Assembly: GCA_028709235.1 (NCBI GenBank)
Contig: JAQVXL010000019.1
Coordinates: 1-36,967 of the forward strand
Direction of reading: 5' to 3'
From: Desulfotomaculaceae bacterium
Lineage (GTDB): Bacteria > Bacillota > Desulfotomaculia > Desulfotomaculales > Pelotomaculaceae
DNA length: 36,967 nt
A program made the position numbers and the translations under genes. The notes beneath the pieces were generated by a model. It had not been told where the DNA came from. It made no database searches and saw only the letters and a list, made by a program, of their open reading frames with translations. This document shows, piece by piece, positions 1 through 36,967 of this stretch; position 1 is the first letter of the stretch; every line of letters starts with the position of its first letter.

Positions 1-119
1 AACCCCCTTAGATCTAGTGTTTGCGCTACATTCATTATATCATATAGGGGGTTTTTCAGTTGTGTTTTAGAGGTATTTAGTAGTATTTTTGCTATTTTTT
101 ATTAGGTGTTTTTCAGTGG
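1..119 (-). mobile_element. Probable end of an insertion element
   Basis: This AT-rich stretch has no similarity in style to the channel gene it abuts. Read on the minus strand it looks like the left end and leader of a transposase gene: the 10-mer ACTGAAAAAC occurs twice (complement of 108-117 and of 51-60), an extended -10 TGATATAAT lies at 34-42, and a ribosome-binding-like TAAGGGGG lies at 2-9, so the coding part would run off the left edge. The junction at about 118-122 coincides exactly with the point where KtrB homology begins. No transposase is visible, so the family cannot be named. Inference: the window begins at a repeat. Confidence 0.4.
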
Positions 120-122
120 TCT

Positions 123-1262
123 CGGACTTACTGGACTACCTTCGGGCATATAGTGATACTGGCCTTAATCCAGGTTGGCGGTTTGGGTTTTATGACTATG
201 GCAACTTTCATTTACCTGCTGCTCGGTCGCCGCATTGGGCTGAGACACCGCCTGATTATCCAGGAATCCTTGAACTATACCAGCCTGGCTGGAATTGTCA
301 GGTTGGCCAGGTATGTCCTTTTCTTCACCTTTGTAACTGAATTCAGTTTTGCGGCTATACTCTCGCTGCGCTGGCCATATGATCTGGGCTGGCAGAAGGG
401 CTTGTGGTTTGGCCTTTTCCATTCCATATCTTCCTTTAACAACGCCGGCTTTGATCTTTTTTGCGAGTTTAAGAGCCTTACCGGTTACGCAGGTGACACC
501 ACGGTAACCCTCTGTATAACCACGCTGATCATCCTGGGCGGCATAGGTTTCAGTGTTATTGTCGATATTGTCAGACATTTTAAGGAATCCAGCCGCCTGC
601 AGCTGCACACGAAATTGGTCCTTTCCGTCAGTGGTTTCTTAATTATAACCGGCACAATTATGATCTATCTTCTCGAATATAACAATGCCCTGCAGGACCT
701 GAGCCTACCGGGCAAAGTGCTGGCGTCTTACTTTCAGGCAGTCACGCCCAGGACAGCGGGATACAATACACTTGATATGGGGGCGCTGCACTCGGCCACG
801 CAGTTTTTAATGGTTATTCTTATGTTTATCGGCGCCTCCCCCGGTTCTACCGGAGGGGGTATCAAGACCACCACGTTTGGCGCCCTCGCAGTTTCTGTCT
901 GGTGCATAATCAGGGGGAAGGAAAATGCTGAGATTTATCAGCGCCGGATTGGACAGGACCAAATTTACAAATCCCTGGCTATCCTTCTGCTTGCTGGCGG
1001 TCTTGTAACTATGGTGACACTGTTACTGACAATTACGGAAAAAGCTGATTTTCTGCCGTTATTATTTGAAACGACATCAGCTTTCGGCACGGTGGGATTG
1101 ACCATGAACTTAACACCCCATCTCACCATATTCGGCCGGATCTTAATAATGATGACTATGTTCCTGGGTAGGTTGGGACCGCTGACCCTGGCTTTCGCCA
1201 TAGCCAGAGCCAAACAAAAGACACGCCTGCGCTATCCTGAGGAAAAAATCATGGTTGGCTAA
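123..1262 (+). pseudogene. ktrB: 5'-truncated KtrB/TrkH potassium channel subunit
   Basis: Membrane pore subunit of a Ktr/Trk potassium uptake system, which normally pairs with a cytosolic KtrA/TrkA regulator (none is seen here). In-frame homology starts near 123 (RTYWTTFGHIV) and the first usable start is GTG 153, giving 369 aa where KtrB is usually about 445. The missing part is the first M1-P-M2 repeat up to the middle of M2, including the first selectivity loop (the T-x-TGL type). The remaining three pore loops are present: NNAGFD, TPRTAGYN and SAFGTVGLT. With one of four filter loops lost the channel should not conduct, so I call it a pseudogene. Upstream frame is closed by a TAG at 81-83. 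The rest reads intact to TAA with no frameshift, so the truncation may be recent. Confidence 0.75.
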
Positions 1263-1970
1263 GCGGAACGGGGATCCACCTATATTTTGCTATTGTTTTT
1301 TGTTTCGCGGGCGGAAACCCGAAGACAGGTACCATTATGTAAAAGAGCATATTGTTGTCGGCTGACCCTATTAACCGCGTAGAAAACTGGCTTCAAAACA
1401 ACCTGTACCGGGGTAAATGTAAATATATGAGAGGCCGCTAATCGGTGCCTCTTTTTATCGCAAAATACCGACTATTGAGACTGAGATCCCGTCGAGATTG
1501 TAAAGTACTTTAATCATATGTCACATTTATGAATTTACTATACTGTATTCATGTATGCATGTATCCAAGTATCCAATATACATTATGAAATCCAGATAAA
1601 ACATGTGGATTTTTTAACGAGTCAGATAATTATTGTGTTATAATAATGATGCTAAAAATGCGAAAGTGTGGTTATTGTATACAATATTAAGTATCTATCA
1701 GGAAGTATCTATCAGGGAAGTCACATCAACAAGAGTGCCATTGAGCACGCCAGACACGCTCAATCATTTAAACAGATAGTAACCTTTTTGCCCTGCAAGA
1801 TATTATTTTGGGTTCACATTAATATAAATACTAAAGGAGGTGATCGAAAACAATAGTCATTTTTTATACTGGATGAATCAGAAATTGTTGGAGAGGTAAC
1901 TGGTGTGTCGCTACTAATATGCTAACTCTTATGGTTACATAAAAAAACTATTTTAATAAGGGGGATTTCA
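1263..1970. other. 708-bp intergenic region
   Basis: There is no convincing gene. It holds a terminator (1431-1456), then an AT-rich half. A TATAAT-like -10 sits at 1639-1644 without a clear -35. A 14-bp sequence (aagtatctatcagg) is repeated in tandem around 1687-1716. A Shine-Dalgarno sequence of unusual strength (AAAGGAGGTGATC, 1833-1845) has no start codon at a useful distance. The 62-codon reading frame at 1668-1856 has no ribosome binding site and no recognisable features, so I do not call it. Confidence 0.5.
1431..1456 (+). terminator. Rho-independent terminator downstream of ktrB remnant
   Basis: GAGGC and GCCTC arms close a loop and are followed by CTTTTT. It lies 170 bp after the truncated channel gene. 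Confidence 0.6.
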
Positions 1971-3185
1971 TTGAAAAAGTACAGGAAGGTCTTAACTGTA
2001 TTGTTGCTTGTATCTTTTCTCGCGCTCGTTACCACCGGTTGCGGCGGCGGTGATAGTTCAGATACAGTGAAGGTTGGAATAATACTACCGTTGACCGGAC
2101 CCGAGGCTATGTTTGGGGAGATGGAAAAAAATTCCTTTGATTTGGCTTATGAAGAGCTTAAGGCCGCAGGTAAAACCAGTATCGGTGGAAAAGAAATTGT
2201 ACTTATGTACGAAGACGACCAGGGTAAGCAGGACGTGGCAAAGTCCGCTACCGAAAAGCTGATCAACAAGGACCAGGTAGCCATGCTCAGCGGCGGCTAC
2301 AGCAGCGCCTGCACCAACGTGATTGCCCAGTCAGCCCAGTCGATGCAGAAGCCGTTCCTTATCGCTACCGGTTCTTCCGACGATATTACCAGGCAGGGCT
2401 GGAGCTATGTATTCAGAGGCACTGCGGCGCCTGCTAGCAAGTACACCGGCGCCTTCTGGGATATGATGGAAAAAGTGGTCAAACCGCAAAATGTAGCGAT
2501 CATTTTTGAAAACACGGATTTCGGCATATCTTCATCCAAGGGTTTCCGGGAAGAATGCCAAAAAAGAGGCATCAATGTTGTGTTTGATCAGGCATACGAG
2601 CACGGCGCCATCGACTTCAAGCCGATGCTGGCCAACTTGAGAAGCACCAACCCGGACATGATTTTCGCAACTTCCTATGTTATGGACGCGTCCATGATCA
2701 TCAACCAGATGAAGGAGCTTAATTTTAACACCAAACTATTTGTCGGCAACGGTGCTGGTTATACCATGCCTGAATTCTACGAAAATGCCGGGGCAGCTTC
2801 AGATTATGTAGCTTCCACCAGTCTGTGGGTGCCGAGCGTGACCTGGTCGGGTGCGGACGAGTATTATAATAAATATAAGCAGAAATACGGGAAAGAACCT
2901 GATTATCACGGCGCCCAAGCTTATACTACCATGTACATTATAGCCGACGCCCTGGGTCGGGCTACGGATCTTACCAGTCCCGGCATTCAGAAGGCTATGA
3001 AGGAAACTGACTTCAATAGTATCATGGGACCGATCAAATTTGAAGACTGGGAAGGCTTCACCAATCAGAATAAGCCCATCACATATGTTGTGCAGTGGGA
3101 TAAAGGGAAGTTGGAAGTTGTATGGCCGGAAGATGTCAAGTCAGCCAGCTATGTTTATCCCGTCCCGAATTGGAATGAGAGATAA
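1971..3185 (+). CDS. livK: Liv-type ABC transporter substrate-binding lipoprotein
   Basis: Extracytoplasmic solute-binding protein of the branched-chain amino-acid (HAAT) ABC family. It starts at TTG 1971 behind AAGGGGG. Residues 1-24 form a lipoprotein signal: basic start, hydrophobic stretch, then TTGC, so Cys24 would be lipidated and anchor the protein outside the membrane. A type-1 periplasmic binding fold follows (about 32-400), beginning VKVGIILPLTGPEA, typical of LivK/AmiC proteins. Length 404 aa is normal. The permease and ATPase genes follow directly. The ligand is uncertain: homologues bind Leu/Ile/Val, amides, urea or aromatic acids. A strong hairpin after the gene should make the binding protein more abundant than the other subunits. 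Confidence 0.93.
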   Translation: MKKYRKVLTVLLLVSFLALVTTGCGGGDSSDTVKVGIILPLTGPEAMFGEMEKNSFDLAYEELKAAGKTSIGGKEIVLMYEDDQGKQDVAKSATEKLINKDQVAMLSGGYSSACTNVIAQSAQSMQKPFLIATGSSDDITRQGWSYVFRGTAAPASKYTGAFWDMMEKVVKPQNVAIIFENTDFGISSSKGFREECQKRGINVVFDQAYEHGAIDFKPMLANLRSTNPDMIFATSYVMDASMIINQMKELNFNTKLFVGNGAGYTMPEFYENAGAASDYVASTSLWVPSVTWSGADEYYNKYKQKYGKEPDYHGAQAYTTMYIIADALGRATDLTSPGIQKAMKETDFNSIMGPIKFEDWEGFTNQNKPITYVVQWDKGKLEVVWPEDVKSASYVYPVPNWNER

Positions 3186-3209
3186 CGGTCTGTAATGAAC
3201 TAAATATAT

Positions 3210-3269
3210 GGTACAAGCGGAAGGAGTTAACGCTCCTTCCGCTTGTACCGAAAAATGTTTTTTGCTTTT
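3210..3269 (+). terminator. Perfect 17-bp hairpin between livK and livH
   Basis: Arms 3210-3226 and 3233-3249 are perfectly complementary around a 6-nt loop (ttaacg). After the stem come two T-rich runs at 3258-3263 and 3265-3270, separated by GC. It probably acts as a leaky terminator or mRNA 3'-end stabiliser that raises binding-protein output over permease output. Confidence 0.75.
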
Positions 3270-3294
3270 TGCATAACGGAGGGTGGGATATACT

Positions 3295-4182
3295 TTGGAA
3301 GACATGTGGATTAAATTTGGCCAGACGGTAATATGCGGTATACTACTTGGTGGCATGTATTCTCTGATCGCCATCGGGATGACTTTAATCATGGGTGTTA
3401 TGAAGATCGTTAACCTGGCGCACGGCGCCCTGGTTATGGTAGGGATGTATGTAACCTATGTTTGTGCTACTTATTATGGAATAGACCCCTATATTGGCAT
3501 GTTTATAGCCATGCCGGTATTGTTTTTACTCGGTTGCCTTATTCAAAAGTACATGATTAACCGGTTGGTTGAGGTGGATTCCATTTTGCCTGAGAACCAG
3601 GTTCTGCTTACAGTCGGTATCATGCTTGTTCTGACCGAAGTAATTCGCCTCATCTTTAATTCCGACTACCGCTCAGTTACTACAAGCTATTCCTCGGAAG
3701 CTATCTATATCGGCGCGATGTCCATAAGCGTGCCCCTGGTGATCGGTTTTATCATCGCTATGGCTTTTACATTCCTTTTGCACATGTTCCTGACTAATAC
3801 GGATCTCGGCAAATCAATCAGGGCAACTGCGCAGGATCGGGACGCCGCTGTTTATATGGGTGTTAATTCCTCAAAAATCACAATGATTACATTCGGTCTG
3901 GGCGCCGCCCTGGCCGCTGCCGGCGGGTCGCTACTCCTGCCGATGTTTTACCTGTTTCCCGATGTGGGCCACCTGTTTACAGCTAAATCCTTTATCATTA
4001 CCATCCTCGGCGGTTTGGGCAGCACCTGGGGCGCCGCTATTGGCGGTTTAATCATCGGGCTCGCGGAGTCTCTGGGCGCCACTTATATTTCCATGGGCTA
4101 TAAAGACGTGGTGGGATTAGTAATATTTTTACTGGTGCTTTTGTTCCTGCCGGGTGGTATAAGGAGTTTAGTGAAGAGGTGA
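3295..4182 (+). CDS. livH: Branched-chain amino-acid ABC transporter permease LivH
   Basis: Inner-membrane permease of the HAAT ABC importer, partner of LivM. It has about eight hydrophobic segments and the family's N-terminal GGMYSLIAIGMTLIMGVMKI pattern. Near the C-terminus is GGLGSTWGAAIGGLIIG, which belongs to the LivH fold and lies close to the ATPase-coupling region. I prefer TTG 3295 because GGAGGGTGGG (3278-3287) ends about 8 nt before it. A GTG at 3283 in the same frame would lie inside that ribosome binding site. The length from 3295 is 295 aa, normal for the family. It is followed after 7 nt by livM. Confidence 0.92.
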   Translation: MEDMWIKFGQTVICGILLGGMYSLIAIGMTLIMGVMKIVNLAHGALVMVGMYVTYVCATYYGIDPYIGMFIAMPVLFLLGCLIQKYMINRLVEVDSILPENQVLLTVGIMLVLTEVIRLIFNSDYRSVTTSYSSEAIYIGAMSISVPLVIGFIIAMAFTFLLHMFLTNTDLGKSIRATAQDRDAAVYMGVNSSKITMITFGLGAALAAAGGSLLLPMFYLFPDVGHLFTAKSFIITILGGLGSTWGAAIGGLIIGLAESLGATYISMGYKDVVGLVIFLLVLLFLPGGIRSLVKR

Positions 4183-4189
4183 GAAAATT

Positions 4190-5143
4190 ATGTTAAACAA
4201 AAAGATGTTGATGACAATCGCTTTTGCTCTAATTGCAGTTGCATTGCCGCTGGTTATTAAAGCACCGTACCAGCAGCATATTCTGATTCTGGTTTTAATT
4301 TGGGCGACTATGGGTACTGCGTGGAATCTCCTCAGTGGCTACGCAGGCCAGGTTTCGTTTGGTCATGCCGCTTTCTTTGGTGTAGGCGCTTATTCGGCGG
4401 GTCTTTTGACCCTGCACTTGGGCCTGTCACCCTGGTGGGGCTTAATCCTGGGCCCGGTGATGGCCATGTTGGTAGCCCTACCTATCGGCGCAATCGCCTT
4501 TCGTCTACGGGGACCGTACTTTGCCCTGGCTACACTGGCATTGGGTGAGATATTCCGGCTGGTATTTTTAAACACGACAAATTTTACCAACGGGGCTAAG
4601 GGAATTCTGATTATGCCCGCAATCACATCCAAGGTATTTTACTATTATGTGGGACTGGGTATGCTGGCTGTCACAGTGCTGGTGGTTTACCTGATCGTGC
4701 ACTCCAAAGTCGGCTTTTATCTGGTTTCCATCAGGGAGGATCAAGATGCGGCTACCTCGTTGGGTATACCCACAAGCCTCTATAAAAACCTGGCCCTGTT
4801 GCCGAGTGCTTTTTTTACCGGCCTGGCCGGAGCTTTCTATATGAATTATGTAGCTTTCATCGAACCTAACATTGTGTTTAACCTGACTAATATCTCGATA
4901 ATGGTAATCCTGGTAGTAATGCTCGGTGGTGTGGCCACTACCTGGGGTCCGACCATCGGGGCGGCGCTGTACATTATTATGGGAGAACTGTTCCGCACTA
5001 CCCTTGGCCCGGCCAATGTACTTGTGTTTGGCGTTATCGTCTGTCTCATTATTATGTTCCTGCCCAACGGTATCGCAGGGGAGTTGGATATATTAAAACG
5101 TATTACACAGCGGAAAAAAGCTGGCTTGTCCGGGGGTGTGTAG
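4190..5143 (+). CDS. livM: Branched-chain amino-acid ABC transporter permease LivM
   Basis: Second membrane permease of the importer (317 aa). The LivM signature WNLLSGYAGQVSFGHAAFFG lies at about residues 45-64. The coupling region LRGPYFALATLALGEI is around 105-120, and a C-terminal GGVATTWGPTIGAALY matches the LivH/LivM repeat. About nine to ten hydrophobic segments are visible. Its TAG stop is immediately followed by the ATG of livG, so translation is likely coupled. Confidence 0.93.
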   Translation: MLNKKMLMTIAFALIAVALPLVIKAPYQQHILILVLIWATMGTAWNLLSGYAGQVSFGHAAFFGVGAYSAGLLTLHLGLSPWWGLILGPVMAMLVALPIGAIAFRLRGPYFALATLALGEIFRLVFLNTTNFTNGAKGILIMPAITSKVFYYYVGLGMLAVTVLVVYLIVHSKVGFYLVSIREDQDAATSLGIPTSLYKNLALLPSAFFTGLAGAFYMNYVAFIEPNIVFNLTNISIMVILVVMLGGVATTWGPTIGAALYIIMGELFRTTLGPANVLVFGVIVCLIIMFLPNGIAGELDILKRITQRKKAGLSGGV

Positions 5144-5863
5144 ATGAGTTTCTTTGAGGCAAAGAGTTTAACTAAGAAATTTGGTGGTCTGACTGCTGTC
5201 AATGACTTAAGTTTTAGTGTTGAAAAAGGGGAAATTTTCGGCATCATCGGACCTAATGGATCCGGCAAGACCACTGTGTTCAACCTGATCAGCCGGTTCT
5301 TTCCGGTCACATCAGGAGAGATTTGGTTTCAAGATAAAAGAATTGACGCTCTACCGGCCCATGAAATATGTAAGATCGGCATAGGCAGGACGTTTCAGGT
5401 GGTTAAGCCTTTAAGGCGCATGACTGTTCAGGAAAATGTAATGGCGGGGGCTTTTCTGCGGACGGGCAGTATCACTAACGCCAGGCACAGGGCGGAAGAA
5501 ATTATTAACTTCTGCAACATGGACAATTATAAGTTGCGGGAAGCCAAAGGCCTGCCAATACCCCTGCGCAAGCGACTGGAAATAGCCCGGGCCCTGGCCA
5601 CGGAACCCCAATTGCTGTTGCTTGACGAAACCTGCGCCGGCCTCAATCCCAAGGAGTCCGAGGCAGCAATCGAGCTAATCAGGCGCATTCGTGACGCAGG
5701 TATTACCATTATTATTATTGAACACATCATGAAAGTAATGATGGGTATTTCTGACCGCATTCTGGCGATTAATTTCGGGAAAGAAATAGCTCTGGGAAAA
5801 CCCCAGGAAGTGGCTAATCACCCTGAGGTAATTAAAGCATATTTAGGAGATGCCTATGCTTAA
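5144..5863 (+). CDS. livG: Branched-chain amino-acid ABC transporter ATPase LivG
   Basis: Cytoplasmic ATPase subunit (239 aa) that powers LivHM. Walker A is GPNGSGKTT at residues 36-44, Walker B is LLLLDE with the catalytic Glu near residue 164, and the switch His is in IIIIEHIM. The C-terminal extension after the switch is typical of LivG. The signature region reads LPIPLRKRLEIARAL in place of LS(Y/G)GQ, and the residue after the Walker B Glu is Thr rather than Pro (DETCAGLNP). Some HAAT ATPases are known to deviate here, so it is probably functional. The gene abuts livM and overlaps livF slightly. Confidence 0.92.
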   Translation: MSFFEAKSLTKKFGGLTAVNDLSFSVEKGEIFGIIGPNGSGKTTVFNLISRFFPVTSGEIWFQDKRIDALPAHEICKIGIGRTFQVVKPLRRMTVQENVMAGAFLRTGSITNARHRAEEIINFCNMDNYKLREAKGLPIPLRKRLEIARALATEPQLLLLDETCAGLNPKESEAAIELIRRIRDAGITIIIIEHIMKVMMGISDRILAINFGKEIALGKPQEVANHPEVIKAYLGDAYA

Positions 5864-6560
5864 AGTAGCAGATTTAGATGTGGCTTATAAAGACGTGCAG
5901 GTATTGTGGGATATCACATTCGAGGTAAACGAGGGGGAGTTTGTGGCGCTCCTAGGCGCCAACGGCGCCGGTAAAACAACTACGCTGAACGCTATTTCCG
6001 GGATGCTGAATGTCAAGAAAGGCAAGATTGAATTTCTTGGGCAGGATATAACCAAAATGCCCGGATATAAGATTGCTGAGCTGGGTATTATCCATGTGCC
6101 GGAAGGCCGGCGGCTTTTCCCTGAAATGACCGTGCGGGAGAACCTGGAAATGGGCTCCCTTTTTCCCGAGGCAAAAGCCAAAAGGAAAGAGACCATGAAG
6201 AAGATATTTGAGCAATTCCCCATTTTAGAGGAAAAAAAGAACAAAGAGGCAGGAACACTTTCCGGCGGCCAGCAGCAGATGCTGGCCCTCGGCAGAGGAT
6301 TGATGGCGTTGCCAAAACTACTGATCCTGGACGAACCTTCGCTGGGACTGGCTCCGGTGCTGGTAACGCAAATATTCAACAATATTAAAGAAATTAACAA
6401 TGAGGGCGTTACTGTGCTGCAGGTTGAACAGAATGTGGTGCAGACGTTAAAAATGTGTCATCGTGCTTACGTTCTGGAAAACGGCAGGATTTACAGCCAG
6501 GGCACCGGTGAAGAGCTATTGAATGACGAGCATATTAAAGAGGCATATCTGGGTATATGA
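5856..6560 (+). CDS. livF: Branched-chain amino-acid ABC transporter ATPase LivF
   Basis: Second ATPase of the importer. It is fully canonical: Walker A GANGAGKTT, signature LSGGQQQMLALGRGL, Walker B LLILDEPSLGLAP and a late VEQNV switch. I prefer ATG 5856 because GGAG at 5845-5848 is 7 nt upstream; an in-frame ATG at 5850 would be only 1 nt from it. The gene overlaps the end of livG by 8 bp (14 bp from 5850), consistent with a coupled operon. A strong terminator follows, so livKHMGF is a complete unit. Confidence 0.93.
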   Translation: MLKVADLDVAYKDVQVLWDITFEVNEGEFVALLGANGAGKTTTLNAISGMLNVKKGKIEFLGQDITKMPGYKIAELGIIHVPEGRRLFPEMTVRENLEMGSLFPEAKAKRKETMKKIFEQFPILEEKKNKEAGTLSGGQQQMLALGRGLMALPKLLILDEPSLGLAPVLVTQIFNNIKEINNEGVTVLQVEQNVVQTLKMCHRAYVLENGRIYSQGTGEELLNDEHIKEAYLGI

Positions 6561-6595
6561 ATGGTGGCAAATCATGCAGCAATATCTCGGCAACG

Positions 6596-6635
6596 ATTAA
6601 TCGTATTGGATTTTAATCCAATACGATTAATTTTT
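6596..6635 (+). terminator. Terminator of the liv operon
   Basis: Perfect 16-bp arms (6596-6611 / 6616-6631) with a 4-nt loop are followed by TTTTT. It is AT-rich and close to symmetrical, but only the plus strand has a gene ending here. Confidence 0.8.
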
Positions 6636-6798
6636 ACCTCGAATGTCTATTTTAACTTTTGCCTTGCATGTGCGCGGCCTAATGTGATATTTTTATTATA
6701 ATCCGCCGATATTATTAGTTTTGGCAGGATGTTTGCTTAAAATACCGAACATATAAATAATTTGTATTGTAAATAAGTGTACAAGGGGTGAATTTCTG

Positions 6799-8544
6799 GT
6801 GAAACAATTTGCTGTAAAATCCCTTAAACTTAAAAACAGTATTATAATAATAAGTGTTATACTGCCAATGCTGATCGGTTTTTTAGCTTATGACCTGTAC
6901 AGACAATCCAACACGCTGCGCCAGGCCCTGCACGAAAGAGGTATCATACTGGCCCAGACCGGCGCTGCGACCTCAGGGAAAATAATTTCTGACGCTATTG
7001 CCCATGGTGTTATGACCGAAGAACAGATTTTTGACGCAAATTATATACCAATTCCAAATACAAGCCCGCAAAAGTACCATACCCTGTTTGATTCTTTTAC
7101 AGATGAGAATTTAAGCATGGTACAGGACCCTTTTCTTAATGATAAAGTTGTAATCTACGCGGTAACACAGGACATAAACGGCTACGTCCCCACCCATAAT
7201 AGTATTTATCCCAAGAGCGGCGTATTTGAGCCGGGTGGGATCGGGGACAACCCGGCCCGCAGCAAGCGGATATTTAATGACGAGGTGGGCCTGGCCTCTT
7301 CCCAGAACACAGAACCATACCTCCTGCAGGTATACAAGAGGGGAGATACCGGTGAAACCATGTGGGATATATCCTCCCCAATTTTTGTAAACGGTCGCCA
7401 CTGGGGAGGCTTTCGGGTCGGCTTTTCCATGATTGAAACCAACCGGCAGATCGCTGTAGCCAGGGGGCAGATCCTGGGTGGAGGAGCTGTCCTCACCATC
7501 GCCTTGATTATTTTAATCATATATATTTCGAACCGGATTACAGGCACTGTTAAGAAGTTGGAGATAGAGGCCGACCGTATAGCCGGGTGGGATTTTACAG
7601 CTATAAATCTGGAAACGTCGTCCAAGGACGAGCTGGGCAGCCTGATCCGGTCCTTTGTCAACATGGTGAATAAACTACGTGATTTGGGTGAGAGAATGAA
7701 CCATTCGGTGGCTAATGCCGCCGAATACTCAAACGAACTGCAGGTCAGCATCAAGAAAGCGGCCGACACCTCTGATGCCGCTGTGACGAATATGAGCCAG
7801 CTTTCTGAAACTGCAGGTAAGATGGAGTCCAGCTCAGAAGCGGTAATCAAAGCTTCTGAAAAAACCGCTGATAGTCTGACGCGTGCCGAGGAAACTTTGG
7901 AGAAGTTTTTGAAACAGATGAAATCAAGCAGTGTAGCCATGCTGCGCACCAGTGAATCGGTCAAAGAACTGGAGTCCCATCTGGAAAAGATAGGCGACAT
8001 AATACAGTTCATCGCCCTTATCGCTGATCAGGCTAACCTGCTGGCCCAGAAGGCAGTTACTGAAATGAAGAGCTTTATCGCCGACAGCAATAAATCCAAA
8101 ACCCAAAAAGAGATTGCGGGAGCGGCTGAAGCATTAGTTAAAGAAGAGTCCAACTTTACCGCGCTGGCAGCTGAAATACAAAAGCGTTCGCAGGATGCCG
8201 CCACTGCTACCAAAGGAATATACAGCCTGTTTGAAAAAGCGCTGCAGCACGCCCGCCAGGCGTCAGCCAGTCTGGAGGACGACCAGAAGACAGTGACCGA
8301 GGGGTACAGCGCGGCCAGCGAGGCTTCCCAGTCTGTTAAGTCGCTTCTGACAGATCTCGATAATATGATCGGTATGGTTAAAGAGATTATAAGCTATTCG
8401 CAGCAGGTTATGGACGGGATTAGTTCTGTGAATCAGGCCACCGGGGAACAAACTGCGCTGGTGGAAAGGTTCACTTCCACCGCTAAGACGGTAGATGAAT
8501 TTGTGAGACAAATGCAGGAAGAAATATCCAACCTGAAGACCTAA
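6799..8544 (+). CDS. Methyl-accepting chemotaxis-like protein with abnormal tip
   Basis: Membrane sensor (581 aa) that starts at GTG 6799. Its order is TM1 (about 15-34), an extracytoplasmic Cache-like sensor (about 35-222, with GYVPTHNS, KRIFND, LLQVYKRGDTGE and GRHWGGFRVG motifs seen in anaerobe chemoreceptors), TM2 (about 226-246), HAMP (about 247-300) and a long helical signalling domain. The hairpin tip is abnormal. IADQANLLA (about 409-417) is recognisable, but the nearly invariant E-AARAGE-GRGFAVVA-EVR segment is replaced by a longer Lys/Ser-rich stretch with about 18 extra residues, rejoining at LAAEIQKRSQ. Coupling to CheA/CheW is therefore doubtful. It is monocistronic, with no che genes nearby, and a terminator follows. 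Confidence 0.85.
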   Translation: MKQFAVKSLKLKNSIIIISVILPMLIGFLAYDLYRQSNTLRQALHERGIILAQTGAATSGKIISDAIAHGVMTEEQIFDANYIPIPNTSPQKYHTLFDSFTDENLSMVQDPFLNDKVVIYAVTQDINGYVPTHNSIYPKSGVFEPGGIGDNPARSKRIFNDEVGLASSQNTEPYLLQVYKRGDTGETMWDISSPIFVNGRHWGGFRVGFSMIETNRQIAVARGQILGGGAVLTIALIILIIYISNRITGTVKKLEIEADRIAGWDFTAINLETSSKDELGSLIRSFVNMVNKLRDLGERMNHSVANAAEYSNELQVSIKKAADTSDAAVTNMSQLSETAGKMESSSEAVIKASEKTADSLTRAEETLEKFLKQMKSSSVAMLRTSESVKELESHLEKIGDIIQFIALIADQANLLAQKAVTEMKSFIADSNKSKTQKEIAGAAEALVKEESNFTALAAEIQKRSQDAATATKGIYSLFEKALQHARQASASLEDDQKTVTEGYSAASEASQSVKSLLTDLDNMIGMVKEIISYSQQVMDGISSVNQATGEQTALVERFTSTAKTVDEFVRQMQEEISNLKT

Positions 8545-8559
8545 TGACATAATAAACAA

Positions 8560-8592
8560 ATGAGTCAGGAACAGGTTCCTGGCTCATATTTT
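8560..8592 (+). terminator. Terminator after the receptor-like gene
   Basis: ATGAGTCAGGAAC pairs with GTTCCTGGCTCAT (one G-T pair) and is followed by ATTTTAT. Confidence 0.65.
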
Positions 8593-8730
8593 ATCCAGTT
8601 TCATCACAAAAACCATGATCCCGGCAATAGCTTCATACAGTTATCAGACTATAGTAATAATCAACAGGTCTCACAGATACTCAAGAAACCATCTGAAATT
8701 GTCCCGTGGTTAAATACGAGGAGATGAATA

Positions 8731-9465
8731 ATGGAAAAAGATAAGAAAATTGCTGTATTAATTGATGCTGACAATGTATCTGATAAATATATTAAGTATA
8801 TAATTGACGAAATTTCAAATCATGGCATACCAACTTATAAAAGAATTTATGGGGATTGGACAAAACCCCAACTAGCTTCATGGAAGAATGTATTGCTTAA
8901 TTATTCTATTACTCCAATACAACAATATAGTTATACAACAGGCAAAAACTCAACCGATGCAGCTTTAATAATTGATGCTATGGATATACTCTATTCAAAT
9001 CATGTGGATGGGTTTTGCATTGTGTTAAGTGATAGTGATTTTACTAAGTTAGCAGCACGCCTCAGGGAAGCGGGTATGTATGTTATTGGGATGGGAGAAA
9101 AGAAAACTCCTACACCATTTATATCAGCTTGCGAGAAGTTTAAATATCTTGAAGTACTGGTTTCGATGGCGTCGAAACCAACAGAAAACAAAATTATCAA
9201 AGAAGCACAGGGGCAAGAAGAACAAAAAATTGGCATGACTAGTATTGATAAGTTAATAGAGGCTATTAGAACTATAATTACTGAGACTTTAGATGAAGAC
9301 GGCTGGGTGTTTTTAGGAAAATTAGGCAGCACTCTCAATAAGCGATACCCGGATTTTGACACCAGAAACTATGGTTATACAAAGCTTACACCTTTTTTAT
9401 TCTCTCTAAACCATTTTGAGATTAGATCTACAAAAACAAGCAAATATATTAGAAATAAGGGATAA
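8731..9465 (+). CDS. NYN (LabA/DUF88-type) and OST-HTH domain protein
   Basis: Predicted RNA-directed protein (244 aa). The N-terminal NYN/PIN-like nuclease fold has its acidic residues in VLIDADN (9-15), NSTDAALIIDAMD (about 73-85) and LSDSDF (about 99-104). The C-terminal region (about 170-244, DGWVFLGKLGSTLNKR and FDTRNYGYTKLTPFL) is an OST-HTH/LOTUS domain, thought to bind RNA. NYN-OST-HTH proteins are widespread and mostly uncharacterised in bacteria. The gene stands alone behind GAGGAG. It is clearly more AT-rich than its neighbours (many Ile ATA and Asn AAT codons), which hints at lateral acquisition. Confidence 0.88.
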   Translation: MEKDKKIAVLIDADNVSDKYIKYIIDEISNHGIPTYKRIYGDWTKPQLASWKNVLLNYSITPIQQYSYTTGKNSTDAALIIDAMDILYSNHVDGFCIVLSDSDFTKLAARLREAGMYVIGMGEKKTPTPFISACEKFKYLEVLVSMASKPTENKIIKEAQGQEEQKIGMTSIDKLIEAIRTIITETLDEDGWVFLGKLGSTLNKRYPDFDTRNYGYTKLTPFLFSLNHFEIRSTKTSKYIRNKG

Positions 9466-9668
9466 TATTTCTTTGAAAACTTATTGGGCCGAGAAAAAAG
9501 CATAATCGAATTGTTCGAGAATAGGCTGATGTAGCTATATTGCTATAACTGTCTTTTAATGTTGCACACTTCGAGGATGTCACGACAATCATTTTGAGTA
9601 AAATGTTTCTACAAATAAGAGCAGGTAATTTGCCGCTTAAAAATAAACTAGTAAAAAATGGCGGTGAT

Positions 9669-10364
9669 ATGGTGGAGATATTTGCTATTTTTTCAACAGC
9701 TTTTATTGTGGGATTTTCAGGAGCGATCATGCCGGGACCCCTGCTGACTGTTACCATAGGCGAGAGCGCCCGACGGGGCTTTACCAGCGGTCCATTAATC
9801 GTGCTGGGACACGCGATCCTTGAGCTGGTTTTGATCCTGGCCCTGATTGGCGGTCTTTCAGTTGTTTTGGCGACAACGCGAGTGTCCCAGACCATAGCGG
9901 TCCTGGGCGGAGTATTTTTACTGTATATGGGCGCCGGTATGGCGAGAGATGCCGCTGCAGGCCGGGTCTCGCTCAAAATGACTGAACAGTCCGGGGCGGG
10001 CGGCAATCATGGCGCAGGCGGCGGGGCAGGATACGGTTCCAGGCAGGCCGCAAAGCCAAAGCGCATGCACCCGGTTCTGGCCGGCATACTGGTCAGTATT
10101 TCCAATCCATACTGGATCCTGTGGTGGGCCACAGTCGGCCTTGGTTATATTACTTTATCCATGCAGAAGGGAACCCTGGGGCTTACCTCTTTTTTTACCG
10201 GGCATATACTGGCGGACCTTGTTTGGTACAGCCTGATCGCGGCGATGGTGGCCGGCGGCAGGAAGTTTCTCAGTGACAGGATCTACAGCGGGGTCATCGT
10301 GGCCTGCGGAATTTTCCTTTTAGGTCTGGGGGGATATTTCGTTTATTCCGGTATATTTACATGA
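9669..10364 (+). CDS. LysE/RhtB family translocator
   Basis: Six-helix inner-membrane exporter of the LysE superfamily (amino acids or similar small metabolites). The family start [20 protein letters not shown] is present. The C-terminal half has [14 protein letters not shown], a classic LysE motif. The chosen start is ATG 9669 (behind GCGGTG), so the protein begins [16 protein letters not shown] 25 codons upstream is in frame but adds a non-hydrophobic tail. Between the two halves (about residues 105-130) lies a Gly/Ala-rich cytosolic loop that is longer than usual. The gene sits 89 bp upstream of the AmmeMemoRadiSam fusion gene and may be co-transcribed with it. Substrate unknown. Confidence 0.85.
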
Positions 10365-10453
10365 TAAAAAGCGGGAGCGGTAATAATACTGTAAATCTTG
10401 TGATTAAATATTTCCATTATTTGTTTTTAATAAAAAATATAGGAGGAGAAAGA

Positions 10454-11854
10454 ATGTCCGTAGTATTTTGCGGCATTTGCCCGCACCCACCCATAGCCGT
10501 GCCGGAGGTCGGCGGTGAAGAGGCGTCAAAGGTTTCCGCCACCCAGGAGGCGCTGCTGGAACTGGGCAGGCGGGTTGTAAAAAGCGCTGCTGATACAGTT
10601 GTAATTATTTCGCCTCACGCGCCGATCTTTCGGGATGTGGTGGGCATAAACCTGTCCCCGCAGTTAAAAGGTGATCTGGGAAATTTCCGGGCCGGCAATG
10701 TCAGGTATTTACTGGATAATGACCTGGCTCTGGCACGTGAAATAAAAAGACAATCTGCAGACATGGGCATGCCGGCGGTTGAACTGACCGAAGAAGAAGA
10801 AAGGCAGTACGGTATAAGCTTGCGCCTGGACCACGGGGTGGTTGTGCCGGTGTATTTTCTCCGCCGGGCTAAGCTGAAGACGCCGCTGGTCCATGTGTCT
10901 ATGGGTCTGGGCCCGCCCCAAAAGCTTTATCTCTTTGGTGTCGCTGTGCGCAAAGCGGCTGAGACACTGGGGCGCAGGGTAGCCCTGCTGGCCAGCGGTG
11001 ACCTTTCCCACGGTCTCACTGATGATGCTCCCGGGGGCTATCTACCGGGAGGAAAAGAATTTGACAGCGAGCTGGCCAGGCTGCTGGCCGTACCGGATGC
11101 AGAGGGCATTGTCAAAATGGACCCGAAATTGGTCGCCAGCGCGGGGGAGTGTGGCTACCACTCCATTGTGATGATGCTGGGCGCACTGGATGGGTACGAT
11201 GTCAAAGCAGAGGTTCTTTCATACGAGGGTCCATTTGGGGTTGGCTACCTGGTGGCCTCCCTGGAACCTGAAGGTAAAAACCCGGAAAAATCATTTTTAC
11301 AGAGAATGCGTTCCGAACGGCAGGCGGAAAGGGAAAAAAAACAGGCCGGGGAAAGCTACCTGGTCAAGCTGGCGCGCAATACTCTGGAGAGTTATGTCAG
11401 CGGCTCACCACCTCCCGCTCCGGCTGAGATACCTGAGGAATTCAAGAAAAAAGCGGGCGTGTTTGTTTCCATTAAAAAGCATGGACAATTGCGCGGCTGT
11501 ATCGGGACCATAGAGCCGGTCAGGTCCGGCATTGTCGAGGAGGTTACGGCCAACGCCATCAGCGCAGGTGCGCATGACCCGCGCTTTCAGCCTGTCCGCA
11601 AGGATGAGCTGGACGACCTTGACTATTCCGTGGATGTGCTGCAGCCGCCCGAACCCATCTCGTACCTGCACCAATTGGACCCCGTGAAGTATGGAGTAAT
11701 AGTACGATCCGGCCGGAGAAGCGGCCTGTTGTTGCCCAACCTGGAGGGAATAGATACAGCGGAAGAGCAGGTACGCATAGCCCGCCAGAAGGCCGGCATC
11801 CGACCGGACGAGCCGGTAGAGCTGGAAAGGTTTGAAGTAGTAAGGTATAAATAA
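10454..11854 (+). CDS. AmmeMemoRadiSam fusion protein: Memo (LigB-like) plus AMMECR1
   Basis: Fusion of system proteins B and A (466 aa) starting at ATG 10454 behind AGGAGGAGAA. Residues about 1-270 are a Memo-type domain of the extradiol dioxygenase (LigB) fold. The three metal-ligand positions known from human MEMO1 appear conserved: His55 (SPHAP), His127 (LDHG) and Cys233 (ECGYH). Residues about 295-466 form an AMMECR1 domain with the LRGCIGT motif (Cys349). The third partner, a radical SAM enzyme, is the next gene. The biochemical role of the system is unknown to me; conserved Cys/His and a radical SAM partner suggest an iron-dependent modification reaction. An in-frame ATG 31 codons upstream lacks a ribosome binding site. 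Confidence 0.9.
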
Positions 11855-11870
11855 AACAAAATAATTTGAC

Positions 11871-11908
11871 CGGATTAACATGATTAAAACAGGATTAACA
11901 GGATTAAA
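11871..11908. repeat. Short tandem GGATTAACA-type repeats
   Basis: Four imperfect copies of a 9-10-bp unit (ggattaaca / gattaaaaca) lie between the two AmmeMemoRadiSam genes. Function unknown; similar short units occur between genes in several anaerobes. Confidence 0.5.
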
Positions 11909-12041
11909 AATATTTTATTTATGGATGGGACCAAACGATGTAGGCTCGTTTTCAATCGAACAAGGCGCGGCAGCGCCAAACTTGTTCAGAACCTTGTTGC
12001 TATGCGTATAAATTCGCACCTACAATTTTGGAGGATTACCT

Positions 12042-13052
12042 ATGCGAGAAGCGCTGTATTACGAGAAAAGAGATCAAAATGCGGCGGCCTGCGTCCTCTG
12101 CCCGCATTATTGCAAAATACAGGAGGGAAAAACCGGTGTCTGCCGCACCAGGCAAAACCGCGGCGGTATCCTTTATGCCGCAAACTACGGTAAGGTTTCT
12201 TCCTACGGTATGGATCCGATCGAGAAAAAGCCGCTGTATCATTTTTATCCCGGCTCTTATATCCTTTCAGCAGGCACATTCGGCTGTAATTTTCAATGCC
12301 AGTTCTGTCAGAACTGGCAGATAGCTCATGGTGACCCGCTCACTAACGATATCACCCCGGCGGGCCTGGTGGAAATGTCCCTTGATTATGTCAGTATGGG
12401 TTACCCCAATATCGGCCTGGCCTATACTTATAATGAACCCTTCATGTGGTATGAGTTTGTATTTGAGACGGCCAAACTGGCAAAAGAAGCTGGCCTGAAA
12501 AATGCGCTTGTAACAAACGGTTCAGTTAACGAGGCGCCCCTGCGGCAAATTCTCCCCTATATTGACGCTATGAATATAGACGTCAAAGGTTTCACGGAAG
12601 ATTATTATAAAAAGCACTGTAAAGGCAGCCTGCAGCCGGTCCAGCGGACCGTAGAAACAGCTTGTCGGGAATGCCATGTCGAGCTGACCACCCTGCTTAT
12701 TCCCGGGCTGAATGAAGCAGAGGAGGAGATCGAGCACCTGACAGGCTGGATTGCGTCTTTGGACTCCGATATTCCCCTGCATTTTTCCCGCTACTTTCCC
12801 ACGTACAAGATGGACCTGCCGGCCACCCCGCTGGAAAAACTGGTACAGGCCAGAGAAATTGCGACTAAAAAGTTGCACTATGTCTATATCGGAAACGCGC
12901 AGATTCCAGGAACTGACGATACTTTTTGCCCTAAGTGCGGGGATGAGGTAATCAGCAGGATCGGTCACTCCGCCCGTGGTGTGGGCCTGTCCGGCAGGAA
13001 CTGCGGCAATTGCGGTGAGGAAATCAAATTTGTCGGAAAAATTTTTGAGTAA
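12042..13052 (+). CDS. amrS: AmmeMemoRadiSam system radical SAM enzyme
   Basis: Radical SAM protein (336 aa) of the PflA-like group (COG1180). The [4Fe-4S] motif is Cys82-x3-Cys86-x2-Cys89 (CNFQCQFC), matching the CxxxCxxC pattern. GxIxxE-type SAM contacts fit the YNEPFMWYEF region. An N-terminal Cys set (CVLCPHYC, then GVC) is typical of this subfamily. A C-terminal four-Cys ribbon (CPKC ... CGNC, about 297-330) may bind zinc or a further cluster. It starts at ATG 12042 behind GGAGG and is followed by a strong terminator. Pairing with the upstream Memo/AMMECR1 fusion identifies it as the third member of the system. Confidence 0.92.
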   Translation: MREALYYEKRDQNAAACVLCPHYCKIQEGKTGVCRTRQNRGGILYAANYGKVSSYGMDPIEKKPLYHFYPGSYILSAGTFGCNFQCQFCQNWQIAHGDPLTNDITPAGLVEMSLDYVSMGYPNIGLAYTYNEPFMWYEFVFETAKLAKEAGLKNALVTNGSVNEAPLRQILPYIDAMNIDVKGFTEDYYKKHCKGSLQPVQRTVETACRECHVELTTLLIPGLNEAEEEIEHLTGWIASLDSDIPLHFSRYFPTYKMDLPATPLEKLVQAREIATKKLHYVYIGNAQIPGTDDTFCPKCGDEVISRIGHSARGVGLSGRNCGNCGEEIKFVGKIFE

Positions 13053-13091
13053 AACTGTGAAACCTCCCAAAAGGAGGTTTCACAGTTTTAG
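13051..13091. terminator. Terminator after the radical SAM gene
   Basis: Perfect 17-bp arms (13051-13067 / 13073-13089) with a 5-nt loop. T-runs at the end on both strands mean it could serve either direction. Confidence 0.85.
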
Positions 13092-13295
13092 ATTAACGAC
13101 AAGTTACGACTATTTCGACATGGTGAACGACCAGTTTTGCCTGCTATTGTTATCCCAGTTGTTGGCACTGTCTTTGAAAACAAAAATTCAGTTTGTTTCT
13201 TTCCATCTGGATGGTTTTTTCCAGTCGTCAAGAGTGAGTTCCATCCGGTGATCGTACAACCCGGAAAGAAGCATGCTTTTTTGCTATGACACACT

Positions 13296-13757
13296 TTACC
13301 CGACTCGGGAAGGTGTGCTGAAGGTTGTACTGTTTAATGAGTCGAGATAATCATACAGGTTTTTTGAAAATTCTCTTTCGATGATCAGCAGGGGATGGTT
13401 TATATGAGGTTGTTCAATGATAAAATCATCAGGAAAGTACCCAACGGGTTCCACAATAAAAACCTTTGGTCCCAAGGCGCTTAACAATACGATCCTGGTT
13501 TCGGCGCAAATGGAGTTAATCAGTGATATTGCCTGCGTTCTATATGTGTAAGGCATCTCCGCATCAATTACCACCAGATCTGGCTTTAGCCCCTTGCATG
13601 CCTTAACAGCATCATTTACGTCTTTGGTTTCACTGACAACATAATACCCATTATTATTAAAGGTTTTTACGATTATTCTTCGCATCATGGACCTATTATT
13701 TAATATTAGTACCCTCTTGGCTATAAGAAACACCTCATTATGCCATTTTGTTGGCAA
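13296..13757 (-). CDS. Stand-alone degenerate receiver (CheY-like) protein
   Basis: Receiver-fold protein (153 aa at most) without an output domain. The fold is clear: VLILNNRSMMRRI, then KPDLVVIDAEMP with the phospho-acceptor Asp, then IVLLSALG. Key catalytic positions are altered. The acidic pair after strand 1 (usually DD) is Asn-Asn, and the conserved Lys near strand 5 (usually KP) is Gln in IIEQPH. Magnesium binding and normal phosphorylation are therefore doubtful, so it may be a pseudo-receiver. The start is uncertain: ATG 13757 and GTG 13733 are both in frame and neither has a good ribosome binding site. No kinase gene is adjacent. Confidence 0.75.
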   Translation of the reverse strand: MPTKWHNEVFLIAKRVLILNNRSMMRRIIVKTFNNNGYYVVSETKDVNDAVKACKGLKPDLVVIDAEMPYTYRTQAISLINSICAETRIVLLSALGPKVFIVEPVGYFPDDFIIEQPHINHPLLIIEREFSKNLYDYLDSLNSTTFSTPSRVG

Positions 13758-13883
13758 GGATAATACAACAAAATAATTATAGTAATATTACAGTTATCTT
13801 ACCGGTTTCTTAAAATCTGATATTTACTACTATTATAAAAGGTCTGTTGTTTTATCAGGGCAGGCCCTCCGATACACAGTTTA

Positions 13884-14939
13884 CTATTCTTCCAGTGATT
13901 TCAATATTGCCTGCCAGTCACAGTGCCGTTCGATGTTTTCCTTGGCGATATTGATGCCGGTGGCGTCACCGGGGCTGATCCGTCTGGAAACCTCGGTTAT
14001 TCTTTCAATCGTGGTATATGTGTCATAATGAACCAGAATAATAGGCACGCCTTTCTCTGCAGCGCGGGAAACCACCTTTACATCCGGGTAAAGGCCCCCT
14101 GTTAAAATCAAGGCTGATGTACTGGTTTCGAGAGTGGCCAGGGCCATATCAGCCCGGTCTCCTCCCATTATAACTGCCTTATTTGCTGAACGGCGCATGT
14201 ACTTGAGGGCGCTTTCCATAGTCATGGCCCCCACTACGACTTCTTCCACCAGTCTGTCCAGTTTGTCTTCTCCGGTCAGCAGTTCGCCGCCCAGAGCTTC
14301 ATAATACTCTGAAACAGTAGGCGAGGCAATTTCCGGCCGCATGGGTATAATGCCGAGAGTAGTGCAGCTCTTATTTTCCAAAATCGGCTTGAAAACGCCT
14401 TCTGTTTTGGCCAGCAACTGTCTGGGGACATTGTTGAAGATGTGCCCGGAAATCGCCAGTCCGCTCGCCTTACAGCAATTATTGAAGAAAATGGCCTGGT
14501 CCACGCTGAGATCGTTATCCAATTTGATTGCATTTAAGACCGAAGCTTTGAACTGTGTAGTCAGGCTGACTACATCAAGGCCGTAGGCGGCGCCCACATG
14601 TGGGAAAGTAGCCCCTTCGATAATGATCAGGTCCGCCTCTGCGGAGATGGCCTGGTAGGCTGCTTTGATACTGGACATGGCCGTCTCCGGATTCTTCAGC
14701 CCGGACAGGTATGAGGTGCCGGCTGTAAAAGGCGCAATTTGATCAACGCCGGCCTTCATGTTAAGGATCTCTTGCATCAACAGGGCGTCGTTGTCTCTAC
14801 CGCAGGCAAGCCTGGGACAACTTCCCACCGGTTTAAAGTAGGTTGCCTTAACGCCTTCCTCTTTCAGTTTCAGGGCGATGCCCAGCGCGATGGCAGTCTT
14901 GCCGCATCCGGCGATACCTGTAATATAAAGATTTTTCAT
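13884..14939 (-). CDS. P-loop (BioD-like) and DRTGG domain protein
   Basis: Soluble protein (351 aa) resembling the N-terminal part of long phosphotransacetylases (COG0857). A dethiobiotin-synthetase-like P-loop NTPase comes first (GIAGCGKTAI, residues 8-17; later LIIIEGA), followed by a DRTGG domain (about 220-330, containing VIMGGDRADM). There is no phosphotransacetylase catalytic domain. DRTGG modules are thought to bind nucleotides and regulate acyl-phosphate/acyl-CoA metabolism, though no activity is established. It lies 9 bp downstream of the ADP-forming acyl-CoA synthetase and is surely co-transcribed, so a regulatory role for that enzyme is the natural guess. ATG start. Confidence 0.82.
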   Translation of the reverse strand: MKNLYITGIAGCGKTAIALGIALKLKEEGVKATYFKPVGSCPRLACGRDNDALLMQEILNMKAGVDQIAPFTAGTSYLSGLKNPETAMSSIKAAYQAISAEADLIIIEGATFPHVGAAYGLDVVSLTTQFKASVLNAIKLDNDLSVDQAIFFNNCCKASGLAISGHIFNNVPRQLLAKTEGVFKPILENKSCTTLGIIPMRPEIASPTVSEYYEALGGELLTGEDKLDRLVEEVVVGAMTMESALKYMRRSANKAVIMGGDRADMALATLETSTSALILTGGLYPDVKVVSRAAEKGVPIILVHYDTYTTIERITEVSRRISPGDATGINIAKENIERHCDWQAILKSLEE

Positions 14940-14948
14940 ATGATCACC

Positions 14949-17066
14949 TCACGACAGGGTTATTTTTACATCGATGGCCGCTATGCCATCTTTATAAGCA
15001 AATATTGGGTTGATATCAACTTCAGTTATTTCCGGAAAGTCAGTGACTAATACAGCCAGGCGCTTAATTGCATCGCTCACTGCTAAGATATCCACCGGGT
15101 TGCTGCCCCGGTAGCCTTTCATTAGAGAATACGCTTTGGTTTCTGCTATCATATCGGCTATTTCATCGCTGGTCAAGCCATGAGCCAGCCTGAAGGAAAC
15201 GTCTTTAATCAGGTTGACGAATATTCCGCCCAGACCGAAACCAATCAAGGGGCCAAACTGGACGTCCCTGGTCATGCCCACGATCAGCTCTATTCCTTTT
15301 GGTACCATTTTTTGCACCTCAATACCGTAAGGCACGACCTTGGGCAAATAACGGTGAATATTTTCGATTATATTGACGTAAGCGTTTTTGACGTCCTCCG
15401 GTGACTGGAGTCCGCTAATTACCCCACCCACGTCAGTTTTGTGCATAATTTTGGGGGAAGCAATTTTCAGAACAACCGGGTACCCCAATTGATCCGCTGT
15501 TGCTGCGGCCTGATCAGGGTTTTGTGATAGGATAGTGGGGGTTGCCGCTATGCCGTAAGCCGCGATAATCTCCGCAGCTTCACTGCCCAGCAGGGCCAGG
15601 CGGTTATCTCTTTTAACATCATAGAAAATTGCTTTGACGGTTTTTAAGTCCGGCTTTATGTCTGCATTTCTAATTTCCGTTGCCGCGTGGTCTCTCATTT
15701 TCCTGTAAGCGGTCATCCCTGCGACAGCCTCGACAGCAGTCTCCGGCATGGGAAAACAGGGGATGCCGCTGCTGGAAAGGAGCGCCGCTCCTTCGGCCAG
15801 AGATTTGCCGCCCATATAGGCCGCTATGACTGTCTTTTCCGGGTAAAGCCGGTTAAATTCAACCAGAGCCTGCGCTGTTTCAAGTGGTTCGGTTACCGCC
15901 ACAGGACACAGCAGCAGAACTACACTGTCCACATTTTCATCTCTAAAAACTTTTTCAAAAGCAAACTTAAAGCGGTCTGCTTTGGCGTCGCCCAGGACGT
16001 CTACCGGGTTGTATATGCCGGCCTCGGCAGGCAGGTATGAGCGCAGTTCTTCAATGGTTTCCCTGGAAAAGCGGGCCATCTGCAGGGCATGTGTTTCAAC
16101 CTTGTCGGTGGCTATAATGCCCGGCCCGCCGGAGTTGGTGATAATGGCCACCCGGTCTCCTTTTGGTACCGGCTGGTTGACAAAAGATATGGCCAGATCA
16201 AAAAGCTCGGACATGCTGGATACCCGCAGGACACCGCATCTTTGGAAAGCTGTATTGTAAGCAAGGTCGCTTCCCGCCAGGGCACCTGTATGGGACGAGG
16301 CGGCCAGGGCCCCGGACTGGCTGGTGCCCGATTTTAGGATTACCACCGGTTTTTTACGAGTCGCTTCGGCTACCACTTTTAAAAACTCGGGTCCGTGGGA
16401 CACATCTTCAATATAGCAGAGGATAACCTTTGTGTTTGGATCAGCAGCAGCTTCCGCGATAAAGTCAACCTCGCTCAGGTCCGCTTTATTGCCCAGGCTG
16501 TAAACTTTACTGTAGCCAATGCCTGCCGATTGGCTCCAATCCAGAATAGAGGCCAGGATGGCGCCGCTCTGGGAGATAAAGGCAATTTCTCCTTTTGGCG
16601 GGAATCCTTTTAAAAAAGTAGCATTAATGGGAGTATGGGTATCAATAAACCCGACCACGTTTGGACCCAGCAGTCGCATGCCATATTGACTGCAGACCGA
16701 CATTAATTCTTTTTCCAGCTCGGCGCCGGCGCGGCCAATCTCTTTGTACCCGGCTGTAATGACAACCAGGTTTTTAACGCCTTTCTTGCCGCACTCTTCC
16801 GCTGTTTCCAGGGTTTTGCGAGCGGGAATGCTGAAGATGGCCATTTCAATGTCTCCCGGCACATCAGACACAGCAGCATAACACCGGATTCCTGATATTT
16901 CTTTTTCTTTCGGGTTTATCGGGTAGATCCTTCCCTTGTAACCGCTTTTAATCAGGTTGTTTACAATAGCAGCGCCGATTTTTCCGGGTGCGTTGGAGGC
17001 GCCGATAACAGCCAGAGATTTCGGGTTAGTAAAACTGTTTACCGTATCCATTGAATAAAGTGTCAC
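14949..17066 (-). CDS. ADP-forming acyl-CoA synthetase (acetate-CoA ligase family)
   Basis: Single-chain alpha-beta fusion (705 aa) that interconverts acyl-CoA + ADP + Pi and acid + ATP + CoA. Order: CoA-binding Rossmann domain (about 10-140, LAVIGASNAPGKIG), two succinyl-CoA-ligase-like domains with the phospho-His candidate His259 in ASSHTGALAG, then a C-terminal ATP-grasp domain (about 500-705, PVVLKIASPKIMHKTDVGGV). In fermenting or syntrophic anaerobes this enzyme conserves energy as ATP; the acid cannot be told from sequence. The first start is GTG 17066; ATG 17051 is an alternative behind GAGGTGA with a long spacer. It forms a two-gene operon with the DRTGG protein. Confidence 0.9.
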   Translation of the reverse strand: MTLYSMDTVNSFTNPKSLAVIGASNAPGKIGAAIVNNLIKSGYKGRIYPINPKEKEISGIRCYAAVSDVPGDIEMAIFSIPARKTLETAEECGKKGVKNLVVITAGYKEIGRAGAELEKELMSVCSQYGMRLLGPNVVGFIDTHTPINATFLKGFPPKGEIAFISQSGAILASILDWSQSAGIGYSKVYSLGNKADLSEVDFIAEAAADPNTKVILCYIEDVSHGPEFLKVVAEATRKKPVVILKSGTSQSGALAASSHTGALAGSDLAYNTAFQRCGVLRVSSMSELFDLAISFVNQPVPKGDRVAIITNSGGPGIIATDKVETHALQMARFSRETIEELRSYLPAEAGIYNPVDVLGDAKADRFKFAFEKVFRDENVDSVVLLLCPVAVTEPLETAQALVEFNRLYPEKTVIAAYMGGKSLAEGAALLSSSGIPCFPMPETAVEAVAGMTAYRKMRDHAATEIRNADIKPDLKTVKAIFYDVKRDNRLALLGSEAAEIIAAYGIAATPTILSQNPDQAAATADQLGYPVVLKIASPKIMHKTDVGGVISGLQSPEDVKNAYVNIIENIHRYLPKVVPYGIEVQKMVPKGIELIVGMTRDVQFGPLIGFGLGGIFVNLIKDVSFRLAHGLTSDEIADMIAETKAYSLMKGYRGSNPVDILAVSDAIKRLAVLVTDFPEITEVDINPIFAYKDGIAAIDVKITLS

Positions 17067-17347
17067 CTCTTGAAAATCCTTATCTCCCGGTGTTATGAAA
17101 ATGTTTAATTACTTCGAATATAAAGCAAAAAATCCCTGCATTTTTTAGCTTTTAGGGACATAATTTCTCCAGCCCCCTTGCTCAGGTTGAATCAGGTTAA
17201 AGGTTTTGGTTCCGGTAAGCGCTGAAATTCATAATATATAAGTATCACTATTTTATGCAAAGCAAGGTATTAAATTATCTTTATCCTGATTTAAAGGATT
17301 TAACCGCAGCGGAGTAGAAGTTTTCCAAAAAATCCGGGAGGCGTCAT

Positions 17348-19888
17348 ATGTTTCCTTACCGTATAGTATCGGTAACACCCGAACTGCCGGAACCGATCAG
17401 CCGGCTGAGAGAGATTGCTTATGATTTCTGGTTCAGTTGGAGTCCCGCCGGCATTGAATTCTTCAGGTCAATTAATCCTGAACTCTGGCGAGAAGTACAG
17501 CATAACCCGGTCAAATTTCTTATGCGCGTTCAAAAGGAAGATCTGGATAGAGCAGCACAGGACGAGGATTACCTGATCCTTTACAATCGGGTGCTTGACC
17601 TATATGACCGCTACATAAGCCGTGAGACCTGGTTTGCCGAGAAATACCCCGGCTATAGGGAAGATGTCATCGCCTATTTTTCCGCCGAATTCGGCCTGCA
17701 CGAATCTCACCCAATTTATTCCGGGGGACTGGGCCTGCTGGCAGGTGACCACTGTAAATCGGCCAGTGACCTGGGTCTGCCATTTGTTGGTGTCGGACTG
17801 CTGTATAAACAGGGCTATTTTTATCAGAGGATAAACAGCAAGGGAGAGCAGGAGGCCGAGTACCCGCACCTCAATTTTTATGAACTGCCGATAACGCCTG
17901 TAAGCAACCCCGACGGCAGCCAGCTCGACGTTACGGTGGAATTGCAGGGAAGGACGGTGTTTGTCCTGGTCTGGCGGGTAAAAGTAGGGAGAGTCACTAT
18001 TTACCTGCTTGACACCGATACCTCTAAGAACTCGCCCCAGGACCGCAACCTGACGGGACAGTTGTATGGTGGTGACCGGGAGTACCGCCTTTCCCAGGAG
18101 ATTGTCCTGGGAGTTGGGGGAGTAAGGGCTTTACGGGCGATGAGGATTAACCCCAGCGTTTGGCACATCAACGAAGGACACGCCGCTTTTCTAATTGTTG
18201 AGCGGATCAGAGAACTGCTGCGCTTCATGGTATCCTTTGACACCGCCAGGGAAGTCGTGCGGGCTTCCACCATTTTTACCACCCATACTCCCGTACCGGC
18301 GGGTCACGACCTTTTCAACGAAGAATTAATTGCAAAACATTTTGAGTACATGATTAACGAAATGGGTATTGATATTAATAAATTGAAAAGTATGGCCTGG
18401 GACGCGGAGCGAAGCAGTTTCAACATGACCTTGCTGGCGCTGCGCCACGCTTTTCTTTCCAACGGTGTTAGCCGCCTGCACGGAGAGGTATCCAGAAAGA
18501 TGTTTCAGTCCGAGTACAGCAGTCTCCACCCCGAGGAGATACCGATAACTTCAGTCACCAACGGTGTCCATGTGGAGACCTGGCTGGCCCAGGAGATTAA
18601 GGAGCTTTTTGCCCGCTATCTCGGTAAAAGATGGTATGAGCAGCTTGATGAACGAGAAATATGGAATAATGTTGACCTGATCCCTGACCGGGAATTGTGG
18701 AGAGTGCATCGACTGCTAAAGGAAAAGATGATCTCCTTTGCGCGGACTAACCTGAAGCAGCAACGCAGGCGCAACCGGGAGCCGGTCCAGAACATACTTG
18801 AAATAGACGACTACCTTGACCCCGATATTCTTACCATCGGTTTTGCCCGGCGTTTTGCTACATATAAGAGGGCGACTCTCCTTTTTCGTACCCCGGAAAG
18901 GCTGGAACGCCTGCTCAACAACAATGAGCGTCCGGTGCGGTTTGTATTTGCCGGCAAGGCCCATCCGGCTGACACACTGGGGCAGGAACTAATAAAAGAA
19001 ATATATGAATTTTCGCAAAGGCCCGGATTCAGGGGTAGGATAGTGATGCTGGAAAATTACGACATCCATCTCGCCCGTCATCTGGTACAGGGGGTGGACG
19101 TATGGCTCAACACGCCGCGCCGCCCGATGGAGGCCAGTGGTACCAGCGGCCTGAAGGCATCATTAAACGGGCTAATCAATGTCAGCACCCTGGACGGGTG
19201 GTGGCCTGAAGCGTACAATGGCAGTAACGGTTTCATTGTTGGTTCCGAGCAAGAATATTTAACCGAAGATGTCCAGGACCAGGACGATTGCTTTTCTCTC
19301 TACAGCGTGCTGGAGGAAAAAATTATACCGATGTATTACCGCAGGGAAGAGGGTTTTTCACCGGAGTGGCTGCGCATGATGAAAGAAACTATAAAAACTA
19401 TCGCTCCGGTCTTTAACACCGGCCGGATGGTAGAGGAATACACGAACCGCTTTTATATACCGGCAATTGACAGGGGGAAAATGTTTGCGGAAAATGACAA
19501 TTACCTGGCCAATCACACCGGCAACTTCAAAAAGCTTATAATTGATTATTGGGACCAGGTTTCTTTTGTTTCAGTGGAATCAAGCGGCAGGACAAAAATG
19601 CTCACCGGCGACGAGATCAAAATATCTGCTGTGGTAAACCTGGGCCTGATCTATACCAGGAGCGTCATCCTTGAGATACTGTACGGGGAGACAGTGGAAG
19701 GTGAGTTGAGAAATATCGTAGTTGTGCCGATGGTTTTGGAAGGAGAAATTAGCGACAATGTCTACCTTTATAAAGGCAGTCTGACCCTGCCGCAGGGCTC
19801 TTACGGGTATACGGTGCGCGTAAGGCCGGACAGCAGGGACTTTCCCCATACCGAGCTGCCCCTGGTCACCTGGGCTCCCGTCTTCTAA
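17348..19888 (+). CDS. glgP: Alpha-glucan (glycogen/maltodextrin) phosphorylase
   Basis: GT35 phosphorylase (846 aa) releasing glucose-1-phosphate from glycogen or maltodextrin. It belongs to the Thermus/Firmicute type that starts with a DUF3417 domain (about 10-120, REIAYDFWFSWSP). The pyridoxal-phosphate lysine is predicted as Lys603 in ASGTSGLKASLNG, followed by TLDGWW. HINEGHAAF and TTHTPVPAGHD are further family motifs. ATG 17348 follows GGGAGG. Other glycogen genes are not nearby, so it is monocistronic here. Confidence 0.93.
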   Translation: MFPYRIVSVTPELPEPISRLREIAYDFWFSWSPAGIEFFRSINPELWREVQHNPVKFLMRVQKEDLDRAAQDEDYLILYNRVLDLYDRYISRETWFAEKYPGYREDVIAYFSAEFGLHESHPIYSGGLGLLAGDHCKSASDLGLPFVGVGLLYKQGYFYQRINSKGEQEAEYPHLNFYELPITPVSNPDGSQLDVTVELQGRTVFVLVWRVKVGRVTIYLLDTDTSKNSPQDRNLTGQLYGGDREYRLSQEIVLGVGGVRALRAMRINPSVWHINEGHAAFLIVERIRELLRFMVSFDTAREVVRASTIFTTHTPVPAGHDLFNEELIAKHFEYMINEMGIDINKLKSMAWDAERSSFNMTLLALRHAFLSNGVSRLHGEVSRKMFQSEYSSLHPEEIPITSVTNGVHVETWLAQEIKELFARYLGKRWYEQLDEREIWNNVDLIPDRELWRVHRLLKEKMISFARTNLKQQRRRNREPVQNILEIDDYLDPDILTIGFARRFATYKRATLLFRTPERLERLLNNNERPVRFVFAGKAHPADTLGQELIKEIYEFSQRPGFRGRIVMLENYDIHLARHLVQGVDVWLNTPRRPMEASGTSGLKASLNGLINVSTLDGWWPEAYNGSNGFIVGSEQEYLTEDVQDQDDCFSLYSVLEEKIIPMYYRREEGFSPEWLRMMKETIKTIAPVFNTGRMVEEYTNRFYIPAIDRGKMFAENDNYLANHTGNFKKLIIDYWDQVSFVSVESSGRTKMLTGDEIKISAVVNLGLIYTRSVILEILYGETVEGELRNIVVVPMVLEGEISDNVYLYKGSLTLPQGSYGYTVRVRPDSRDFPHTELPLVTWAPVF

Positions 19889-20039
19889 AGCCGCTGCAAG
19901 GGGTACAAGGGTATGGTATAAAGGCCCAGGGTATAATTTCGGAAATCGAAATTGAATGGCGCCCTGGAAACGGCGGCGCTTCAGACAGAGTGGACATCAG
20001 CTGAGACTGTCATAATCCTGAACAAAAGACTTGTCCGGA

Positions 20040-20471
20040 TTAGGCTTGGAGCAGGTGATACAAGCTTACTTTAAACTTATGGTCATCCTTGGGGGTTCGC
20101 TTTTTTGGTCCTCTGGTCCTACCGCCGCCTCGTCGGAACTTTGCTTTCATTTCCCTTTCTTCCAGGAGAAAACTTATAGTGTTCTCCTGGAAAATTCGTC
20201 CAGCCGGGGAGAGCGCTTTAGCCCCCTTACCCAATACCATAGCCGCCAAGCCCCAGTCCTGGGTGACAACGACATCTCCGGCCGCTGTCAAGTTTACTAC
20301 CTGCATGTCAGCTTCCTGGGGCGCGTTTCCCACCACCATGTGCCGGTCGGACTCGATCCGGTGGTTGAAGCTGGCCACTGTTACCAGGTCCACCGAAAAC
20401 TCCTGCGCCGCCCGGCGGCAGATCTCTAAAGCGTTTTTGGGGGTCGCATCTGCGTCTACAATAATTTTCAA
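20040..20471 (-). CDS. YaiI/YqxD family protein (DUF188)
   Basis: Small soluble protein (143 aa) of the UPF0178/DUF188 family, related to PIN-like nucleases. It has [10 protein letters not shown] at the start, D[10 protein letters not shown] in the middle (acidic positions that could hold a metal) and the basic C-terminal tail [13 protein letters not shown] that ends the family. It starts at TTG behind GGAGCAGAG. Function is not established. It stands alone between glgP and the TusA-like gene. Confidence 0.88.
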
Positions 20472-20610
20472 CTCTGCTCCATCCTGTCATTAAACTTCCT
20501 GTTGGAAAAGTAAATTCTCTCCCATTAAATCTATTATAACAGTTTATTAGCTGTAGTTTTTGCGTGTGTTGAATATGATAAAGGATAAATATCATCACAT
20601 TTATCCCGGT

Positions 20611-20653
20611 AAAATAAAAACAATACCCCCTGGGACAATCTTCAGGAGGTATT
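20611..20653 (-). terminator. Terminator of the yedE-tusA operon
   Basis: On the minus strand AATACCTCCTG pairs with CAGGGGGTATT, followed by GTTTTTATTTT, directly after the TusA-like gene. Confidence 0.75.
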
Positions 20654-20692
20654 ATATTCCGAATATGTTTATATATTTGTGTCAGATAAAGC

Positions 20693-20902
20693 TTATTTTT
20701 TCAGGGTTAACAGGAACTCATCGCCACGAGGTTGCGCCGATATCTCCCACTTCTTGCTTTTAGCCAGCCTGGTGATGTTATCCCGCGCGGCAACCGTGTC
20801 AACCAGCACCTGGAAGGTACCCTTTCCCAGGCGCTCAATTTCTTTTTTAGTTATTAAAACTGGTTCGGGACACAAAAGTCCTCTAGCATCCTTGACTTCC
20901 AC
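20693..20902 (-). CDS. TusA/SirA-like sulfur-carrier protein
   Basis: Sulfurtransferase of the TusA fold (69 aa). The catalytic Cys11 sits in LLCPEPV, the family's CPxP motif. Such proteins carry persulfide sulfur (or selenium) between enzymes. The start overlaps the 3' end of the YedE-like gene by 20 bp, so the two are translated together. Alone it could be a tRNA-thiolation helper, but the partner points to sulfur or selenium import. Confidence 0.9.
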   Translation of the reverse strand: MEVKDARGLLCPEPVLITKKEIERLGKGTFQVLVDTVAARDNITRLAKSKKWEISAQPRGDEFLLTLKK

Positions 20903-21971
20903 TTGCAGACACCCCCTGTCTTACTGATACACCTTTAATATTTAAAAATCCTACTAAAATAATTACAGCAAAACCAATCAATACTGCAATCTGTCCGGCT
21001 GCGGTAACACCCTTGGCGCTTGCGGCCAGGCCGAAGTTATGAGCAAACGCGGCGCCTGCCAACAGGCCCAGCACCGTGACTGCGGAATCGCTATTGCCTT
21101 CGGAAGCTGAGACCAGCTGCCTTAAGGGACAGCCGCCAAGCAGCGTGGAACCAAATCCGCCAAGGGCCATGCCGAGGAAGTTCCATAAGCCGTCACTGTG
21201 GGCGATGGGCTGGCCCTGCAGGCCCAGGTGGAAACTTCCCAGCGCCAGGCTGCCGACTAGAGCTGTGACTAAAATAGCTAAAAAGCCGTAGAGGAGGTAG
21301 AGGTCGCCAAATATAACGAAGTCCCGTATTCCTCCGATTAAACATAACCGGGTGCGCTGCGCCAGGATGCCGAAGATCAAACCGGCGGCTAAAGCGATGG
21401 CGACAGGAGCGTGCATGGAACCAGGTCCCTCCGTGCTGAAAAATATATAAGCCGGCTTGGCCAAAAGGAGGACCAGGAGGCCAAGCATAAGCAGCGGGAA
21501 GAAATAACCGCCGGATTTGTTTTGCGGGACGGCCCTGCCAAGGGAAAAGCCCCTGCGCAGGAAAACAATTCCTATTAATACACCAGCTATTAGGCCAACC
21601 AAACCCACTACAGCGTTCAGGTCACCAGCTGCTATCCTGAGGATCATGCGCAGCGGGCAGCCCAGGAAGACCAGCAGGCCAATCATCACAAAAAAGCCCA
21701 GGACAAACCTGGTGAAAGTGCTGGATCCCCCCAGGGACCTGTACTCCTTAGTGAAAACCGAGGTGATAAAAGCGCCCAGCACCAGCCCGATGATTTCGGG
21801 ACGGATGTACTGCACGACGGCTGCCCGGTGCAGCCCCAAACCGCCTGCGGTGTCGCGCAGGAAACAGGCTATGCAGATCCCCATGTTTTGCGGATTGCCC
21901 AGCTTGACCAGCGCGAGTGCCATCACCGCGACGATTGCACCGGTAATGACGATTAATACATTTCTTTTCAA
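20883..21971 (-). CDS. yedE: YeeE/YedE family membrane protein
   Basis: Polytopic membrane protein (362 aa) of the YeeE/YedE (TsuA) family, known for thiosulfate uptake. The N-terminal LGNPQNMGICIACFLRD pattern resembles the subgroup linked to selenium metabolism. Two internal repeats each carry a GCPLR motif (about residues 104 and 280), plus CIAC near residue 33. These membrane-embedded Cys residues are the likely path for sulfur or selenium. It starts at TTG 21971 behind AAGGGGG. The overlapping TusA-like gene would accept the chalcogen on the inner face. Confidence 0.87.
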   Translation of the reverse strand: MKRNVLIVITGAIVAVMALALVKLGNPQNMGICIACFLRDTAGGLGLHRAAVVQYIRPEIIGLVLGAFITSVFTKEYRSLGGSSTFTRFVLGFFVMIGLLVFLGCPLRMILRIAAGDLNAVVGLVGLIAGVLIGIVFLRRGFSLGRAVPQNKSGGYFFPLLMLGLLVLLLAKPAYIFFSTEGPGSMHAPVAIALAAGLIFGILAQRTRLCLIGGIRDFVIFGDLYLLYGFLAILVTALVGSLALGSFHLGLQGQPIAHSDGLWNFLGMALGGFGSTLLGGCPLRQLVSASEGNSDSAVTVLGLLAGAAFAHNFGLAASAKGVTAAGQIAVLIGFAVIILVGFLNIKGVSVRQGVSASGSQGC

Positions 21972-22129
21972 CTAACCGACCCCCTTTGAATTGTGTAAGT
22001 TTTTAATAAGAATTCCTGACTTTTATTATATATAAGGGGCACTCATAGGTGGTATTTGAATTTTTTATAAGCAACCAGGTGATGATTAAGGAGTTTTATT
22101 GCACACCCATAGGCTGCCCTGAATGCAAA

Positions 22130-22190
22130 GTGCGACAAGGAAATGTACCCTTGTCGCACTTGTCGCACAAGCCGGGCGAACCAGGCTTGT
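22130..22190 (-). terminator. Two hairpins after the secreted-protein gene
   Basis: Hairpin 1: GTGCGACAAGG / CCTTGTCGCAC (22130-22140 / 22149-22159). One arm is repeated once more in tandem at 22160-22168. Hairpin 2: ACAAGCC / GGCTTGT (22167-22173 / 22184-22190). They lie just past the stop on the minus strand. T-runs are weak, so RNA stabilisation is also possible. Confidence 0.5.
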
Positions 22191-22195
22191 TTATA

Positions 22196-22792
22196 CTAAT
22201 TCACGTTGTTTTGCAGGCACACACCGATCCCGCGGTCGTTGCCGGCGCCGACACCCTGAGCGCCGCAGTTACCGTTACCTTGGCCGTTTCCAAGACCTTT
22301 GCCCATTCCTGCTCCCGCACCTGCGCCGGCGGCTTTATTGCCTCTGCCGCCATTGCCGGAGCCGTTCGGCCCAACATCAGTGCGGTTGAAATTTTCCTTC
22401 ACCCGCTCAGCCATCAACTGCTCGTGCTGGTCGGCCTGTTCCTGTGTTATTTTGCCGTTACCGACCATCTGATCGACCTGAGTGCTGCGCTGTTCTATCA
22501 CGTAGTCCACCAACTCCTGCTCGCTGACACTCTGTTCAGCCGCGATCTGCACCATTGATTTGCCGGATTGACGGTCTGCTTGCAAGTCCCCCAGGCTGAT
22601 ACCCAGGAAATCAGCCACATTTGAGGCCATGCTGCCGAAATTCCTGCCCATCTGCAGCCCGTATCCCTGGCTGGCCTTTCCTCCGGACTGGTTTCCTGCT
22701 GCAAGAGCATTTACTGCCGGGACGCCTACCAGAAGCGCTCCACCCAGTAAAGTCAGGACAACTGCTGATACCAACCAATTTTTAATCTTCAT
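22196..22792 (-). CDS. Small secreted protein of unknown function
   Basis: Exported protein (198 aa from ATG 22792, behind AGGAGG; a TTG two codons earlier is less likely). A signal peptide covers about residues 1-33 (KIKNW, then a hydrophobic run ending in ALAAG). The middle part (about 55-135) is helical, starting VADFLGISLGDLQ and QVDQMVGNGKITQEQADQ. This pattern recurs in short secreted Firmicute proteins (DUF2680-like). The last 60 residues are Gly/Asn/Ala-rich with two Cys. Function unknown. It has its own promoter at 22845-22874. Confidence 0.75.
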   Translation of the reverse strand: MKIKNWLVSAVVLTLLGGALLVGVPAVNALAAGNQSGGKASQGYGLQMGRNFGSMASNVADFLGISLGDLQADRQSGKSMVQIAAEQSVSEQELVDYVIEQRSTQVDQMVGNGKITQEQADQHEQLMAERVKENFNRTDVGPNGSGNGGRGNKAAGAGAGAGMGKGLGNGQGNGNCGAQGVGAGNDRGIGVCLQNNVN

Positions 22793-22844
22793 ATTCAAAA
22801 TCCTCCTTTCTTTTGAGGTTAGTATAGCAACAGATTTTTAAAAA

Positions 22845-22874
22845 CTTATAGATAAATTGTTAAGAAGTTATCAA
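22845..22874 (-). promoter_or_regulatory. Sigma-A-type promoter of the secreted-protein gene
   Basis: TTGATA (complement of 22869-22874), 18 bp, TATAAG (complement of 22845-22850). Confidence 0.55.
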
Positions 22875-22972
22875 GATTTACCGGCGCCATTATCTTACCG
22901 CGACGACAATTTGTTCGCTTGCATTGTGGGCTTCCTTCAGCTATACGGGCGCTGGGTCGATATCGCTATTAT

Positions 22973-23002
22973 AAAAGGCGTGGCTGATATGCCACGCCTT
23001 TT
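22973..23002. terminator. Terminator of the NifX-like gene
   Basis: Perfect 12-bp arms AAAAGGCGTGGC / GCCACGCCTTTT with a 6-nt loop. T-runs on both strands; it ends the minus-strand metallocluster block. Confidence 0.8.
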
Positions 23003-23018
23003 AGGGAGAAGTTCCGGG

Positions 23019-23378
23019 CTAATGGCCATGCCCGTGTTCGTGATCGCCGCAGCTGCACTGAGCCGGGCCGGTAACCAGGGCGCCGTTTAAAAAGTCTTTG
23101 GCCACCTGTTCCGCATCACCGGAAGCGCCTGTAAGCACTCCAAAACCTGCCTGCTGCAACGCTTGTGCCATAGGTTTCCCGATCCCGCCTGTAATTACGA
23201 CGTTTGCCCCCTCGGCCTTGAGCAATTGGGCTAAACCGCCGTGATTGTGCATAACCTCATTGGTAATAATTTTCTTGCCTGTTATATTGCCTTTTTCCGA
23301 GTCGAAGACAATAAATTCCCGGCTGGTCCCGAAGTGTGGGTTTAATTTTCCATCCAAATACGGCATTGCAATTTTCAT
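23019..23378 (-). CDS. NifX/NifB-fold protein with His-rich tail
   Basis: Small protein (119 aa) of the dinitrogenase iron-molybdenum cofactor-binding fold (PF02579 type), family of NifX, NifY and the orange protein ORP. It begins KIAMPYLDGKLNPHFG. The middle ANVVITGGIGKPMAQAL is the conserved core. The C-terminal CSCGDHEHGHGH could bind a metal. ATG behind AAGGGGTG. It is probably transcribed with the DUF134 gene just upstream (18-bp gap). No nitrogenase genes are present, so a general metallocluster carrier role is more likely than FeMo-co work. Confidence 0.85.
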   Translation of the reverse strand: MKIAMPYLDGKLNPHFGTSREFIVFDSEKGNITGKKIITNEVMHNHGGLAQLLKAEGANVVITGGIGKPMAQALQQAGFGVLTGASGDAEQVAKDFLNGALVTGPAQCSCGDHEHGHGH

Positions 23379-23396
23379 GTAAGTACACCCCTTGTT

Positions 23397-23801
23397 TTAG
23401 ATATCGGTTTTTTGCCATTCGTTTCCGTAACAAAGCGGGCACATGGTCCGCCTGCGGCAGATAGTTCCTTTCCACTGGTGACCGCAGCTGTTGCATTTCA
23501 GCTTATGCTGGGCTAGTTTGAAGTTGCCGCCCTCTACCCGCAAAGCCTCACCATTGACAAGGGAGCGGGCTATCTTTTGCCTGGCTGAGGCCAGTACCCG
23601 GTGAAAAGTCGGGCGGGACACATTCATTTTAGCGGCACAGGCCTCGTGTTCGATCCCCGTCAGGTCCCTCAAGCGAATAGCCTCAAGTTCCTCTACCGAG
23701 AGAACCACCTCGGAAAGCTCTGATATGGGGACGCCCGCCGGTTTAAAATAAGTATACCCCGGAAGCTGTTCCACCCTTCTGCATTTTGGGGGTCTGGGCA
23801 T
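23397..23801 (-). CDS. DUF134 HTH protein with zinc-ribbon tail
   Basis: Predicted DNA-binding protein of the DUF134/UPF0251 family (134 aa). ATG 23801 follows AAGGAGG; the upstream extension lacks family similarity. The family start MPRPPKCRRVEQLPGYTYFKP is visible. A sigma-factor-region-4-like helix-turn-helix follows (SVEELEAIRLRDL...CAAKMNVSRPTFHRVLASAR, about 40-80). The C-terminal CNSCGHQWKG...CPLC is a zinc or iron ribbon. Members often sit beside NifX/Mrp genes. Its promoter carries an 18-bp perfect palindrome over the predicted transcription start, so this protein or a relative may be the regulator of the whole block (inference). Confidence 0.88.
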   Translation of the reverse strand: MPRPPKCRRVEQLPGYTYFKPAGVPISELSEVVLSVEELEAIRLRDLTGIEHEACAAKMNVSRPTFHRVLASARQKIARSLVNGEALRVEGGNFKLAQHKLKCNSCGHQWKGTICRRRTMCPLCYGNEWQKTDI

Positions 23802-23830
23802 AACACTCCTCCTTATCAGTGGCTTTGAAA

Positions 23831-23848
23831 TATGAAACATGTTTCATA
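23831..23848. promoter_or_regulatory. Palindromic operator at the DUF134 promoter
   Basis: Perfect 18-bp palindrome TATGAA-ACATGT-TTCATA. It starts 4 bp downstream of the -10, covering the predicted transcription start. Same half-sites, spacing and placement as at 29756-29773. Confidence 0.65.
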
Positions 23849-23852
23849 AAAC

Positions 23853-23881
23853 ATAATAACTATTTAGCTGCCGGGAGTCAA
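23853..23881 (-). promoter_or_regulatory. Promoter of the DUF134 gene
   Basis: TTGACT (complement of 23876-23881), 17 bp, TATTAT (complement of 23853-23858). Confidence 0.65.
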
Positions 23882-23910
23882 TAGAATTCATGGCAAGGGG
23901 CATTTTTCTG

Positions 23911-24804
23911 CTATTCTTTCAATTGATCGGGTATGAAGTCAGTAAAAAGGCTGTTTTCATAATCTTCAACCCGGCCCTGGTCACAGAGTATTGATAGCTT
24001 TGGATCAATAGGTATACTTCCAAGGAACGGTATGTTAAATCTTTCTGAAATCTCTTTACCGTGACCGGGGCCGAAGAGTTGGATTTCTTCCCCACATTTA
24101 GGACATACGGCGGCGCTCATGTTTTCCACCAGGCCGAGAATCGGGATATTCATAAGTTTGGCCATTTTTATCGCTTTATTTACAATCATTGCCGCCAGTT
24201 CCTGAGGAGAGGTTACTATAATGAGCCCGTTCAAGGGCAGGGACTGCATAACCGTCAGCGGCACATCTCCTGTACCTGGAGGCAGGTCCACAAAAAGGTA
24301 GTCAAGGTCGGTCCAGACGACATCAGTCCAGAACTGCCCGACCATCTTGCCCAGCAAAGGGCCGCGCCAGATAACAGGGTCATCTTCCCGTGGCATCAGC
24401 AGATTTACCGACATAACTTTAATCCCGCTGGAGCTTTCCAGCGGCAGCAACCCGAACGCAACTTGTTCAGGATTTCCCTTTACCCCAAACATTTTCGGCA
24501 GGCTGGGACCGGTGATGTCCGCGTCCAGCACCCCGACTTCAAAACCTTTCTTTCTAAACCCGCAGGCCATCAGGGAAGTAACGGAAGATTTGCCGACACC
24601 GCCTTTGCCGCTCATAATCGCAATAACGTTCTTCACGTTGCTGAATTCGTTTAATGCCAGCATTTCAGGCTGATGTTTTGCCTCATCGCTGCTCGCATTG
24701 TTTTGTTCACCCTCACAAGAACCATTTGTGCAGCCGCAAGCGTTGTTTTGCTCACCTTTACAGGAGCCATTTGCGTTGCAGCCGCAATTAGAATCCTTTT
24801 CCAT
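23911..24804 (-). CDS. mrp: Mrp/NBP35-type P-loop ATPase, Fe-S carrier
   Basis: Cytosolic ATPase (297 aa) of the Mrp/ApbC/NBP35 group, which binds and transfers [4Fe-4S] clusters. The deviant Walker A SGKGGVGKSS is at about residues 65-74. VDLPPGTGDVPLT and the C-terminal CPKC pair (about 230-233), the cluster-binding CxxC of the family, are present. The first 35 residues are a Cys-rich head with two near-identical repeats (NCGCNANGSCKGEQNNA and ACGCTNGSCEGEQNNA), each with three Cys. The gene follows the second NifX-like gene and probably belongs to one long minus-strand operon starting at 27973. Desulfovibrio orp operons have an equivalent ATPase. Confidence 0.9.
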   Translation of the reverse strand: MEKDSNCGCNANGSCKGEQNNACGCTNGSCEGEQNNASSDEAKHQPEMLALNEFSNVKNVIAIMSGKGGVGKSSVTSLMACGFRKKGFEVGVLDADITGPSLPKMFGVKGNPEQVAFGLLPLESSSGIKVMSVNLLMPREDDPVIWRGPLLGKMVGQFWTDVVWTDLDYLFVDLPPGTGDVPLTVMQSLPLNGLIIVTSPQELAAMIVNKAIKMAKLMNIPILGLVENMSAAVCPKCGEEIQLFGPGHGKEISERFNIPFLGSIPIDPKLSILCDQGRVEDYENSLFTDFIPDQLKE

Positions 24805-24833
24805 GTTAGTGTCTCCTTTTTGTGTTGAGTGAA

Positions 24834-25178
24834 TTAGTGATCACAAGGATTGGCCCCTGTTTGCAGTGAGCCTGTTAAATAAGTTATTACAATGTCTTCC
24901 GGCTTGCCGTTAGCCGGACTGGCGCCGGTAACGACGTTAACCCCGTTCTGCTGGAAAAGCTGCTGCGCGCGTCCGCCCATACCGCCTGCTATTACCAGGT
25001 TGACGCCTTTTTCGGATAAAAGCTTGGGTAGTAGTCCCGGTTCATGAGGTGGGGCAGTCATAACTTCTTTTTTTAGAATAGTTTTAGTATCCGGATCGAC
25101 ATCAAAAAATGTAAAACTTTCGCAGTGACCAAAATGGGTGCATAATTGGTTTTGTGCAACAGGGATAGCAATTTTCAT
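24834..25178 (-). CDS. NifX/NifB-fold protein (ORP-like)
   Basis: 114-aa protein of the PF02579-type fold, starting KIAIPVAQNQLCTHFGHCESF and with the core GVNLVIAGGMGGRAQQLF. Two Cys near the start (CTHFGHC) and CDH at the end are possible metal ligands. It lies 29 bp upstream of mrp and 5 bp downstream of a MinD-type ATPase. In the Desulfovibrio orp operon the same neighbours surround ORP, which holds a Mo-Cu sulfide cluster. That this protein binds such a cluster is inference. Confidence 0.85.
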   Translation of the reverse strand: MKIAIPVAQNQLCTHFGHCESFTFFDVDPDTKTILKKEVMTAPPHEPGLLPKLLSEKGVNLVIAGGMGGRAQQLFQQNGVNVVTGASPANGKPEDIVITYLTGSLQTGANPCDH

Positions 25179-25183
25179 TATTT

Positions 25184-26080
25184 TTAACTTCCTTTCGTTA
25201 CTAGATTAATCTCTTGAACTAGAGTGTTCCACATATTTTTCAAGTCAAAGGCAATGGGTTTATTGGTAAATTCTGCCACTGGAATCTTTTTAATCTGGGC
25301 ATCCGTTACTGCCCGGTCATAGCGAATACGGCCTACTATTTTTATTCCGGCAGCCCGGGCTTTTTTCTCGATTTTGTCGCTCATCCCGGGATTGATATCG
25401 TACTTGTTTATACAGAGAAAGGCGGGGATTTTAAAATAATTTATCAATTCCATGACCCGCTCCAGGTCATGTTCGCCCGATAATGTTGGTTCTGTTACGA
25501 TCAGTACATAGTCTGTCCCTGTTACGGAGGCAATAACCGGACAGCCAATCCCCGGCGGTCCGTCAACGATGACATAAGACAAGCCTTCGTTTTCGGCAAT
25601 GGTTTTGGCCTGGTCTCGTGCCAGGGCCACCAGTTTGCCGGAGTTTTCTTCCGCTATGCCAAGTTTAGCATGGACCATAGGTCCGTAACTAGTATCGGAG
25701 ATAAACCACCGGCCGTTAACCGCCGCTTCGAAAGCAATAGCCTTTTCCGGGCAAAAATAGCTGCAGACACCGCAACCTTCGCAGGCTATATGATCTATTA
25801 CATAGGCGGGCTTGCTGTTTTCGTCTTTTATTACCGCCCCAAAGCGGCAGAGTTCAAAGCATTTACCGCAGCTGCTGCACTTGTCCGGCATAATTTCAGC
25901 TGTTTTCCCGCCTGAAAAGTCATGGGCTTCTTTGACCCGGGGGTCAAGCACAAGGTGGAGGTCAGCGGCGTCTACATCACAGTCTGCTACCACCGGTTTT
26001 TGAGCAAGAGAAACCAGAGAAGCCACCAGGCTGGTTTTACCCGTGCCGCCTTTGCCGCTGATAACTGTTATCTCTTTCAC
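25184..26080 (-). CDS. MinD-superfamily ATPase with inserted ferredoxin domain (second)
   Basis: P-loop ATPase of COG1149 type (298 aa). Deviant Walker A SGKGGTGKTSL at residues 8-18. A two-cluster ferredoxin insert (about 65-125) has CSSCGKCFELC and CEGCGVCSYFC, each followed later by the fourth-Cys position pattern of 2[4Fe-4S] ferredoxins. VIVDGPPGIGCPV is the switch/Walker B region. Start GTG at 26080, overlapping the upstream paralogue's stop by 4 bp (GTGA). The pair is expected to act as a heterodimer, linking ATP turnover to electron or cluster transfer. Confidence 0.92.
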   Translation of the reverse strand: MKEITVISGKGGTGKTSLVASLVSLAQKPVVADCDVDAADLHLVLDPRVKEAHDFSGGKTAEIMPDKCSSCGKCFELCRFGAVIKDENSKPAYVIDHIACEGCGVCSYFCPEKAIAFEAAVNGRWFISDTSYGPMVHAKLGIAEENSGKLVALARDQAKTIAENEGLSYVIVDGPPGIGCPVIASVTGTDYVLIVTEPTLSGEHDLERVMELINYFKIPAFLCINKYDINPGMSDKIEKKARAAGIKIVGRIRYDRAVTDAQIKKIPVAEFTNKPIAFDLKNMWNTLVQEINLVTKGS

Positions 26081-26937
26081 TGTCCCGCCTCCTTCATGGC
26101 AGTGTCTAGCAGCCCTGCAAACAGTTCCCGGTAGCCCGGTACACCCGAGTAGGGTAGTTTTCCCCTGGAATAAGCTTCGGCAACCCTGCGGTCATCGGGA
26201 ATTTCCGCCAGTATCTTGATCTTGTTGTCCCGGCAGAAATCGCGGGCCAGGTTGTGATCCGGGACAGACCTGTTTACTACCACTGCGAAGGGAATATGCA
26301 GTTCATTTACCATGTCAACGGCAATTTCCAGATCGTTAATCCCGAAAGGAGTGGGCTCCGTAACCAGGAGGACGTAGTCCACACCTTTTATAGCGGCTAT
26401 AACCGGGCAGGATGTGCCGGGGGATGCGTCGATAACGCTCAAATCTTCCTCCTGCAGTATCGCGCGCACGGCTCTAACCAGCGGCGGGCTGAGTGCTTCG
26501 CCAACTTCTAGTTTGCCGTGGCAGAACCTTAAATTGCCACAATCCCCTGTTTCAACCACACCGATGTTTCTGCTGTTCTCGGTAATAGCTCCGGCAGGGC
26601 AGACCAGACTGCAGCCGCCGCAGCCGTGGCACATTTTATCGAATGTAAGGACGTTTTTATTGATGCATACGATGGCGCTGAATTGGCAGATTTCCCCGCA
26701 TAAGCCGCAGTTAATACATTTTTCCTGATCGACAACCGGAACGGGTATGCCGACCATGTGGCGGTAATTGATGCTGGGTTTTAAAAAAAGATGCCCGTTG
26801 GGCTCTTCAACGTCACAGTCCAGATAAGCGGTTCTATATCCAGCGTCTGCCGCTGCACAGGCAAGGCTGGCGGATACTGTGGTTTTCCCCGTGCCGCCTT
26901 TACCGCTGGCAACAGCTATAGTAAGTTTTTGCTTCAT
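26077..26937 (-). CDS. MinD-superfamily ATPase with inserted ferredoxin domain (first)
   Basis: Paralogue (286 aa) of the downstream ATPase with the same plan: Walker A SGKGGTGKTTV (about 11-21), ferredoxin insert with CINCGLCGEIC and CHGCGGCSLVC (about 72-120), then SVIDASPGTSCPV. ATG 26937 follows AGGGGGG. Tandem pairs of this type are common in sulfate-reducing and other strict anaerobes; the Desulfovibrio pair belongs to the orange-protein complex. Cytosolic, no membrane segments. Confidence 0.92.
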   Translation of the reverse strand: MKQKLTIAVASGKGGTGKTTVSASLACAAADAGYRTAYLDCDVEEPNGHLFLKPSINYRHMVGIPVPVVDQEKCINCGLCGEICQFSAIVCINKNVLTFDKMCHGCGGCSLVCPAGAITENSRNIGVVETGDCGNLRFCHGKLEVGEALSPPLVRAVRAILQEEDLSVIDASPGTSCPVIAAIKGVDYVLLVTEPTPFGINDLEIAVDMVNELHIPFAVVVNRSVPDHNLARDFCRDNKIKILAEIPDDRRVAEAYSRGKLPYSGVPGYRELFAGLLDTAMKEAGQ

Positions 26938-26964
26938 GATTTCCCCCCTGACAGGGCGATCTTT

Positions 26965-27303
26965 CTAGTCTTTATTTTCCAGATTATCCAGTTCATTAAT
27001 TCTGTTCTTTGTTTGCTCAAGAGCTTTTTCCAAGTATTCGACCTGCTCCTTGAGGAAACTCAGTTCCTTCTTGCCGCTAAGCGGGGGCGCAAATACTGTC
27101 GATAACGGCGTTATGCCGGGCACCCGACTGGTCCACCGGGGCAGACCGGTGGCATGGCACCAGTGGCGCCATCCCCTGCCGCCGCCCCGGCTAAATCTCC
27201 GATTGAACTTCGAGTCAGGGCTGACATAGCTCATACAGTAGCCGCCACCGTGCCCTGTCATTGGCCCGGCGCCCTGCGGCCCAGTTCCGTTGAAACATGA
27301 CAT
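26965..27303 (-). CDS. DUF5320-type protein
   Basis: Small protein (112 aa). The N-terminus MSCFNGTGPQGAGPMTGHGGG and a Gly/Arg/Trp-rich middle (GGGRGWRHW) match the DUF5320 pattern. The last 40 residues are a coiled coil (FLKEQVEYLEKALEQTKNRINELDN). ATG behind AAGGAGG. It is regularly found beside NifX-like and MinD-like genes in anaerobes. No activity is known; a scaffold or metal-handling role is possible. Confidence 0.8.
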   Translation of the reverse strand: MSCFNGTGPQGAGPMTGHGGGYCMSYVSPDSKFNRRFSRGGGRGWRHWCHATGLPRWTSRVPGITPLSTVFAPPLSGKKELSFLKEQVEYLEKALEQTKNRINELDNLENKD

Positions 27304-27361
27304 AACGGAATTCCTCCTTGATCATTTATTTCAGTGTTAACGATTTTTACCCGTTAAAAAA

Positions 27362-27574
27362 TTACTGGTTATCAGAATCTCTGCCGGGGTCTTGTCCCTG
27401 ACCGGATCCTGGCCTCTGACCGGCGCCCTGGCTTCTGCCGCCGCTCTGACCTTGACCACGACCGCCGCTCTGACCTTGACCGGCGCCCTGGCCTCTGCCG
27501 GCGCCGCAGGCGCCTTTACGCCTGCCAATACCAGGACCTTTGCCTGCCGGGCCGGTACCATCTCCTCTAGGCAT
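27362..27574 (-). CDS. Short Gly/Gln-rich DUF5320-like protein
   Basis: 70-aa low-complexity protein beginning MPRGDGTGPAGKGPGIGRRKG, the short form that accompanies NifX-like proteins. The rest consists of repeated GQGQSGGR/GAG units. ATG behind AAGGGAGG. The coding sequence is rich in repeats, so its length may vary between strains. Function unknown. Confidence 0.72.
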   Translation of the reverse strand: MPRGDGTGPAGKGPGIGRRKGACGAGRGQGAGQGQSGGRGQGQSGGRSQGAGQRPGSGQGQDPGRDSDNQ

Positions 27575-27610
27575 CTTTATACCTCCCTTTTATAATATAA
27601 TTTGACTTGT

Positions 27611-27973
27611 TTAAACCCAATGACCTTCAACGTTGGCATTATCAGCCTTTTTAATCTTGCCGTTCTTGAATTTTTCCAGAACCTCTGCTGCAGTGCCGTC
27701 AGCGCCGCAATAAATCTGGATGCCTGCGGTTTCTAAAGTTTTAAATGCTTTAGGTCCACAATTCCCGGTGATCACAGCTTGCACTCCCTGGCGGCTGATG
27801 TTTTCCGCAGCCTGGATGCCTGCTCCCTGGCTGGCATTTAAATTTTGCTCATTGCTGAACACCTGGTGTTGGTTTGTTTCCGTGTCGACCACTATAAACC
27901 ATTTGGCGCGGCCAAACCTGGGGTCGACTTTGCTGTCCATGTTCTGTCCCATAGAGGTAATAGCTACTTTCAA
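27611..27973 (-). CDS. NifX/NifB-fold protein (third), first gene of the operon
   Basis: 120-aa protein of the same fold, beginning KVAITSMGQNMDSKVDPRFGRAKWF, a start seen in many stand-alone members. The core is GVQAVITGNCGPKAFKTL. TTG start behind GAGGAGGG. It is the first gene of the long minus-strand operon (27973 to 23911), read from the divergent promoter at 28012-28041. The three NifX-like proteins differ in Cys content, so they may carry different clusters or act at different steps. Confidence 0.87.
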   Translation of the reverse strand: MKVAITSMGQNMDSKVDPRFGRAKWFIVVDTETNQHQVFSNEQNLNASQGAGIQAAENISRQGVQAVITGNCGPKAFKTLETAGIQIYCGADGTAAEVLEKFKNGKIKKADNANVEGHWV

Positions 27974-27988
27974 ATCATTTCCCTCCTC

Positions 27989-28045
27989 ATTATTGACATA
28001 GGTTCATAATAATTATATTCTTCATTATGAACCTATGTCAATAAT
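27989..28045. promoter_or_regulatory. Divergent overlapping promoters inside a 22-bp perfect inverted repeat
   Basis: Arms 27989-28010 and 28024-28045 are perfectly complementary over 22 bp, with a 13-nt AT spacer. Each arm carries an outward-facing TTGACA. Plus strand: TTGACA 27993-27998, 17 bp, TATTCT 28016-28021. Minus strand: TTGACA (complement of 28036-28041), 18 bp, TATAAT (complement of 28012-28017). Each promoter has TATGAA-CCTATG-TCAATA starting 3-4 bp after its own -10, because the other arm supplies it. Both promoters should respond to one regulator. Confidence 0.8.
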
Positions 28046-28177
28046 ATTATCCTTGGAATTTAAAATAATATTGATTACAGGCAAAAATTTATCTATAATA
28101 TTTTTGAACAATGTCTCATTAAATGGTGCAAGAAGTATCCTAAAAGAAAGGTTAAATAAAAAGGAACGGGGGCAGGT

Positions 28178-28597
28178 ATGGTAGAATTGGATAACGGGGC
28201 GGTGCAAGAGAACCAGAGGATAAAAGAGGAATGGGTATCAGCGCTTATTGAACTGAACAAACAGCTTAAGCAGTGGACAGTGGCACAGATTAAGGAATGG
28301 GAAAAGGATCCAAAACAAGCCGTGGTCCCGTGCGTTATCGAAACAACCACTGAGAAACAGGAAGAATATCTGGGCAAATATTTTGCCCCGGCGCTGGTCA
28401 TTACTTCGGAAGAATGTGAGGTGGTTGTGCGGCCAGTCGGCAGGTTTGCCATAGGCGCCATTGGTCAGGTATGTATGACGAACAACAGGCAGTCTATAAA
28501 CTTTTTGTACTCGAGAAAAAAAGGCTGGTTGGTTATGGAAAACAGGAAACCTCTGACCAGGGAAATGTTTCTTGGTTTGCTTGAACAGATGTGTTAG
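28178..28597 (+). CDS. Hypothetical protein, divergent from the NifX-like operon
   Basis: 139-aa soluble protein that I do not recognise. ATG 28178 follows GGGGGCAGG. The N-terminal third is helical and charged. The middle is beta-like (PALVITSEECEVVVRPVGR), and the end is helical. Cys residues are scattered: VPCV, EECE, QVCM and the final Cys. Its promoter shares the inverted repeat with the nifX-like gene, so it is expected to be co-regulated with metallocluster genes. The DUF1847 gene follows 38 bp later and is probably in the same transcript. Confidence 0.7.
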   Translation: MVELDNGAVQENQRIKEEWVSALIELNKQLKQWTVAQIKEWEKDPKQAVVPCVIETTTEKQEEYLGKYFAPALVITSEECEVVVRPVGRFAIGAIGQVCMTNNRQSINFLYSRKKGWLVMENRKPLTREMFLGLLEQMC

Positions 28598-28635
28598 ATA
28601 TATGGTATCAGTATTTTGTGATGGGGGTAAATAAA

Positions 28636-29259
28636 ATGTTGAATTGCGCCAAGTGCGGTGTGCATCCATGTTATAAAGGCGATTTAGAAAAACTACCTGC
28701 TAACTGCCCGATGAGGTCTTATAAAGATGTATATGAAGAGGCTGCAGATATTTATCGTCAGTCTGCCGGCAGCTTAGCCTGTCATTCGGCGCGCGTAGAG
28801 GCCGGCGGCTACGGGGTCTGGCCGCGAGTCCGCGAAATTATGGAATTTTCCCGACTGGCTGGTTTCAAAAAACTGGGCCTGGCCTTCTGCGTAGGCCTGC
28901 GCAAGGAAGCCTTTGAGGTGAACAAGATCTTGGAAAATAACGGTTTTACCGTGGCCTCGGTGATGTGCAAAACCGGCTCCAAGCCCAAAGAAGAGCTGGG
29001 GCTGCGCGACGATGAAAAAGTGCGCCCAGGCCAGTTTGAGGCTATGTGCAATCCGGTGGCCCAGGCGCTGCTATTAAACAAGGAACAGACCGATTTGAAT
29101 GTTCTACTCGGCCTGTGTGTGGGGCATGACACTATTTTTATCAAACATTCGGAGGCCCCGATCACGGTACTGGCGGTAAAAGACCGGGCTACGGGGCACA
29201 ACCCGCTGGCAGCGGTTTATGCCGGCCATTATTTTCAGTCAAAATTAAACCTGAAATAG
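28636..29259 (+). CDS. DUF1847 Cys-rich protein
   Basis: 207-aa protein of the DUF1847 family, predicted to bind metal. The N-terminus has CAKCGVHPC and a further Cys at NCPM. Family patterns include LAFCVGLRKEA, CKTGSKPKEE, MCNPVAQA and the GLCVGHDTIF/KHSEAP region, with Cys and His spread through the protein. ATG 28636 follows GGGGGT; the frame extends 15 codons further without a better site. Function unknown. It shares a transcript with the hypothetical protein. Confidence 0.85.
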   Translation: MLNCAKCGVHPCYKGDLEKLPANCPMRSYKDVYEEAADIYRQSAGSLACHSARVEAGGYGVWPRVREIMEFSRLAGFKKLGLAFCVGLRKEAFEVNKILENNGFTVASVMCKTGSKPKEELGLRDDEKVRPGQFEAMCNPVAQALLLNKEQTDLNVLLGLCVGHDTIFIKHSEAPITVLAVKDRATGHNPLAAVYAGHYFQSKLNLK

Positions 29260-29280
29260 TTTCTTACTGACTAAAGAGTT

Positions 29281-29724
29281 TTATTTATTATTCATATAAT
29301 CTTTCTTCCAGGGGAACTTTGCCAGCTCCTGGTAATCTTTAACGGCCGAACTCAGGGTTTCCGCCGCCAGTTCGGCGCAGTGTACGTGATCTTCAGGCAG
29401 CCCGCCCAGGGCCTCTAAGATTGTGTCCCGGTCAATTTTCTTGGTTTCTTCGATCGTACGATCTTTGGCCAGCACCGTGGTGATGCTGCCGCAGGCAATA
29501 GACGCGCCGCACCCGTCAGTCCAAAAAGAGGCCAAGGCAATCCGGTCATTCTTAACCTTGAGCCATATGCCCAATGTATCACCGCATACGCCGGTACCCT
29601 GGGCAAAGCCGTCACATTTTGGAATATTACCCACATTGCGTGGGTTCCTGGCGTGGTCAATCGCGGTTTCGCTGTATTCCCTTTGCATTTCTGTTATAAA
29701 TTCTTTTTCAGCATGCTCTTTCAT
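29281..29724 (-). CDS. IscU/NifU-N-type Fe-S cluster scaffold (first)
   Basis: Scaffold protein (147 aa from ATG 29724, behind GGGGA). The three cluster cysteines of IscU are present: VCGDTL (first, with the conserved Asp), GCGASIACGS (second) and HCAELAAE (third, with the preceding His). The N-terminal YSETAIDHARNPRNVG is typical of the clostridial subgroup. An additional Cys in ASIACG is unusual. No IscS/NifS cysteine desulfurase gene is adjacent. Its promoter carries the shared TATGAA-N6-TTCATA operator, linking it to the metallocluster block. Confidence 0.9.
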   Translation of the reverse strand: MKEHAEKEFITEMQREYSETAIDHARNPRNVGNIPKCDGFAQGTGVCGDTLGIWLKVKNDRIALASFWTDGCGASIACGSITTVLAKDRTIEETKKIDRDTILEALGGLPEDHVHCAELAAETLSSAVKDYQELAKFPWKKDYMNNK

Positions 29725-29754
29725 AACTGTCCATTCCCCTTTCAAGAACTAACT

Positions 29755-29774
29755 TTATGAACATACATTCATAA
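29755..29774. promoter_or_regulatory. Operator at the first iscU-like promoter
   Basis: Inverted repeat TTATGAA-CATACA-TTCATAA (7-bp arms, 6-bp spacer). The TATGAA...TTCATA core lies 3 bp downstream of the -10, as at the DUF134 and divergent promoters. Confidence 0.62.
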
Positions 29775-29776
29775 CA

Positions 29777-29806
29777 ATAATACAACCAGTCATAGGTATG
29801 TGTCAA
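29777..29806 (-). promoter_or_regulatory. Promoter of the first iscU-like gene
   Basis: TTGACA (complement of 29801-29806), 18 bp, TATTAT (complement of 29777-29782). Confidence 0.7.
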
Positions 29807-29936
29807 AAAAAATTGAAGATTGTTTTCACTTCACGAATGAACAAGAGACTAATAAAAACAGACCGGTATAAACATTCTCGGTCTGTGCGCAGGCCATGAC
29901 ACATATCTATATCTTACATTTGTATGTCATTATTGT

Positions 29937-30383
29937 TTAAGTAAGCTTTCTTCCTTTGATTTTTGAAAGCTCAAGGTAGTCTTCAATAGCCATATTGAGT
30001 GTTTCTGCCGCCCATTCGGCACAGTGCTCGTGTACTTCCGGCAGGCCGCCCAGGGCCTCCATGATTTGATCCTTGCCGATACTCTTCGCTTCCTGCAAAG
30101 ACCGGCCTTTGGCCAATACCGTGGTGATACTGCCGCTGGCCAGGGTCGGGACACAGCCGTCTGTCCAAAAGGTAGCCCTGGTAATAGTATCGTTTTGGAT
30201 ACTAACCCACATGCTCAAGGTGTCGCCGCATTCAGCCGACATGGTCTGGGCGAAGCCGTCGCTCTTGGGCAGGCTGCCCATGTTGCGGGGGTTTTGGGCA
30301 TGATCAATTACGGTTTCGCTGTATTTATCGTGCAAACTATCTAAAACTTCTTTCTCGGCATGATGCTTGTCATGTTCGTTCAT
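29937..30383 (-). CDS. IscU/NifU-N-type Fe-S cluster scaffold (second)
   Basis: Tandem paralogue (148 aa from ATG 30383, behind GGAGGAT). The three cluster Cys are kept: ECGDTL, GCVPTLASGS and HCAEWAAE. The segment after the second Cys is changed from CGAS to CVPT, an unusual substitution in a very conserved loop. Its N-terminus is His/Asp/Glu-rich (NEHDKHHAEKE). It has its own promoter, lacking the palindromic operator of the first copy, so the two may be expressed under different conditions. Confidence 0.9.
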   Translation of the reverse strand: MNEHDKHHAEKEVLDSLHDKYSETVIDHAQNPRNMGSLPKSDGFAQTMSAECGDTLSMWVSIQNDTITRATFWTDGCVPTLASGSITTVLAKGRSLQEAKSIGKDQIMEALGGLPEVHEHCAEWAAETLNMAIEDYLELSKIKGRKLT

Positions 30384-30456
30384 TAAATATCCATCCTCCT
30401 GTATTAACATAATTCACTAATTATCATTCAATAATTTTTTTGCACCTTTTCTGATT

Positions 30457-30485
30457 ATTCTAAAACCATACATAGCAAGTGTCAA
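30457..30485 (-). promoter_or_regulatory. Promoter of the second iscU-like gene
   Basis: TTGACA (complement of 30480-30485), 17 bp, TAGAAT (complement of 30457-30462). Its spacer resembles that of the first copy's promoter (CTATG...TGGTT), but no TATGAA-N6-TTCATA follows. Confidence 0.6.
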
Positions 30486-30756
30486 AACAATTCCAGGTGG
30501 TTTTCAGAATAAATAATTGAAGATATTGAAAATTAGTATTATAAACAGGTGCACATGCAATATTATAAGGCTTTCTGCTATTTTTATTAACCATCAGTAT
30601 TTAACATTACTGGCAATGGAAGGAGGACAACAGTTTCTGTTGCAATCATTTTTCACGGTCCCTTTAACGTCTTCCAAGTATATTATACACTATAGGGGTA
30701 TGTTTAAACGATATCAATCGATGGAATTTATATTAAAATAAATAAATATAAATCAT

Positions 30757-30774
30757 GTCAATAAATTTATTGAC
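30757..30774. promoter_or_regulatory. 18-bp perfect palindrome upstream of the GTPase gene
   Basis: GTCAATAAATTTATTGAC. Its right end overlaps a TTGACT that could be a -35 element (30770-30775), so it may be an operator. The -10 is unclear. Confidence 0.4.
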
Positions 30775-30852
30775 TTATAGATTTATAATATAGTATGAGC
30801 AGAGTAGATTACAATATTAATAAACTGATAATTAATAAGGCAGGTGAGACAT

Positions 30853-31830
30853 TTGCCGGCCAACCTTACACCCCAGTACTATGCGGCGGAGGAAGTTTTT
30901 AAAAAGGCTGCTTCCGTTGAAGAAAAGATTGCGGCGCTGGAGGAAATGCTGGCGGTCATTCCTAAACACAAGGGAACTGAAAAAATGCGAGCCGAATTGA
31001 AAAAGCGGCTATCTAAATTCAGGCAGGAGGGGACGAAGAAGTCCAAGGCCAGCCGTGTTGACCCGTTTAATATTGAGCGGCAGGGGGCCGGTCAGGCAGC
31101 GCTGTTTGGCTTTCCCAACACCGGCAAGTCATCCTTTCTGGCAGCCTTGACCAGGGCTCAGCCGAAAGTAGCTGATTACCCTTTCACCACTACCGTCCCA
31201 TTGTCCGGGATGATGCCGTATGAAGATGTTTTCATACAGCTGGTTGATACCCCTCCAGTGACGGAGGAAATTATCCCACCGGGGTTGTCGGGGACTTTGC
31301 GCAACGCGGATGTCCTGCTGGTACTGGTGGACGCGGCCAGTGACGAATGCCTGGAACAGCTTGAGTTTTGCCTGAACTTCCTGGTGAATAAGAAAATTGT
31401 GCGTCAAGATACGGCACCCGGCGTGCGCGGAGTACCGCAGGATAAAATTTTGGTGCTGGCGTCCAAAACGGACCGGCCGGAGAGCGCCGACAACATGCAG
31501 ATTATCAAGGAACTTGGCCCCCCAGGAATTGAGCTGTTTCCGTTTTCCAACAAAACAGGCCAGGGTTTGGAAGACCTGCGGGAAAAGATCTTTCAAACAC
31601 TTGGGGTGATCAGAGTTTACACAAAAATACCCGGCAGAGAACCGGATATGAAGAAACCGTTTATTATGAAGCGCGGCAGCACAGTCCTGGAACTGGCTGA
31701 GACCATTCACCGGGATCTGCCCAGGCTTATGAAAAATGCCAGAGTCTGGGGTTCCGCCAGGTATGACGGGCAGTCAGTGACGCGTGAGTACATAATGAGC
31801 GACAGAGATATTGTGGAGATAAGCCAATAG
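30853..31830 (+). CDS. DRG/Obg-type GTPase with TGS domain
   Basis: Cytosolic GTPase (325 aa) of the Obg/DRG superfamily, predicted to act on ribosomes. A helical N-terminal region (about 1-70) is followed by G1 [11 protein letters not shown]3 VDTPP, a G4 variant SKTD, and a C-terminal TGS domain (about 255-325, [17 protein letters not shown]). TTG 30853 is preferred: it gives [14 protein letters not shown], the usual start of this group, and AGGTGAG is 5 nt upstream. GTG 30844 is the alternative. Members occur sporadically in anaerobes and archaea-like contexts; the precise role is unknown. Confidence 0.87.
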
Positions 31831-31842
31831 AGCGAATCGGGG

Positions 31843-31865
31843 GGAGCCGTATTGATGACGGCTCC
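31843..31865 (+). terminator. Hairpin after the GTPase gene
   Basis: GGAGCCGT / ACGGCTCC with a 7-nt loop. The T-run is weak (TTCAATTG). Confidence 0.5.
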
Positions 31866-32026
31866 TTCAATTGTTTCGGAGCCAATTCATCATATTAATC
31901 AAAGTTCGTCCAGGATAATAATATTATTTTTGTAATAATATAACTGCCCCAGCATATAATTTTATGGCATTAGAAGCCAGTGAGTAAAGTATAAAAGCTG
32001 GATGTGGTGGTTAGCATAGACAAGGG

Positions 32027-32055
32027 AGGGGTGGCAGGCAAAACCACCCCTTTTT
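32027..32055 (+). terminator. Terminator upstream of the glycosyltransferase gene
   Basis: AGGGGTGG / CCACCCCT, 9-nt loop, followed by TTTTT. It lies 135 bp before the glycosyltransferase start, so it may be a second terminator for the GTPase or an attenuator. Confidence 0.65.
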
Positions 32056-32189
32056 GAAATATATTTGATAAGAATGATAGATATTTTTTTATCTTGTTAT
32101 ATGGAAATAAAAGTAGGATTTTCCTGCTATTAGAAGAACCTTCATCTGATATATATTTTTGCAAAACTTTTTTTGTAAAGGAGATAACA

Positions 32190-33416
32190 ATGGAGGTAAT
32201 TTATTTCGGAGTCCAATTTTTCATTACAATATATTTCTTTTATTTTTTCGTGGTTTCTCTATTTGGGTTCTACCGCAAGTACAGCGATGATTTGTTACCG
32301 CCCGCTTCCCGGTTTGCTGTTGTTGTAGCTGCCTATAATGAAGAAAAAGTTATTGGTGAATTGATCAGAAACCTGCAGAACCTGGATTATCCAAAAGAGT
32401 TGTATGATATTTACGTCGTGGCTGACAACTGTACGGACAACACTGCCGCAATCGGGGCGGAAAAAGGAGCCACTGTTATTGAGCGTTTTAACCAGGTTGA
32501 TAAGGGTAAAGGCTATGCTCTGGAGTATGCGTTCAATAATATCTTTGACCGGGGCATTCCCTACGACGCAGTTGTTGTCTTTGACGCGGACAACCTTGTG
32601 GCCAAAGATTTCCTATCAATTATGAACGGCCACCTGCTGAAGGGCGAAAAAATTGTCCAGGGTTTCCTTGATACAAAGAACGCGCACGACACCTGGATTA
32701 CAAAATCAATCTATATCAGCTATATACTAACAAACCGTTTCTGGCAGCTTTCCAAGTATAATTTGGGCTTCACCTGTGCACTGGGCGGCACCGGTATGTG
32801 CCTTTCGGTGAAAATGCTTAAAAGGTACGGCTGGGGCATGACTTCCCTGACCGAGGATCTGGAGTTCCAGACCAAGGCGCTGCTGAATAATATCAAGGTG
32901 TGCTGGGCTCACGACGCCAAAGTATATGATGAGAAACCTCTGAGCCTGATGCAGTCCTGGCGCCAGCGCAAGCGCTGGATGCAGGGCCATACCAACGTGG
33001 CCGGGCGATACGCTGGTAAATTGTTCTTAGAGGGAATCCGCACCAGAAATTTTGCCATGATTGACGGGGCTATGTATTTGATCCAGCCATTTATCCTGAT
33101 GTTAACAGGCCTGGGCCTGATCGGCAACATCTTCATGTATGAGCAGATTTATGACAAGCCTATGGTTGCAGTTGTTAGCTTTTTCTCCCAGTTCATATAT
33201 TTCAGCATCGGCCTGACCCTGGAAAAAGTAAGTCTGAAAGCTTACTGGTGGCTGTTCTTCTATCCCATATTTGCTATGACCTGGCTGCCGGTGGCCTTTG
33301 TTGGATTTGTGATGCGTAAAAACAAGGTCTGGTCACACACCCTGCACATCCGCAACATCAAACACGAAAACCTGCACCTCTACATACCAAGTAAAGTTGA
33401 CGACAGGCGTGTGTGA
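32190..33416 (+). CDS. Membrane glycosyltransferase family 2
   Basis: Processive-type GT2 enzyme (408 aa). ATG 32190 follows AAAGGAGA; the frame extends upstream without a better start. Order: N-terminal TM (about 5-25), catalytic domain with VVAAYNEE, D132-A-D134 (VVVFDADN) for metal/UDP-sugar binding, TEDLEF with the base Asp, and QRKRWMQG, the Q/RxxRW motif of cellulose/chitin/hyaluronan-like synthases. Three to four C-terminal TM segments follow (about 290-385). It is probably an N-acetylhexosaminyl or glucosyl transferase for surface polysaccharide. No other polysaccharide genes are adjacent, so the product is unknown. Confidence 0.88.
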   Translation: MEVIYFGVQFFITIYFFYFFVVSLFGFYRKYSDDLLPPASRFAVVVAAYNEEKVIGELIRNLQNLDYPKELYDIYVVADNCTDNTAAIGAEKGATVIERFNQVDKGKGYALEYAFNNIFDRGIPYDAVVVFDADNLVAKDFLSIMNGHLLKGEKIVQGFLDTKNAHDTWITKSIYISYILTNRFWQLSKYNLGFTCALGGTGMCLSVKMLKRYGWGMTSLTEDLEFQTKALLNNIKVCWAHDAKVYDEKPLSLMQSWRQRKRWMQGHTNVAGRYAGKLFLEGIRTRNFAMIDGAMYLIQPFILMLTGLGLIGNIFMYEQIYDKPMVAVVSFFSQFIYFSIGLTLEKVSLKAYWWLFFYPIFAMTWLPVAFVGFVMRKNKVWSHTLHIRNIKHENLHLYIPSKVDDRRV

Positions 33417-33441
33417 GCTGATCACATTTGCATAGATATAA

Positions 33442-33466
33442 AAACCCCCGTCAGGGTGGTTTATTT
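33442..33466. terminator. Bidirectional terminator between convergent genes
   Basis: AAACC and CCC arms pair with GGG and GGTTT across a short loop (one bulged base). It has A/T-runs on both sides, between the glycosyltransferase and the minus-strand ATPase. Confidence 0.65.
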
Positions 33467-34186
33467 TATCGCGCCGGCCATAAAAGCGACATAGTCGTTA
33501 GCAGGGTTGGCGAACAGATTCTGAGTGGTATCTTGCTGTATTATTCTCCCGGCTTCCAGCACTGTTACACGGTTGGCCAAGGCCGGGATCTCATACGGGT
33601 CGTGAGTAACGATCAAGGTGCTTATTTTCGTGGCCTTGATAATATCGTAGAAATCACTATGAAGAGCTTTCTTGGTTGGGTAGTCCAGGGCAGCAAAAGG
33701 CTCATCCAGGAAAAGCACCTCCGGTTCTAAAACAAGCGCCCTGGCCAGGCTTACTCTCTGGGCCTCGCCCCCGGAGAGAAAGCGGGTGGAACTGCGGGCT
33801 AATGAATCGACTCCGAGCCTGGCCAGCCATTCCATCACCCGCGAGTGCATCTCAGCTTTTTTATGTCCCCTGAGACGGAGACCGGTGGCTACGTTATTAT
33901 AAACTGTCGTGTCCAAGAGAAGCGGTTCCTGAAAAACAACGGCCATTCTTCTCCGGAGGCGCATCATGTTTTGCGGTGTGGCCTCTTCTCTCTGGATAAT
34001 AATTTTGCCCGAATCAGGTCTCTGCAAAAGCGACAGTACCTGCACCAGGGTGCTTTTACCAGAGCCGTTAATACCGATCAGGGCCATTATTTCGCCCTGA
34101 TCCAGGCAAAATTGTTCCACGTCCAGTATCTGCTTGCCACCTCTTTTATATTTGATGTTACTGGCTTGAACGGCACTGGTGCTCAT
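33461..34186 (-). CDS. ABC transporter ATPase, tungstate/anion type, orphan
   Basis: ATPase subunit (241 aa) resembling TupC/WtpC-type anion importers: Walker A GINGSGKST, Q-loop VVFQEPLLL, signature LSGGEAQRVSLARAL, Walker B VLFLDEPFAALD and the VTHDPYE switch. ATG 34186 follows GGAGG. The expected permease and binding protein are not next to it on either side, so it must work with components encoded elsewhere, or the assignment is too specific. A tungstate or molybdate role would suit an anaerobe with tungsto/molybdo-enzymes and the metallocluster genes here. Substrate not certain. Confidence 0.82.
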   Translation of the reverse strand: MSTSAVQASNIKYKRGGKQILDVEQFCLDQGEIMALIGINGSGKSTLVQVLSLLQRPDSGKIIIQREEATPQNMMRLRRRMAVVFQEPLLLDTTVYNNVATGLRLRGHKKAEMHSRVMEWLARLGVDSLARSSTRFLSGGEAQRVSLARALVLEPEVLFLDEPFAALDYPTKKALHSDFYDIIKATKISTLIVTHDPYEIPALANRVTVLEAGRIIQQDTTQNLFANPANDYVAFMAGAIK

Positions 34187-34305
34187 TAATTCAATCCTCC
34201 AAATAACTTGAGAAATATGGTGTTATTATACACTAATATGAGCTTATTTCCTCTAAATAAAAAGCTTTTCCGCTAAAAAAGGGACAGGAGTGTGGCAATT
34301 TATCC

Positions 34306-34334
34306 TTGACTTGTGCTGTTGATGTCTATATCAT
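34306..34334 (+). promoter_or_regulatory. Promoter of the paaK leader
   Basis: TTGACT, 17 bp, TATCAT. The predicted start is near 34341, just upstream of T-box Stem I. Confidence 0.65.
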
Positions 34335-34349
34335 ATGAACCAAGTAGTA

Positions 34350-34640
34350 TATATTTAGAAACTATGAAGTGGAAAAGTAGTTGGAAAACAGCTTTACAGG
34401 GAGAAAGCGCCGTGACTGGAAGCGCTTCACTGCATGACCCAGCGAAGTTCTCCACCGAGTTTCCGGGTTGAAACCAGGTTCGGCAAGTAGGCCCGGCCGG
34501 AGGCTTCCACCGTTAAAAGGAAGGGGGTATAAGGAGTTATTCCCGTACCCTGCCGCAAGCGGGCTTCTTGATGAAGTCAAATAGGGTGGTACCGCGAAAC
34601 CAGCTTTTCGTCCCTAACGGGCGAAAAGTCTTTTTATTTT
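34350..34640 (+). promoter_or_regulatory. T-box riboswitch, Phe (UUC) specifier
   Basis: A complete T-box leader that senses uncharged tRNA. Stem I starts near 34358, with a GTAG motif (34377-34380), CAGGGAGAAAG and further typical elements. The specifier loop reads GAAG-UUC-TCCACC-GAG, with UUC at 34448-34450. The 6-nt distance to GAG is the same as in B. subtilis glyQS and trpS leaders, so I read it as Phe. Next come AGTAGG (stem II) and CCGTTAA, a small Stem III (GGCTTC/GAAGTC), the T-box GGGTGGTACCGCG (34584-34596) and a terminator (CTTTTCGTCC / GGGCGAAAAG, then TTTTTATTTT, 34604-34640). An in-frame Val reading (GUU) would shift the spacing by one and is less likely. Confidence 0.85.
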
Positions 34641-34765
34641 AACCACCTGCGCAGGTGAAGAATTCCTGTACCTTGTTAAAGAGGGTTATTTATTAACCAA
34701 ACGGGGTGGTACCGCGGATAGCCACAGCTTTCGTCCCCACGAAGGCTGTGGTTTATTGTTTTTCA
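34641..34765 (+). promoter_or_regulatory. Second, Stem-I-less T-box module
   Basis: A second T-box sequence (GGGTGGTACCGCGG, 34704-34717) is preceded by a short stem (GGGTTA/TAACC, 34683-34698), which looks like Stem III, and is followed by a second terminator (CCACAGC...GCTGTGG with TTCGT/ACGAA, then TTTATTGTTTTT, 34722-34763). Only about 60 nt separate it from the first terminator, too few for a Stem I. It can bind the tRNA acceptor end but has no specifier of its own. Confidence 0.75.
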
Positions 34766-34969
34766 AACGCGGCGCCATCAGAAAAAGTTTTAATTCCCTC
34801 ACTGTGATTGGTTATAATAGACGTTGAAAAAACAATGGAACGAGCAGCATAGTGATGGGCGGCTATCCGCGGGATATGATCGGAAATGCAAGGATACAGC
34901 AGGCCTGTCCAGGCCGCACGAGAGCCGTGCAGCCTGCGGCGGCGCCTTAAAACAGGAGGATGAGTTAAA

Positions 34970-36298
34970 TTGATTAAAGCACCAGGAAAGAAAGAATACT
35001 ATGATCCCGAGCATGAGACCATGTCCCGGGAAAAGCTGGCCCAGCTGCAACTGGAACGGTTGCAGGCAACTGTGCAAAGAGTTTACCAGTCCGTCCCATT
35101 TTACAAGAACGCCTTTAAAGGCAGGGGGTTAGAACCGGGAGACATCAAATCTCTGGACGATATTAGAAAGCTGCCTTTCACATACAAACAGGACCTCAGG
35201 GACAACTACCCGAATGGTCTTTTTGCCGTGCCTATGGAAAAGATCGTCAGGCTGCATGCCTCTTCCGGTACCACCGGGAAGCCTTCCGTGGTCGGTTACA
35301 CCAAGAATGACATTTCAAACTGGGCGGATCTAATTGCCCGCTGCCTGGTTATGGCCGGCGGCAGCGAAAATGACGTGGTCCAGGTCGCTTACGGCTACGG
35401 TCTTTTTACCGGGGGACTGGGGGTCCACTACGGGGTTGAGCGCCTGGGCGCCTCGGTAGTGCCCATATCAGGCGGCAACACCTCGCGGCAGCTGATGCTG
35501 ATGCAGGATTTTGGTACGACCATGCTTGCCTGCACCCCGTCTTACGCTCTTTTCCTGGCTGAAGAGGGGATCGCGGCGGGGATCGATTTTAAAAAACTGC
35601 CGATCCGAGCCGGTGTTTTCGGGGCTGAGCCCTGGTCAGAAAACATGAAGAAGCAAATCGAGTCAAAAATGGATATTACTGCCCTGGATATTTACGGTCT
35701 CAGCGAGGTTATGGGGCCGGGCGTATCAATGGAATGCATGGCGAAACAGGGTTCCCATATAGCCGAAGACTACTTTATCGCTGAAATCATTAACCCGGAT
35801 ACAGGAGATGTGCTTCCTTCCGGAATGCAGGGCGAACTGGTCATTACCACCATCGCGAAAGAGGGCATACCGCTGCTCCGTTACCGCACCAGGGATATTT
35901 CCACCTTGCACCCGGAGGTATGCGCCTGCGGGCGGACCCACGTGCGGATGAAGCGGGTATCAGGTCGCACCGACGACATGTTGATCATCCGGGGCGTCAA
36001 TGTCTTCCCGTCCCAGGTGGAGAGCGTCCTGCTCGAGTTTGGCGAAACTGAGCCCCACTACCTGCTGGTGGTAGACCGTAAAGGAGATCTTGATGATCTT
36101 GAGATATGGGTGGAGCTGTCTGAAAAAATGTTCTCCGACGAGGTAAAACACCTGGAAGCACTGGAGAGTAAAATCCGCCATAAGCTTCTGAGCGTACTGA
36201 ATATTAACGTCAAAATCAAGTTTGTTGAGCCCCGAACCATCCCCAGAAGCGAAGGCAAAGCCAAACGGGTAATGGACCGGCGGGAACTGCAGAGTTAA
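34970..36298 (+). CDS. paaK: Phenylacetate-CoA ligase (aryl-acid CoA ligase)
   Basis: AMP-forming aryl-CoA ligase (442 aa) of the PaaK family: arylacetate + ATP + CoA to aryl-CoA + AMP + PPi. The family ATP-binding loop SSGTTGKPS is at about 99-107, the YGLSE adenylate contact near 245, and RTRD plus [16 protein letters not shown] near 310-350. The C-terminal lid ends with a Lys-rich PRSEGKAKR, where the catalytic Lys of the family is expected. TTG 34970 is 9 nt after AGGAGGA. It is controlled by a Phe-type T-box (see findings), so it is probably made when charged tRNA-Phe is short. In anaerobes, aryl-CoA can be reductively carboxylated by indolepyruvate:ferredoxin oxidoreductase to the aryl-pyruvate and then aminated; such genes are not in this window. 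Confidence 0.92.
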
Positions 36299-36439
36299 TA
36301 AAGAATTAAACTAACCTAATAGCTTTGTACTTAGTACCAGTTTTGGATATTAATAAAATGTTTATATTTAAAAAATAGATACTTAATATATTTTAATTAT
36401 TATTAGATTAATAAAAATATATAAGGGAGGTATATATTT

Positions 36440-36967
36440 ATGTGGTTTTTTAAGCCATCTGAAATCGCCAAAATCGGTATGAAAATTGAAGAAAACGGTC
36501 TGGCATTTTATAGGGCTCTGGCTGCTAAAACTGAGGAGCCGGAGGCCAAAACACTTTTTAATTTTATGGCCGGGGAAGAAGAACAGCATTATAAAACTTT
36601 TGAAGCATTAGCTGATAAACTACAGGGATATGACATCTCGACTTTTGAAGATGATTATGAGGACTATATGCGTGACCTGGCAAATAACAGTGTCTTTGCA
36701 ACTGACGCTGACCCCGTTGCAATAGCAAAGGGCGTTAATACTGTAGCTGAAGCCATAGAGCTGGCTTTGGGCTTTGAAAAGGATTCCGTATTGTTCTACC
36801 TGCAGTTTAAAAAGATGGTGCCGGAAGAGGAGAAATTCGGTGTACATGCAATTATTGATGAAGAACAGAAGCACATCCACCAGCTTTTAACCATAAAGAA
36901 AATGTATACTACCTCCAGGGAAGAATTTTATATTCCAAAAGGTGATTACGGAGACGCTGAAATATAG
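36440..36967 (+). CDS. Ferritin-like / rubrerythrin-type protein
   Basis: Four-helix di-iron protein (175 aa), ending exactly at the window edge with a TAG. ExxH-type motifs are GEEEQHY (about residue 50) and DEEQKHIHQL (about 138-147), with the paired Glu of helices 1 and 3 in EENGLAFY and FEKDSVLFY. It has no rubredoxin domain, so it is a short ferritin-like form. ATG 36440 follows AAGGGAGG. Likely roles are peroxide detoxification or iron buffering. The upstream 140 bp is very AT-rich with no clear promoter. Confidence 0.85.
   Translation: MWFFKPSEIAKIGMKIEENGLAFYRALAAKTEEPEAKTLFNFMAGEEEQHYKTFEALADKLQGYDISTFEDDYEDYMRDLANNSVFATDADPVAIAKGVNTVAEAIELALGFEKDSVLFYLQFKKMVPEEEKFGVHAIIDEEQKHIHQLLTIKKMYTTSREEFYIPKGDYGDAEI

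Follow-up and report, generated by a model that had tools for sequence, protein, structure and literature searches.

The perfect inverted repeat at positions 27989-28045 is probably a double operator built around one sigma-A-type promoter, with a DUF134 protein as its likeliest regulator and a small regulon that would include the regulator's own gene. The window, meaning here the whole stretch of DNA analysed (36,967 nucleotides), contains both the repeat and the gene of this candidate regulator.

The arms of the repeat (27989-28010 and 28024-28045) were complementary at 22 of 22 positions and flanked a centre of 13 nt. When loops of up to 40 nt were allowed, this was the longest inverted repeat in the window, followed by one with arms of 18 bp. 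The longest arms in Markov-1 shuffles of the window (n = 6) measured 9-12 bp, and arms never exceeded 13 bp when the local 250 bp were shuffled 1,500 times. The perfect 22-bp repeat reported in the first-pass annotation is thus real and far above chance.

A pattern scan identified a leftward promoter on the minus strand (28041-28012), with the structure TTGACA-18-TATAAT and a 12/12 match to the consensus, in front of a nifX-like operon; its -35 hexamer lies at 28036-28041 and its -10 hexamer at 28012-28017. Each arm consists of a 20-bp pseudo-palindrome, TTATGAA-N6-YCATAA, which we consider a putative operator. The right arm, named O1 (28024-28045, minus strand; 20-mer core at 28025-28044), overlaps the leftward -35, and the left arm, named O2 (27989-28010, minus strand; core at 27990-28009), straddles the predicted leftward transcript start, with 35 bp between their centres. 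Two copies of one site are therefore present at a single promoter, at positions where a bound protein would block RNA polymerase, and their register is conserved. The arms had previously been proposed to be regulator sites overlapping promoters, which holds for the leftward -35 and start; the second promoter that this proposal placed inside the element is not conserved.

The close relatives that bear names are Pelotomaculum and 'Candidatus Syntrophopropionicum'. The leftward -35 was invariant at all six positions in the five genus members, and the -10 was nearly so in the four relatives sharing the intergenic region. At the level of the family, which consists of Pelotomaculum-like bacteria, 22 nifX-like genes were preceded by TTGACA-(16-18)-TAYAAT-(2-5)-TTATGAA-N6-YCATAA, with a -10 of TATAAT or TACAAT in every case. 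Both half-sites of O2 were present in 21 of these 22 promoters, the remaining one (L059) having one half only; the search pattern demanded TGAA, so that the first half-site is partly found by construction, while the second was free. The position of O2 relative to the -10 was kept across the family, and a copy of O1 overlapping the -35 was observed in 15 of the 22 promoters. A distant paralogue (L072) was without operator. The resemblance of O1 to an inverted O2 arises because one of the two O1 half-sites is provided by the -35 sequence. The end of O2 reads GACCATAA, GACCATAT or GGTCATAA in the other genus members and GTCAATAA, identical to O1, in the present genome, so that the perfect 22-bp repeat looks like a derived state.

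The NifX-like protein (PF02579; 27611-27973, minus strand; E = 2.5e-26) is encoded by the first gene of the leftward cluster, which also includes genes for a DUF5320 protein, two 4Fe-4S MRP ATPases, a second NifX-domain protein, an MRP/NBP35 ATPase and the DUF134 protein (PF02001; 23397-23801, minus strand; E = 1.3e-23). The rightward unit begins with a gene encoding a 139-aa protein (28178-28597, plus strand), for which no family match was found, followed by a DUF1847 (PF08901) gene; beyond the latter, on the opposite strand, are NifU-like genes, one of which encodes a NifU-like N-terminal-domain protein (PF01592; 29281-29745, minus strand) and has its own operator.

To score sites in the window, we used a position weight matrix (PWM) built from O2 sites, with the sites at the DUF134 and NifU-like promoters outside the training set. 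The best score in the window (23.8) was obtained for a perfect palindrome, TATGAAACATGTTTCATA (23830-23849, minus strand), located 5' of the DUF134 gene after TTGACT-17-TATTAT. It was followed by both arms of the repeat (22.0 each), by TTATGAATGTATGTTCATAA (29755-29774, minus strand; 20.5), located 5' of the NifU-like gene after TTGACA-18-TATTAT, and by a weaker copy in front of the 139-aa gene, TTTTGAACAATGTCTCATTA (28102-28121, plus strand; 15.7). The maximum over 20 Markov-shuffled windows was 16.7; the last of these sites is therefore weak alone and rests on its conservation. With this copy, both divergent genes carry the putative regulator site, as had been suggested earlier. A weak operator-like site at 32052-32071 (PWM 13.3) scored below the best site in shuffled windows, and no obvious operator copy was seen at the second NifU-like gene (29937-30410), which lies beside the first.

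A sequence-only operator model, R1, was also applied to the complete genome (2.27 Mb). The two arms, which are training sites, ranked at the top; the matches outside the training set were the DUF134 promoter, where both strands matched, the NifU-like promoter and, lower in the list, a second DUF134 locus (contig 75), together with two unrelated low matches. In the other genomes of the family, many of the annotated operator matches precede NifX, MRP, NifU-like, DUF5320 or ferredoxin genes, and a few weaker ones are found elsewhere, for instance near a CoA transferase gene (L191).

The likeliest regulator of these sites, judging from sequence, is the DUF134 protein of the cluster, whose own gene would be among its targets. 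This protein is a clear member of DUF134/UPF0251 (PF02001), with a score of 83.8 bits for a curated Pfam cut-off of 27, and the family is present in 108 of the 113 genomes of the class to which the source organism belongs. Its predicted structure contains a helix-turn-helix (helices 36-47, 52-58 and 63-83; pLDDT of about 90), in which the predicted recognition helix, 63-83, starts at R63. The model could be superposed on DNA-bound sigma region 4 and DeoR at 0.7-1.0 Å over 40-50 residues; Foldseek scores were weak (E of about 0.07-0.1, with a probability of 1.0). A C-terminal CxxC/CxxC knuckle, predicted with low confidence, at most hints that the signal could be a metal, an Fe-S cluster or the redox state. 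A sequence search for relatives with a solved structure found none, and our literature search found no reported operator or function for DUF134/UPF0251 (PF02001). The single UPF0251 paper that came up reportedly has Rex in Thermoanaerobacterium as its subject.

DUF134 genes of other families have such sites themselves, and operator class was found to track the class of the DUF134 recognition helix. In family f9, the promoters of the DUF134 genes showed the O1/-10/O2 layout, and in several of them about 13 bp separate the end of O2 from the start codon. Among DUF134 genes with an AQSTFQR helix, GGGTATATA was present within 250 bp upstream in 9 out of 9, versus 0 out of 127 other DUF134 genes, a comparison that is not an independent test because the genes are related and the motif was selected with the sequences already in view. 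The second DUF134 protein of the source genome (helix ARTTVQR; G000 contig 75, 26743-27024; L133, L268) belongs to a DUF5320-DUF134-MRP operon, 5' of which two TTGACATATGTCAATAA-type sites lie about 38 bp apart around the -10; this type of site had no further match in the genome.

For numerous DUF134 genes, among them the majority of those with an RPTY helix, no such operator was seen within 250 bp upstream; these genes may lie inside operons. Motifs shared by RPTY-class genes (k-mers) were more like hairpins and ribosome-binding sites than like an operator, and an inverted-repeat count over all DUF134 upstream regions mainly returned hairpins. A regular-expression test of the RPTF class against the remaining DUF134 genes was not significant (17 out of 68 versus 13 out of 68; p = 0.54). 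Mean arm symmetry was 7.5 for DUF134 promoters and 7.4 for other TTGAC frames, a control set contaminated with the same promoters. Three loci of the RTTV class (L118, L268 and L271) had strong hairpins 20-30 bp upstream of the DUF134 start codon, possibly corresponding to an attenuator or an mRNA-stability element. At another locus (L121/L157; G005 contig 125), a DUF134 gene was apparently split in two frames beside a perfect ATGAAACATGTTTCAT palindrome, which may reflect a frameshift or an assembly error.

A broader scheme can be drawn, in which DUF134 proteins are widespread autoregulatory repressors of Fe-S/metal-cofactor clusters, with operators that obey a recognition-helix code (RPTF-ATGAAC, QSTF-TGGGTA and RTTV-TTGACA). 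The arms would then join a class-I half-site (ATGAAC) to a half-site resembling that of the paralogue (TGTCAATAA), so that cross-regulation or joint binding by two DUF134 paralogues is conceivable at this promoter. We regard this scheme as doubtful.

The sites could instead be bound by a different global regulator, which would leave the layout and the logic of repression unchanged. A Crp/Fnr-like protein would be one example: such proteins bind sites with a 5-N6-5 spacing, which the N6 spacing of the operators fits. The few weaker matches near other genes, including the CoA transferase gene, also speak for this reading. However, the location of most strong annotated matches at DUF134, NifX, MRP, NifU and DUF5320 loci, and the correspondence of operator class with helix class on DUF134's own promoters, make such a regulator unlikely.

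The first-pass annotation had proposed another organization, with two face-to-face promoters whose overlapping -10 elements allow only one to be occupied at a time, each arm providing the -35 of one promoter and the operator of the other. Both pairs of hexamers do exist as strings in this genome, the rightward one being TTGACA-17-TATTCT (27993-28021, plus strand; 10/12), and the genes on either side point away from each other. Bidirectional promoters, moreover, have been described as ubiquitous in bacteria on the basis of work in E. coli (PMC12825309), so that the arrangement would not be rare, as had been claimed, even if it were correct. However, among the relatives compared, TTGACA occurred in the left arm of this genome only; in the four relatives sharing the intergenic region, TGGTCA or TGACCA stands in place of the proposed rightward -35. 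The functional, conserved elements in both directions that characterize a bidirectional promoter are thus lacking on the rightward side, and mutual exclusion of two promoters loses its support. Weak rightward initiation may still occur in this species.

The 139-aa gene has a separate promoter, absent from the first-pass annotation and found by pattern scan, which is likely the true rightward promoter: TTGATT-17-TATAAT (28071-28099, plus strand; 10/12), whose TATAAT is invariant in the five genus members. The weaker operator copy described above lies just 3' of its -10. This TATAAT promoter and its operator, about 75 bp from the element, are kept in all relatives sharing the region, and the TATAAT followed by the operator is retained in two orthologues of the 139-aa gene (L078 and L080) that do not share a contig with the nifX gene. 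An alignment of related species had also been proposed as a check for compensating changes in the two arms, with uncompensated divergence counting against the symmetrical switch. The arms matched at 22 of 24 positions in this genome only, at 18 of 24 in the closest relative and at 12-17 of 24 in the others; they had diverged without compensation, which also speaks against selection for symmetry. Altogether, two promoters sharing this element seem improbable.

An independent perfect 22-bp inverted repeat with the same layout around a -10 was found in another genus (L193; G017 contig 11, about 1495-1550), where it precedes a ferredoxin-DUF5320 operon; a DUF134 gene lies at a distance of about 3 kb. 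On the opposite strand, no annotated ORF comes closer than about 0.9 kb; such symmetry therefore arises from paired operators, and a divergent neighbour is not needed, which again disagrees with a two-promoter switch. The symmetry of the repeat at 27989-28045 thus appears to be incidental. As for a structural or mobile feature (an RNA hairpin, a terminator or the terminal inverted repeats of a small element), which the perfect 22-bp symmetry and short centre might evoke, it is barely credible: the predicted leftward transcript starts downstream of O1 and thus cannot form the hairpin, the arm sequence has two exact copies in the 2.27-Mb genome, both inside this repeat, which excludes a mobile-element end, and promoter elements are conserved within and around the repeat.

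Under the double-operator reading, a dimeric regulator would recognize the 20-bp pseudo-palindrome, with one dimer per site. An occupied O1 would prevent recognition of the -35 and an occupied O2 would cover the transcription start, so that, with the sites bound, RNA polymerase would be obstructed and the leftward NifX-like/MRP cluster repressed. The 139-aa, DUF134 and NifU-like genes, each with its own promoter and an operator just 3' of the -10, would complete a small regulon. We infer that DUF134 is the protein that binds and represses, including at its own gene, which would constitute negative autoregulation. In this species, O2 would have become identical to O1, giving the perfect 22-bp repeat.

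If DUF134 is the regulator, the element provides an uncharacterised family that is very common in this class with an operator and a promoter layout. The regulon would then comprise NifX-like, MRP, NifU-like and DUF5320 proteins, the correspondence between helix and operator would become testable, and there would be a way into how Gram-positive syntrophs regulate their anaerobic Fe-S/metal-cofactor clusters. More generally, tidy symmetry can come from paired operators, with no need for a two-way switch.

Among known systems, the element resembles the bidirectional promoters described in bacteria (PMC12825309) in having a pseudo-symmetrical promoter region between divergent genes; it differs from them in that the second direction is not conserved and the neighbouring gene has its own promoter. 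Another parallel is the ORP (orange protein) cluster of Desulfovibrio vulgaris, in which the divergent operons orp1 and orp2 are co-regulated from sigma-54 promoters by the activator DVU2106 and IHF, and in which a DVU2106 site overlaps the sigma-70 promoter of its own gene, resulting in negative autoregulation (PMC3897727, PMC6345978). Both systems combine divergent operons, MRP-type ATPases with 4Fe-4S motifs, NifX-domain proteins and palindromic sites; in the window cluster, NifX-domain proteins, MRP/NBP35 ATPases and the pair of 4Fe-4S MRP proteins were all present. The pattern scan for sigma-70-type hexamers identified such promoters at the element, and no sigma-54 activator domain was found in the proteins scanned from the cluster and its surroundings. 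The present system appears to be distinguished by sigma-A-type promoters, by putative operators placed over the -35 and the start, and by DUF134 as the candidate regulator.
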